From a virus, in IMG/VR virus record IMGVR_UViG_3300034104_003538, positions 1-45,959 of that record: 45,959 bases of DNA; one strand, 5' to 3'. The notes below the pieces were generated by a model. The model was not told where the DNA came from and searched no databases. It saw nothing but the letters and a program-made list of their open reading frames with translations. This document shows, in pieces, positions 1 through 45,959 of the stretch (position 1 is its first letter; every line of letters begins with the position of its first letter). A program made the translations under genes and the position numbers.

Positions 1-195
1 ACGGTCAACAATAGTTTGGGCTGCATCGCATAACTCCAAAGCTACGCGAAGCCCGTCGATTATCCCCACTTGGTGTTTGTAAGCTGGGAAATCAATCGTA
101 GCGTGACCAACTACGATATTCTCCATGAGACGGCGGATCTCTTCTTCGATCAATTTTTCAAGCTCGGCACGAAATAGCACATTTCTAGTCAGCAT
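1..195 (-). CDS. Small conserved phage protein, cut by left edge
   Basis: An open frame of 65 codons runs off the left edge without a stop. The ATG at 195 follows an AGGGGAG ribosome site about 8 bases upstream. The protein begins MLTRNVLFRAELEKLIEEEI and continues with a charged helix and a second helix around GIIDGLRVALELCDAA. I recall similar 65-75 residue proteins of unknown role in the structural operons of many marine and proteobacterial podovirus-like phages, so little is probably missing. It is the last gene visible in the left part of the late operon, downstream of the 632-aa GG-motif protein. Function is unknown; no catalytic motif is visible. Confidence 0.7.
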   Translation of the reverse strand, partial: MLTRNVLFRAELEKLIEEEIRRLMENIVVGHATIDFPAYKHQVGIIDGLRVALELCDAAQTIVDR

Positions 196-233
196 TACTC
201 GACTCCCCTTCGAGTTCCCCTTTTAAGATAGGC

Positions 234-271
234 GGGACGGGGTGCTAAAGGGGAGCTTCATACCCCGTCCC
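234..271. terminator. 10-bp perfect inverted repeat, possible weak terminator
   Basis: GGGACGGGGT at 234-243 pairs perfectly with ACCCCGTCCC at 262-271 across an 18-base loop. It lies between the stop of the 632-aa gene and the start of the edge gene. No T-run follows on either strand, so it may be an attenuating or processing hairpin and not a full intrinsic terminator. The ribosome site of the 1-195 gene lies outside the stem. Confidence 0.45.
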
Positions 272-299
272 TATTCACTGGCAGTCAACGCCAGCGAAA

Positions 300-2198
300 T
301 TAGCGTTTGCGCTTGGCAATCTCCGTCTTTTCGAGACGGCCTTCGCCGGATCCAGCGCCTGCATCCATGTCCTTGTACGAGCGATAGACTTTGCCGCCAG
401 CCTTGTGAGCCGTGCGACCGCCCGTGGCACCGATGACCTTATTCGGATAACCGCGCTTGTCCGTGAGGATCACGCCGTCTTCCTTCTTCTTCGGGATGCG
501 CTTTGCGATGTCCGTCTTCTGCAAACGGCCTTCGCCCGAGCCCGCACCGGCTTCCATGTCCTTGTAGGACGAGGCGACCTTAGAGACGCGGCCACCGGCC
601 TTGCGAGCCATCGGGGGCATCGGGGGCTGGCCCATACCGGGAGGGCCGCCAGCGGGGCCGCCAGCAGGCATGCCCGGAATGCTAGGAGGCGGACCCATAG
701 GACGTTGCAAGCTCATCGGGCCTCCCGGCATCCCCGGAGGGAGCGGCGGCATGCCAGCACCGTCATCCTGCTTCTTGCCAGCATTGATGATGATGTTGAT
801 GTTCGTCTTGCCCTTCTTGACCTTGCCGCCCGAGGCACGACCTTCGCGGCCCCGCAACAGCTTCTTGATCATGGCAGCTTCTTTGCCGCCAATCTTTTGC
901 CGCGACGAACGGATCGCCTTATCGACCGATTCCTCGTTGTAATCGGGCTCATAGACGTTCTGCTGGCGGTCTGTGCGCTTTCCGCTACTCGTACCTACAT
1001 CGCCACCGTCTGCGCGGCGCGTGCGGCCACCCTTCTTGTAGCCAGCGTCTTCCATGCTCTCCTTTTCTTTGCGCTTCTTGGCGCGCTCAAGGAACTCAAG
1101 GAATTTCGGGTCTTTCTCGCGGCGGGCCTTCAGAGCCTCACGGTCACGACGCATCTTTGATGGCGAGAACTCGTTCTCAATTTGCATCATGGCCTTGTCT
1201 ATGGCCTCTTCACGCGGGCCGTATTCCTGCTCAGCTTCAGCCTTAGCTTTACTTCCCGGCTGGCCAGCGCCGAGCTTCTTCATCGTGTAGTAATCAGCGT
1301 CTCCCGGCTTCGGGCCGCCAACAGATTTGCCGGTGCGGGCAGACGGCTTCACCATCTTCTTGATGAGCTTTTTGTCTTCCGCTTCGTCGCTGTGGACCTT
1401 GCCGCCACGCTTGTATGGCGTGCCCTGCGCGCCCGAGAACTTCATCGCAGTCGGCGAGACCATGTTGAGGCGCGGATCCGGCATCATTCCCGGCATCATC
1501 ATCGCGCCGCCGCCCATCTTCTTGGTACGGCCACCGCGCTTGCGGTTCTGATCAGCATAGCCGCCAGCGTTGGTCGCATAGTCGCCCGGAAGCGCCTTGC
1601 TCATGTCGGGTTTGGTTGCCGACTTGCTAAACTGTCCTGCGCCCGATGCGCTCGACGTTTTGCCCTCGTTCGGGAACACATCCTTACGACGCGGCGGCAC
1701 CGGCGGTGTTCCGCCATTGGAGTGCTTCGTGCGGCCACCGTGCTTCTTCTTTTCCTTATCGTCATCGCCGCCTTTGATGAGGTTGTACGCCATCGCGGCA
1801 GGGCTCAGCAGGCTCAGCGCATTGAGCGCGCCACCCGAAAGCTTGCCGGTGCGGCCACCCTTTTTGAAGCCGCCAACGTGTTTGATGCCAGCACGCTCTT
1901 CGTTAGCGTCCTTCACGTTGCGGTTCACTTTGGCGTTCGCATAGTCCTTGGCTGCCACTCCGCCAGCCTTACGCGGCGCACGGCCCATGTTGGCTTTCGC
2001 CTTTTCGCCACAGACCTTGCCGCCCGACTTGAACGCACGACGCGAGATCGGACGAGCGCCCGTTTTCACATCCGCGTTCAGCGGCTCCGGCGGTGTCCAG
2101 TCGGACGAATCAACTTTCTTGCTGGGGTCGGCTGAACCCATACGGGTCGCCTTTGCTTTGCGCTCTTCGCGGAGCTTCTTGGCAGAGAATTCAGACAT
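300..2198 (-). CDS. 632-aa virion-region protein with repeated GG motifs
   Basis: A low-complexity, lysine-rich protein built from repeated short motifs of the type KxGG(R/K)(V/T), at least ten of them (for example FKSGGKV, YKRGGKV, GYKKGGRT, ARKAGGRV, HKAGGKV). A Gly/Pro/Met-rich stretch lies around residues 470-530, preceded by KTNINIIIN. The C-terminus carries two copies of a roughly 27-residue module, SYKDM(E/D)AGAGSGEGRL followed by a KT.IAKR tail, at about residues 543-572 and 606-632. I recall proteins of this make-up in the structural region of many podovirus-like phages, always without assigned function. The start at 2198 is the first ATG after the 2199-2265 gap. The same GG motif occurs in at least five other late proteins here, which suggests a shared role inside the virion (inference). 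Confidence 0.8.
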   Translation of the reverse strand: MSEFSAKKLREERKAKATRMGSADPSKKVDSSDWTPPEPLNADVKTGARPISRRAFKSGGKVCGEKAKANMGRAPRKAGGVAAKDYANAKVNRNVKDANEERAGIKHVGGFKKGGRTGKLSGGALNALSLLSPAAMAYNLIKGGDDDKEKKKHGGRTKHSNGGTPPVPPRRKDVFPNEGKTSSASGAGQFSKSATKPDMSKALPGDYATNAGGYADQNRKRGGRTKKMGGGAMMMPGMMPDPRLNMVSPTAMKFSGAQGTPYKRGGKVHSDEAEDKKLIKKMVKPSARTGKSVGGPKPGDADYYTMKKLGAGQPGSKAKAEAEQEYGPREEAIDKAMMQIENEFSPSKMRRDREALKARREKDPKFLEFLERAKKRKEKESMEDAGYKKGGRTRRADGGDVGTSSGKRTDRQQNVYEPDYNEESVDKAIRSSRQKIGGKEAAMIKKLLRGREGRASGGKVKKGKTNINIIINAGKKQDDGAGMPPLPPGMPGGPMSLQRPMGPPPSIPGMPAGGPAGGPPGMGQPPMPPMARKAGGRVSKVASSYKDMEAGAGSGEGRLQKTDIAKRIPKKKEDGVILTDKRGYPNKVIGATGGRTAHKAGGKVYRSYKDMDAGAGSGEGRLEKTEIAKRKR

Positions 2199-2220
2199 AG
2201 ACGGGTCTCCATATGGATTG

Positions 2221-2236
2221 TCCGAGCGTCCTCGGA
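2221..2236. other. Small hairpin upstream of the 632-aa gene
   Basis: TCCGAG and CTCGGA form a perfect 6-bp stem with a 4-base loop in the short gap between the ADP-ribosyltransferase-like gene and the 632-aa gene. No T-run follows, so a terminator is unlikely. It could be an mRNA stability or processing element; this is only a structural observation. Confidence 0.35.
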
Positions 2237-2265
2237 GCCTATAGGCAAGTGCAGAATAACACAGT

Positions 2266-3216
2266 TTATTCAGACACCATACCGCCTTGTGCGTACTTCC
2301 GTTTGACGTTTACGAGCTTGTCATCGAAGACAACGTAATTATGCGTTGCTTGATCAGCGCCGCTAAAACGCGATCCCGCATCAAGGTATTTGATCCCCGG
2401 CAGCCCAATTTCTTTTAACAGTTCCGCCCCAACATGATTTTTAACAGCCATTTGCGAAACGGCCCGCCATAAATCTTCGCCTTTCAGCGTAATTTGTTTA
2501 TCCGGCGGGTATTTTTCCGGGTTAGCTGCTTCTTTATCCAACTTTTCTAAAAGACCACCCAATTTAATCATTGCTCGTTCTTGGCCAAATGCAGAACGCC
2601 TATCGTATTCCTTCCAAAGAGGGTTATTTGGATCGTATTTCCCTTCATGGGTAAGGTCATCATTCAACTTGTCCCAAGAGGCATACAAATCGCGCACATT
2701 TTTCTCTCCGCCAAACCGTTCAAGGACAGGAGCCAAAAAGTGTTTTTGCTCCCTTAACGGCTTATCCCAATCAAGGAAATGGTCGGGATGCGCATTGATA
2801 TGCACTTGATACATGCGGCCCTTGTCTTTTTGAGCCGCACGAAAATGGTCGCCTTCATCGGTTAAGATTGAGTCATCATCAAACAAATATTTTTGTTTGC
2901 CGCCATCAAAAATTGTCTTTGATGCTTTTCTATTGATGTCTTCAATGTGTTCCGCGACATCTTCATTGCTCATAAATTTGCGAGTGCTGGGGTCAACAGC
3001 AAACTCATCCGCTATTGTATTGCCGCTTGACGGAATTTCATGCGCCAATCTATCACGATAGCCAAGAGCCACCGGCTCATATTCAGCAAAATACAGCCCA
3101 TGCCCATAAGATTGAGCGCCCTCGCCAGTGCCAATCTTGCTGATGTCAAATTGGTCAAAGTCATGCGGCGAGCCGTGGTAGGCTGTGATGCCTTCTTGAT
3201 CCTCCGGCCTATCCAT
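2266..3216 (-). CDS. ADP-ribosyltransferase-like (ART-PolyVal type) protein
   Basis: The N-terminus has the signature of the ADP-ribosyltransferase fold seen in phage polyvalent proteins: ITAYHGSPHDFDQFD (first His), then GTGEGAQSYGHGLYFAE (glycine-rich segment and Tyr), and near the end NYVVFDDKLVNV, which could hold the last strand. Family knowledge says such enzymes transfer ADP-ribose from NAD to proteins or nucleic acids, and they may be injected with the DNA to disarm host functions. I infer that role here and cannot prove activity. The protein ends in KYAQGGMVSE, so it carries the same GG motif as its neighbours. The ATG at 3216 is preferred to the GTG one codon earlier because GGAGAG lies 7 bases upstream; it overlaps the upstream stop as TGATG. 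Confidence 0.8.
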   Translation of the reverse strand: MDRPEDQEGITAYHGSPHDFDQFDISKIGTGEGAQSYGHGLYFAEYEPVALGYRDRLAHEIPSSGNTIADEFAVDPSTRKFMSNEDVAEHIEDINRKASKTIFDGGKQKYLFDDDSILTDEGDHFRAAQKDKGRMYQVHINAHPDHFLDWDKPLREQKHFLAPVLERFGGEKNVRDLYASWDKLNDDLTHEGKYDPNNPLWKEYDRRSAFGQERAMIKLGGLLEKLDKEAANPEKYPPDKQITLKGEDLWRAVSQMAVKNHVGAELLKEIGLPGIKYLDAGSRFSGADQATHNYVVFDDKLVNVKRKYAQGGMVSE

Positions 3217-6002
3217 CACTTCTCTCCGGTGAATACAGGCTCCCCGGCATCAGCCGTGACGATATGGATACCGGGGATCTTATGCACGGGGTGGAGACCG
3301 AAGGCTTTGCCGCCACGGGCTTTGGGCGAACGGTGCTCCTCGTCCATGCCATGCTCGCGATAAATCTTCTTCATCGCGTCGATGTCGCGCGGATGAACAA
3401 AATCTTCCGCTTCATGCGTCAGAACCCACATCGGCGGCACACCAATCTTTTGTGGGGCGAACACCGTGTCTTCCGTCCGAGCCTTTCGGTTCGCCTCACC
3501 ATGCGGGCCGTAATTCAGCCAGCTGTTCTGCCCACGGGTTTCCGTTGTCATCGCCAGTCGAGCGAGGGGCGAGAACATCGAGGCATGCGCTCTCCATGCG
3601 TTCTCTTCCCCGTCACCACGGAAGCCCACGCCTTCTTTCGCATGGCCATAGTAATCGTGAATGGCGCGGAAGATGTCGTTATAGGTCACGGGGTAACCGT
3701 TCCAGCGCTCGCCGCTGTCCGCAAGAAGCGGGTTCTCTTTGATGTCGCGCTCTGTGATGGGCTCGTTGCCATAACCGAAATGCGTCGGGAACACATACAT
3801 ATGATGGTTCTTGCGCAGATCTTCCGTGGCTAAACGCGGCGAAGCTTCGTAGGGGTCCGCTTGTTTCTCGGGATCCCAAAACTCAAACTTCGCACCAGCG
3901 GCCTTGGCGGCCTCATACTGCGCAGAAACTTCTTTGATCATCTGCGCATAGGACGCTTGCACGAGCGGGTGATCCGGATCGTGCTGCAGCTCCTCATAGG
4001 CTCGCGCAATCTTTGCGGCTTCTTCCGGCTTCACTTTCTTATAGTGTTGCGGCGGATGATACGGCAGGCCCGCTTGTTCCATGTACTGCCGCGCGACCGC
4101 CCGGATGCGCGGATCCGGGCCAGCCTCAATCGTTTCGCCAGTGGCGGGAATTTTTACTTTTGTGGGGAGGCCGATGAGTGGCGTCTCACCGCGCCCTTGA
4201 TCCGGTGCAGAAAGAAGGCCTTCGCCTCCTCGTATTCCTCTTGCGTCCGGAATTTCTCCCGCTTCGGGGCGAGGTGCGCCATATGCGCCGGGATCGAGCT
4301 TTTCTGTTCCATAATTTTCACCTTCTGTTTGCTTGATTGTGCCCCCATCGGCATAGGTGCCGGGAGCGCGCCGCCTTACACCCGATGGCGCAAATGATGT
4401 GGGATATCGTCCTCCTGCTCCGCCGACAGCTCCTTCGGCGGCTTCCCCATATGTTGGAGGTTCAGAAAGTTCTCCCGCGTCTCCGGTATACCCGCTCGTT
4501 TCATCAACTTGAGGAGGCCGCTCGACCCATGCTGGTGCTCGGATTCCACCGGCGTGTGCTTTGATTTGTGCTCGTGCTTCATCTGCTGTGATCCTTCCCC
4601 GACGATGTTCGTCCCAAATTTGATTAACCGCTGCTTTATTTTTGGCCGTCTTGTAGGTGTCCGGGAACATGCCACGAATGGCTTCCCATGTAATCGACTG
4701 CATCTCGCGGGGCAGAATACCCCGTTCCTTGGCTGCCCTACGGTACGCCTCGGCATATAGCGGGTAAAGGCCTTGAACCCCAGTAAGGGCCGAGCCGCCA
4801 GCATTTGGGTTGCCCTTGCCAGCATAGGTGCCAAAGTTGTGGGCCACTTCCATGTCGTTACCGGCTAGCGGACGCCACAGCCCTGCTGCCACGGCATGGG
4901 TATCGATGGTCACATCGCCATGCATCGAGTTGGGGGACAGGATGTTGTTGTAGAAATTGCGGACCTTATGGCGCTTGCCCATCAACTGAGACAGCGCTTC
5001 CGGCGAATCTGCGGCCTTAATCGCCCGAATGGCCTTACCAATTTCGGTCAGAGAGCCCCATCCGGTGCCTGCTTGGGCACCCTTTTGGGTCGTAACATAG
5101 TCGCCAAGATCACCTTCCGGCGTTACAAGGCGGTGGCCACGGCCAGCATAGGTCTCATCGTGCAAGCGCAGCCACATGGCTTGCAAAGAAGCCTTTTCAT
5201 CCTCTTCCAACGGCATCTTATCGATGTCGCCGAGGGATTTGCCGTTAATCATGTCGAAAAGTTTGTGATATTCCGGCTTGTTAAGGCTCTTAATCGACCG
5301 GAATTTCTTCTCCATGTCGCCATCAAGCGTGTAGCCATTGTAGAAATTGCCGCCGCCACCCTTCATGGCGTCAAGCACGCGCTCTGCAAGAGACACGTTT
5401 TGAAACCAATCCTTTTGCGGCGATAAAGCAGCCAGCGCACCAGCAATAGAATGGTCCGGAAGGTTATATTTTTCCTTCCACCGGTCTACGATCTTGCGCG
5501 CACCGTCATACCATAGCTTCGATCTGTTGCGGATTTCCTCCGGCACATCATCATGAAGCGCGAGAAGGTTATCTTTCACATGATTAATGAAGTATTCCGA
5601 CAACTTATCGTGCGAAGCTTTGTTCGCAATCTTCGCTGGGATGTTCGGATACGAACGCAGCAGATTGACGTTGCGCTCAAATAGCGGACGCGTTTGTTTC
5701 GCAATGTCGAGATCTACAACGTGCCGGTCGTTGGGACCCGCCTTCTTCGCTTTTTTGCTTGTGATAATCCGTTGTGGGATCCACGCGGGATGATCTTCAC
5801 CATCATCTCCGTCAGCCGAGCCGCCCTTAGCCATGCCCGAACGATGATGGTCATACATCGTTTGAGCTAATTGGTTCCAAAAGCTCAAATCACCGGCGGC
5901 TCCGCCATCAGCTTTCTTTGCCGAATAACGGGGCTTCGTTGGGCCTGCTTCCTTCAGTCGTGCTAAGACGTTTTTGGCGTAATCAGCCCACGAATTATCC
6001 AT
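3216..6002 (-). CDS. 928-aa multidomain phage protein
   Basis: Three parts are visible. Residues 1-70 are a linker with GG motifs (KKADGGAAGD, GMAKGGSADG). Residues from about 85 to 510 form a helical region with ALAALSPQKDWFQN and, later, HKVRNFYNNILSP followed by VTIDTHAVAAGLWRP; this pattern resembles phage proteins with a helix-hairpin-helix DNA-glycosylase-like core (DUF7178-like, tentative). After a second GG linker (TYADGGTIKQ), residues from about 600 to 880 hold a domain widespread in phages, with AIHDYYGHAKEGVGFRGDG, EENAWRAHASMFSP and TETRGQNSWLNYGPHGEANR. The His/Asp/Glu-rich motifs suggest a metal-binding enzyme. Relatives are sometimes labelled 'crystallin beta/gamma motif-containing protein', which says nothing about function. 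The gene sits between portal and ART genes, so an injected accessory protein is plausible. Confidence 0.75.
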   Translation of the reverse strand: MDNSWADYAKNVLARLKEAGPTKPRYSAKKADGGAAGDLSFWNQLAQTMYDHHRSGMAKGGSADGDDGEDHPAWIPQRIITSKKAKKAGPNDRHVVDLDIAKQTRPLFERNVNLLRSYPNIPAKIANKASHDKLSEYFINHVKDNLLALHDDVPEEIRNRSKLWYDGARKIVDRWKEKYNLPDHSIAGALAALSPQKDWFQNVSLAERVLDAMKGGGGNFYNGYTLDGDMEKKFRSIKSLNKPEYHKLFDMINGKSLGDIDKMPLEEDEKASLQAMWLRLHDETYAGRGHRLVTPEGDLGDYVTTQKGAQAGTGWGSLTEIGKAIRAIKAADSPEALSQLMGKRHKVRNFYNNILSPNSMHGDVTIDTHAVAAGLWRPLAGNDMEVAHNFGTYAGKGNPNAGGSALTGVQGLYPLYAEAYRRAAKERGILPREMQSITWEAIRGMFPDTYKTAKNKAAVNQIWDEHRRGRITADEARAQIKAHAGGIRAPAWVERPPQVDETSGYTGDAGELSEPPTYGEAAEGAVGGAGGRYPTSFAPSGVRRRAPGTYADGGTIKQTEGENYGTEKLDPGAYGAPRPEAGEIPDARGIRGGEGLLSAPDQGRGETPLIGLPTKVKIPATGETIEAGPDPRIRAVARQYMEQAGLPYHPPQHYKKVKPEEAAKIARAYEELQHDPDHPLVQASYAQMIKEVSAQYEAAKAAGAKFEFWDPEKQADPYEASPRLATEDLRKNHHMYVFPTHFGYGNEPITERDIKENPLLADSGERWNGYPVTYNDIFRAIHDYYGHAKEGVGFRGDGEENAWRAHASMFSPLARLAMTTETRGQNSWLNYGPHGEANRKARTEDTVFAPQKIGVPPMWVLTHEAEDFVHPRDIDAMKKIYREHGMDEEHRSPKARGGKAFGLHPVHKIPGIHIVTADAGEPVFTGEK

Positions 6003-6013
6003 GGTCGGACCTA

Positions 6014-6724
6014 TCAGCTGCGCGTCAGCAGATGTTGAATGATTTCAAGCGCTTTGTGGAGAGCTGCATCGCGATTATTCGGTGCCTTGGCAGACACTTC
6101 ACCGCCCGATGCACGGGCTTCTCCGGAACGATCACGGGCTTCTTGGAATGCCGTCAGACGGTCATCCATCGGGTTTCCTTGTGCGGCCTCACCAAAGCGG
6201 CCACGGATGAGTGCAGCCAATGCGCTCGGGCCACCGTTAGTCGCTTGCGTGTTAGATGCCTCACGCTGCGGGGACATCACGGATCTCGCCACATTCACCG
6301 CCGTTTGCGCAGGAGCGGGCTCCGGACGAAACCGCTGAGCTTGACCGGGATCATACTGCGGGCGAAAGCGCTGTGCATCACTTCCCGGCTGAATGAAATT
6401 ACTTGCGTTGCCGACCGGGACATCATCTGCCCCATAGTAAGGAACATTGTTTTGTTGCGGCGCTGGAACCGGCGTCGGAACGGGCTCCGGTTGCGGTGTT
6501 GCAGCCGTCTGCGCAGGAGCCGGTTGTGTCGGCGTTGCGGATGGCTCCGTTTGTGTTGCCCCTTGCGCCCGTGCAGCGCGTTGGGTTTCAACCTCATAAT
6601 CCACAAGCGCGCTTGTAGCAGCGGAGTCGGAATAACCGAGACGGTTCATGCCTTGCAAGAACCGGTCAACCGGCAACTGGCCGCTTTTGTACGCGGCGAT
6701 GAGAGCTTTTGCTTCGGGATTCAT
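6014..6724 (-). CDS. Pro/Gln/Ala-rich protein downstream of the portal gene
   Basis: The 236-aa product starts MNPEAKALIAAYKSGQLPVD, a small helical domain. A long proline/glutamine/threonine-rich linker covers about residues 55-150, and the protein ends in a helical tail ALHKALEIIQHLL. It contains RASGGEVS, another copy of the GG motif. ATG at 6724 overlaps the portal stop as ATGA, so it is coupled to the portal gene. That position is where scaffolding proteins often lie, and a disordered centre with a helical C-terminus would fit a scaffold, but there is no recognisable scaffold motif. Treat as structural-region protein of unknown role. Confidence 0.65.
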   Translation of the reverse strand: MNPEAKALIAAYKSGQLPVDRFLQGMNRLGYSDSAATSALVDYEVETQRAARAQGATQTEPSATPTQPAPAQTAATPQPEPVPTPVPAPQQNNVPYYGADDVPVGNASNFIQPGSDAQRFRPQYDPGQAQRFRPEPAPAQTAVNVARSVMSPQREASNTQATNGGPSALAALIRGRFGEAAQGNPMDDRLTAFQEARDRSGEARASGGEVSAKAPNNRDAALHKALEIIQHLLTRS

Positions 6725-9027
6725 TGACCGCCTCCAATGCGCGGGTTGTTAAGTTCCTGCAATGCAGGCTCGACAAGGGGTTCAATAAGCGGCGCGCTTT
6801 CGGGATGCACCGCGATGTTCTGCGCGAGATCGATCAGCTGAATGCGCTCTTTCGACAAACGATCCGCTTCCTTGGCGGCGATGTCTTCTTGCGAATAGGC
6901 TGATTCGGTCTGCAGCTTCATGGCTTCCAGCTGTGCCTTCTGCGCCTTGATCTGCATATCCTGCATCTTAATCTGCGCTTCCAGCTGCTGCTTGCCGTTC
7001 TCCAGCCCCAGCTTCGCTTGCGCTTGCTGCGCTTTGGTCTGCGCGTCGAGCATGCGTGCTTGAGCAGTCATGACGGTGGCTTGGGTCTGAGCCTGCGCCT
7101 GCATCAGCTCCGGCGGCGGCTTCATCTGCGCTTCCGGCGGGGCCATGAACTGGCTCGGGTTGCTCCAGCCAATGGCTTGCAGGGCCGCCGTATCGACCGC
7201 AATCGGGTCGTACATGCCGGGGTTCGCGGCTTGCAGCTGCTTCAGCGCCACGATCTTCATCAAGCGCTGTGTGTGGCTGGCCGTGTTCGGGTCAGCTTGC
7301 GGCACGAGATCGCAATCCTCGACCGCCTGCATGAATGTCTTCTCGTCCCACGGGTAGGCGGGGCGGCGGTTCTTCTGCCAAAAGCTGTCCGGATGCTCTG
7401 CAAAGCATTCTGCCAACAAAGCGAACTCTTCGGCCTGCGCAGCATGCATGCGCTTGTGGACCGAGTTGAGGATCTTCTGAGCCTGCTCGATCTGCGCCAG
7501 CGTGGTGCCGACCGGCGCATCAGCCCGACCCTCACCCACTTGCTGCTCGCTCGTGCCACCCACGCGCTGGCCCGTCTGAGCCATGTTGTCCACCAGCTGC
7601 ATCAAAGCGGCTGACGGCGGGTTATAGGGCAGAGGCATAATGGCTTGATTGATCGGCATGCCGCCGGTCTTCACCAAGGCCGCACCACCGGGAGGAACAC
7701 GGAAGATGTTCGTGTTCTGACGAGCACCCATGTCTGCCATGAGGAAGCCGGGGAAGTTGTTGAACATCCCGGAATCCAGCAGCTCGCGCCATGCGGCTGT
7801 GACAGCATTCGTCGTGTTGCCGAGGATGTGCAGCAGGCCGATGTCGTAGAAGCCCATGCCGGGGACGAACGTGTACTTAACGAACGTCTTGCGGGCCACC
7901 GGCATCTCTGCCGTGTCTTCATTGTAATTGCGCACAACGCTAAGGATCTGACGGCTCGAAACGTCAATCGTCACGCGGTACGGGATCTCAAGGCCGGTCT
8001 CTTTGCCCTTATACTTGTGCTCGAACCCGTCGATGTTCAGCTCGCAATAGCACTCGTAGATCTCGCGATCACGGTCCTCGGGGTTCATCGTATCGGGCTT
8101 GATGCCTTGCTGATCGTTCTTCGCACGCTGCACTGCATCGAGGTTCGCAGCCTTGGGCGTCGAGAGATCTACATCACGGTACACACCGAGGATCTGCATC
8201 CGCTTCACTGTGCTGCCACGCATGAATATGCGGTGCGTCACGCGCTTAGCATTCGCGAGGTCCGTCGCGGCGTTGTTCACGATCAAATCATCTGCATCCA
8301 CGCTCTCGCTCACGGGGCGATTGCGCAACGGGCAGAAATAAACCTTCTTGAAGCTTGTGCCACCGAAGCCCAGCATCAGCAGCATGCGGTCGGTGTCGGG
8401 GTAATACTCGCTCGCCGTGCTCGTCAGATAATGGTTGAAGTCTTTCTGATAAGCGTTTGCCAGCTGGTCATCGATCAGTGTCGAGTTGTTCGTATCGTTG
8501 CGGATCTTCACCGGCCCATCGACCGGCAGCAGCTCTGAGCGCGCATTGGCTTGAAAGCGCAGGCAGGCTTCGAGCAGCAGCGGATGCCGCACCTTGCTCA
8601 TGCCCTCGACCGGAGCGCCATCGGGCGTGCCTTGCAGGCCGGGGATCTCGATCTTCAGACCCAGCAGCTTGATGCCCTGCGCACGGTCATCGATCCACTC
8701 TTGGCGGCTGTTCAAGTCGTCCTTGATGCCTCGCAGCAAATCGTCAGCGATGGCATACAATTCCATGTCGGGGATGTCATCGACAAGGTTGTCGAACCAA
8801 CCGGCGGGGTGCTTGCCCTCCGCCTCTTCAATCGGGCGGCCATCGAGCGAGACGCTGATCGAGCCATCGGCGTGCTCAATCGACAGGATATTGCCATCCG
8901 TGTCCATCTCGGGACGGTCTTCGCCGCCTTGCACCATTTCGACCACAACATCAGTTGCGTTGGGCATAGGCTCCGGCTCGGGAGCAATCTGCCGGAGGTT
9001 CGGCTTCAAACCGGGGACAAGAGGCAT
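6721..9027 (-). CDS. Portal protein (P22-like)
   Basis: The 768-aa size and organisation match P22-type portals. An acidic N-terminus is followed by a helical crown-clip core (residues about 75-170, with KVRHPLLLEACLRFQANARS), a middle region with GFGGTSFKKVYFCP and DDLIVNN, and a conserved late core with RKTFVKYTFVPGMGFYDIGL. A very long glutamine/alanine-rich helix from about residue 640 to 745 resembles the barrel helix of podovirus portals. It forms the dodecameric ring at one capsid vertex through which terminase pumps DNA and to which the tail adaptor binds. ATG at 9027 has AAAGGGAT 8 bases upstream. It follows the terminase genes by about 2 kb of small genes. Confidence 0.93.
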   Translation of the reverse strand: MPLVPGLKPNLRQIAPEPEPMPNATDVVVEMVQGGEDRPEMDTDGNILSIEHADGSISVSLDGRPIEEAEGKHPAGWFDNLVDDIPDMELYAIADDLLRGIKDDLNSRQEWIDDRAQGIKLLGLKIEIPGLQGTPDGAPVEGMSKVRHPLLLEACLRFQANARSELLPVDGPVKIRNDTNNSTLIDDQLANAYQKDFNHYLTSTASEYYPDTDRMLLMLGFGGTSFKKVYFCPLRNRPVSESVDADDLIVNNAATDLANAKRVTHRIFMRGSTVKRMQILGVYRDVDLSTPKAANLDAVQRAKNDQQGIKPDTMNPEDRDREIYECYCELNIDGFEHKYKGKETGLEIPYRVTIDVSSRQILSVVRNYNEDTAEMPVARKTFVKYTFVPGMGFYDIGLLHILGNTTNAVTAAWRELLDSGMFNNFPGFLMADMGARQNTNIFRVPPGGAALVKTGGMPINQAIMPLPYNPPSAALMQLVDNMAQTGQRVGGTSEQQVGEGRADAPVGTTLAQIEQAQKILNSVHKRMHAAQAEEFALLAECFAEHPDSFWQKNRRPAYPWDEKTFMQAVEDCDLVPQADPNTASHTQRLMKIVALKQLQAANPGMYDPIAVDTAALQAIGWSNPSQFMAPPEAQMKPPPELMQAQAQTQATVMTAQARMLDAQTKAQQAQAKLGLENGKQQLEAQIKMQDMQIKAQKAQLEAMKLQTESAYSQEDIAAKEADRLSKERIQLIDLAQNIAVHPESAPLIEPLVEPALQELNNPRIGGGQ

Positions 9028-9038
9028 CCGATATCCCT

Positions 9039-9251
9039 TTAATCTAAGGCCTTTGACTCCATCTCTTCCACGAAACGGCGCAGGCCTTCTTGCGCTGCTA
9101 CATTATCAGATGCAGCTTGTATTTGGTAGATGCGAACATAATCGTAGGGCTCTTTGCCCCATACCTCAACGCGAAAGCGGCCCAGCCCCTTACCATCCTT
9201 CGCAGGGGGCTGCTCCACGTCCACGATAGCATTGCATAGTACGCGCTGCAT
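9039..9251 (-). CDS. Small conserved hypothetical protein upstream of portal
   Basis: The 70-aa protein begins MQRVLCNAIVDVEQPP and ends in a charged helix VAAQEGLRRFVEEMESKALD; the middle reads as short beta strands (RFRVEVWGKEPYDYVRIY). ATG at 9251 is preferred over a TTG at 9284, because the longer form would overlap the preceding gene and the ATG has GAAGG about 8 bases upstream. I know no function for it. Its position just before the portal gene suggests late expression. Confidence 0.7.
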   Translation of the reverse strand: MQRVLCNAIVDVEQPPAKDGKGLGRFRVEVWGKEPYDYVRIYQIQAASDNVAAQEGLRRFVEEMESKALD

Positions 9252-9253
9252 TC

Positions 9254-9565
9254 TCACGCCTTCGAGCTTCCGCTCTCTGTCCAAAATTCCACCGGCACCA
9301 GCTGATAGGTTGCCCCAAAGCAGCCACGGGTGTCGCCGTTGTTATACTTGCGCTTGATCGTCAAAGCACCCTCATTCTTCAAAGCATAGATATGCTTCCG
9401 AAACGTGTAGCGCTTCATGCCCAGCACTTCGGCCACGTCGATCTGCGAGGCAGCAAACGCTCTGTACTTCGCCATGAGGTACAGGCGGATCCACAAAATC
9501 TTTTCTTCGGCTCTCAATCGCGACATCAAGACGCCCTGCAAGTCAGCTGTCATTTCGTCCGTCAT
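9254..9565 (-). CDS. Winged-helix DNA-binding protein
   Basis: The 103-aa protein contains a helix-turn-helix region of the winged-helix kind: AEEKILWIRLYLMAKYRAF, ASQIDVAEVLGMKRYTFRKH (turn and recognition helix), then IYALKNEGALTIKRKY, with a glycine-rich wing (NNGDTRGCFG). This resembles the helical modules of phage replication or transcription factors. ATG at 9565 has AGGGGA 7 bases upstream and is chosen over the upstream TTG at 9601. The target is unknown; it lies among late genes, so a late regulator is possible. Confidence 0.7.
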   Translation of the reverse strand: MTDEMTADLQGVLMSRLRAEEKILWIRLYLMAKYRAFAASQIDVAEVLGMKRYTFRKHIYALKNEGALTIKRKYNNGDTRGCFGATYQLVPVEFWTESGSSKA

Positions 9566-9755
9566 GGTTTCCCCTTTTGGCTGCACGCTCCCGGCGGGCA
9601 ATCGCTATCAACTCATCAAACGATGTGGCGGTGGTAGGCATCCACTGCGCGCACATCGTACCCATCCAGCTTGCTAAATTGCGGACGCAATGACATGCAT
9701 CGCCCAATCGGCACTGGCCGTAATTATTGCGGAAGTATTCCGGCGGCAGGCTCAC
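9543..9755 (-). CDS. Small cysteine-rich protein with GTG start
   Basis: The 70-aa product begins (GTG) SLPPEYFRNNYGQCRLGDAC and has four cysteines within about 28 residues (QCRLGDACHCV, then MGTMC), spacing that could bind zinc. The C-terminus is a basic helix (AIARRERAAKRGNHDGRND). The GTG at 9755 overlaps the stop of the preceding gene as GTGA and lies behind GGAGGGGAA, a near-perfect ribosome site that is also the end of that gene's coding sequence. The function is unknown. Confidence 0.6.
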   Translation of the reverse strand: MSLPPEYFRNNYGQCRLGDACHCVRNLASWMGTMCAQWMPTTATSFDELIAIARRERAAKRGNHDGRNDS

Positions 9756-10012
9756 TTCCCCTCCAGCGCGGCGCGGGCTGTTGCGCCCCAATAGCCAACA
9801 CAGAACTGTTCGTCGTTGTCGGGCCTGTCGCCTTCAGCAATCTCCCGCAATGCGATGACGCACTTTTGCATTAAGCGCCCAAACCGTGTTGCATCATCCC
9901 TTGCTTCAATGAGCATCTCACGCAGCCGCTCTATTTCGTCGGCGTACTTGCTCTTCGCGTCATGGTAGCCCGACATATAAGCTATCGTCAGATCATCCTT
10001 GTTGTCGCTCAT
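9752..10012 (-). CDS. Small coiled-coil protein ending ARAALEGK
   Basis: The 86-aa protein has an acidic start (MSDNKDDLTIAYMSGYHDAK), a central heptad-like helix (EIERLREMLIEARDDATRFG) and a C-terminus ARAALEGK shared with the gene at 10182-10376. ATG at 10012 overlaps the preceding stop as ATGA. The last codons, GAGGGGAAG, supply the ribosome site of the next gene. It is probably a duplicated relative of its neighbours; no function is known. Confidence 0.65.
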   Translation of the reverse strand: MSDNKDDLTIAYMSGYHDAKSKYADEIERLREMLIEARDDATRFGRLMQKCVIALREIAEGDRPDNDEQFCVGYWGATARAALEGK

Positions 10013-10185
10013 TCCTTCCCCTCCCCAAGCGCGGCGCTGATTAACGGAATGCCGATTGCATTGACGCGCACAATCCCAGTTTTGATTAGCTGTTCGTAAT
10101 GTTCGCGCAGACGCTTCTGCATCTGACGATCAAAATACGATTTATAGAAAGGCGCATAGAGAGACTTCTCTATTGGATCAATCAT
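10009..10185 (-). CDS. Hidden 58-aa gene between two coupled coiled-coil genes
   Basis: This short frame begins MIDPIEKSLYAPFYKSYFDR and ends NAIGIPLISAALGEGKE. ATG at 10185 overlaps the stop of the upstream gene as ATGA, and its own TGA overlaps the ATG of the next gene in the same way. The ribosome site GGAGGGGAAGGA sits directly upstream. Coupling on both sides, an exact fit to the gap and a clear ribosome site make it a real gene despite its size. The C-terminus resembles the AALEGKE ends of its neighbours. The function is unknown. Confidence 0.75.
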   Translation of the reverse strand: MIDPIEKSLYAPFYKSYFDRQMQKRLREHYEQLIKTGIVRVNAIGIPLISAALGEGKE

Positions 10186-10376
10186 TCCTTCCCCTCCAGC
10201 GCGGCGCGGGCAATTTCTTGCATAGTGTCCCCATCTTCATAGGGGTTTATAATGTTTGCGATATCGGCCAAAGACTCGCGCAGCCGCTTGTTCTCTGCGG
10301 CTTGCCAATCGACAAGATCACGCAGGGCCTTATTGTCAGCAGCCAGTCTGATAATAACCCTTTCTTCTTCGCTCAT
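10182..10376 (-). CDS. Small coiled-coil protein ending ARAALEGKE
   Basis: The 64-aa protein starts MSEEERVIIRLAADNKALRD and is almost entirely a predicted amphipathic helix (LVDWQAAENKRLRESLADIA), ending EIARAALEGKE. ATG at 10376 overlaps the upstream stop as ATGA with GAGGTG about 8 bases upstream; an upstream GTG at 10388 is less likely. It shares its C-terminal coding sequence with 9752-10012. It could be a small scaffold or antirepressor-like helper, but nothing identifies it. Confidence 0.65.
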   Translation of the reverse strand: MSEEERVIIRLAADNKALRDLVDWQAAENKRLRESLADIANIINPYEDGDTMQEIARAALEGKE

Positions 10377-10696
10377 TTGAACCAGCACCTCGCCCGCGTC
10401 TCATGGCGCTTGCCCGTCTTGTCGTTCTTCATCACGACATAGGCAGAGTTCGTCTTCACATCCCACGCAATGACGATCACGCCATAAGGCGCAAGTTGCG
10501 TCACCGTGATCATGTTGCCTTCAACATCCGCAAAGGCCTCGTTCCAATCGCCTCGCTCCCATTGGACCATCACTTGTCCCTTAGATGCGACCATGTAGAA
10601 GCGGGTGCCGTCAGCGGATACGCATTCGGTGTTGGCGGGCTTTGCCACCGCAGGGGCAGCCACGAGCATGGCGGCGAGTGTAATTACCTTACGCAT
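10373..10696 (-). CDS. Exported small protein with signal peptide
   Basis: MRKVITLAAMLVAAPAVAKP is a textbook Sec signal peptide: two basic residues, a hydrophobic core and an AVA-like cleavage site near residue 18. The mature 89 residues look beta-rich (GTRFYMVASKGQVMVQWERG, GVIVIAWDVKTNSAYVVMK) and have two cysteines (C25 and C104) that could form a disulfide in the periplasm. Phage periplasmic proteins often act in superinfection exclusion or lysis; that is inference only. ATG at 10696 has GGGAG 7 bases upstream. It overlaps the next gene by ATGA. Confidence 0.7.
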   Translation of the reverse strand: MRKVITLAAMLVAAPAVAKPANTECVSADGTRFYMVASKGQVMVQWERGDWNEAFADVEGNMITVTQLAPYGVIVIAWDVKTNSAYVVMKNDKTGKRHETRARCWFK

Positions 10697-10707
10697 CTTT
10701 CACTCCC

Positions 10708-11055
10708 TCACGCGTTCACGAGTTTCTTCTTCGGCAGACCTTCCAGCCGCTTCAGCGCAGACTGGGGATGAGACCGAGCGATGTGCATGATCGACTTCAC
10801 TTCAGCGAGTCGCTTCTGCCGCACCTTATGGCCGGTCGAATCACCCGTGCCCATCTCCTCAACGTGCCGCATGATCGACAGCGTGCGATCCACCGCCGAG
10901 CTGATCGCTTCATAGGTATCGTCATCAATCGCCGATGCATTGATGATGCGCTCGGCCACGAACTGACGCTTCGTTGCGATGAAGTCTAAATATTCCCGCG
11001 TGATCTGATCGATCACAATCGCGGCCTGCATAAACACTTGCTTATTGATATCCAT
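10708..11055 (-). CDS. Helical phage protein of unknown function
   Basis: The 115-aa protein begins MDINKQVFMQAAIVIDQITR and appears mostly alpha-helical, with a basic C-terminus (SALKRLEGLPKKKLVNA). ATG at 11055 follows GGAGGTTACC, so it is preferred to the ATG four codons upstream that lies within that ribosome site. It follows terL and precedes the exported protein. No family is recognised. Confidence 0.65.
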   Translation of the reverse strand: MDINKQVFMQAAIVIDQITREYLDFIATKRQFVAERIINASAIDDDTYEAISSAVDRTLSIMRHVEEMGTGDSTGHKVRQKRLAEVKSIMHIARSHPQSALKRLEGLPKKKLVNA

Positions 11056-11095
11056 GGTAACCTCCATTTAAGAGGTCACAAGTATACCCATAAAC

Positions 11096-12913
11096 TCACA
11101 CGGGGTAAAGCGGAGCGGGAGCCTTTCCGAGATGCTTCCGGCTCTCATCGAGGTCAGCCGCCCATTCCGGTTGACGCACCAATATCCCGGTATCGCGCAG
11201 ATACTTCACGCCCATGCTCACCGTATCGACAAGGTCATCGTGCTTGCCCTTCGGGAACTGGCTCACTTGCGTGATCACCTCTTCCGCCCACTTCATGTTC
11301 GGGGCATGCACCAGCCCTTCCTCAAACAAGTGCGAGATCGAATAGAGCCGAGCCAGCTTGTCCTGCCCCTTCGGATCCACCAGCTGCACCGCCCAGTCCT
11401 CGTGCCCATACAGCCGCCGAAGCTCTTGGCTCACGCTGTAACCCGCAGCCTTATTCTCGATCAGCAGCCTATCAACCTTGAACTGGCGGCAGGAGCTGGC
11501 AACCCTCTGCACGAGATCATGCAACTCAAGCCTCGCCTGCCACGCATACGCTAAGAACAACCGAGGGAACGCCTCGTACTGGTTCGCCATGTTCAACTTG
11601 AACTTCACGGCCAGCGCGCTGTCGAACTTGTCCTCGGCCTCGACGTTGCTCTGCAGCTTGTACTCGCCCCGCCCCTCGCGCTTGATGTAGTTCTCCGCTT
11701 GCCTCGCGGCCTGCCCACTGAACACGCCCCATATGGTTAGGGCCGAGAAGTCGTTGCTCGTTTTCTCCGTATAAGCCGTGTCGAGACAGGCGATGACCAT
11801 ATCCATCTCGGGGTAGTTCGCGCCTTCCCATGGCTGCCACCACTCACGCTTGATGACGCCGCCGCCCTTGGGCTCGGGACGCTGTTGCAGCTGGCCCGCT
11901 GCCGTCCACATGCCCATGTCTCTCTCAAGTTGGCGGACCTCACGCTCACCGAACCGTTCGGGCCATAAGAGTGTACCTTCCCGCTCGTTCTCCAAGAACT
12001 CTTCCGCTTCGGGATCAACGGCAATCCGAGCGCCATCCTCATCCACTTCGACCAGCGGGACCTTTTCATCATCGCAGCCACGGGGATCGTCGAACCACTT
12101 GTCCTTGCCCTTTTCATCGAACCCCACCCATGTGCTGCAGTGCCGCCGCCACTCGTACCGCATCGGCAAGCACAGATGCGTCCAGTCCCCATGATCCTTC
12201 GACAGCACATGCCCCGTGATGTCGCTCTCGCTCAGCCGCTGCTGGATCACTACAAGCGCGCCGTTCTTCATGTCGTTCAGACGCGTGCTAAGCGCTTGAT
12301 CCCACCAGTCGATGGTGCCTTGGATCACGGCGTCCGAGAAGGCTTCCTTCGCATTGTTCGGGTCATCGACCACGATGATATTGCCGCCTTCACCCGTCAG
12401 CGCCGAGCCAACCGATGTGGCCAATCGAGATCCGCCCTTGTCATTGTCGAAGCGGGTCTTGCTGTTCTGATCCGGCAGCAGCTTGAACCGGTCGCCATAG
12501 TTCCGCTGATACCAGCTGGAGCGGATCAACCGGCGCGTGTTGTTCGAATCACGAAGCGCGAGGTTGTGGGCATACGATGCAAACAGGAACCGCACGCCCG
12601 CACCGCTCGTCGGGGACATGCGCCTCTGCGCCCATGTCCACGCGGGGAACGCCACCGATGTGATCGATGACTTACCCATGCGTGGCGGGATGTTGATGAT
12701 CAGCCGCTTGATGTGGCCCTTCGTCACCGCTTCGAGATGGTCAGCCACCGCCTCGATAGGCCAGCCCATCTTAAACGGGCTCGGGTCCATGTACTTCCAT
12801 GCGTTCTCGATGAACTTCGCCAGCCTGTCCTCGCACACGAGGCGCGCGAGCTGGTCTTCATCCTTGTCTGTGAGCTGGTTCTTCCGCAGGAAGGCATCGG
12901 CTTCGCTCGTCAT
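11096..12913 (-). CDS. terL: Terminase large subunit
   Basis: The 605-aa protein has the full two-domain arrangement. The ATPase has a Walker A PPRMGKSS (residues 76-83), Walker B IIVVDD (179-184) and a coupling motif region VVIQQRLSESD. The RNase H-like nuclease has its first acidic residue in ACLDTAYTEKTSNDFSAL (D378), the second in DRLLIENKAAG (E486) and the last pair in KHDDLVDTVSMGVKYL (559-560). It packages DNA into the prohead through the portal and makes the terminal cut. ATG at 12913 overlaps the preceding stop as ATGA. Confidence 0.97.
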   Translation of the reverse strand: MTSEADAFLRKNQLTDKDEDQLARLVCEDRLAKFIENAWKYMDPSPFKMGWPIEAVADHLEAVTKGHIKRLIINIPPRMGKSSITSVAFPAWTWAQRRMSPTSGAGVRFLFASYAHNLALRDSNNTRRLIRSSWYQRNYGDRFKLLPDQNSKTRFDNDKGGSRLATSVGSALTGEGGNIIVVDDPNNAKEAFSDAVIQGTIDWWDQALSTRLNDMKNGALVVIQQRLSESDITGHVLSKDHGDWTHLCLPMRYEWRRHCSTWVGFDEKGKDKWFDDPRGCDDEKVPLVEVDEDGARIAVDPEAEEFLENEREGTLLWPERFGEREVRQLERDMGMWTAAGQLQQRPEPKGGGVIKREWWQPWEGANYPEMDMVIACLDTAYTEKTSNDFSALTIWGVFSGQAARQAENYIKREGRGEYKLQSNVEAEDKFDSALAVKFKLNMANQYEAFPRLFLAYAWQARLELHDLVQRVASSCRQFKVDRLLIENKAAGYSVSQELRRLYGHEDWAVQLVDPKGQDKLARLYSISHLFEEGLVHAPNMKWAEEVITQVSQFPKGKHDDLVDTVSMGVKYLRDTGILVRQPEWAADLDESRKHLGKAPAPLYPV

Positions 12914-13206
12914 CGGTTCTTCGCTCTCTTATGCACCTTGATCTTCATAAAGAAGTTTACGAGACGCCTCACATCAACTTCGGATGGCTCCGCATGGTTC
13001 AAACATAGGTAGGGGCTGCCAGTGCGATGATCCAGCCTCTGATCGAGATAGACCATATTCTTGTTCTCGCTGTCCCGGAAGTACAGCAGATCGCCATCGG
13101 GCTCTTCATAGCAGTACCCGTTGTCATCATCGAGATCGCGCCGACGCAGCCAGCCGAATTGCCAGTGCCAGCCCGAGCGAATCACTTTGTCGTTCACCAC
13201 GCCCAT
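12910..13206 (-). CDS. Small protein upstream of terL
   Basis: The 98-aa protein begins MGVVNDKVIRSGWHWQFGWL. It has an aromatic and acidic centre (DLDDDNGYCYEEPDGDLLYF) and a basic C-terminus (FMKIKVHKRAKNR). ATG at 13206 has AAGGGAG 7 bases upstream; a longer reading from 13320 would bury most of the upstream gene and is rejected. The N-terminal 13 bases overlap the gene before it. No function is recognised. Confidence 0.65.
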   Translation of the reverse strand: MGVVNDKVIRSGWHWQFGWLRRRDLDDDNGYCYEEPDGDLLYFRDSENKNMVYLDQRLDHRTGSPYLCLNHAEPSEVDVRRLVNFFMKIKVHKRAKNR

Positions 13207-13421
13207 GCTGTGGCTCCCTTCGGTCTCAGCGTGCGGCCCATCGTGATGTTCTTCTGAGCCCGGATCTCCGGGTTCGCCCAGCTCCAGCACTCGCCGGTAT
13301 CGTCTTGGAAGCAGACCCATATGAGGTCGTGCTCCGGCCCATAGTCGATCAGCATATGCGCCAGCGCGGCACCTCTTGGCGTCGTGAGCGGCAATGGCGG
13401 GTTGAGCTGGGTCACGGTCAT
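13194..13421 (-). CDS. Conserved small phage protein
   Basis: The 75-aa protein reads PRGAALAHMLIDYGPEHDLI, then WVCFQDDTGECWSWANPEIR and ITMGRT. I recall this pattern from many proteobacterial phages, where it is annotated as hypothetical and often lies near terminase genes. ATG at 13421 overlaps the upstream stop as ATGA. A small beta-sheet fold is likely. The function is unknown. Confidence 0.75.
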   Translation of the reverse strand: MTVTQLNPPLPLTTPRGAALAHMLIDYGPEHDLIWVCFQDDTGECWSWANPEIRAQKNITMGRTLRPKGATAWAW

Positions 13422-13642
13422 TTGAGCACGACAGCAGCCGCTGAAGCCTCTTGCAGCGCCTTAGCCTGCGCCTCGGTCTTCAGACCCTTCGCGAGATCCT
13501 TCATGGCTCGCGCCACGATCATCATGTACTCGCTCGAGAACTGGCGCAGCACGGGATGGTTCAGCGCCGTCAGCTGGCCGTCCTTGTCAGCTTGCAGGAC
13601 GATCAGATTGATCACGTCCGGCACTTTGTTCTGATGGTTCAT
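13418..13642 (-). CDS. Small helical protein nested over the end of terS
   Basis: The 74-aa protein begins MNHQNKVPDVINLIVLQADK and is helical and alanine-rich at the end (KTEAQAKALQEASAAAVVLK). ATG at 13642 follows GGGGAG with 7-base spacing and is preferred to the in-frame ATG at 13660. It overlaps the last 56 bases of terS in another frame, an unusually long overlap for this operon. The function is unknown. Confidence 0.65.
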   Translation of the reverse strand: MNHQNKVPDVINLIVLQADKDGQLTALNHPVLRQFSSEYMMIVARAMKDLAKGLKTEAQAKALQEASAAAVVLK

Positions 13643-14198
13643 ATTCAATCTCCCCTTCAACCTCTATGACCTCGCCCTCGATCAGCTCGCCCTCTTTCCG
13701 TTGCTTGGCGATCTGCATCAGATTCATCATCGTCTCACGCTCGTCGGCTGTGAGATAGTCGTAATCGACCTTCGTCGGTTCTTCCCTCACCGGCTCGGGC
13801 AGCTTCGCCAGCTCAGCCAGCACCCGCTCAGAATAGCGCTTCGGATTCCACCGCGATGTCAGCCACTGGATATGCTGCGCATAAAGGCGGAGCGAATCGA
13901 TCTCCTCCTTCGTCACCGGCGTCTGACGCTTCTCGATGCGCACCATGTTTGTCATGCGGTCATGAAGCTCGCCGGTCAGCGTTTCTGTGCCAGCCTCACG
14001 CGCGCGGACCAGCAGGGCGAAAAAATGCGGCCTATCCCCCGCCCAGTTCTGTATCGTCCTAATTGTAGGCATATCCGGGTCTGAACAGATCGACGTGAGC
14101 GTGATCCCTTGTGAGAGCTTCTCTGCTATCTCGTCTGCTAGGTCTTCTGAGTATTTAGAGGGTCTGCCTTTGATGGCTCCCTCTTTGCGCTTTGTCAC
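13587..14198 (-). CDS. terS: Terminase small subunit
   Basis: The 203-aa protein starts (GTG) TKRKEGAIKGRPSKYSEDLA and has the classic N-terminal helix-turn-helix of terminase small subunits: EIAEKLSQGITLTSICSDPD then MPTIRTIQNWAGDRPHFFAL, followed by a helical oligomerisation region (LVRAREAGTETLTGELHDRM, then WNPKRYSERV). The acidic tail is typical of the terL contact region. It recognises the packaging site. GTG at 14198 overlaps the upstream stop as GTGA, with AGAGG about 8 bases upstream. Confidence 0.88.
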   Translation of the reverse strand: MTKRKEGAIKGRPSKYSEDLADEIAEKLSQGITLTSICSDPDMPTIRTIQNWAGDRPHFFALLVRAREAGTETLTGELHDRMTNMVRIEKRQTPVTKEEIDSLRLYAQHIQWLTSRWNPKRYSERVLAELAKLPEPVREEPTKVDYDYLTADERETMMNLMQIAKQRKEGELIEGEVIEVEGEIEYEPSEQSAGRDQSDRPAS

Positions 14199-14449
14199 TT
14201 GTTGGCCTCTGATGTTTCTGCAGCCACAGCTTTGAACTTCCGGTTCAGCTCGTCCGTCTCATCTTTGAAATCATCCGCCAGCCTTCGCAGACCATAGGCG
14301 GTCACCAACCCCAACGCAGAACCGAAACTCGCATTTGAGTTTTTAAGCTCTGCGATATTGCTATCGGCGAGAGAGCCATAGTGCTTTGCCCCTAGCAGGA
14401 GCCTTTCCACTGCGGCCTTGTACTCTTTGCAATACTCTTCATACGTCAT
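14195..14449 (-). CDS. Small helical protein upstream of terS
   Basis: The 84-aa protein begins MTYEEYCKEYKAAVERLLLG. A short glycine-rich, mildly hydrophobic segment (ASFGSALGLVTAYGL) separates two helices, the second ending DETDELNRKFKAVAAETSEA. It is probably soluble or weakly membrane-associated. ATG at 14449 lies 8 bases after the stop of a tiny membrane-protein gene. The function is unknown. Confidence 0.65.
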   Translation of the reverse strand: MTYEEYCKEYKAAVERLLLGAKHYGSLADSNIAELKNSNASFGSALGLVTAYGLRRLADDFKDETDELNRKFKAVAAETSEANK

Positions 14450-14457
14450 GGCTTAAC

Positions 14458-14553
14458 TCACCTTGTTACGAGCACATAGAGGATGGCGAACAACAGGAAT
14501 GGCACGATCAGATGATAGGCTGCCAAGGCTGGCTGGATCTCGATGCCGGTCAT
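14458..14553 (-). CDS. Hidden 31-aa single-span membrane protein
   Basis: This tiny frame reads MTGIEIQPALAAYHLIVPFL followed by LFAILYVLVTR: a short polar start, one transmembrane helix of about 17 residues and a basic end. ATG at 14553 overlaps the stop of the upstream HTH gene as ATGA, and the ribosome site AGGGGGAGA lies 7 bases upstream. Those two features make it convincing despite its size. Phage membrane miniproteins may be holin regulators or host-interaction factors; nothing here decides. Confidence 0.7.
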   Translation of the reverse strand: MTGIEIQPALAAYHLIVPFLLFAILYVLVTR

Positions 14554-14756
14554 TGTACAATCTCCCCCTTCGGCACAGCATCATCGATGGCGGCAGCGAA
14601 CGACTGGGCTAGCCGAGCCTTCTCCCGCTTGATGTGCCAGTAGACCGTGCTTTCAGAGATGTTGAGGTAATCCGCGATCAAGCTCTTGCTGAAGCCACGC
14701 TGGTAAAGGTCGATAACCTCGGCGTGGCGCTTGTGTTGCTGATGATCCGATTTCAT
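14550..14756 (-). CDS. Small helix-turn-helix protein
   Basis: The 68-aa protein carries a clear HTH of the LuxR/sigma-region-4 style: AEVIDLYQRGFSKSLIADYL, then NISESTVYWHIKREKARLAQ. A regulatory role at the head of the packaging operon is likely; alternatively it could be a second DNA-recognition partner for terminase. ATG at 14756 has AGGGGAG 6 bases upstream. It is translationally coupled to the 31-aa membrane protein. Confidence 0.75.
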   Translation of the reverse strand: MKSDHQQHKRHAEVIDLYQRGFSKSLIADYLNISESTVYWHIKREKARLAQSFAAAIDDAVPKGEIVQ

Positions 14757-14861
14757 ATCCTGCTCCCCTTGTGCCCCGCTTCACGCATGCTCGGGGCCGC
14801 CAAGGATTGAGCGACTGGATGCCTCGGGAGGAGGGCCTCGACAGTACCTTGGTCAGCACCC

Positions 14862-14867
14862 ATTATA
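14862..14867 (-). promoter_or_regulatory. TATAAT box ahead of the HTH/terS operon (tentative)
   Basis: A perfect TATAAT reads on the minus strand in the 118-base gap between the small membrane protein ending at 14875 and the HTH gene starting at 14756. No good -35 lies 16-18 bases upstream (the closest is CTATAA), so it would need an activator. If used, transcription would begin near 14855 and give a leader of about 100 bases for the packaging genes. Confidence 0.3.
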
Positions 14868-14874
14868 CCACAAC

Positions 14875-15045
14875 TCACTGATCTTTATAGCGTTTTAGAT
14901 AATTATCGACATCTTGGCTGCCGATATGTTCCATCTCATCGGACGCTTTGATGTCCCGGCCCACATAATAGGCCCACCCGATAAACGCGCCGGGGATAAG
15001 ACCGAAGATCACCAGCCCGCCCCAAAACACTGCCCACTCAGCCAT
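14875..15045 (-). CDS. Hidden 56-aa membrane protein, first gene of minus operon
   Basis: The frame begins MAEWAVFWGGLVIFGLIPGA and continues FIGWAYYVGRD, giving one strong transmembrane helix at about residues 5-27 with an N-out or short N-terminal end, then an acidic soluble tail ending NYLKRYKDQ. ATG at 15045 follows GGAGGG with 5-6 base spacing, an excellent ribosome site. It is the promoter-proximal minus-strand gene, divergent from the plus-strand early genes. Small single-span proteins at such positions can be inner-membrane effectors or holin-like; the role is unknown. Confidence 0.75.
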   Translation of the reverse strand: MAEWAVFWGGLVIFGLIPGAFIGWAYYVGRDIKASDEMEHIGSQDVDNYLKRYKDQ

Positions 15046-15108
15046 AACACCCTCCGTTTGACCCCGTAATACTGGACCTGTTCGGGCCTTAAATCAACAC
15101 AGAGCTGA

Positions 15109-15126
15109 CCCATAATGAGTTATGGG
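15109..15126. promoter_or_regulatory. Palindrome between divergent operons
   Basis: CCCATAA and TTATGGG form a perfect 7-bp inverted repeat around TGAG, ending 3 bases before the -35 box of the plus-strand promoter at 15130. In a divergent intergenic region this fits an operator for a dimeric regulator acting on both directions, or an mRNA-leader hairpin on the minus strand. The minus-strand promoter itself is not clear. Confidence 0.5.
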
Positions 15127-15129
15127 CTG

Positions 15130-15158
15130 TTGACTGCCGTCGTGGCACAGGGTATGGA
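15130..15158 (+). promoter_or_regulatory. Palindrome-bearing promoter, copy 1
   Basis: TTGACT, a 17-base spacer and TATGGA make a sigma70-like promoter. The spacer contains TGCCGTCGTGGCA (15135-15147), an imperfect version of the palindrome TGCCAC-N-GTGGCA found in the other copies. It is followed by the conserved leader AACAGGAG that ends at the ribosome site of the 15185 gene. The palindrome sits where RNA polymerase binds, so a repressor there would block initiation. Confidence 0.75.
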
Positions 15159-15184
15159 TGGGTACTATTTAACAGGAGATTACA

Positions 15185-15382
15185 ATGAAACTCAAAACCT
15201 ACGAAAACCTCTACATCGCTATCGAACAGCAAGCCGACCGCACTTGGCTGCTCTTCAACAAAGTGACTGGCATCTACGATGACCGCACTTTCCGCACCTA
15301 CGATGAAGCCCGCAATTCTATGTGGGAAATGACTGAGCGGTATAAAATTATCGCCCGTGGTCGCTGCGCTCGTTACGCTTGA
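15185..15382 (+). CDS. Small early protein 1
   Basis: The 65-aa basic protein begins MKLKTYENLYIAIEQQADRT and ends KIIARGRCARYA. It reads as a small beta-alpha fold (WLLFNKVTGIYDDRTFRTYD, then a helix EARNSMWEMTERY). ATG at 15185 has AGGAGA 6 bases upstream. It has its own palindromic promoter and its own terminator, so it is a single-gene transcript. No family is recognised; small early phage proteins of this type often target host factors (inference). Confidence 0.75.
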   Translation: MKLKTYENLYIAIEQQADRTWLLFNKVTGIYDDRTFRTYDEARNSMWEMTERYKIIARGRCARYA

Positions 15383-15394
15383 AGATTAAAAACT

Positions 15395-15419
15395 GGGGGG
15401 CTTCGGCCCCCTTTTTTTA
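15395..15419 (+). terminator. Intrinsic terminator after small early gene 1
   Basis: GGGGGC-TTCG-GCCCCC followed by eight T residues: a very stable tetraloop hairpin and U-run, 12 bases after the stop at 15382. Confidence 0.93.
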
Positions 15420-15432
15420 TCCAAAAAACCGC

Positions 15433-15461
15433 TTGTGTGCCACGGTGGCATAGGGTATACA
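15433..15461 (+). promoter_or_regulatory. Palindrome-bearing promoter, copy 2
   Basis: TTGTGT, 17 bases and TATACA, with the perfect palindrome TGCCACGGTGGCA at 15438-15450 in the spacer. The leader TTTACAGGAGG leads to the ATG at 15490. The -35 is weaker than in the other copies but the -10 is better. Confidence 0.75.
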
Positions 15462-15489
15462 TAGGTCATCAAATTTACAGGAGGTTCCC

Positions 15490-16305
15490 ATGATCCGCAT
15501 CGTTCACCCCGACCAGTCCGCGTTCCTCGCCCGCTTCGACACCACCCCCCAGTTTTTCCACGCCCCTTTGATTGCCGAAGCTCCCTTCGTGACACATTAC
15601 GGCGCGGAAGTTCTTGAGCCGGTCTATATGGCTCCCCGCTCGGCCTATCGCATGGTCGCGAAGCACTGCTACCGTTGCAACGGCCTTGGCGGTTCTGAAG
15701 CGTGGAAGCACACCGGCTTCACTTGCTACAAGTGCGGCGGCGATGGCGGCAAGCGCATGGTCGCTGAGACCGTCTACACCCGTGAGCAGTATGCAAAGCG
15801 CACGGCTAAGGCTGATGCCGCTCGCAAGGCCCGCGAGGCGAAGAGGGAAGCAGAACAGGCCGCCAAGAAGGCCGCCTTTGCCGAAGCGCATGCCGACCTC
15901 ATCGCGCTGGTCGAGCAGATCAAGCGCCCGTCTGATTTCCTCGCCTCTGTCATGTCTAAGGGCTGGATGTTTGGCCGTCTGTCAGAAGATCAAGAAGATT
16001 CTGCATGGGATGCCGCAGAACGCGAGCTGGCCCGCCAGCGGATCGATGAAGCTTCTCGCCATGTTGGCACCATCGGCGAACGCATCGATATCACGGGCAC
16101 GATTGTTTTCGTGGTTCGGTTCGAAGGCAAATTCGGGTTCACATATGTCACGGGCATCAAGAATGCTGAAGGCGACCTACTTGTACAGAAGGGCGTCTCG
16201 ATTGGCAGCAAGGGCGACCGCGTGTCGATCAAAGCCACAGTGAAGGCCCACGAGATGCGCGACGGCGTGAAGCAGACCATCATCACCCGCCCGAAGGCAA
16301 TCTAA
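15490..16305 (+). CDS. Zinc-ribbon protein with putative OB-like C-terminus
   Basis: The 271-aa protein has a central CxxC pair array, KHCYRCNGLGG then FTCYKCGGDGGK (residues about 59-90), resembling DnaJ-type or zinc-ribbon repeats. A long basic, alanine-rich coiled coil follows (EQYAKRTAKADAARKAREAK onward, to about 140). The last 80 residues look like a small beta barrel (ERIDITGTIVFVVRFEGKFG, GDRVSIKATVKAHEM). This suggests a nucleic-acid-binding protein, but there is no catalytic motif. ATG at 15490 follows AGGAGG. It is the largest gene of the palindrome-controlled early set. Confidence 0.8.
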   Translation: MIRIVHPDQSAFLARFDTTPQFFHAPLIAEAPFVTHYGAEVLEPVYMAPRSAYRMVAKHCYRCNGLGGSEAWKHTGFTCYKCGGDGGKRMVAETVYTREQYAKRTAKADAARKAREAKREAEQAAKKAAFAEAHADLIALVEQIKRPSDFLASVMSKGWMFGRLSEDQEDSAWDAAERELARQRIDEASRHVGTIGERIDITGTIVFVVRFEGKFGFTYVTGIKNAEGDLLVQKGVSIGSKGDRVSIKATVKAHEMRDGVKQTIITRPKAI

Positions 16306-16308
16306 GAG

Positions 16309-16327
16309 AGAGGGCTTCGGCCCTCTT
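16309..16327 (+). terminator. Hairpin terminator fused to the next promoter
   Basis: AGAGGGC-TTCG-GCCCTCT is a 7-bp stem with a stable tetraloop just after the stop at 16305. Only two T residues follow, and they are the first two bases of the next promoter's -35 box TTGACT (16326-16331). Termination without a long U-run would be partial, so some readthrough into the next gene is possible. Confidence 0.65.
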
Positions 16328-16354
16328 GACTGCCACCGTGGCATAGGGTATGGG
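16326..16354 (+). promoter_or_regulatory. Palindrome-bearing promoter, copy 3
   Basis: TTGACT, 17 bases and TATGGG, with the perfect palindrome TGCCACCGTGGCA at 16331-16343. The leader TTTACAGGAG matches the other copies. The -35 overlaps the base of the terminator hairpin of the preceding gene. Confidence 0.75.
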
Positions 16355-16385
16355 TGGGTCTCATTTGAATTTACAGGAGCTGGAT

Positions 16386-16751
16386 ATGCCTCGTTTGAAA
16401 ATCAAAACCGCATGGATCCGCAACGAACGCGCGCTGCACAAGCGCGAGATGCACAACCCGCTTTCCAGCAAGCGCCAGCAGGCCGAGGCCTATGCCGCAT
16501 GGCTGCTCCAACGCGATGGCATCGAGTATCAAGCCAGCACGCTGCGCGTCACATGGGCGATGGTCAAAATCAAAGGCCGTGGCCAGCAGCGTTTCTGCAC
16601 CTATTCGGTCATGACGCTGGACGGCAAACAATACGCCGAGGAATTCCCGCACTGGGCCTTCATCCAGCCCGAAGCGGTCGAGGAGGTCGATGAGCCTGCC
16701 TACGATCCGCTTAACGATTTTAACTATGTCGGCAGCCGCGACCATTACTGA
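16386..16751 (+). CDS. Small early protein 3
   Basis: The 121-aa protein begins MPRLKIKTAWIRNERALHKR. It combines a basic helical N-terminus (SSKRQQAEAYAAWLLQRDGI) with a likely beta sheet (YQASTLRVTWAMVKIKGRGQ, then YSVMTLDGKQYAEEFPHWAF) and an acidic tail. ATG at 16386 follows CAGGAG; an upstream in-frame start at 16350 lies inside the promoter and is rejected. No family is recognised. Confidence 0.75.
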   Translation: MPRLKIKTAWIRNERALHKREMHNPLSSKRQQAEAYAAWLLQRDGIEYQASTLRVTWAMVKIKGRGQQRFCTYSVMTLDGKQYAEEFPHWAFIQPEAVEEVDEPAYDPLNDFNYVGSRDHY

Positions 16752-16762
16752 GGAGAAAAAAG

Positions 16763-16996
16763 ATGGCCACGCAACTTTCCGAAATCCAAGTCCACTTCTG
16801 CTCGTCCGGTGCTGGCTGGGGGCATGATTACTGCGCCCATGTCGGCGATTACGACCTCGATGATCCTATCGGCTGGGGCACGACGCCGGACGCCGCCTAC
16901 TGGGATCTGATTTATTCTATCTGCGACGATCTCGAACCCGACGAAAACCCCGGCTACAGACTATTTGACTGCCGCCGTGACATAAGGTACAAGTGA
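16763..16996 (+). CDS. Small early protein 4
   Basis: The 77-aa acidic protein begins MATQLSEIQVHFCSSGAGWG and is rich in Asp, Tyr and Trp (HVGDYDLDDPIGWGTTPDAA). ATG at 16763 has a GGAG ribosome site and lies 11 bases after the stop of the preceding gene, so both share the promoter at 16326. Its last codons (about 16965-16993) encode the promoter of the following gene, giving DCRRDIRYK at the C-terminus. No function is known. Confidence 0.7.
   Translation: MATQLSEIQVHFCSSGAGWGHDYCAHVGDYDLDDPIGWGTTPDAAYWDLIYSICDDLEPDENPGYRLFDCRRDIRYK
16965..16993 (+). promoter_or_regulatory. Palindrome-bearing promoter, copy 4, inside a coding end
   Basis: TTGACT, 17 bases and TACAAG, with TGCCGCCGTGACA (a degenerate palindrome) at 16970-16982. 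It lies in the 3' end of the 16763 gene. The leader TTAAACAGGAGG precedes the ATG at 17023. Confidence 0.65.
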
Positions 16997-17022
16997 GTTC
17001 TATTAAACAGGAGGTTACACAC

Positions 17023-17229
17023 ATGCCCACACTCACCGTTCAAGACCAAGACAATCTCATCCGCGCGCTCATCGAGCACCCCGACAACTTCGACCGCAGC
17101 CCCCAGTTCGCTCTCGGCTACATGGTCTCCATGATGACTCGCATGATGCGCCACATGCCGAAGGAGCAGCAGGATCTTTTCGTGGCCGATGTCGAATTCA
17201 TCATTGAGCGCCACAAGCGCAAGCAGTAA
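17023..17229 (+). CDS. Small early protein 5
   Basis: The 68-aa protein begins MPTLTVQDQDNLIRALIEHP and is mostly helical and methionine-rich (GYMVSMMTRMMRHMPKEQQD), ending in a basic patch (IIERHKRKQ). ATG at 17023 follows CAGGAGG. It is the last gene of the palindrome-controlled plus-strand block and is followed by a hairpin and a strong terminator. The function is unknown. Confidence 0.7.
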   Translation: MPTLTVQDQDNLIRALIEHPDNFDRSPQFALGYMVSMMTRMMRHMPKEQQDLFVADVEFIIERHKRKQ

Positions 17230-17238
17230 GGTTTAGAC

Positions 17239-17265
17239 GCTGCCGTTCAACCAATTCACGGCAGC
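17239..17265 (+). other. Hairpin ahead of terminator
   Basis: GCTGCCGT and ACGGCAGC form a perfect 8-bp stem with an 11-base loop, between the stop at 17229 and the terminator at 17285. It has no T-run and may protect the mRNA 3' end. Confidence 0.5.
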
Positions 17266-17284
17266 ACTCTGTTCGAAAACTCAG

Positions 17285-17309
17285 CCCCGCTTCGGCGGGG
17301 TTTCTTTTT
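17285..17309 (+). terminator. Intrinsic terminator ending the small early block
   Basis: CCCCGC-TTCG-GCGGGG followed by TTTCTTTTT. This is a strong plus-strand terminator closing the 15130-17229 gene block. Confidence 0.93.
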
Positions 17310-17456
17310 GCGAAAACCGACAGTTATGCACAGGTCGGCCCCTATCGATTTTGCAGCCACGATGTATATTCAAATCACGCCCTTACGGTTGGTGACACAT
17401 TCGAGAAGGTGCGGTGTCGGGGGGAGAGATCGCCGGATTGGCTCTGCTCACACAGG
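17310..17456 (+). ncRNA. Possible short structured RNA or leader
   Basis: There is no credible gene here. Two hairpins are visible: CCGAC/GTCGG (17317-17336) and GACAC/GTGTC (17395-17419). TATATT near 17366 could be a -10 box, but no good -35 is present. The stretch ends in the strong terminator at 17457-17486, so a small RNA of about 110-140 nt is possible. It could also be the 5' domain of the larger RNA that follows. Confidence 0.3.
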
Positions 17457-17486
17457 AAAGGCCCCGCCTCACGGTGGGGCCTTTTT
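17457..17486 (+). terminator. Strong intrinsic terminator
   Basis: AAAGGCCCC at 17457-17465 pairs with GGGGCCTTT at 17476-17484, the inner bases extend the stem, and a T-run follows (five T at 17482-17486). Being separate from the terminator at 17285, it implies a distinct transcript ending here. Confidence 0.88.
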
Positions 17487-17529
17487 GCGTTGCACCATTT
17501 GATCGTGTTTTGATTGTACAGTTTGCGTC

Positions 17530-18045
17530 TGTAGTTTGCCAGCGCCGCCCCCGCTACCCCAGCTCTATTCTGATACACCGAGGTTTCAGAAGGCTGGTGA
17601 GACCCGAGCGAAGGGAGGCAAAGGGCGACCATCCCCGCCGGGATGGCAGGGTGGTCCCCTCAACCGAATCACGTTCAGAAGGCCGGAGCCGACCGTCGCT
17701 TCGGAGGTTCCCGCCACAGATGGGCAGCAGGACCGGCGCGCTACTTCCAAAGGCTCCATCCGCCTCTGTGGTCCCCGCTTCGCGCCCTCGGGCTGCGGTT
17801 CCGATATGGACCAATCCCACAGTATCGGTTGCTCTGAGTGGCCTGCCGTTAACCGACGCCCGCATGCCCGCGTTGGAACTCAGAGGAACCAAGACGAACA
17901 GTTTGGGACGGATCTGAACTTGCCAACGGAGGGATACGTGGGTATCATTGCGTCCGTTGAGCCAAGAACACAGCCCGCCAAAGCCGTTTCTATCTTGGTT
18001 CACTCGGCCCCGTTGAGAGTCATCTCCGGGGCCGAATTCTTTTTG
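17530..18045 (+). ncRNA. Probable large structured non-coding RNA (about 500 nt)
   Basis: Between two plus-strand terminators lies a stretch without a plausible gene but with a series of compatible helices. GGTTTC/GAGACC at 17582-17587/17599-17604. CCATCCC/GGGATGG at 17629-17635/17640-17646. CCACAGA/TCTGTGG at 17714-17720/17765-17771, extended inward by TGG/CCA. CCGATA/TATCGG at 17801-17806/17823-17828. CTCTGAGT/ACTCAGAG at 17832-17839/17878-17885, enclosing CCGACGC/GCGTTGG. AACCAAGA/TCTTGGTT at 17887-17894/17993-18000, enclosing CAACGGA/TCCGTTG at 17924-17930/17953-17959, which encloses GATAC/GTATC. The last two domains abut, as if coaxially stacked. The strand follows from the plus-strand terminator at 18004-18044. 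Phages are known to encode large ornate RNAs (GOLLD and ROOL classes), but I cannot assign this to any class. The 5' end and promoter are uncertain. Confidence 0.6.
18004..18044 (+). terminator. Intrinsic terminator of the structured RNA
   Basis: TCGGCCCCG at 18004-18012 pairs perfectly with CGGGGCCGA at 18027-18035, followed by TTCTTTTT. The T-run exists only on the plus strand, so this ends plus-strand transcription just before the convergent primase gene. Confidence 0.9.
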
Positions 18046-18053
18046 ACGATGCT

Positions 18054-18995
18054 CTATGCGAAAGGGTTCGTCAACTCCCCCATCGCTTTCCCCGCGTTAA
18101 AAGCAGACAGATCATCGTTCCAGTCATTTCCAGTAATCGCGGGTAATGCCACGACAACTTCCCGCTTGAACATCACAGTAAGCCGGTGAGCCAATGCATA
18201 GGCCTTGGCCTGCCCCGCGAATGATTCGTCGTTGTCACCGAGCACATAGATGATCTCGGCAGCAGCTGGCGGGGTCCACTTCGATAGGCCCACACCGCTC
18301 ACAGCAGCCCATACAGGCATGTCGAACAGGATCGATGCAGCCAAGGCGGTCTCGATGCCCTCTGCTATCCCCATGACCTCGGCAGGGGCTGCAAGGCGTA
18401 TGGCGCAGCCTTCCGGCAGCTTGCCCGCCATGACCCGCTTAGGCTTCGACGTGGCTGCCTTTCGCCCGTCCGGGGTCAGATAGGTGATGTGGAGATTCAC
18501 CGCCTTGTTCTCCGGGCTGGCGATCTTCGCGATCATAGCCGGGAACTTCTGCTTCGTCTCCGGGTCGAACACCGAGAGCGCCTCACGGATCGACAGAGGC
18601 GGCTCGTGAGGGCCGAGGCGGTTGTATAGGTATCTCTGCACTGGGCCGCCCTCGGAGGGCTTCCTAGCCCGCTCCCACAGCGCCCGCATGGCAGCCAGCG
18701 GATCGTCCTTGGCGGCCTTCGGGTTGCCCCGCTCGATGCCGAGGTAATCCCGCACCAGCTGCATCGCATCCGGCATGGCAAGCCCCTTCACGTTCTTGAG
18801 AAGGTGAAACCCGTCACCGGCCCCACAGCCCGAACAGTAATAGGTGCCGCGCCCCTCTTTATCGTCGTATCGAAACCGGTCCTTGCCGCCGCATGCTGGG
18901 CAGCCGCTATGCTTGCCGCCACGAGGGACAGCAATATGGAAATGATCGAGGATCTCGCCCCAGCGCCCGCGCGCCGCATCGACCACAGATGTCAT
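18054..18995 (-). CDS. DNA primase (zinc finger plus Toprim)
   Basis: The 313-aa protein has the N-terminal zinc site of phage primases, GCPACGGKDRFRY and YYCSGCGAGDGF (C32, C35, C54, C57). The C-terminal Toprim domain has the acidic motif GIAEGIETALAA (E212) and VLGDNDES (254-258), with a further DWNDDL near residue 291. It would make RNA primers for DNA synthesis, acting with the helicase encoded next to it. It is primase-only, unlike the fused primase-helicase of T7. ATG at 18995 overlaps the helicase stop as ATGA. Confidence 0.9.
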   Translation of the reverse strand: MTSVVDAARGRWGEILDHFHIAVPRGGKHSGCPACGGKDRFRYDDKEGRGTYYCSGCGAGDGFHLLKNVKGLAMPDAMQLVRDYLGIERGNPKAAKDDPLAAMRALWERARKPSEGGPVQRYLYNRLGPHEPPLSIREALSVFDPETKQKFPAMIAKIASPENKAVNLHITYLTPDGRKAATSKPKRVMAGKLPEGCAIRLAAPAEVMGIAEGIETALAASILFDMPVWAAVSGVGLSKWTPPAAAEIIYVLGDNDESFAGQAKAYALAHRLTVMFKREVVVALPAITGNDWNDDLSAFNAGKAMGELTNPFA

Positions 18996-20476
18996 CTGCC
19001 GAAACCCCTCTTAGCTTTGTTGAGGTTCGATTTAGCCTTCACGATGTTGCGGTGCCGGATCCACGACCGTGTCGATGGCGACGGCGCGACCGGCGTCGGC
19101 TTCATGCCACTGGGCGGGGCCACGCCGAACTTGTCCTTGTAAGTCCAATAGGCCCAGCCCTGCTTGTAGCCATACTCCATCGCATAACCGAACAGCTCGT
19201 TATAGAATTCCTGCTTCTCAGAAACTGAAAATTCTTTGCGGTTGCGTGTGCCGTCACGTTGCAGCTCGGCCAGCTCACCATCGCCCGCTTCGATCTGATC
19301 GACTGCCTCGGCTATAAACCCGCACACGGGGCATTGCCGCACTTTCGGTGGCTTGAGGAACGCGCACTTCGGGCATTCCTTCGGCAAGCGCTCTTTAGGC
19401 TCGCGCTCTTTCTTCAGCTTTGGCTTCCCATCATCCAGCTCAGAGTGATGAATGTCAGTAACAAAACCCAAACGGAGAGTAGTATCTGAGTGATCAAGGA
19501 TAAGGCAATAATCCTTTCCATCTCCAAGGCGTAATCCGCGTCCGATGATCTGAGTGTATAGGATTTCCGACTTAGTAGGACGAGCGAGGATAATGCACCT
19601 AACGTCCCAATCAACGCCGGTAGTAAGCACACCGACATTGCAAACAACTTCGACATCTCCATTGGCAAAGTCACGAGCGATTGCATCTCTTTCCTCCAAA
19701 TCCGTGAACGCATCGAGATATGCGGTACGCACACCGGCATCGGTAAATTGGTTTTGAATGTTCTTCGCGTGCGCGCGATTAACAGCAAAGCACAGCGTCG
19801 GTCGGCGCTCTGCCTTCTCCATCCACGTCGATACGATGTCGGCCACGAGATGCTTTTCGTCCATGACCTTCGCGAGATCGTCCTCGTGATAATCGCCAGC
19901 CTTCGTGCGAACGCCCGACAGATCCGGATGCGTTGGCGCGAACACTTTGAAGTCCGATAGGTGGTGCAGATTGATTAGCTCTTGCGTCGTTGTCGCAATC
20001 AGCAATCGATCCCATAGCTTTCCCATACCACGCGCCCACGGCGTTGCGGTGAGGCCGATGATCGGCACGTCCTTCCATTCCGGACGGTTGAACCAATCGT
20101 GATAAAATTTGAAGCTCACATGAGCCTCATCGATGATCACAAGATCCACCTTCTGAAAGTCACGGCGCATCAATGTCTGCACGCTCGCAACCTGTACCGG
20201 CTGGCGGTAATCGGTGCGCTCGTGGATGCCTTGAATCACACCGACTTCGTAAATGCCATTCTGCTCGAAGCGCTCAACCGTTTGATTGATCAAGCTCAGC
20301 GCAGGCACACAGAAAAGAACGCGATTGCCCTTCTCGCGCGCCATCTTAACAATAGCGGCAGCAATGACTGTCTTGCCTGCACCGGTGGGAGCTTGCACGA
20401 CTGGCCGCCGTGATCCGGTTGCAATCGCAGCGCGCAGCTGGGCGATGGTGTTTGTTTGATAATCACGCAAGTTCAC
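18992..20476 (-). CDS. SF2 DEAD/DEAH-box helicase
   Basis: The 494-aa protein shows Walker A APTGAGKT (29-36), DEAH in LVIIDEAHVS (116-119), motif III GLTATPW and motif VI QIIGRGLRLGDG (309-320). A four-cysteine zinc ribbon (ECPKC, QCPVC; C368, C371, C382, C385) follows the helicase core. The architecture matches phage SF2 helicases related to UvsW/SSL2, which unwind or remodel forks and recombination intermediates. GTG at 20476 is preferred, with AAGGAAC about 8 bases upstream; it overlaps the preceding HTH gene by 14 bases. It is co-transcribed with primase. Confidence 0.92.
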   Translation of the reverse strand: MNLRDYQTNTIAQLRAAIATGSRRPVVQAPTGAGKTVIAAAIVKMAREKGNRVLFCVPALSLINQTVERFEQNGIYEVGVIQGIHERTDYRQPVQVASVQTLMRRDFQKVDLVIIDEAHVSFKFYHDWFNRPEWKDVPIIGLTATPWARGMGKLWDRLLIATTTQELINLHHLSDFKVFAPTHPDLSGVRTKAGDYHEDDLAKVMDEKHLVADIVSTWMEKAERRPTLCFAVNRAHAKNIQNQFTDAGVRTAYLDAFTDLEERDAIARDFANGDVEVVCNVGVLTTGVDWDVRCIILARPTKSEILYTQIIGRGLRLGDGKDYCLILDHSDTTLRLGFVTDIHHSELDDGKPKLKKEREPKERLPKECPKCAFLKPPKVRQCPVCGFIAEAVDQIEAGDGELAELQRDGTRNRKEFSVSEKQEFYNELFGYAMEYGYKQGWAYWTYKDKFGVAPPSGMKPTPVAPSPSTRSWIRHRNIVKAKSNLNKAKRGFGR

Positions 20477-20693
20477 CGCGAAGTTCCTTATCTTGTTTGA
20501 TGATCAACCGTAACAAAAAGATCGCCGTCAACGGAATAGGCACCTCACCCTTTTTCCACCGGTACAGCGCGCGAGGCGATATACCAATCATCTCAGCGAA
20601 ATCGGCATTGCTGAATTGCAGCTCAGCGAACGTCTTGCTGTTTTTGAACTCGTTATACAACTCTAAGAATTCAACGTGATTTCCCGCGATCAT
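20463..20693 (-). CDS. XRE-like helix-turn-helix protein
   Basis: The 76-aa protein has a helix-turn-helix around FSNADFAEMIGISPRALYRW followed by KKGEVPIPLTAIFLLRLI, the layout of small XRE/Cro-type regulators. The first 25 residues (FLELYNEFKNSKTFAELQ) are helical. It could repress its own replication operon or act on the palindromic promoters. ATG at 20693 overlaps the upstream stop as ATGA. Confidence 0.8.
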   Translation of the reverse strand: MIAGNHVEFLELYNEFKNSKTFAELQFSNADFAEMIGISPRALYRWKKGEVPIPLTAIFLLRLIIKQDKELRGELA

Positions 20694-21223
20694 ATTCTCT
20701 CTCCACTTTGATGATCCACACAGATCAATGCGACAACAGTCTGCTTTCCATCATTTGTCTGACCGGCATTGCACCAGTCCATTGTGCGCCGCTGCATGAG
20801 ACGGCGATGCGGCGGGCTGTCGTGCCACATCTGCACGATCTCGCGCGCATATGACGGCACCGGCCCTTTGTAGAGGTTCTCGCCATACCACTTGCCGGGG
20901 ATGCCCGACGCGATCACGTCCTCGTTGAAGAGGCGGTGGCCCTTGCTGAGCCCGCTGTTGCGATACTGCCATGCGTGACGAGCGCGATGGTCGGCCAGTT
21001 CGCCGACGCGCGGATTCGTCGTGACCGCTTCGAGGTCGTGGCCCATGCGATACCGGTTCAGCTCGGCAATTACGTCCGACCTATTCGACGCCGCCGGTGC
21101 GTCGATGACCGCCGATGTGCAGCCAGCGAGAAGCAGGGTCAGCACCATGAGCGCAACGATCAGCATCATAGAAAAAGAGAAGGCGTCAGCGACGCCCTCC
21201 CAAAAGCTTTTCAGTTTTTTCAT
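20690..21223 (-). CDS. CAP/SCP-domain lipoprotein
   Basis: The N-terminus has a hydrophobic segment (FSMMLIVALMVLTLLLAGC) ending in a lipobox LLAGC (C35), so the mature protein would be a lipid-anchored periplasmic or surface protein. The rest matches a CAP (SCP-like) domain: SDVIAELNRYRMGHDLEAVT, HRARHAWQYRNSGLSKGHRL, KWYGENLYKG and VQMWHDSPPHRRLMQ, with the His and Glu residues usual in the CAP pocket. A phage lipoprotein is a plausible superinfection-exclusion factor, but CAP domains have diverse roles and no target is known. It sits oddly among replication genes. ATG at 21223 begins MKKLKSFWEG. Confidence 0.85.
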   Translation of the reverse strand: MKKLKSFWEGVADAFSFSMMLIVALMVLTLLLAGCTSAVIDAPAASNRSDVIAELNRYRMGHDLEAVTTNPRVGELADHRARHAWQYRNSGLSKGHRLFNEDVIASGIPGKWYGENLYKGPVPSYAREIVQMWHDSPPHRRLMQRRTMDWCNAGQTNDGKQTVVALICVDHQSGERI

Positions 21224-21230
21224 CTCGCCC

Positions 21231-21545
21231 TCACGCGACCATTTTTGATTTGGCTTTGACCGATGCAGCCTTCAGCTCGGTTTTGAGGTTCTGACGCGAG
21301 CCCTGCACCATGCACGCGGCGATCTGTTCGTCCGTCAAAAAGGCCTTTGCCTTTTCAGCTGAAAACGTGTTCGTCGCGGTCAGCGAGAAATTGAGCGTGA
21401 ACGTGTCGCCTTCGACAACGGCCTTGAGATCGTCATTGGCGACGGCGTAGCAAGCTTCGAGAGCTTCGGCCTTGGCGGCCTTGTAGAGCTTCTCGATTGC
21501 TTTGTATTCGGCTTCGATCTGAGCGAAACGGTCTGCGATGTTCAT
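21231..21545 (-). CDS. Operator-controlled protein of unknown function
   Basis: The 104-aa protein begins MNIADRFAQIEAEYKAIEKL, a helical coil, then a probable beta segment (GDTFTLNFSLTATNTFSAEK) and a basic C-terminal tail (ELKAASVKAKSKMVA). ATG at 21545 has GGAGGTT upstream. It is the first gene behind the minus-strand copy of the palindromic promoter, so it probably shares regulation with the plus-strand early genes. No family is recognised. Confidence 0.7.
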   Translation of the reverse strand: MNIADRFAQIEAEYKAIEKLYKAAKAEALEACYAVANDDLKAVVEGDTFTLNFSLTATNTFSAEKAKAFLTDEQIAACMVQGSRQNLKTELKAASVKAKSKMVA

Positions 21546-21578
21546 GGCAACCTCCAGTTGTGTAACTTCGATGCATGG

Positions 21579-21607
21579 AGATTATGCCGTGGCGGCACAG
21601 GCGTCAA
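21579..21607 (-). promoter_or_regulatory. Palindrome-bearing promoter, copy 5 (minus strand)
   Basis: On the minus strand TTGACG (21607-21602) is followed by the palindrome TGCCGCCACGGCA (21597-21585) and then TAATCT/CATAAT as candidate -10. Compared with the plus-strand copies, the palindrome lies 5 bases further from the -35 and touches the -10. The -35 overlaps the end of the 21604-21837 gene. Confidence 0.6.
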
Positions 21608-21837
21608 GCGCCGCCTTGACCGGACAGCGCATTTTTTATCCGGTTTTCGTTAGCTTCGACCCATTTTAGGGTGCGGAGGGCGGCCTCAAGGCCCGGAATG
21701 GGCTGCTCGGCTATCTCCAGCTCCAGCGGATCCCGCTTCTTCGACCGAATCAAGCTCCGAAGGTTCTCGATGTGGCCCTTGCGGTTGCAGATAATCAGCT
21801 CCAGCGCCGAGATCTGCTGGCGGATCGATATCTTCAC
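21604..21837 (-). CDS. Small helical protein coupled to methyltransferase gene
   Basis: The 77-aa protein starts (GTG) KISIRQQISALELIICNRKG and is largely helical (HIENLRSLIRSKKRD, EQPIPGLEAALRTLKWVEAN). GTG at 21837 overlaps the methyltransferase stop as GTGA and has GGGAG 7 bases upstream, so the longer reading from 21900 is rejected. The function is unknown. Confidence 0.65.
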   Translation of the reverse strand: MKISIRQQISALELIICNRKGHIENLRSLIRSKKRDPLELEIAEQPIPGLEAALRTLKWVEANENRIKNALSGQGGA

Positions 21838-22364
21838 GCCGGTCTCCCATAGAAGTGCGGGAAGCCCGAGATGCGCCCATCGAACATATACCAGCAGCAA
21901 TTATCCTTCCCTGCCATGTCGCTGTCCTCGATCCACTTCACGCGCCCGACCGATACGATCCGGCGGCAATAGGGGAGGTAGGGTGTCGCCTGCCGCGTGT
22001 GCATCCAATCAGCATCGAACAGCAGCCACGTTGGGGCCAGCGCCATCCCTCGCTGGATAATCTGATGCAGCGGCGTGCGGTCCCACGGCGGGTTAGTGAT
22101 GATCATCTGCGCCGTGCCGATGTCCGCTTGCGTCATGAACGATGCATCGCCCAGCTTGATATCATCGCGCCTCGGCTCGACATCAAAGGCAGCCACGCAT
22201 TTGTGGCCCTCGGCTTCCAGCATATCGATCAACCGGCCATTGCCACCGCACGGCTCAGCGAAGTCCACCCGTGGCGGCAAATGGCGCAGCAGCGGCTTCA
22301 GCGCGGCATATGGCGTTGGATAGAAATCGAGCCTCTTGCGTTCAAAGTCACTTCTCTTCCCCAT
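21834..22364 (-). CDS. DNA adenine-methyltransferase-like protein
   Basis: The 176-aa protein carries DFYPTPYAALKPLLRH, then FAEPCGGNGRLIDMLEAEGH (SAM-binding loop), FDVEPRRDD and the catalytic-type motif ITNPPWDR. NPPW with FYPTP is the signature of phage N6-adenine methyltransferases of the EcoRI/Dam-like kind. It may protect phage DNA from host restriction or mimic host methylation. Target-recognition parts look short, so specificity cannot be read. It lies in the same arm as RusA and Cro. ATG at 22364 overlaps the RusA gene end by 17 bases. Confidence 0.85.
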   Translation of the reverse strand: MGKRSDFERKRLDFYPTPYAALKPLLRHLPPRVDFAEPCGGNGRLIDMLEAEGHKCVAAFDVEPRRDDIKLGDASFMTQADIGTAQMIITNPPWDRTPLHQIIQRGMALAPTWLLFDADWMHTRQATPYLPYCRRIVSVGRVKWIEDSDMAGKDNCCWYMFDGRISGFPHFYGRPA

Positions 22365-22710
22365 TTGTTAGCTCCTCTAAAATAACCTCACACGGGGGGC
22401 CGTCATCGACCCATTTGATTTCTATGTGTTCACAGTTTTTGTCGTTCTTGATCACACCGGCATGCTGCAAACAATCGAGAACCGCTTTCAAAAGATTGTC
22501 GATATCGCGATGACGCTTGTCGGGGCGAACAACATTCACGATGATTCGAAACTGCCCAGCAATCTTGCGCGTACCCGCTTGCCTTCGCGCTTCCCACGCA
22601 GATTCACTACGCCATGCCTCGTAGTCCGCCGACCGATAAACCTTACCTTTCCCCGCTCTCCACAGGCGGTTTAGTGACGGCGGAAAGGGCAAACTCACGG
22701 TTATCTGCAT
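22348..22710 (-). CDS. rusA: RusA-type Holliday junction resolvase
   Basis: The 120-aa protein begins MQITVSLPFPPSLNRLWRAG and contains the RusA active-site region RPDKRHRDIDNLLKAVLDCL followed by GVIKNDKNCEHI, with the expected aspartates in RHRDIDN and KNDKN. The length matches the family. It would cut four-way junctions left by recombination-dependent replication. ATG at 22710 has GAGG 8 bases upstream; an apparent longer reading from 22938 would cover two other genes and is rejected. Confidence 0.92.
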   Translation of the reverse strand: MQITVSLPFPPSLNRLWRAGKGKVYRSADYEAWRSESAWEARRQAGTRKIAGQFRIIVNVVRPDKRHRDIDNLLKAVLDCLQHAGVIKNDKNCEHIEIKWVDDGPPCEVILEELTNGEEK

Positions 22711-22849
22711 GTTCTTCCTCGCGGGCTTTGTGCAATTCGTTCGCAATCTCGGCTTCGGTGACCTTAAAATGCTGTGCAATTTTGGTCGTGTCCATTTTTG
22801 CACGGAACATGCGCAAAATAATCCGCCGTGTGCGCTTGTCACTTTCCAT
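22643..22849 (-). CDS. Small helix-turn-helix protein
   Basis: The 68-aa protein has RRIILRMFRAKMDTTKIAQH then FKVTEAEIANELHKAREEEH, a helix-turn-helix resembling the DNA-binding part of resolvase or sigma-like proteins. It overlaps the RusA start by 68 bases and the Cro-like gene end by 11. Its basic N-terminus (ESDKRTRR) supports DNA binding. It is probably a regulator of this operon. Confidence 0.65.
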   Translation of the reverse strand: MESDKRTRRIILRMFRAKMDTTKIAQHFKVTEAEIANELHKAREEEHADNREFALSAVTKPPVESGER

Positions 22850-23030
22850 AAATGTCCGGCCTCAACAAAGTGCGCGAGATCTTCGTCTCTTTCGCAATCT
22901 GCTTCACATACTTCAACGGGATCTGCTGCCATTGCCACACGGCTTGCCTCGATATACCGAGGATGGCGGCCAGCGCTCCAGCGCCGCCGTAAGCCTTAAA
23001 CACGTTCACCACGACCTTTGACCGGCGCAT
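22839..23030 (-). CDS. Cro/YdaS-like repressor
   Basis: The 63-aa protein begins MRRSKVVVNVFKAYGGAGAL and continues AAILGISRQAVWQWQQIPLK, the HTH of YdaS/Cro-type regulators, then YVKQIAKETKISRTLLRPDI. ATG at 23030 follows GGGGAG with 6-base spacing and is chosen over an upstream in-frame start at 23093 that would overlap the promoters. It lies directly next to the interleaved promoters at 23040-23093 and is probably the switch protein binding there. Confidence 0.85.
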   Translation of the reverse strand: MRRSKVVVNVFKAYGGAGALAAILGISRQAVWQWQQIPLKYVKQIAKETKISRTLLRPDIYGK

Positions 23031-23039
23031 CGCTCTCCC

Positions 23040-23093
23040 CGTCAATTCACGACTTGACGGTCGTTTATAGATCGGGTTATGGTTCGCCGTCAA
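23040..23093. promoter_or_regulatory. Interleaved divergent promoters with three TTGACGG sites
   Basis: Plus strand: TTGACG (23054-23059), 17 bases, TTATGG (23077-23082), driving the Erf operon. Minus strand: TTGACG (23093-23088), 18 bases, TATAAA (23069-23064), driving the Cro arm. The two promoters occupy the same 40 bases, so they cannot be bound at once. A third heptamer TTGACGG reads on the minus strand at 23045-23039, and with the plus-strand box makes CGTCAA-N8-TTGACG. The three heptamers are candidates for the Cro-like operator. Confidence 0.7.
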
Positions 23094-23117
23094 ATTTGCT
23101 CAAACGAGGTATCTCAA

Positions 23118-23732
23118 ATGAAGACAACCGAACAAATCGGCGCATTGGCCGCCGCCCTTGCTAAAGCTCAAGGCGAGCTGAAGAACATCGAGAAGGGCAA
23201 GATCAACACGCACTTCAAAACGAAATATGCCGATATCGCCGATGGCCTCGACGTGGTGCGCCCAGTGCTGTCAAAGCACGGCATCGCGATCATTCAAGCC
23301 ACCGATATGAACCCCGATACGGGGATCTTCTTCCTCACCACCCGCCTCGTCCACACGTCCGGCGAGTGGGTCGAATCAATCTATCCGCTGCCAGTGGGCA
23401 AGGCGCAGGAACAGGGCTCGGCCATCACCTATGCCCGCCGCTACAGCCTCTTCTCGATGGTCGGCGTTGCTGGCACCAACGAAGACGATGACGGCAATGC
23501 AGCCAACGCAGCACCGGCAGCGCCCGCAAAGGCCCCGCCGAAGCCGAAGGTCAATAACGTCAACAAAGAGACCTTGCTGACCGAGGCAAAGCAAGTGGCC
23601 GCCGAGGGCACCGATGCCTTGCGCGAATGGTGGACCGGTCTGCCGCAAGCGGAACGTGCATCGCTGACGCAAGAAGAGATCGCTGACCTCAAAAATTCAG
23701 CAGCTCAAGCCAGCGCAGGGGATGCAGAATAA
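23118..23732 (+). CDS. erf: Erf-family single-strand annealing recombinase
   Basis: The 204-aa protein matches the ERF family: MKTTEQIGALAAALAKAQGE, INTHFKTKYADIADGLDVVR (the FKxKYAxLxD motif), PVLSKHGIAIIQATDMN, LPVGKAQEQGSAITYARRYS and LFSMVGVAGTNEDDDGNAA. A flexible Ala/Pro linker and a charged C-terminal helical part follow, the usual arrangement. It anneals complementary single strands and works with the exonuclease encoded next. ATG at 23118 has GAGG upstream. It is the first gene of the recombination operon. Confidence 0.93.
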   Translation: MKTTEQIGALAAALAKAQGELKNIEKGKINTHFKTKYADIADGLDVVRPVLSKHGIAIIQATDMNPDTGIFFLTTRLVHTSGEWVESIYPLPVGKAQEQGSAITYARRYSLFSMVGVAGTNEDDDGNAANAAPAAPAKAPPKPKVNNVNKETLLTEAKQVAAEGTDALREWWTGLPQAERASLTQEEIADLKNSAAQASAGDAE

Positions 23733-24355
23733 TGGAACAGCGCACCGACGAATGGTTCAAAGAGCGGCTCGGGAAAGTCACGGCCTCCCGCGTTGCTGAC
23801 GTGATCGCTCGCACTAAGAGCGGCTACAGCACGTCGCGCGCCAACTATATGGCGGAATTGATTTGCGAGAGACTGACGGGGGTGAGGGGAGACACCTTCC
23901 AGTCTGCCGCAATATTGTGGGGAGTGGAGCAGGAAGCTAACGCCCGGACGGCCTATGAGGTCAGCACGGGTGCTCTAGTGGTCGAAACCGGCTTCATTCC
24001 CCACAAGCGAATCAATCTGTCGGGGGCGTCTCCGGACGGCCTCGTCGGCGAGGATGGGCTGGTCGAGATCAAGTGCCCTATCACGGCCACGCATATCGAG
24101 ACGCTCCTTGGCGGCTCTGTTCCCGGCAAGTACATCACACAGATGCAGTGGCAGATGGCCTGCACGGGCCGCCAGTGGTGTGATTTCGTGTCCTACGACC
24201 CGCGCCTACCCGACAACATGCAGCTGTTCATCAAGCGTGTGCCGCGCGATGCAGTCATGATTGATCAGCTCGAAACCGAAGTGCTCACGTTCCTTGACGA
24301 GCTGGATTGGAAGATCCGCGATCTCAAAAATCAGTATGGAGAGACAAATGTCTGA
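23732..24355 (+). CDS. YqaJ/lambda-type exonuclease
   Basis: The 207-aa protein begins MEQRTDEWFKERLGKVTASR, typical of YqaJ recombinases, with an early acidic patch ILWGVEQEANARTAYE. The active site is in LSGASPDGLVGEDGLVEIKC (D102, E112, K114), followed by YITQMQWQMACTG. It resects double-strand ends 5' to 3' and loads the annealing protein. ATG overlaps the erf stop as TAATG, so the pair is translated together. Confidence 0.93.
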   Translation: MEQRTDEWFKERLGKVTASRVADVIARTKSGYSTSRANYMAELICERLTGVRGDTFQSAAILWGVEQEANARTAYEVSTGALVVETGFIPHKRINLSGASPDGLVGEDGLVEIKCPITATHIETLLGGSVPGKYITQMQWQMACTGRQWCDFVSYDPRLPDNMQLFIKRVPRDAVMIDQLETEVLTFLDELDWKIRDLKNQYGETNV

Positions 24356-24638
24356 GAAGAAACAATGGGAAACCCGTGACATGACGGGTTCGGCTTTCGT
24401 GAACCGCCGGAAGCAGAAAGATTCTCATCCCGACTATACCGGCGAGATCCGCGTGAAGGGTGAGCTATTTTGGATCAATGTGTGGCAAAAGCAGACACAG
24501 TCCGGGGACGCGTGGTTCTCCTATGGCGTGAGCCCGAAGGAAGCGCTGCCGCAACAGACAACGCCGCCAGCACCGGCAAAGCCACAAGTCCAGCAGCAAC
24601 CGGCACAGACCACGTCTGATGACGACATCCCATTCTAA
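24348..24638 (+). CDS. Putative single-strand DNA-binding protein with SSB-type tail
   Basis: The 96-aa protein begins MSEKKQWETRDMTGSAFVNR. It has a compact beta-rich centre (GEIRVKGELFWINVWQKQTQ), a Pro/Gln linker and ends TTSDDDIPF. The last six residues DDDIPF are the tip of the bacterial SSB C-terminus, which docks SSB partners. A small phage protein family of this kind is common near annealing proteins but is usually annotated hypothetical. ATG at 24348 overlaps the exonuclease end by 8 bases; an upstream reading from 24261 lies inside that gene and is rejected. Confidence 0.75.
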   Translation: MSEKKQWETRDMTGSAFVNRRKQKDSHPDYTGEIRVKGELFWINVWQKQTQSGDAWFSYGVSPKEALPQQTTPPAPAKPQVQQQPAQTTSDDDIPF

Positions 24639-25155
24639 TCCGATGGGGCTCAATGTCTTGACCCCGCGTGGGCAAGTGTCATTGGAACAGGAGCGGCGTG
24701 CCATTGAGATATGGCACAGCCACCATCCGACGCTCGTGTACAACGAGACGCCCAAGACACAGCCAGCCGCCGTCGATGCGATCCTTACGCGCGATTGCGT
24801 CTGCCGCGCGGTGGTCGAGACAAAGTGCCGCGAAATGGATTGGGACACGTTTGCTCATACGCACGATGAACAATGGCTTGTGACCTTTCGCAAAGTCTTA
24901 GGCGCGAAAGAAATCGCAGAGAAATTGTTCGTGCCGCTCATTGGGTTCTTATATCTCGTTACCGACGATCTACTGTTGTGCGCAAGAATATGGGATCCGG
25001 AAAAGGGCTGGCTGCGTACATTCACAGTCCAAAAGACCGAAACGCAAAAGAACATCAATGGCGGAAAAGCTATACGGGACAACGCTTTTATCAACATGCG
25101 AGGCTGCGAACAGTTAAGGATGAAAGATGATAGACAGCAATCTACCGATAAGTGA
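24619..25155 (+). CDS. PD-(D/E)XK nuclease-like protein
   Basis: The 178-aa protein contains AAVDAILTRDCVCRAVVETK, matching the D...(D/E)xK pattern of PD-(D/E)XK enzymes (AVDAIL followed by VVETK), plus LYLVTDDLLLCARIWD as a core sheet. No specific family is recognised, so nuclease activity is inferred from the motif alone. The start at 24619 overlaps the SSB-like gene by 20 bases; an ATG at 24643 is an alternative, and neither has a good ribosome site. It follows the SSB-like gene in the recombination operon. Confidence 0.65.
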   Translation: MTTSHSNPMGLNVLTPRGQVSLEQERRAIEIWHSHHPTLVYNETPKTQPAAVDAILTRDCVCRAVVETKCREMDWDTFAHTHDEQWLVTFRKVLGAKEIAEKLFVPLIGFLYLVTDDLLLCARIWDPEKGWLRTFTVQKTETQKNINGGKAIRDNAFINMRGCEQLRMKDDRQQSTDK

Positions 25156-25447
25156 ACAGTTTCGGATCATCGCGAAACGATGGGTCGATGCAGATTCAGC
25201 AGCTAACATGCTGGAAGAAACTAAGTCCGCATACCTCAACCAGCTCATGCTGGCGCAGGGCGACATGGCCGTCAGTAAGGCGGAGATGATCGTAAAGGGT
25301 TCTGCGGAATGGAAGGAATATGTCTCGACCACGGTCACGGCCCGCAAGGACGCGAACCTTCTCAAAGTGCAACTCGAATATATCAAAATGAAGTTCTATG
25401 AGTGGCAGAGCCACAATGCCAACAAGCGAGCGGAGATGAAGCTATGA
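25127..25447 (+). CDS. Conserved small phage protein
   Basis: The 106-aa protein is mainly helical: SEQFRIIAKRWVDADSAANM, LEETKSAYLNQLMLAQGDMA, VSKAEMIVKGSAEWKEYVST and KMKFYEWQSHNANKRAEMKL. I recall this layout from phage recombination regions, where it is of unknown function; a structural helper in DNA metabolism is possible. ATG at 25127 overlaps the previous gene by 29 bases. Confidence 0.7.
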   Translation: MIDSNLPISEQFRIIAKRWVDADSAANMLEETKSAYLNQLMLAQGDMAVSKAEMIVKGSAEWKEYVSTTVTARKDANLLKVQLEYIKMKFYEWQSHNANKRAEMKL

Positions 25448-25704
25448 CTAATATGGATGAAGACAGAGAAAACGCCATCGTTGAGATGTTCACAGCATTC
25501 GTTGAAGAGTGCGACGGCGAGAACATCATGATCACTTTCTCAGCGATTGAACGTCTCATCGTGCATCTGATCACCAATAATTGCATCAACGCACCGGCTG
25601 CGCATGAAGTCGCCGATACGTTGCATGACAACATTGGCACGATGGTAGATTCATTTGATGCCCTCGGCCTTTGCGTGTGGAACGGGAACGAGACGCTAAA
25701 TTGA
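25444..25704 (+). CDS. Small acidic protein
   Basis: The 86-aa acidic protein begins MTNMDEDRENAIVEMFTAFV and reads as helices with a central GENIMITFSAIERLIVHLIT segment, ending LGLCVWNGNETLN. ATG at 25444 overlaps the upstream stop as ATGA with GGAG upstream; an earlier in-frame start at 25402 is rejected. No family is recognised. Confidence 0.65.
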   Translation: MTNMDEDRENAIVEMFTAFVEECDGENIMITFSAIERLIVHLITNNCINAPAAHEVADTLHDNIGTMVDSFDALGLCVWNGNETLN

Positions 25705-26069
25705 CCGAGGATGTTGGCACCACAAAGCGCGGGGCCATATCGGGCCGCCGCAAGCTGGCGATATGGGAGCGAGAGCATGGCAAATGCATGGTCTGCTCAA
25801 TCAAGCTCACGCCGGGGAAATTTATCTTTGAACACGTCAGACCCCTCGGCCTTGGCGGCGAAGATACGGATGACAATATTCGCTTGACGTGTAAGGGGTG
25901 CGCCTCTGAAAAGACAAAAGCGGATATGGCTGCGATCACGAAAGCGAAACGACAGAAAGCGGCCCATCTAGGTCTGAAAAAGAGTAAGAGCCCGCTGCCT
26001 ATGGGCAGAGGATCGAAATGGAAAAAGAAGCTCGACGGTACAGTCGTGAGGAGAGATCAATGCGAGTGA
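25701..26069 (+). CDS. HNH endonuclease domain protein
   Basis: The 122-aa protein carries CMVCSIKLTPGKFIFEHVRP then LGLGGEDTDDNIRLTCKGCA, the HNH pattern with its CxxC/CxxC zinc knuckle and a histidine in FEHVRPL. A basic C-terminus (GLKKSKSPLPMGRGSKWKKK) suggests DNA binding. HNH proteins in phages act in packaging, repair or as mobile nucleases. The start is uncertain: TTG at 25701 forms a TTGA overlap with the previous stop, while TTG 25671 or GTG 25677 would add up to 10 residues. Confidence 0.8.
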   Translation: MTEDVGTTKRGAISGRRKLAIWEREHGKCMVCSIKLTPGKFIFEHVRPLGLGGEDTDDNIRLTCKGCASEKTKADMAAITKAKRQKAAHLGLKKSKSPLPMGRGSKWKKKLDGTVVRRDQCE

Positions 26070-26368
26070 TGATCACAATGAATATGCCCAACTCGTCGGG
26101 CATGCCGCTGCACAAGCTAGTCGCAGACGTTGAGGCTCAATCTATTCCCGAACTGTATGAGCTGATGTGTGAGAACGATTTCATCCTTGTGATGCAGCGC
26201 TTTCACAACCGCAACCACACCGGCGAGACCGTGTGGGAAGAAGTCGGCCCCATCATTCTCAGCACATTCCACATCGCGAAGGTGCAAGAGTACATCGAAA
26301 AGGACGGCTATGAGGATGACAATCGTCAGCCCATGCGTTCCGGCCCCCGTGTTAATTATCGTCGCTAA
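26060..26368 (+). CDS. Small protein of unknown function
   Basis: The 102-aa protein begins MRVMITMNMPNSSGMPLHKL. An alpha/beta pattern is seen (VADVEAQSIPELYELMCEND, FILVMQRFHNRNHTGETVWE, IILSTFHIAKVQEYIEKDGY). ATG at 26060 has GGAGAGA upstream and overlaps the HNH gene by 10 bases; the reading from 26018 lies inside that gene. It is unrecognised. Confidence 0.65.
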   Translation: MRVMITMNMPNSSGMPLHKLVADVEAQSIPELYELMCENDFILVMQRFHNRNHTGETVWEEVGPIILSTFHIAKVQEYIEKDGYEDDNRQPMRSGPRVNYRR

Positions 26369-26379
26369 GGAGAGTAAAC

Positions 26380-26748
26380 ATGCGCAATCTCGACGCCATC
26401 ATCAATCAACTTGCCAATGAACAGCAACGCACCGAGCATCTGCTTGTCGATGACCTCAAAGGCATCAAGAAAGAAGCTCAGCTATTCTTCGACAAGCAAG
26501 CTCGTGAATTCCAATCCTTCTATGAGCAACGGCAGAAGGAATCCGATGCTTATATGGCCCTACTGGCCACGCGGTTTGATGATCTCATCGTCCGCATTCA
26601 GCACGGCTACCCGAATGAGGAAGGCTTCCGCGAGCTGACCGAGGATCCCGTCCCGGCATTCCTCATGCGCCCGAAGGCAGCCACGGAGAATGTTCTCGCC
26701 AATATCGAAGAGATGCTGAAGGCCCCCAATGACCAGCAGCAATCTTGA
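26380..26748 (+). CDS. Coiled-coil protein
   Basis: The 122-aa protein is a long coiled coil (IINQLANEQQRTEHLLVDDL, IKKEAQLFFDKQAREFQSFY) with a less helical end (EDPVPAFLMRPKAATENVLA). ATG at 26380 follows AAGGAGAG. No function is known; it overlaps the gcrA-like gene by 20 bases. Confidence 0.65.
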   Translation: MRNLDAIINQLANEQQRTEHLLVDDLKGIKKEAQLFFDKQAREFQSFYEQRQKESDAYMALLATRFDDLIVRIQHGYPNEEGFRELTEDPVPAFLMRPKAATENVLANIEEMLKAPNDQQQS

Positions 26749-27214
26749 GAAGCGGAACAAGCAGATCGTAGCCTTATGGAATAGCGGCCACACATCGGGC
26801 GAGATTGCGGCGGCGCTGGGCATCACACGGAATGCTGTGATGGGCATCGTTCATCGCGCGCAGAAGAACGGTGAGGCTAAATCCCACACCTATGATCGCG
26901 CTAATGCTGTGAAGCCGAAGAAGCCGGAGCGCCTTCCACAAGCGCCGAAGCTAACGACCATCGCGCCGGTCAAACTGAAGAAGGAGCCGGAAATGCCGAA
27001 GCCGCCTCTTGTTCCTCCGAAGTCCCCGGAAGAAGCCGCGCACGTCGCGAAGCCGAAGCGAATCATGCAGCTCGGCATGCACGACTGCCGGTGGATCCTC
27101 CCGGACAAGCTTTATTGCGGCCAGTTTGCTGCGAAGCCTTCTGAGCCGTGGTGCAAGGAGCATCACGCCATCGTCTACCAGCGAGGCACAGCCTTCAACC
27201 GGCGGCGCGCTTAG
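26729..27214 (+). CDS. gcrA: GcrA-family cell-cycle regulator
   Basis: The 161-aa protein has the GcrA layout. The N-terminal helix-turn-helix reads IVALWNSGHTSGEIAAALGI then TRNAVMGIVHRAQKNGE; a basic Pro/Lys linker follows; the C-terminal Cys/His region is HDCRWILPDKLYCGQ and WCKEHHAIVYQRGTAFNRR. GcrA in alphaproteobacteria binds sigma70-RNA polymerase at promoters with N6-methylated GANTC sites. A phage copy could redirect the host cell-cycle programme or tune phage promoters, which is inference. ATG at 26729 lies inside the previous gene's last 20 bases. Its stop interlocks with the convergent tail-fibre stop. Confidence 0.88.
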   Translation: MTSSNLEKRNKQIVALWNSGHTSGEIAAALGITRNAVMGIVHRAQKNGEAKSHTYDRANAVKPKKPERLPQAPKLTTIAPVKLKKEPEMPKPPLVPPKSPEEAAHVAKPKRIMQLGMHDCRWILPDKLYCGQFAAKPSEPWCKEHHAIVYQRGTAFNRRRA

Positions 27215-28029
27215 CCCCAGTCGATGTAGACGCGGCCACTGGCCCCGGTGCTGACGGCGGACCCGCCGCCAGCGCCAATCACAATGGTGACCGTTTGCGT
27301 GTAGAACGTGCCACCGCCCCATACAGAGCGCGCATACCCGCCACCGCCGCCGCCGCCACCGAAAGCATTGTACTTGCCAGCGCTGTCGAAGAAGCGGAAG
27401 GACGAAGCCCCACCGCCGGGGAAGTTGCCGTTGTAGGCATAGAGCGGGGTGCCCTGCGTGGAATTCGGCGGAGAGCCCGTAGTGCCACCGCCTGCTGGCG
27501 CAGCACCACCCATGCCCCCAGCATCACCACCAAAGCCCGCTTGGCCGCCTACGTTCTGTTGGTTGCCCCCACCGGCACCGCCGCCCCCGCCGCCAGCGCC
27601 GAAGACGTTGCCGCCGAAGCGAGAGGTCTGTGCGTTGCCACCGCCTCCGCCGCCTAAGCCCGCGAGCTGTTCACCATTCGGCATGTAGACACGGCTCTCG
27701 GCCCCACCGGGGGCGCTGCCGCCAACAAGATAAGCACCACCAGCACCGCCTGCGCCCCACACTTGAATCTGTAGGAAGTTGCGGAAGAGCGGCACAACGA
27801 AATAGTAAGTTCCCGGCGACGTGTAATCGCTCGCGCCGGATCCAGCTGGGTCTGTGCCCTGCTTATTGTAAAAGTCCGACATGCTGATCGTGCCACTGTT
27901 GAAGTAGCCGAACGTCAGCGATGCGGGCTGATACCATATGGTGTTTCGGTACGCATTCAGATCATTACCACGCCCAAAGTTGGCGTTGATGTCCGACATG
28001 CTAATCGCGCCGGAGGCAGGGGTAGGCAT
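27211..28029 (-). CDS. Glycine-rich tail fibre or adhesin
   Basis: The 272-aa protein has an N-terminal module with a repeated motif (AISMSDINANFGRGNDLNAY, then GTISMSDFYNKQG), a beta linker (TYYFVVPLFRNFLQIQVWGA) and then a glycine-dominated body with runs of six to nine glycines. It ends in VTIVIGAGGGSAVSTGASGR. Such polyglycine domains form receptor-binding tips in fibre-type adhesins of T-even and related phages (family knowledge). It is coupled to the upstream S74-type fibre as TAATG. Glycine-run length changes may alter host range (inference). Confidence 0.75.
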   Translation of the reverse strand: MPTPASGAISMSDINANFGRGNDLNAYRNTIWYQPASLTFGYFNSGTISMSDFYNKQGTDPAGSGASDYTSPGTYYFVVPLFRNFLQIQVWGAGGAGGAYLVGGSAPGGAESRVYMPNGEQLAGLGGGGGGNAQTSRFGGNVFGAGGGGGGAGGGNQQNVGGQAGFGGDAGGMGGAAPAGGGTTGSPPNSTQGTPLYAYNGNFPGGGASSFRFFDSAGKYNAFGGGGGGGGYARSVWGGGTFYTQTVTIVIGAGGGSAVSTGASGRVYIDWG

Positions 28030-29219
28030 TATTTAGCCTCCAATGCTTCCACGCGCTTCGTGAGTTCTTTCACCGCTTCGACAAGGACAGCCACGATGCG
28101 GTCATAGGCGACCGACATATATTCTTCGTTCTGCTTCACAACTTCCGGCAGATCGCCGGTCAGTTGCTGCGCCACGAGGCCGATTTCTTTCTGCCCCGTA
28201 TCGATGCGCGTATACCGGTAGCCATTCATGCGATTGACGATCTCAAGCGCATTCTTGATGTTCACGAGATCTTTCTTCAGCCGCACGTCCGAATAGGCCG
28301 TGACGTTCGCAGCAGCCGTCAGATTGCCGCTGTTATCGACCGTCAGCGTCGTGAGGCTCCCAGCAGCATTCTGAACTGCAAGACAGTTCGCGGATGTCGC
28401 GCCAAGATAACCCCGGACGGTGCCGTTGTCAGACAGGATGATTTTATTCTGCGTGCTATTGGTCGAATTGACCGTGAGCGGCGAACCCGAAGAGCCGATG
28501 TTCAGCGCGCCCGTCATTGTGTCGCCAGCGCGGTTGACCGGCGTATAGCCGAGGTTCCCCGTGGCTGCCCCCGAGGCCAGCATGGCCGATGTCACACCAC
28601 CCGTAGCGATGGACAGCGTGCGGTTGGCAGATAGATCACCACCACCTTGCAATCCTGCCCCGGTTGCGATTTGCGTGGCAGAAGCTGCAGCGCCGATTCC
28701 AGCGCGAGCCGTGGCCGCATCCGTGCCGCCCGTGCCGCCGTTGGCTACTGTGACCGGCGCAACAAGCGAGATTGTGCTGCCAATGATTTGAATGCCGTTG
28801 CCAGCAATGAGAGCTGTGCGGTCATCATCGCCAAAGCGGACGTTTGATCCGTTCGACCACACAAGCGCGGCGAAGCCCTGCTGCACCACAACGCTAGTGC
28901 CGGGAGCGCCGCCAGCGGATGCAATCGTTACCGTGAAAGCGCCGGTCGTGGCGTTCGTAACGATCCAAAAGCCCGCGACGGATGCGGGCAGATAGACAAT
29001 CACGTTTGCGGACAAAAGGCCGGTAAGGTTGATATTGACGTTCTGCGCTTGCGTCTGTGTCAGCGTGACGTTCGTGTTCGTCAGAGACACACCGAATGTG
29101 CCGCCAAAGGCAGCGTCGATAATGTTCATGTCACCATTGACTGGGACGTTCCACGTATCGACGTAGTCGCCGTTTCCGGGCTTTTCGAGGTTCTTGTTCG
29201 GTGTATAGGAGCTGACCAT
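28029..29219 (-). CDS. Tail fibre with peptidase S74 chaperone domain
   Basis: The 396-aa protein begins MVSSYTPNKNLEKPGNGDYV, a tail-fibre/virion attachment start, and has beta-rich repeats in the middle. The C-terminus is an intramolecular chaperone of the peptidase S74 type: AYSDVRLKKDLVNIKNALEI, YTRIDTGQKEIGLVAQQLTG, LPEVVKQ and SVAYDRIVAVLVEAVKELTK. These domains help trimerise the fibre and are then cut off by themselves near the conserved Ser of YSDVRLK. ATG at 29219 starts the frame; it is followed by the glycine-rich fibre. Confidence 0.9.
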   Translation of the reverse strand: MVSSYTPNKNLEKPGNGDYVDTWNVPVNGDMNIIDAAFGGTFGVSLTNTNVTLTQTQAQNVNINLTGLLSANVIVYLPASVAGFWIVTNATTGAFTVTIASAGGAPGTSVVVQQGFAALVWSNGSNVRFGDDDRTALIAGNGIQIIGSTISLVAPVTVANGGTGGTDAATARAGIGAAASATQIATGAGLQGGGDLSANRTLSIATGGVTSAMLASGAATGNLGYTPVNRAGDTMTGALNIGSSGSPLTVNSTNSTQNKIILSDNGTVRGYLGATSANCLAVQNAAGSLTTLTVDNSGNLTAAANVTAYSDVRLKKDLVNIKNALEIVNRMNGYRYTRIDTGQKEIGLVAQQLTGDLPEVVKQNEEYMSVAYDRIVAVLVEAVKELTKRVEALEAK

Positions 29220-29230
29220 CGAAGCTGTCC

Positions 29231-31180
29231 TCAGATGTGTTGTTTGGCGACACTAAGAGCTTTTACCACAGCCTCGTCGGGCGCGTTCAAAATCTCTTCG
29301 GTTGTCTTATTGATTTTCTTTTTAGCGGCATGGGCAGCTTGCATAAGCATCTCTGCCGTCATCATGCCATTGGTGCGGCCACCGGTTGCGCGGCCAATAC
29401 GCCCGCCAGCAGCATTGCCACGGATCATTTGTGTAGGGATCCCCAGCCCTTCAATCCGTTGGATGCCTTTTGATGGCAAGCTTTGAATGTAATCCAATGC
29501 GGCCTGCACCGCTGCATCGTTGCGCGGCGTGTTTTGCGTCAGCTCTTCAACGCGCCCAGCTTGCTGCGGCAGCTGGCTGATTGCGCGCCCCGGAATGGAG
29601 TCAATCGACCGAGCGGGAAGGCCGCCAAGATAGCCCAGCGTATATTGAGAGCCACCCATAATTTTGGGGGAGTGAAGCGCCATGCTTGCAATCCCGACCG
29701 GAGCGCCGACAACGCTGCCAGTAGCTGCGATACCAGCGCCAACGCCGGACATCATCCCGCGCAGCCCTTTCGGCAACCCCGGCTTCAACTCAAGCGCTGC
29801 CACGATATATGGGATATCGGGGTCATATTTTGCCAAGTCGCTTAATAGATTTTGTTTTGTGACGCTATCTTGTTCTTTCAGCAACTTTCTAATTTTTGAA
29901 GCATCACTCCTACCGCCTATCAAGTCAGCATTAATTTGTTGCAATTTTTTTGTCTGCTGCGCGTAGTGATCCATCGCCTCCATGTATTTTACGCCAACTC
30001 CTTTATCAAGGGAGGCAATATCTTGCTTAATAGAGTTGTAGACATGGTTCAGAGCGTTTTCACCGACAGTTTTTTTACCTACTAGACCATTTTCTTCCAT
30101 TATGTCGCGAATAGCTACTTTAAGGTTCTGCATGTTCCTAACATTCGGAACAATATCCGGATTGTGCATAAACTCTAGAACTTTTAAATTAGCTTCCTCA
30201 AGAGCTTTTGCACCTGCTCTATTGATAGACGATCCGTGTGGTGCAACACGCTGTGATGCTTCCTGCAACGCCGTTTGCACACGATCATAGGTCATCGGCT
30301 TATCACCGATATCACCTAACATCTCTTCAATTTTTTTTGCTCTTTCTGCAGCAATCGCGGCGTGGCCAGCCTCGACCCTTCTGAGGCCGTCTTCAGCGCT
30401 GCTTATGCCCATAAGCGTATCGCGGAATGCCTTATTGCCCTCAAGGCCAGCTTCATAAGCTTTAGTCAAAGAATTCCACGACGATCCAGTTGCCCACCAT
30501 TGCGGGATCTGCCCTGCAAAAGAAACGCCTTTCGATGCCGCTTTAGTCGCCTGCGCAGCTGCGCCGATGGGGTCCATCACAGACCCTGCCGCCTTCACAG
30601 CAGAACCGAGCTTACCAGCCGCGCCGGGGGCCTTTGCCAACAGCGTGCCGCCGCCAGTGAACGGAATGCTGAGATCGCTCAGAACGCCGACAGGGTCTTC
30701 AGCCAATGCGCGCTTGAATCCAGCCTCACTGCCATAACGATCAGCATAGAACTTGCCGACTGCATTAAGAGCTGCTTCGTCCTTTGCCTTCTCTTCAGCG
30801 TTTTGCTCGAAGCCTAGTGCGCCCTTTGCTTTCGAATAAGCGCCAACACCCAGTTGACCAATCGCCTGCGCCGTCTCCTTTGGCTGCAAGAATGGTGTAA
30901 CAATCTGATGGATGTTTTCTTTGAGGCTCGGAACAAAATTCTGCGCCATCTGTCCCGGCACTTCAGACCATGAACGGTCTTGAGCTTCCGGGCGATCCGT
31001 TTTCATAAATTCCGGCTTTACCTCCGGAGCAGGCGCAGCTGCAGGCGGAGGCGCTTCGTTATATTTCGGAACATTATAAGCGCCGAATGGGTTATCCGGA
31101 TTGACTTGCCGCGCCGGTTGATCTTCGCGCTTAAATGCCGGAATGTTGTATCTAGCAAAAGGATCTTGCTCATTTGCCAT
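29231..31180 (-). CDS. Internal virion / ejection protein with GG motif
   Basis: The 649-aa protein starts MANEQDPFARYNIPAFKRED and repeats NPFGAYNVPKY, a Pro/Tyr-rich N-terminus. A long helical region with alanine- and glycine-rich hydrophobic stretches (AKAPGAAGKLGSAVKAAGSV) follows. Near the C-terminus are GGRIGRATGGRTNG and AAHAAKKKINKTTEEILNAP, a tail I recall from many podovirus-like ejection proteins. ATG at 31180 begins a single long frame. It probably enters the cell with the DNA, like P22 gp7/gp16/gp20, by gene position and composition. Confidence 0.75.
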   Translation of the reverse strand: MANEQDPFARYNIPAFKREDQPARQVNPDNPFGAYNVPKYNEAPPPAAAPAPEVKPEFMKTDRPEAQDRSWSEVPGQMAQNFVPSLKENIHQIVTPFLQPKETAQAIGQLGVGAYSKAKGALGFEQNAEEKAKDEAALNAVGKFYADRYGSEAGFKRALAEDPVGVLSDLSIPFTGGGTLLAKAPGAAGKLGSAVKAAGSVMDPIGAAAQATKAASKGVSFAGQIPQWWATGSSWNSLTKAYEAGLEGNKAFRDTLMGISSAEDGLRRVEAGHAAIAAERAKKIEEMLGDIGDKPMTYDRVQTALQEASQRVAPHGSSINRAGAKALEEANLKVLEFMHNPDIVPNVRNMQNLKVAIRDIMEENGLVGKKTVGENALNHVYNSIKQDIASLDKGVGVKYMEAMDHYAQQTKKLQQINADLIGGRSDASKIRKLLKEQDSVTKQNLLSDLAKYDPDIPYIVAALELKPGLPKGLRGMMSGVGAGIAATGSVVGAPVGIASMALHSPKIMGGSQYTLGYLGGLPARSIDSIPGRAISQLPQQAGRVEELTQNTPRNDAAVQAALDYIQSLPSKGIQRIEGLGIPTQMIRGNAAGGRIGRATGGRTNGMMTAEMLMQAAHAAKKKINKTTEEILNAPDEAVVKALSVAKQHI

Positions 31181-31185
31181 AGTGA

Positions 31186-34100
31186 TTACCTCGTGCCAGC
31201 CACAAAGTAGCGCGACATTCCGGGCATATCTTCGCCCATCATATTGGTAAACCCTTTATCAATCATCGGGGCTCTCATTTTGCCCATACGCATGTCATTG
31301 ATGATGTCGGGGTTCTTCTTGATAATGTGCTGAATTGCAGCACGCTCCCGCTTATATTTGTCGGGCGAGAACTGCTCGTTGAAATAATAATCCGCATCAG
31401 CATAAGAGCCGTTTGACCCACGGCCATACACCATACGGAAGTTGTCGCGGTCGATCTGACGCTGACGAGCAACCCACAGATCAGCCGCAAGATACGATGC
31501 CGCTTCCGGGTTCATACTTGTGTTCGGCGTTGCGCCAATAAGGCTCTGCATTGCAGAGAAGCTTCTTTCGCCGCCAAGAGAAGCCTGCAGCTCACCTTGA
31601 ATGGTGCTAAGCTTATTTTGAATTTGCTCGACAGTATCGCCACTAAAGATCTCTTTCTGCCCAGCTGCGCGCAGAAGCGTATTAGCAAAGCTGAAAACTT
31701 GAGCGCGAAGCGGGTATGCAATACCCATTGCTTCAACACCGCCCAGTTGCGCTGCCTTAGAGATGTTCTGTGCGATGTCACCGAGCGAACTAATCGAAGG
31801 CCGAGCTTCGCGCGCAGCATTACGAACTGCGGTTGAATACTCAAGCGAAGCCTTTTTCTGCTCTTCCGACTGCGGGCCGCCTTGATAAGTGATCGCTGCT
31901 TCGCGCTTAGCTGCTTGCATTGCCTGCGGCGACAGACTGATACCAGCAATATTTTGTGGCCCGCGTGTGCTGCCAAACCCGCCGGTGATGTCGGCTGCGC
32001 CAGCATTGACGCCGCCAGCTTCTTGGATACGTTTTTCTGCATCCGAAGGCACATAGCCGAGAAGTTCCGGCTTGAGGCCTTTTTCCAACATATCCATGTA
32101 AACGTCTGCCGTGACGAATTTGCCGCCCTTGAGCCACACAATTCGTGTGCCATCCGGCATAAATTTGAGGCTGTTTTGGATGTTCGCTTGCTGGATCGTC
32201 GCGATTTCTTCCTTGCCTCTTTGAATTTTGACCTCTTGTTCCTCGGGCACATTCATGGCTGCCAAGCCAGCGCCGAGGCCCTGCAAGGCCGCTGCGCCGA
32301 GGTAACGCGACGGCGAAGATGCCATCGTCAGAAGGCCAGTGCCGAGTGGCACAAGGAACTTGCTGCTTGTAAGGAAGTTGCCGATTCCGCCTTTTTGGTC
32401 GCCAGCCGGTGCCCCAGCTTGCGTAGACGCGACAGCACGCCCGCCGCCGACGCCACCGCCGCCACCGCCTTTATTGAGGAATGAATAGACCTCTTGCACA
32501 GAACGAGGCTGGCCATCTTTTGTAAAGAAGATGCTTTGATTCGCTTTGATCGCGGCAGGATCAGCATATGCAGTTGCTGGCGCGTTCGGATCTTCGCGCA
32601 TGGCATTCAAAAATGCGGGGCCGCCCGATTCACCGAGGAACCAATTCATGCGCACATTTTCGCGCGTTGGATCATAACCTTGTTGCCTCAATAGTTCTTG
32701 CTGTTGGCGAACATGGGCAGCAACCATTTGACGCTGAATGCTTGCCGGGAACTGTGCAGTAAATCCTCTTTGATTGGGATTATATGTGACACCCTGTTGT
32801 TCTAGCTGAGCTGCGATTTCGGGGTTGCGCTGCAACACAGTCCGAGCGGTTGCGTCCGTGAACTGACCGAGGCCAGCAGCAGATGATGTTTTCGCACGAG
32901 CACGAGGATCGCCAGCGCTTTCTTCACCGATAATATAATCCGATATGGCTTCGACAGAATGCGGGTCTTGATTGTTTGCCCCGCCCTGCTGATAGCCGTG
33001 GCGCGGAACAACGCCGCCTTCGTTGAAGAACATCGAAGCAGCTTTGAGGCCGGTGCCAATCGCGGGACCGACACCGGGGATGAAATTCGCCAGCGTTCCA
33101 GCGATACCGAGAGCCGTGCTTGCGCCGCTCTTGCCACCGCCACCGCCGCCGCCGGTGCCGCCCTTAGCGGTCATCAGCTCGGGCTTCTTATCCTCGCTCT
33201 CAAGCACTTCTTCCGGCACATAGCTCTGATCAGCTTTGTACACGTCTTCGCCGCCGAACTTATAGCCAGCGCGCGGGACGAGGCCGCCATGAGCGTACAA
33301 GCCCAAAGCCTTCGATGCTTTATCAAGATCTTCAGCGGATGGCGTTGCAGCTGCGGCATTTGCCACTGCGGTATTCGCGCTCTTGGCTGCCGCTTCGCCG
33401 CCACCGACAGCACTGCTGATGGATTTTCCGGCGCTCCTTATCTGATCGATAAGGCTGCCTTCGTGCTGTTTGGTTTGAGGGTTGTATTTACCAATGACCC
33501 CTTCGACCATCTGCTTCGCTTCTTGCGCGTTGCCCATCGCGCCACGGAGGCCGCCTTCACGCTGGCGAGGTGCTGCACCAGCCGTGACGAGCTTACCAAC
33601 ATGCAAGCCACCGGTCGGAACATTTGCTTTGCCGCCATGAGGTGTCTGCTGCGCAGAACCGCCGTACAGACCGCCCATGTTCGGCCCATACATCTGCTGC
33701 TGCTGGCGAATTATCGCTTGCAGATCGTTCGGATCCACATGATCGGCCCCGCCGTATGCATATGCGCCTCGACCGAGGCCGCCTTCATGCACAGCGCCGC
33801 CCATGCTCTCGCGAGCGTTGACCTTGTTATAATCAACGGTCTTGACCCCACCATACTCACCGACAGCGTCCGGATGCTTCTTCTCGACCTCATCGGCCAT
33901 ATAGCCGATGTGTGTCTGCTCCGTTTTATCCCCCTTATATCGGAATTTGTAGATCGGCAGACCGTCTTCGGTTTCGCCAATCTTCCGGACGTTTTCCTTG
34001 ACCTTGCGGTCGGAGAAGAACGAGGAGGGCTGTTGCGTGGTCGTGGTCGAACCGGAAAGCGCGCCGGTGCCCATCGCAATGTTCGCGAGGAACTGCGCCA

Positions 34101-35289
34101 CTTGGAACGGATAGCCCTGCTGCTGCAGGAACTGGTTATAGAGAGCTTGTTTGCCAGCCTGTTCGGTCTGCTGCTGAATCTGACCGGCACCGAGCATCGC
34201 CTGCGCGCCCTGCAAGCCAGCCGCCTGCGCACCCTGCCCAAGACCGGCGAGCGCCTGCGCTGTACCCGCGCCCATGCCGTAGCCCTGCTGAGCCAGCTGA
34301 GCCTGCTGCTGAGCCGCCGTGAGGCCCTGCCCGAATTGCTGCTGGCCGAGGCCTGCAAGACCCTGCGCCTGCTGGCCGTAGATGCCTGCCAGCGCCTGCC
34401 CTAGACCCGCTTGCTGCTGTGCTGCGCCGGTGCCCATGCCGAAGGCCTGCTGGCCCAGCCCAGCGAGGCTCTGCCCCGTCTGCTGGAGAGCTGCACGGTT
34501 GGCTTGCTGCGCGGCGAGATCGACGCCCTGCTGCTGCTGGAAGGCACCCAGCGCTTGCCCATAGCCGCCTTGCAGGAGGTTTGCCAGCGTTTGCTGATTG
34601 GCGAGGTTCTGCTGATACGCGAGATTGGCTTGTGCGATGCCCGCACGGTCGCCACCGAAAGCCCCCGCTCGAATAGCATTGCCGGTGAGAGCATTGCGCT
34701 GCTGAGCATTCTGCTGAGCCTGCGCAGCCATCGTCTGCTGCACCACGTTGCCGAGGAACGGCGACATATAGGGCTGCAATGCTGCGCCGCTGAACTGTTG
34801 CGGGCTTACTCCTTGAGAGCCTGCGAGCGTATACCCGAGGCCGCCGCCAAGGAGAGCTTGCCCCGCGCCGAGGCCCTGCTGGATCCCCTGCTGCGCCTGC
34901 GCGAACGATGGCAGGAATGCGCCGGGAAGGTTTTGATAGCCGGTATAGGCTTCGCCACCGAGCTGTTGGCCGGTCTGAATGCCTTGCTGCATGAAGGGGT
35001 ACGCCGCACCGAGGCCAGCTTGACCCTGCTGCTGAGCGGTCAGAAGCTGATCCGTGGCTGCCCCAAAATACGGCTGAGCGGTCTGCCCATATTGCTGGGT
35101 CTGCTGGATGCCTTGCTGCTGGGCTTGTGTAAGAGGAGCAACGAAAGCTTCAGCTGTCGTTCCGTACTGTTGGAAGGGGCGGCTTGCCACATCTTCCGCG
35201 CGAGCATTGACGGCGTTGTACCGCGCAAGAACCTCGGGCGGGATCGATACCTGTTGGGTGGTTGTTTGTGACTTACCGCCGCCGCCCAT
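31186..35289 (-). CDS. 1367-aa virion protein: S74-like domain plus lytic transglycosylase
   Basis: The N-terminal part up to about residue 400 is Gln/Ala/Gly-rich and starts MGGGGKSQTTTQQVSIPPEV, like several phage internal virion proteins. Residues about 425-490 form an S74-like domain (SDRKVKENVRKIGETEDGL, YKFRYKGDKTEQTHIGYMAD). GG motifs and linkers follow (YAHGGLVPRAGYKFGGED, FFNEGGVVPRHGYQQGG). At about residue 780-920 is a lytic transglycosylase-like domain, IIGEESAGDPRARAKTSSAA then GLGQFTDATARTV, with the catalytic Glu in GEES. The rest is a large C-terminal region. It probably cuts peptidoglycan at infection. An S74-type domain inside such a protein, far from the C-terminus, is unusual. 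Confidence 0.85.
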   Translation of the reverse strand: MGGGGKSQTTTQQVSIPPEVLARYNAVNARAEDVASRPFQQYGTTAEAFVAPLTQAQQQGIQQTQQYGQTAQPYFGAATDQLLTAQQQGQAGLGAAYPFMQQGIQTGQQLGGEAYTGYQNLPGAFLPSFAQAQQGIQQGLGAGQALLGGGLGYTLAGSQGVSPQQFSGAALQPYMSPFLGNVVQQTMAAQAQQNAQQRNALTGNAIRAGAFGGDRAGIAQANLAYQQNLANQQTLANLLQGGYGQALGAFQQQQGVDLAAQQANRAALQQTGQSLAGLGQQAFGMGTGAAQQQAGLGQALAGIYGQQAQGLAGLGQQQFGQGLTAAQQQAQLAQQGYGMGAGTAQALAGLGQGAQAAGLQGAQAMLGAGQIQQQTEQAGKQALYNQFLQQQGYPFQVAQFLANIAMGTGALSGSTTTTQQPSSFFSDRKVKENVRKIGETEDGLPIYKFRYKGDKTEQTHIGYMADEVEKKHPDAVGEYGGVKTVDYNKVNARESMGGAVHEGGLGRGAYAYGGADHVDPNDLQAIIRQQQQMYGPNMGGLYGGSAQQTPHGGKANVPTGGLHVGKLVTAGAAPRQREGGLRGAMGNAQEAKQMVEGVIGKYNPQTKQHEGSLIDQIRSAGKSISSAVGGGEAAAKSANTAVANAAAATPSAEDLDKASKALGLYAHGGLVPRAGYKFGGEDVYKADQSYVPEEVLESEDKKPELMTAKGGTGGGGGGGKSGASTALGIAGTLANFIPGVGPAIGTGLKAASMFFNEGGVVPRHGYQQGGANNQDPHSVEAISDYIIGEESAGDPRARAKTSSAAGLGQFTDATARTVLQRNPEIAAQLEQQGVTYNPNQRGFTAQFPASIQRQMVAAHVRQQQELLRQQGYDPTRENVRMNWFLGESGGPAFLNAMREDPNAPATAYADPAAIKANQSIFFTKDGQPRSVQEVYSFLNKGGGGGGVGGGRAVASTQAGAPAGDQKGGIGNFLTSSKFLVPLGTGLLTMASSPSRYLGAAALQGLGAGLAAMNVPEEQEVKIQRGKEEIATIQQANIQNSLKFMPDGTRIVWLKGGKFVTADVYMDMLEKGLKPELLGYVPSDAEKRIQEAGGVNAGAADITGGFGSTRGPQNIAGISLSPQAMQAAKREAAITYQGGPQSEEQKKASLEYSTAVRNAAREARPSISSLGDIAQNISKAAQLGGVEAMGIAYPLRAQVFSFANTLLRAAGQKEIFSGDTVEQIQNKLSTIQGELQASLGGERSFSAMQSLIGATPNTSMNPEAASYLAADLWVARQRQIDRDNFRMVYGRGSNGSYADADYYFNEQFSPDKYKRERAAIQHIIKKNPDIINDMRMGKMRAPMIDKGFTNMMGEDMPGMSRYFVAGTR

Positions 35290-35292
35290 GCC

Positions 35293-35778
35293 TTAATGTC
35301 CTTTTGCCAGTCCAGTCGTTGCGCCATACAAGAAGTACGCACCCGATGGCTTGCCAAACTGGCGCTCGTACAAGCGCACCTTAGCTTCCGTCCGGTGACT
35401 GGATAATACCCCAATTATCAACGGGATACCAAGTCGATCTGCCGTCATTTTTGCAAAGTCGCATAAAATGGGAGCCCGACGATTTTTCCCAATTCTATAA
35501 TCCGGATGAATGAAGATCGCTTTTTCTTCAAGGATCCGCTCATCCGAGTACCACATAGTCCCAATCCGAAGCAGAATTGCTGCTTCAAGAACGCCTTGAT
35601 CATTCCGGATAATACCGCAAAGGCCATCTTTAAGATGCAGCGCTGACCATACTTCTTGCAGCAACTTAGTTGGATTTGGGTTGGTAAGTCCGTTTTCTTC
35701 ACACGCTGCCAATGCTACTTCCATGATTTCATGGACATCAAAAGGCGTTGCTATCGTTACTTTTGGCTCTTCGGACAT
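35293..35778 (-). CDS. GNAT-like acetyltransferase
   Basis: The 161-aa protein has the GNAT fold pattern: an N-terminal helix (VHEIMEVALAACEENG), GLCGIIRNDQGVLEAAILLR, the P-loop-like EEKAIFIHPDYRIGKNRRAP and a later VRLYERQFGKPSGAYFLYGA that resembles the final YEKxGF part. It would use acetyl-CoA; the substrate is unknown, and phage GNATs have been linked to host-protein or virion modification. It sits between an internal virion protein and the 222-aa protein, so late expression is likely. ATG at 35778. Confidence 0.8.
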   Translation of the reverse strand: MSEEPKVTIATPFDVHEIMEVALAACEENGLTNPNPTKLLQEVWSALHLKDGLCGIIRNDQGVLEAAILLRIGTMWYSDERILEEKAIFIHPDYRIGKNRRAPILCDFAKMTADRLGIPLIIGVLSSHRTEAKVRLYERQFGKPSGAYFLYGATTGLAKGH

Positions 35779-35790
35779 GGCTCCCCTCCA

Positions 35791-36453
35791 TTAGTCCTTC
35801 TTCGGTCCCGGCAGCTTTTTCAACGTGTCGATCAGATGCTTGCGGTACATTTTCACAAAGCGGTCCAATTCACGGTGGCCAGCGTCGAGATCTCCGCCGC
35901 CGAGACGGCGAACGTCTTCGGGATGAATAACATATTCACCACCGGCTGCCACGATGGGAGCTGCATCCGCTTCACCACCAGCAGCTTTTGCGGGCATATC
36001 CATGCCGTATGGCGCATCGAGCTTTTGCTCATAGGCCATGTTCGGGTTCTCAGCGTATGGCGTAGGCGCAGCGCCGTATGCCGGTGCTTTTTCGCCAGCG
36101 CCGTACATTGGCTGCGAGAAAATGCTTTTAGCAACTTTGAAGCCCGCGTCCGTGTTCCCCTCGCCCATCCCGGAAATGATATCTGCCGGGATCACATAAG
36201 CGCCCGATGGCACATGGATCGGAAGATGATCGGTGCGGCCAGCAACGGCAGAACGGATTGGGCCGTGATGCACCTTGCCCATCGCAGGACCCTCGGTCGT
36301 GGTCGTGGTGGTCATGCCACCTTCCGCGCGCGTTGCACGACGCGCCGTATCGAGCGCAATCGCAATCGCTTGCTTCTGCGGCCTCCCGCTGCGCACCAGC
36401 TCACTGATATTGGCACTGATCGTGTCTTGCGAAGAACCTTTTTTCAGCGGCAT
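35791..36453 (-). CDS. Conserved structural-region protein with GG motif
   Basis: The 220-aa protein begins MPLKKGSSQDTISANISELV, a conserved short start of small phage proteins, followed by ALDTARRATRAEGG. It has PIRSAVAGRTDHLPIHVPSG then AYVIPADIISGMGEGNTDAG, and a C-terminal GGEYVIHPEDVRRLGGGDLD and HRELDRFVKMYRKHL. I recall these motifs in the virion gene cluster of diverse marine phages; the function is unknown. AKAAGGEADAAP matches the GG motif set. ATG at 36453 is preferred to GTG 36459, which gives a GTGA overlap and is an alternative. Confidence 0.75.
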   Translation of the reverse strand: MPLKKGSSQDTISANISELVRSGRPQKQAIAIALDTARRATRAEGGMTTTTTTEGPAMGKVHHGPIRSAVAGRTDHLPIHVPSGAYVIPADIISGMGEGNTDAGFKVAKSIFSQPMYGAGEKAPAYGAAPTPYAENPNMAYEQKLDAPYGMDMPAKAAGGEADAAPIVAAGGEYVIHPEDVRRLGGGDLDAGHRELDRFVKMYRKHLIDTLKKLPGPKKD

Positions 36454-36455
36454 GG

Positions 36456-37748
36456 TCACAAGCTCAAGTTGTAGAAAGCGATGGATCCGATACCAGCACC
36501 ATTGCTGGACGGAATGTTAAGGCCACGAGCAGCCAACGTGATCACATCGCTTGTCGAAAACCCATTCCCCGACAGCGATGCAGAAACACCCAACTGCAAA
36601 TCGAAGTTATAGCCGAACGGAGCGATAATCGGCACCGACCCTTGATTGGTCGAAACGACATAATCGGTCTGATGGATATTGTCCGCCGTCGCTACCATAG
36701 AGGTCGCGGCTGTATCTACATCGACCATGCCATTACTGATTGGACCAGCAGCCCATGTCGCGCCTGTCAGAGTGGGGTTTCTCACAAGAACGATTTCATA
36801 AGTACCCGAATAGGTCGCCGCGAAGTTCACGATAGACGGAATAATCACAGCGCCGAAATAGCTCGAATTGATGCGGATCGACACAATCGGCGTGAATGTG
36901 AGGCCCGTATTGTTCGCGATTGAGACCCCGTTGCCCGTCGCTCGCGCGATGTAGGGAGCCGATACTTGTTCGTACCCACCCTCCGAAATCACCGTGGCGC
37001 AGATCATCTGCAACGTGGCTGCCGAAGCTGTCGCACCAGTGGTCGCGATCTCATAGCGAAGCGGCAACGTCGCCGTCTGCATATAGACCTTCGTGGAGAA
37101 CGATTGGTTCGCGTTTTGGAACGTGTGGCAAACAACATATTGGCCGTTGATGATGAAGCCGCAACGCACATTGCCGACACCGAGCCATTCGATGTCAAAC
37201 CATAGGATTTGCGTTTTCGTCAGATCAAGCGTCAGACCCGATGGACCGGTGCCATTGAGCTTATCGCCGTTCCAGTTCGCTTGCGTCACATATCGAGAAT
37301 CATCGACCGAGCCGCTCGTGTAAGAACGGATCACAAACGTGACGCCGTTCGGACCCTGTTCGAGATAGACACCGTTCTGAGCGCTGAAATATCCAACCCG
37401 CTGCCGCAAATTGGTCTGCGCAGCAGCCATCGTAAATGTCTGCAACGTCAGCAGGCTCTTCCCCGGTTGATACGGAAACACGCGATAGGTTTGTGAGACA
37501 GCTGTCGAGCCGGAAGACGTAGTGACGTTGAGGCTAACCGAAGACTGATTGGTGTTATAGCTCGTCGTGCCACCAGTCGCAGTCACATAGCTATAGTGCT
37601 GATCTGCAAAAAACCGGCTTTGACTGTCGAAGAGCGTGACGGGATTAGATACGCGCAAACGCCCGAACGCATCGGTGTTCGTGCCATCAAAGGTTACATA
37701 GGTCGGATTAACTTGCGAACCATACGGAGGATATACGGTGATCGTCAC
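36456..37748 (-). CDS. Virion structural protein (DAFGRLRVSNP family)
   Basis: The 430-aa protein starts (GTG) TITVYPPYGSQVNPTYVTFD, then DAFGRLRVSNPVTLFDSQSR, a signature of structural proteins seen in several marine phages. The body is beta-rich with Ser/Thr/Gly/Asn composition and no signal peptide. It could be a tail or fibre-base component. GTG at 37748 overlaps the upstream stop as GTGA. It is not a typical coat protein (no HK97-type pattern seen). Confidence 0.75.
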   Translation of the reverse strand: MTITVYPPYGSQVNPTYVTFDGTNTDAFGRLRVSNPVTLFDSQSRFFADQHYSYVTATGGTTSYNTNQSSVSLNVTTSSGSTAVSQTYRVFPYQPGKSLLTLQTFTMAAAQTNLRQRVGYFSAQNGVYLEQGPNGVTFVIRSYTSGSVDDSRYVTQANWNGDKLNGTGPSGLTLDLTKTQILWFDIEWLGVGNVRCGFIINGQYVVCHTFQNANQSFSTKVYMQTATLPLRYEIATTGATASAATLQMICATVISEGGYEQVSAPYIARATGNGVSIANNTGLTFTPIVSIRINSSYFGAVIIPSIVNFAATYSGTYEIVLVRNPTLTGATWAAGPISNGMVDVDTAATSMVATADNIHQTDYVVSTNQGSVPIIAPFGYNFDLQLGVSASLSGNGFSTSDVITLAARGLNIPSSNGAGIGSIAFYNLSL

Positions 37749-38161
37749 TGACCCGGACCTCCGCCGACCTTAATCGTCACTGTCGATGCAGAAGCGTATG
37801 CCGCCACGAAGCCACCGGCATCAAGCACTTGCTGGCCCGTCCACTGCACCGTGGTGTTGCCATTGATCGGCGCAGCGTAGAACACTGCATTGCTCGCACC
37901 GGCTGTATCGCCAGCGGCGCACAACGAAATGTAGAACGTCGCAGGAGACGATGCCGTGTTGCAGATCTCGATATCGACAATCGCCATTTGCGATCCAGTC
38001 GGCACCGTGTAGAGCGTTGAATACCCGCCCGTTCCGGCTGCGCCCGACGCAAGCGGTTTGCCCTTCATATAGGTGTAGATACCAGCCAACGATCGATTGA
38101 TGCCGTTGATGGCGACAACGCCGTTCTTCTGAGTAGTTAGAATATCGTCTAAACTAGCCAT
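37745..38161 (-). CDS. Small beta-rich structural protein
   Basis: The 138-aa protein begins MASLDDILTTQKNGVVAING and has a conserved-looking N-terminal helix (GINRSLAGIYTYMKGKP), then a beta sandwich pattern (YTVPTGSQMAIVDIEICNTA, FYISLCAAGDTAGASNAVFY). It resembles small phage virion proteins that decorate the tail. ATG at 38161 overlaps the preceding stop as TAATG. Confidence 0.7.
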   Translation of the reverse strand: MASLDDILTTQKNGVVAINGINRSLAGIYTYMKGKPLASGAAGTGGYSTLYTVPTGSQMAIVDIEICNTASSPATFYISLCAAGDTAGASNAVFYAAPINGNTTVQWTGQQVLDAGGFVAAYASASTVTIKVGGGPGQ

Positions 38162-40428
38162 TAGAAGCGTCCATCCACTTGAAACCGGTAGCGCATGTTA
38201 CCGATGCGCCAAAACGTGTTGAAGTCGTTACTCTCCATGCGGATCGACACAAGGCGGCCACGGAAGCGCGGCGTCACGAATGTGGTCTGCTGTGTGAGCA
38301 AGAAAGGACCATACACCGTTGGCGTCTCGCCGGGATAATCCACAACGTAGAAGCTAAGGCTCAACGTGACGTTCTGCACACCATTGTAATAGCCCCACTT
38401 CATGTCGGGCCATACTTGGTCGATGAACATTTTCACGTCTGCTTCAGACAGCTGCATGTAGCCAGTTTGAAACCAGCTTGTCATTGGCCGCACATCGTCG
38501 TTCTGACCAACTTCGTGCTGATAGATATATTGATCGACACCAGCGCCAATCGGCGGTCCCAGCACAGACTGATTGATCCATGCCGTGCGGCCCAACGTGC
38601 CGAAATCCCAGCAATTCAAGCCAGCATTGTACTTCACATAATGCGATACCTCTCCACCGTTGCCGATGGTCGGATAGTACCATGTGACTTCGTTGAACCG
38701 GCTGTTCGGAGCGCAGCGGATCTTATCGAGATTGTTTGTGTCGAGGTCTTGGAAGATCACGTCCCACACGGGGCAGAAGATCGGCTCAACGCCCGTGCCG
38801 GTGAGGCGGAAGAACTGCGACTGCGACATCCAATAAACTTGATTGTTCAGCAGACCGGCAGCTTTTTTCGCGATCAATCCGCAACCAGCCGAGATCTCGT
38901 TGAAGCCATATACGAGTTCGCCGCCGACATATTGCATCGCCCACAGCGCAAGATCCGTCCACAGCAAGCCCTGCTGCGGCCCTTGAATTGCGCCCACGAT
39001 GCGCGAGCCTTTCGGGATGCGGTACGATCCGGCTTGATTGGTCACGAGGCCAATCCATGAATCGTAATTATCGACATCGCACCAGCGGATGAGAAGCGGG
39101 TCTTGAATGCCGGTAAACGTCGATCCGTATGCAATGATTTGCCGTTGAGGCATCGCCACGAACAAGCCACGGTTCACCGGCGGCGCATTCGGGATAACGA
39201 TTGCTACGGGATCGTTTTGGCTCGGCGTCCATGTATAGATCGCGTCATCGGCTGGATTGGCGATGAACGTCTCGCCCCAGTTGTCGAGCGTCCAGTCTGT
39301 CGTTGTGACCGGCGTACCAGTGTTCGGGATCGGCGGGATACCCGTGCCATATCCGCCAGCACCATAAGGACCGATGCCGTAGCCGGTGCCTTGCGGCAGC
39401 GGGCCGAGGCCGTTGTAATAGAGAAAGCGAACTTCGCCGCCATTGATGAACGTCGAAACGCTCGGTGCCGTGATCGTGCCGCCGGAAACAAATGCGCCGG
39501 TCTCAGCACTCGCAAAGCTGACCGTGTTCGTGCCGGTAACGGTGACCGTATGCGTGCCGTTATATCCAGCCGGTGTGACACCAGCTACGACGATGTTCGT
39601 GCCAATAGCGATCTCATATGCACTTGAGAACGTCAGCGTGGCCGTCACGCCGGTGCCCGATGCGCCTGTCACCGTGATGACTGTCGCGTTCGCTTGATTG
39701 GCCGCCAAGATGGTGTACTGCGACGAGGACAACACCGTCTGCACGGTATAGTTCCCATAGATCGACAGACCGCCAATCGATGTGGCGACCAAGAACGTCG
39801 CGGTATCGCCGACTTGCTTGCCATGATCCGGGAGCGTGATCGTGATGACAGCGGATCCAGCCGTGGCGGCCAATTCCGAAACGATGCCACCATTCGCAAC
39901 CGTGGTCGTAGCAAGCGCCGGATCGCCGAGCGCATTCGTCGCATAGATGTTGTAGGTGTTCGGGCCGAGCGGATAGATCTTATAGACGCCCTTGAGGATC
40001 AAACCGCCGACCGAGACATCAGTCTGAATATAGACCGAATCATATTGATCGGTGTTCGAGCCTGTATCCGTCACCGTAACAAGATTGCTGCCAGCGGTTG
40101 TCGAGAAGCTGACCGGCTCATTGCGCAGGATCTTCTGCGGCGTGATCGTGTTCTCGTTGCCGTTTGTGATGACGCTCAAGCTGCTTTCAGCGCCGACACC
40201 GAGATGCTGATCGAGATTAATCCCTTCCCACGCATGCAAAGCACGGACAGGCGAGCCAATCGCATCACCGAAGTATTTCTGCCAACCGCCCAGCTTTTGC
40301 ACGAGGCCCATGCCCTGCTTGTCCGGCACAAAGCGCACGAGCTGGCATTCCGAAATAGCCATTTCGTTAAGGGCTGGCGTCCGGTTCTGATCGACGCCCG
40401 GAACGAACTTGATGGCATTATGGGGCAT
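38161..40428 (-). CDS. Tail hub / head-closure protein, P22 gp10-like
   Basis: The 755-aa protein starts MPHNAIKFVPGVDQNRTPAL and NEMAISECQLVRFVPDKQGM, the typical opening of podovirus-like tail hub proteins. A beta-propeller-like body contains DDAIYTWTPSQNDPV, TGIQDPLLIRWCDVDNYDSW and VYWMSQSQFFRLTGTG. Inserted at about residues 100-310 are Ig-like repeats, including PDHGKQVGDTATFLVATSI and GNYTVQTVLSSSQYTILAAN. It is likely the hub that plugs the portal/adaptor ring and carries the fibres. TAATG couples it to the next gene. Confidence 0.75.
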   Translation of the reverse strand: MPHNAIKFVPGVDQNRTPALNEMAISECQLVRFVPDKQGMGLVQKLGGWQKYFGDAIGSPVRALHAWEGINLDQHLGVGAESSLSVITNGNENTITPQKILRNEPVSFSTTAGSNLVTVTDTGSNTDQYDSVYIQTDVSVGGLILKGVYKIYPLGPNTYNIYATNALGDPALATTTVANGGIVSELAATAGSAVITITLPDHGKQVGDTATFLVATSIGGLSIYGNYTVQTVLSSSQYTILAANQANATVITVTGASGTGVTATLTFSSAYEIAIGTNIVVAGVTPAGYNGTHTVTVTGTNTVSFASAETGAFVSGGTITAPSVSTFINGGEVRFLYYNGLGPLPQGTGYGIGPYGAGGYGTGIPPIPNTGTPVTTTDWTLDNWGETFIANPADDAIYTWTPSQNDPVAIVIPNAPPVNRGLFVAMPQRQIIAYGSTFTGIQDPLLIRWCDVDNYDSWIGLVTNQAGSYRIPKGSRIVGAIQGPQQGLLWTDLALWAMQYVGGELVYGFNEISAGCGLIAKKAAGLLNNQVYWMSQSQFFRLTGTGVEPIFCPVWDVIFQDLDTNNLDKIRCAPNSRFNEVTWYYPTIGNGGEVSHYVKYNAGLNCWDFGTLGRTAWINQSVLGPPIGAGVDQYIYQHEVGQNDDVRPMTSWFQTGYMQLSEADVKMFIDQVWPDMKWGYYNGVQNVTLSLSFYVVDYPGETPTVYGPFLLTQQTTFVTPRFRGRLVSIRMESNDFNTFWRIGNMRYRFQVDGRF

Positions 40429-40431
40429 GCT

Positions 40432-41148
40432 TTACCCCCGCGTCGGCGTGGAGACGGGCGACATAGACTGCGAAGACCACGCTGCAGCCTCGAATTTCTT
40501 CCGGCTTTCCTCTGTCAAAGCGCCCTTCAGAAGCGTCTGATATTGGCTTTCGTAAGTGATCGCCATTTGCGGGTCATCATTGGCGCGACCGAAGTTGCGC
40601 TGATAACCGGACACATAGATCATGGATGCCATAATCATCAGATCCGGCAGATAAAGGCTGATGAACGTGGTCGGGTTAGACACCGACAAGCTGTTCGGGC
40701 GGAACGTACCGATGATCTCGCACATATAGCTCTGATCGGGATACGGACCGACGAGGAACGTATAATCGTCAAAGGGGCAGAAATACTTCGGCAGGCCCCT
40801 CTGCTGGCTGTTGTTATAGACTTGGTCGAGGAATTCCTTCGTGCATGGCAGCAAAGGATTCCGCACACCCGTATCGGGGCTGGCCGTACCCATCGGCGTG
40901 ATCACGTTAATCTGTTCCGGCACCACAAACGTGCCAGCAGGCACCGGGATCGTCCGGGTGCCGACAGTGAGGCCGTAGGATGTCGTGGCAATCGACGTGA
41001 ATAGGAAGTCGAGATCACGATACATGCGGTTTTCCGCATAGGTGATCATCTGAGGCAGGATTGTGACGAAGGCTGGGTCTGCCTCATCCACGACTGCCAG
41101 CGTGGCAATCTGTGTCACATACTGAGAATAGGTCAGACCCGTTGTCAT
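40432..41148 (-). CDS. Head-tail adaptor, P22 gp4-like
   Basis: The 238-aa protein begins MTTGLTYSQYVTQIATLAVV and has DEADPAFVTILPQMITYAEN and RMYRDLDFLFTSIATTSYGL, then GTFVVPEQINVITPMG, LPCTKEFLDQVYNNSQQRGL and DLMIMASMIYVSGYQRNFG. Helices around these segments match proteins annotated as adaptor or tail-accessory factor in podovirus-like phages. It would join portal and hub. ATG at 41148 lies directly downstream of the lysin gene and upstream of the hub gene, as expected. Confidence 0.75.
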   Translation of the reverse strand: MTTGLTYSQYVTQIATLAVVDEADPAFVTILPQMITYAENRMYRDLDFLFTSIATTSYGLTVGTRTIPVPAGTFVVPEQINVITPMGTASPDTGVRNPLLPCTKEFLDQVYNNSQQRGLPKYFCPFDDYTFLVGPYPDQSYMCEIIGTFRPNSLSVSNPTTFISLYLPDLMIMASMIYVSGYQRNFGRANDDPQMAITYESQYQTLLKGALTEESRKKFEAAAWSSQSMSPVSTPTRG

Positions 41149-41149
41149 G

Positions 41150-41662
41150 TTACCCGACCATCGTTTGAGCCGTCTTGCTCACATCCGCAACGCGGCGACC
41201 CCAGCCTTTGCCGAACCTACCCCATGTCGGCAAATTCTGAAGGAAGGCCAGCCTATTATCGCAGATACACTTGATCAGAGCAACGGGATCAGCCGCTTTC
41301 ACAGCCGCCAACGTCTTCATACCGATGATGCCGTCCGTCTCGACCCGCGCACAAGCTTGCAGCTGTCGTGCGGCCCGCGTCACGCCGCTGTTCACCGCAT
41401 AGTCGAACACTGCATAGTCCACTCCATCGGGGAGGTCATCGCCGCGCACTTTGTCCCAGTAGAGCTGTTTATAGACCGGAGCCACATCGGCCACAGTGAG
41501 CGCCTTGAGCGATCCGGCAGCCACGGGATGGCCAACCCAACTTTCCCATGTGCGCTTTGTCACGCCCATATTCGTCTCGCCGCCGGGGTCTTGCGGGTCA
41601 TCCACCCAACCGCCCTCATGCTTGAGGACGAGGGCGAGGCTTTGATCAAAATTGTCTTTCAT
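41150..41662 (-). CDS. Endolysin, GH108 muramidase
   Basis: The 170-aa protein begins MKDNFDQSLALVLKHEGGWV with the catalytic Glu in the HEGG motif, then DDPQDPGGETNMGVTKRTW, VYKQLYWDKVRGDDLP and YAVFDYAVNSGVTRAARQLQ. The match to GH108 lysozyme-like muramidases is clear, and the C-terminus looks like the usual peptidoglycan-binding extension (TDGIIGMKTLAAVKAADPVA). No signal peptide is present, so it depends on the holin. ATG at 41662 overlaps the holin stop as ATGA. Confidence 0.95.
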   Translation of the reverse strand: MKDNFDQSLALVLKHEGGWVDDPQDPGGETNMGVTKRTWESWVGHPVAAGSLKALTVADVAPVYKQLYWDKVRGDDLPDGVDYAVFDYAVNSGVTRAARQLQACARVETDGIIGMKTLAAVKAADPVALIKCICDNRLAFLQNLPTWGRFGKGWGRRVADVSKTAQTMVG

Positions 41663-42189
41663 TTCTTGTTCGCCATCTGCTCAATGATCTGCTCCTTGGC
41701 ACGGGAGCCGGACGATGAGCCGTAGTAGTAGCCTATGATGGCGGTGAATGACGAAGACAAAGCACCCAACAGGATAAGTAAGGCATCTTGGCCCCGTGCG
41801 GGGAGACCATAGAGCATGAGACCGATAAGTGTTCCGAAAAACCCGACACACACAACCCCGGCCAATATGGTCGGCGTCTTGTCCTTGAGGCTCATTTCCC
41901 GCTGACGGGCGCTGTTGCGGTCCGTGGCATCAATCTGTGCGAGGTCGATGTCCAACTTCTTCATCGTCACTTTGAAGTTGGCGTCGATCTCACGGAGCTT
42001 TGCAAGCTGTTCCGGTGTGGCATTGCCTAAAGCGGCTGCAATCTCGTCGGGCGACCCATCTTGGCTGCCAAGAAGAGCTTCCGAAAGGGTCTTCGTCGCC
42101 AACCCCGCCAAAGGGCCGCCAAGGGCTGTCGCAATGGTAGGAGCAACTTGCTTGATCAGACCGCCGACCGTTGAAAGAAGGTTATTCAT
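41659..42189 (-). CDS. Holin, GTA-type 3TM family
   Basis: The 176-aa protein has a glycine/alanine-rich amphipathic N-terminus (TIATALGGPLAGLATKTLSE), a helical linker (LAKLREIDANFKVTMKKLDI, DATDRNSARQREMSLKDK) and two hydrophobic spans (ILAGVVCVGFFGTLIGLMLY and LLILLGALSSSFTAIIGYYY), ending GSSSGSRAKEQI. This is the pattern of the 3TM holins of gene transfer agents and alphaproteobacterial phages. It would form the membrane lesion that releases the GH108 lysin. ATG at 42189 overlaps the preceding stop as ATGA. Confidence 0.92.
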   Translation of the reverse strand: MNNLLSTVGGLIKQVAPTIATALGGPLAGLATKTLSEALLGSQDGSPDEIAAALGNATPEQLAKLREIDANFKVTMKKLDIDLAQIDATDRNSARQREMSLKDKTPTILAGVVCVGFFGTLIGLMLYGLPARGQDALLILLGALSSSFTAIIGYYYGSSSGSRAKEQIIEQMANKK

Positions 42190-42431
42190 TTGTCCACTTT
42201 CCGGTCTTTAAGGTCATCAATCTTCACGAATATCTCGCGCAAGATGCCTTTAATCTCATTGATCCCTTCGCGGAATTCATCTTTGCGAAGGTAATGACTA
42301 GGAAGATCAACTTCGATCTGCTTCACATCGCGGCGCAATTCCGCCACCGCACCCCATAGCTCACGGGCGAACCAACCCATACCGGCGACAACGGCACCAA
42401 GGCCGATATTGTAAATGGATTGGGGGTCCAT
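42186..42431 (-). CDS. Small membrane-anchored coiled-coil lysis protein
   Basis: The 81-aa protein begins MDPQSIYNIGLGAVVAGMGW, one transmembrane helix near the N-terminus, then a charged helix (FARELWGAVAELRRDVKQIE) and a coiled-coil tail (FREGINEIKGILREIFVKID). It sits at the front of the lysis cassette, so an i-spanin-like or holin-accessory role is plausible; no outer-membrane partner is visible. ATG at 42431 is chosen over a GTG at 42443 because a GAGG motif lies about 5 bases upstream. Confidence 0.7.
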   Translation of the reverse strand: MDPQSIYNIGLGAVVAGMGWFARELWGAVAELRRDVKQIEVDLPSHYLRKDEFREGINEIKGILREIFVKIDDLKDRKVDK

Positions 42432-42453
42432 GAGCCTCACCACATCACCAATG

Positions 42454-42630
42454 CTATGCGTCTGCCGGGGCGATCACGAGCTTGCCTTCGGAGACAAGAT
42501 TCATGATGTTTTGATAATCTGTGTTTGCGGGATCGAGCGGGACAAACCATGTAGCGCCGTTTATATCAACGCTAATTTCGTTGATTTCTCCCGTAAAAAT
42601 ATCACGGACATATTTTGCGTTGCTATACAT
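42454..42630 (-). CDS. Small fibre-associated protein, copy A
   Basis: The 58-aa protein begins MYSNAKYVRDIFTGEINEIS and has VDINGATWFVPLDPANTDYQ then NIMNLVSEGKLVIAPADA, closely similar to the protein at 44807-44986. The DPANTDYxNxMxLxxEGK pattern resembles small tail-fibre assembly or chaperone proteins. ATG at 42630 has GGAG 8 bases upstream, the bases of which encode the last residues of the preceding fibre gene. It is probably a helper for that fibre. Confidence 0.7.
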   Translation of the reverse strand: MYSNAKYVRDIFTGEINEISVDINGATWFVPLDPANTDYQNIMNLVSEGKLVIAPADA

Positions 42631-42632
42631 TT

Positions 42633-43595
42633 TCACAGCTCCGCTGAAAATAAAACATGAGGGTTAGGAGCAGCGCCACTGCTACCATTACGGAATAATT
42701 TTCCACGCCCATCGCCATCTGAATTAGCGCCGATAGAATACATTTCGTCTGAAAGAACGTTGACTGTCAGCGTCGTGTTTGTCCAAACACCGGAATATGA
42801 ATAATATTGAACGGATGAGTTTTCCAATGAGGCGCTTGGAGTTGACCTCATTTTAACCGACAACCTCTGAACAGGGAAGGCAACGGCTGTCCCGCCATAA
42901 TAGCTAATACCATACCCCACGCTAGTTACGGGAAATACACTGAACTTTTGGAAATAGCGTTGGCACATCAGCATTTCTAAACCGTGATCGCGCCACTCAT
43001 AAGGCGTTGCCTGTGTACCAACCTCAAGCTGCACGTTACCCAATAACCATGTGCCGCTTGTTTGAGCGCCAACAGTAAATTGAATGACAAGGCCAGTTGT
43101 TGCTGCGGAAGGAACAGCAAAAGAAACACTATAGCGCGTCACAGTGCTAGATATTGTGACAGAGCCCGATGTGATAGCTGTTACAGTCGGGCTCGTTAAT
43201 GTGCCAAAGCTGTCAGTCGAGTTGGCGTATGAAGCTGACCATGTAAGTGAGGTCAGAAGGCTGTTCGATGTGTCGAAAGACAGAGTGACGGTCTGACTGG
43301 CTAAATCGGCACAATTCACCGCTTCAATGCGCTGCGACACAGTGATATTTGTCACGCTTGCCGCGCCAGTAACTTGCATCCGATATTGATTTGCAGTTGC
43401 CCCCGCCACGCGCTGAATTGTCGTTGCAGCCCCATTAGAGCCAACATACCAACGATCAAGCGTATAAATGACAGTGCCACCCGTGCTTACGGATGAACCA
43501 TTATTTCTTTGATCGACCGCCATATCGCCATTGATAATGCGATTCCGTGCGTAACCGGAATTAGCAATAGATGCGAGCGTGACAGCGTTTGTCAT
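42633..43595 (-). CDS. Tail fibre, copy A of a duplicated module
   Basis: The 320-aa protein begins MTNAVTLASIANSGYARNRI then INGDMAVDQRNNGSSVSTGG, the shared fibre start RNxIINGDMxxDQRNxG. A Ser/Thr-rich beta domain follows; a conserved segment VQLEVGTQATPYEWRDHGLE then MLMCQRYFQK occurs near residue 200, also in the right-edge gene. It ends VLFSAEL. It probably forms a receptor-binding fibre arm with carbohydrate-binding-like folds. ATG at 43595 overlaps the preceding stop as TAATG. Confidence 0.8.
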   Translation of the reverse strand: MTNAVTLASIANSGYARNRIINGDMAVDQRNNGSSVSTGGTVIYTLDRWYVGSNGAATTIQRVAGATANQYRMQVTGAASVTNITVSQRIEAVNCADLASQTVTLSFDTSNSLLTSLTWSASYANSTDSFGTLTSPTVTAITSGSVTISSTVTRYSVSFAVPSAATTGLVIQFTVGAQTSGTWLLGNVQLEVGTQATPYEWRDHGLEMLMCQRYFQKFSVFPVTSVGYGISYYGGTAVAFPVQRLSVKMRSTPSASLENSSVQYYSYSGVWTNTTLTVNVLSDEMYSIGANSDGDGRGKLFRNGSSGAAPNPHVLFSAEL

Positions 43596-43783
43596 TACTT
43601 CGGTTCCTTAACCGCGTCGAGTTGAGCCTGTGTCGGCTCTGCAAGCGTGGCGTGTTTCCATTCACGAATGTAGTCACCGCGACCATCGCTGTCGTTCTGA
43701 AGCATGATTGTGCCGCCAAAGGGGGAGAAATCAGCTTCAGTGAGCGTGGGATAGATTGCGCGGATTTTGTCGTAGAGTGTCAT
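43595..43783 (-). CDS. XkdW-like small tail protein
   Basis: The 62-aa protein reads MTLYDKIRAIYPTLTEADFS then PFGGTIMLQNDSDGRGDYIR and EWKHATLAEPTQAQLDAVKE. This fits the XkdW-like family of small tail/fibre assembly proteins. It lies between two fibre genes. ATG at 43783. Confidence 0.75.
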   Translation of the reverse strand: MTLYDKIRAIYPTLTEADFSPFGGTIMLQNDSDGRGDYIREWKHATLAEPTQAQLDAVKEPK

Positions 43784-43784
43784 G

Positions 43785-44810
43785 TTAGGCTCCTCTGATC
43801 ATGCAGCCCGTAAATTGCGATGTTACGCGCCCGACCGCATATGACGCTGTTGTTCCACCGGATGCTTGATACCCATACAACTCAACATAATCTGTTGTTC
43901 CGTTGAGATACAAAAGAACAGCCACGACCGATGCCAAATAATTCGTAGTCATAAGACTCTGTACTCCATAAGAATATATGGAGCCATTTTTATACAGGAT
44001 CAACGTGCCGACATTTGCTGCAGCGGGTCCCGGAAGGAAAACACCGTTTATCTGATAATAACCGGCGACATTTGGCGTGAACCGATAGTTTGTTGAATTG
44101 TCAAAGCAGCTTGCCGTGTCAAAATCTTCAGTTTGGAATTGAATTTTTGTAAAAGAGCCACTAGCAAAATTCTGCGAAGCGTTTGCATAAGCACTAAACG
44201 CCGGACCATTCACCGCTTGATTGCCGCCAACTTGCAGCGTGCCGCCAGTGATGTTGAGGTTGCCCGTCATCGTATCGCCGCTCTTGGCGACCGCATTGGC
44301 GACGATGAATGAGGTGTAGAGAATGGCAACGAGCGTATCACCCGCCGTGGCGGCATTCGTCAGCACAAAGGTCGTGCCGTTGGTGGCCGTGACATCCACC
44401 CCTACCACGAGCTGCACGCCATTGCGCAGCACTTGAATCTGACCGGCAGTGTAGCCGCCCGCGACCGTGAACGTGGTCTGACCCGCCGTGGCCGTGAAGA
44501 CTTGCGTGGTCATAGCAGCTTGATTGGGGGTCGAGGCTAACCCGACATCGCCCAACTGAATGCCCCAAAAGGTCGTACCCGCCGGAGGTGCAGCCGTGAA
44601 GGAGATCACAGAACCGGCCACCGTATAGGCTGTGTTCGGCTCTTGAATGATGCCGCCAAGGGAGATGATGAGGTTCGTGGTCAGCCCCGGAAAGACTGCC
44701 GCCCCACCCGATGTGAGGTTGAACGAAGTCGTGCTTCCGTTAAAGGACGCCGCGATGGTGTCCAGTTTGCGGAAGACCCCGTTGACGGGCGGGTTGCCGA
44801 TATAGCTCAT
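43785..44810 (-). CDS. Tail fibre with C1q-like C-terminus
   Basis: The 341-aa protein begins MSYIGNPPVNGVFRKLDTIA and SFNGSTTSFNLTSGG, a common tail-fibre N-terminal. The middle has GDTMTGNLNITGGTLQVGGN, a coiled/beta repeat often before receptor domains. The C-terminus from about residue 215 (FTKIQFQTEDFDTASCFDNS, YRFTPNVAGYYQINGVFL, YVELYGYQASGG) resembles a C1q/TNF-like trimeric head. It would recognise a cell-surface receptor. ATG at 44810 overlaps the preceding stop as ATGA. Confidence 0.8.
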   Translation of the reverse strand: MSYIGNPPVNGVFRKLDTIAASFNGSTTSFNLTSGGAAVFPGLTTNLIISLGGIIQEPNTAYTVAGSVISFTAAPPAGTTFWGIQLGDVGLASTPNQAAMTTQVFTATAGQTTFTVAGGYTAGQIQVLRNGVQLVVGVDVTATNGTTFVLTNAATAGDTLVAILYTSFIVANAVAKSGDTMTGNLNITGGTLQVGGNQAVNGPAFSAYANASQNFASGSFTKIQFQTEDFDTASCFDNSTNYRFTPNVAGYYQINGVFLPGPAAANVGTLILYKNGSIYSYGVQSLMTTNYLASVVAVLLYLNGTTDYVELYGYQASGGTTASYAVGRVTSQFTGCMIRGA

Positions 44811-44986
44811 TCCGTTTCCCCATCAGCGGGTTGGATCACGATTTTACCTTCGCGAGCCAGTTCCATCAAGTTGGCGTAGTCGGTGTTGGCAGGGTCGATA
44901 GGCACATAAGAAGTGACGCCATTAATATCGACGCGAAGGCTGACATGAGCGCCGTTCATATCTATCCATTGCGCGTTGCTGTACAT
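44807..44986 (-). CDS. Small fibre-associated protein, copy B
   Basis: The 59-aa protein begins MYSNAQWIDMNGAHVSLRVD and continues INGVTSYVPIDPANTDYANL, MELAREGKIVIQPADGETE: a clear paralogue of the protein at 42454-42630. ATG at 44986 has GGAG 8 bases upstream, again supplied by the end of the upstream fibre gene (SAEL). The apparent reading from 45076 lies inside that gene and is rejected. It is probably a chaperone or cap for the fibre at the right edge. Confidence 0.7.
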   Translation of the reverse strand: MYSNAQWIDMNGAHVSLRVDINGVTSYVPIDPANTDYANLMELAREGKIVIQPADGETE

Positions 44987-44988
44987 AG

Positions 44989-45959
44989 TTAAAGCTCCGC
45001 GCTTGCTGTTATGGAATCTACAATGAGCGTATATCCAAGAAATTGAGTGTATGACCCGCCAGTATAATATAGCCATCCACCATTTTGCGAGCCGTTTTGA
45101 CTTGAAACAACATTAAGGTTTGTCGCAATTCCACCAGTGGCGAGAAGAGCGCCTGCTCCAGTTCCTGCGACAAACCCAAATGTAGGCGCTGCACGCATCG
45201 TAACTGGAAATGTACCGGAAACCCCACCCGTTGTAGTGGAGTTTGCATTCCCAACCCACCCATAACCACCTTTCCAATAATACCGCTGACACATGGCCAG
45301 TTCTTGCGGGTACATCCGCCTTTCAAATGGCGTTGCGACAGCGCCATCTTCTAGCTGTACTCCGGTGATGTAGAATGTGGCACCGGCTGTGCCGATTACG
45401 GATGTCGCCCCAGTGGCGGAAAGATAGTTTGCTCCCGCCCATGCGCCCGCTGTACCGCTATATGTCGAGCCGACACCCATACCAAAAGCAACAGTAAGGC
45501 CGGTGCCATTAGTTGTAAGCCATGTGCCGGATGTGTCGCCGGGGATGGTGATAAACTTTTGCTCCCACGCATTTGCCCCCGTGATGGTATAGGAAAATGG
45601 ATAAGAACGATCATTCGCGCTATTACGAACCGCACCGCCAAACGTGCCTGTAAGGCTTGAGCGAACCCAAAAAGAGAGAGTAACTGTCGAAGCTGTCGCG
45701 CTGCCCCAATTCAAATCCGATACGTTCAAACCTTCAATATTTTGGGCAACGACTGCAAATTGCGTGGCAGCCAATGACGCATCCGCCGTTCCGGTCGTGA
45801 ACACAAGCGAATTCTTATACCCGGCAGCAGGAACGATCGTGCTTTGTTGCCCCGTCATCGTCCCGTCTGTGGAGTTAACCCCAAACCAACGATCAACCGG
45901 ATAAGCAGTCGATCCGGTAAGGCTAACACTCGCCCCCGCATTGCGTTGGTCGATCATCA
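44989..45959 (-). CDS. Tail fibre, copy B, cut by right edge
   Basis: The frame reads MIDQRNAGASVSLTGSTAYP from 45957, with one more partial codon ending in TG before the edge. The paralogue at 42633-43595 has about 24 residues before the equivalent point, so the true start probably lies outside the window. Shared blocks: GVQLEDGAVATPFERRMYPQ then ELAMCQRYYWKGG; the end is ITASAEL. It is a beta-rich, Ser/Thr/Gly-rich fibre with a probable carbohydrate-binding role. It is followed by its small partner protein. Confidence 0.8.
   Translation of the reverse strand, partial: MIDQRNAGASVSLTGSTAYPVDRWFGVNSTDGTMTGQQSTIVPAAGYKNSLVFTTGTADASLAATQFAVVAQNIEGLNVSDLNWGSATASTVTLSFWVRSSLTGTFGGAVRNSANDRSYPFSYTITGANAWEQKFITIPGDTSGTWLTTNGTGLTVAFGMGVGSTYSGTAGAWAGANYLSATGATSVIGTAGATFYITGVQLEDGAVATPFERRMYPQELAMCQRYYWKGGYGWVGNANSTTTGGVSGTFPVTMRAAPTFGFVAGTGAGALLATGGIATNLNVVSSQNGSQNGGWLYYTGGSYTQFLGYTLIVDSITASAEL

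What the first reader, a model, noticed from the sequence alone, without database searches (positions are those of the whole stretch)
17530..18045. Large structured RNA, about 500 nt, in a gene desert between two terminators
The stretch has no credible protein yet carries many perfect inverted repeats of 5-9 bp that nest or sit side by side without crossing, including 8-bp stems at 17832-17839/17878-17885 and 17887-17894/17993-18000 that abut each other. The 3' end is a strong plus-strand terminator. Large ornate phage RNAs (GOLLD, ROOL) are a known precedent, but I recognise no class, so this may be a new one. It is the strongest candidate for an undescribed system here.
Basis: partly seen in the sequence, partly recalled or inferred. 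Interest (0 to 1): 0.85.

Follow-up and report, generated by a model that had tools for sequence, protein, structure and literature searches.

The report
New pseudoknotted RNA of alphaproteobacterial phages
The gap holds a real, large, intricately folded non-coding RNA of a previously undescribed class that recurs in phages, prophages and a plasmid of Alphaproteobacteria and carries two matching copies of a short, changeable sequence, which hints that it recognises one partner molecule at two places.

Summary
Window 17587-17885 (+) encodes the core of a conserved structured RNA; helix 17887-17894/17993-18000 and a terminator to ~18045 follow. DNA homologues in three related phage contigs exceed flanking genes in identity. 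A covariance model found further members: 9 more virus contigs, 13 genome loci, cultured Paracoccus phage Shpa, a Roseobacteraceae plasmid, and 25 more loci in Rhodobacterales genomes (22/395 genomes at E<=1e-5). No Rfam family matches. Covariation is overwhelming (27 sequences: score 0.638 versus shuffled 0.169+-0.017; slid at most 0.13).

Unexpectedly, every RNA carries two copies of a member-specific 8-nt sequence about 87 nt apart (24 members: 7.46/9 identical versus 4.10+-0.29 permuted), confirmed in new members. Copies differ mainly U (first) to C (second), as if both paired with one G-containing partner. No partner was found in the RNA, or in three element genomes tested. An att-core reading was not supported in the one prophage tested cleanly.

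Shown: new RNA class, its fold, its distribution. Inferred: trans-acting RNA using the repeats as twin recognition sites. Target and phenotype are unknown.

The parts
17460..17481 (+). Terminator hairpin that separates the RNA from the upstream plus-strand operon
   Evidence: (17466-17480), followed by CTTTTTGCG
17498..17520 (+). Putative promoter block TTTGATCGTGTTTTGATTGTACA upstream of the RNA
   Evidence: identical in L003 in an otherwise diverged stretch; single copy in window; promoter role inferred
17560..17586 (+). Lineage-specific 5' arm (CCAGC.. pairs with GCTGG at copy 1)
   Evidence: not found in distant members
17587..17595 (+). Variable repeat, copy 1 (CAGAAGGC-T), followed by GGTGA-GA-CC
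   Evidence: copy1/copy2 identity across members:
17596..17604 (+). Conserved GGUGA-NN-YC motif after copy 1 (holds the second short repeat NN)
   Evidence: (z 6.3)
17623..17659 (+). 5' hairpin H1 (GGGCGACCA..TGGTCCCC)
   Evidence: z 4.2 inner, 4.8 outer, 23 members
17676..17684 (+). Variable repeat, copy 2 (CAGAAGGC-C)
17685..17699 (+). Near-invariant motif GGAGCC-NN-CCGUCGC
17706..17734 (+). Variable hairpin E (weak in the window itself)
   Evidence: z 5.3; z 4.1
17735..17740 (+). Helix F, 5' strand (GGCGCG), pairs with 17781-17786; crosses A and C
   Evidence: z 6.7; z 7.3
17741..17746 (+). Conserved CUACUU
17748..17768 (+). Hairpin D (17748-17754/17762-17768)
   Evidence: six of six pairs with changes on both sides in A13
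17769..17774 (+). Helix A, 5' strand (UGGUCC), pairs with 17808-17813
   Evidence: 112 Watson-Crick + 3 GU of 115 cells in 23 members
17775..17798 (+). Helix C hairpin (17775-17778/17795-17798) whose 5' side holds F's 3' strand 17781-17786 (CGCGCC)
17801..17806 (+). Helix B, 5' strand (CCGAUA), pairs with 17823-17828; pseudoknot with A
   Evidence: (z 5.6)
17808..17813 (+). Helix A, 3' strand (GGACCA)
17814..17822 (+). Conserved loop AUCCCACAG
17823..17828 (+). Helix B, 3' strand (UAUCGG)
17832..17885 (+).
   Evidence: compensatory changes by inspection; automatic test weak (z 2.1)
17887..18000 (+).
   Evidence: by inspection kept in L003/L004 and changed compensatorily in L092
18004..18045 (+). 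Intrinsic terminator (TCGGCCCCG..CGGGGCCGA, T-rich tail)

Best explanation
A new class of non-coding RNA carried by phages, prophages and at least one plasmid of Alphaproteobacteria. Shown: conserved fold (5' hairpin, a core of mutually crossing helices A, B, C and F, hairpins D and E, 3' stem G), no protein, near-invariant loop motifs, and two matching copies of a member-specific 8-nt sequence plus a 2-3-nt satellite about 87 nt apart. Inferred: it is transcribed on the plus strand from its own promoter to its own terminator, folds without a protein encoded beside it (no shared neighbour gene in all contexts), and acts in trans. The two repeats are two equivalent contact sites for one partner nucleic acid, copy 1 the weaker (U, G.U-tolerant) and copy 2 the stronger (C). 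The pseudoknotted core holds them in place, so the RNA captures or bridges its partner during early infection or lysogeny control.
For: Covariation: A11 0.440 vs 0.142+-0.028, A13 0.638 vs 0.169+-0.017, slid <=0.13; unsupervised scan finds helices A, F, B, C, E and the repeat pair as top signals; helix A 115/115 cells paired with widely varying sequence. Repeats: 7.46/9 vs 4.10+-0.29; 19 members not used to find them, 6.32/8 vs 4.18+-0.37. Differences 25 of 37 T(copy1)->C(copy2). Context: beside primase/helicase, integrase, CI-type repressor, on a plasmid. RNA core 92.9% identical to L014 versus 72.6% for primase DNA.
Against: No transcript has been observed. No partner was found in cis or in the whole genomes of the window phage, Shpa or the plasmid; a host partner was not searched systematically. 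Many N8 sequences recur (GCTCA-, TTGCTGG-, GTGTCGG-types), less variety than a free guide would show. Repeat identity could also reflect a shared protein site. Most of the U->C differences sit at one fixed position next to GG.
Confidence: 0.5

Rival explanations
1. Scaffold or container RNA: like GOLLD and ROOL it works by folding and assembling with itself into a multimer; the repeats are assembly or docking sites.
For: Same niche (phages, prophages), complex multi-pseudoknot fold, no partner protein gene, unknown function; GOLLD/ROOL form cages (PMC12286853).
Against: Repeats are identical, not complementary, and have no complement in the RNA, so they cannot pair with each other between molecules. 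Not near tRNA islands. Core only ~300 nt.
Confidence: 0.2
2. Regulatory RNA of superinfection immunity or incompatibility: the two repeats are twin targets of an element-specific antisense RNA, as with the seqA/seqC targets of the P4 CI RNA or the a/b targets of P1 C4 RNA.
For: Two like copies in one transcript; location beside CI-type repressor (L118, L120), integrase or replication genes. The P4/P1 comparison rests on my own knowledge.
Against: No complementary antisense gene found in the RNA or in the window phage, Shpa or the plasmid. Co-resident elements can share N8 (G1089, G1145). The large conserved core is not explained.
Confidence: 0.13
3. Ribozyme: a self-processing or trans-acting catalytic RNA, the repeats being substrate strands.
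For: Crossing helices A/B resemble the P3/P7 topology of group I introns (own knowledge), and copy 1 ends in U before GG.
Against: No internal guide complementary to the repeats; no group I/II or other ribozyme hit in Rfam.
Confidence: 0.08
4. Cis-acting DNA element (attachment site, origin or iteron region) in which the repeats are binding sites or crossover cores and the fold is that of single-stranded DNA.
For: Direct repeats at near-constant spacing; frequent integrase neighbours.
Against: In G164 the 12-mer repeat occurs nowhere else near the prophage (two stray hits on other contigs), so it is not an att core there. Multi-pseudoknot and systematic U->C bias fit RNA. Terminator and promoter-like block bracket it in the window.
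Confidence: 0.08

Closest known systems
GOLLD RNA (Rfam; PMC12286853)
   Same: Large, multi-pseudoknot RNA of phages and prophages, no known protein partner, function unknown
   Different: No covariance-model match; core ~300 nt rather than often >800; not beside tRNAs; carries paired variable repeats; found here only in Alphaproteobacteria and their mobile elements
ROOL RNA (Rfam; PMC12286853)
   Same: Phage/prophage RNA with complex pseudoknots
   Different: No covariance-model match; no tRNA island; different length, motifs and host range
VIPR vrRNA (PMC13142463)
   Same: Phage-encoded RNA combining a variable part with a structured part that may hold a pseudoknot
   Different: vrRNAs are ~100 nt with 9-16 tandem YNNGG units next to a vipr gene; this RNA has no such array (sequence)
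IS110 bridge RNA (own knowledge)
   Same: One structured RNA with two guide-like segments
   Different: No IS110-type recombinase is shared by the contexts; repeats are identical rather than independent; RNA far more pseudoknotted
P4 CI / P1 C4 antisense systems (own knowledge)
   Same: Two like target sequences in one element transcript, immunity region
   Different: No complementary segment in cis or in tested element genomes; large conserved fold

Membership tests
GOLLD / ROOL (and any other Rfam 15 family) | Match to the family covariance model at gathering score | tested here: not met
   0 matches in window and in six member loci; low-threshold scans gave only chance-level, unrelated hits
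GOLLD / ROOL | Phage or prophage association | tested here: met
   IMG/VR contigs, Paracoccus phage Shpa, integrase-flanked prophages
GOLLD / ROOL | Frequent location near tRNA islands | tested here: not met
   no tRNA in the window and no tRNA cluster beside the RNAs; single or few tRNAs in some chromosomal loci
GOLLD / ROOL | Homo-oligomeric cage | not testable with these tools
   needs cryo-EM or native mass measurement
Group I intron | Internal guide sequence pairing with the 5' splice-site strand | tested here: not met
   no complement of either repeat above permuted level; none in the unsupervised scan
Group I intron | Covariance-model match to group I introns | tested here: not met
VIPR vrRNA | Array of YNNGG repeats | tested here: not met
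   by inspection absent from 17230-18060; definition from PMC13142463
P4 CI-type immunity leader | Cis-encoded antisense segment complementary to both target copies | tested here: not met
Bridge RNA of IS110 | Adjacent IS110-family recombinase | tested here: not met
   no gene family shared by all contexts; recombinases found are tyrosine integrases

The most novel reading that the evidence does not exclude
A stand-alone, pseudoknotted phage RNA that recognises one nucleic-acid partner through two matching interchangeable 8-nt guides (weak then strong), with no dedicated protein encoded beside it: a new kind of programmable RNA recognition in mobile elements.
Probability: 0.25. Interest if true: 0.95.

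Novelty: categorically new. Interest (0 to 1): 0.86.

Why it matters
Few large natural RNA classes are known in phages, and their functions are mostly open. This one is present in about one in eighteen sampled Rhodobacterales genomes, in a cultured phage (Paracoccus phage Shpa) and on a small mobilizable plasmid, so it can be studied at once. Its paired, member-specific repeats give something GOLLD and ROOL lack: a direct, testable handle on what the RNA recognises.

Tried and rejected
Known family: Rfam at gathering and low threshold, no match. Protein: no shared frame. DNA-pattern hits L012, L015, L098, L099 and the four genome pattern hits L016-L019: L012, L015, L098 and L099 look like coding sequence or lack the RNA; none of the eight matched the RNA models R1/R2. 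L035 CM hit (E 0.047): inside a 303-aa ORF, rejected. Planctomycetota hits: two short, weak, chance-level. First manual helix GGACC/GGUCC (17730/17770, in model R1) was replaced: GGUCC pairs with GGACC at 17808 (helix A), as all distant members show. Cis partner for the repeats: none. Third copies or complements of the repeat in element genomes: nothing beyond chance. Repeat as att core: not supported in G164; the G725 pattern was too short to tell. The tyrosine integrase is common but not universal; the gene between RNA and integrase has no Pfam or PHROG match. VIPR and circularly permuted group II introns were considered after a literature search: VIPR does not fit by its stated features; the permuted-intron paper gave no support for a repeat match.

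Full report
OBSERVATION. The region folds better than every one of 100 shuffles, but so does its reverse complement, so energy alone is weak evidence. An upstream terminator separates it from the plus-strand operon; downstream, a GC-rich hairpin with a T-rich tail precedes a converging primase gene (18054-18995, minus strand; PHROG DNA primase).

HOMOLOGUES. The primase led to related virus contigs. Three of them, L002, L003 and L004 (full contigs L010, L014, L013), carry the region at the same place. The RNA core is better conserved than the genes: 92.9% against 72.6% (primase) and 79.8% (helicase) for L014. Insertions and deletions are not multiples of three. A profile then found a 71% homologue in L092/L100, on the other side of the helicase-primase cassette.

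A covariance model of 167 positions, R1, run on 385 alphaproteobacterial genomes, gave three weak hits. Reading the sequences showed that the whole 5' half, which the model did not contain, was there too. A second model, R2, gave eight clear members in the same set, five of 399 in a Pseudomonadota sample (all five genomes carry GcrA, so they are very probably Alphaproteobacteria), nine more virus contigs reached by a pattern, and 22 of 395 Rhodobacterales genomes at E<=1e-5, some with two or three copies. In Planctomycetota only two short marginal hits in 199 genomes appeared. Two named records carry it: Paracoccus phage Shpa, between primase gp46 and gp50 (73 bits), and plasmid pDSM107133_i of Pseudosulfitobacter sp. 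DSM 107133 (58 bits). In all, about 54 loci.

STRUCTURE. On eight sequences aligned by sequence alone, the helices chosen by inspection form 89.7% standard pairs; the covariation score is 0.440 against 0.142+-0.028 in shuffles and at most 0.094 when slid. On 27 members (an alignment fitted to helices B, C and D) it is 0.638 against 0.169+-0.017 and at most 0.130 slid. Because hand-picked helices can flatter, I ran an unsupervised scan over all window pairs in 19 members. Its five strongest distinct complementary signals were helices A (z 7.3), F (6.7), B (6.7), C (5.8) and E (5.3). A search in 23 members with swapped partners as null gave A z 7.5 (112 Watson-Crick and 3 GU of 115 cells), F 7.3, B 5.6, H1 4.2-4.8 and E 4.1. 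Hairpin D did not stand out in that test (z -0.1) but has changes on both sides at all six pairs in A13; G is weak there (z 2.1) and rests on inspection. Order along the RNA: copy 1, hairpin H1, copy 2, GGAGCC-NN-CCGUCGC, E, F5', CUACUU, D, A5', C5', F3', C3', B5', A3', AUCCCACAG, B3', G. So A crosses B, and F crosses A and C: a compact multi-pseudoknot.

THE REPEATS. Each RNA carries an 8-nt sequence twice: N8-U-GGUGA-NN-YC and N8-C-GGAGCC-NN-CC, 84-99 nt apart. In the window these are CAGAAGGC at 17587 and 17676. In 24 members copy 1 and copy 2 agree at 7.46 of 9 positions; copies paired between different members agree at 4.10+-0.29, maximum 5.58 in 20,000 permutations. The scan independently ranks this identity first (z 8.5) and finds the second short repeat NN (z 6.3). 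In 19 members that had not been used, with an anchor that ignores the repeat, agreement is 6.32 of 8 against 4.18+-0.37, maximum 5.63. The plasmid, by inspection, has CCATAGC twice. Of 37 differences, 25 are T in copy 1 and C in copy 2, mostly at the base before GG. That is what two sites for one G-containing partner would show. No complement exists in the RNA above chance or in the window phage, Shpa or plasmid genomes. In prophage genome G164 the exact 12-mer occurs only in the RNA and at two unrelated places, so it is not a duplicated attachment core there.

CONTEXT. There is no gene family shared by all contexts. The RNA lies beside primase-helicase (window lineage, Shpa), near Erf annealing protein and exonuclease (L100, L118, L120, L127), beside tyrosine integrases (L109, L110, L130, L132, L133), or downstream of a CI-type repressor (L118, and its homologue in L120). 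This is the early/lysogeny region, and it argues that the RNA does not depend on a protein encoded next to it.

MECHANISM. Shown: a conserved RNA-like fold, no protein, paired repeats, distribution. Inferred: plus-strand transcription from the block at 17498-17520 to the terminator; action in trans; the repeats as twin contact sites. I rate the RNA class itself at about 0.97 and the full twin-site account at about 0.5. Scaffold, antisense-target, ribozyme and DNA-site rivals are listed with tests.

COMPARISON. GOLLD and ROOL are the nearest in niche and style (PMC12286853), but the covariance-model and tRNA-island tests are not met, so this is not a member of either. VIPR vrRNAs (PMC13142463) differ in the defining feature tested (the YNNGG array). 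I therefore rate it a new RNA class; whether its mode of action is new is open.

LIMITS. No expression data. The E-values come from a shortened calibration. Some members are partial or misanchored (L125 is cut off; L107, L111, L112, L188 have uncertain copy 1). Relatedness inflates shuffle statistics, which is why slid controls, swapped-partner nulls and a separate set of members were used.

Noticed in passing
window 17498-17520: Block TTTGATCGTGTTTTGATTGTACA is identical in L003 within an otherwise poorly conserved stretch upstream of the RNA; likely promoter, but not a clean sigma-70 consensus and absent at this place in L004.
   Followed up: partly
L100 (about +219 from copy 2): A third copy of that member's repeat (CTTGCTGACCG) lies in the 3' domain of the RNA.
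   Followed up: no
window, both strands: Near matches (up to 2 mismatches) to CAGAAGGCYGG are more frequent than in shuffles (43 versus 26.8+-5.1); could be codon usage or something to do with the repeat.
   Followed up: no
NC_041868.1 33048-33443: Paracoccus phage Shpa gp47 and gp48 are annotated as small hypothetical proteins on the strand opposite the RNA and overlap it; probably not genes.
   Followed up: partly
genomes G1089, G1145, G1293, G1262: Two or three copies of the RNA in one genome. In G1293 the repeats differ (TGCTCAAC versus TTGCTGGC); in G1089 and G1145 they are the same.
   Followed up: partly
L143 9419-10285, L145 7728-8552, L139 7883-8599, L138 9361-9942: A 190-290 aa gene of no known family sits between the RNA and the integrase, pointing towards the RNA, in four prophages.
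   Followed up: partly
window 20690-21223 (-): Phage early-region gene with a weak CAP (cysteine-rich secretory protein) domain match.
   Followed up: no
window 17283-17302: Terminator hairpin CCCCGCTTCGGCGGGG; DNA matches in many unrelated phages come only from this stretch and say nothing about kinship.
   Followed up: yes
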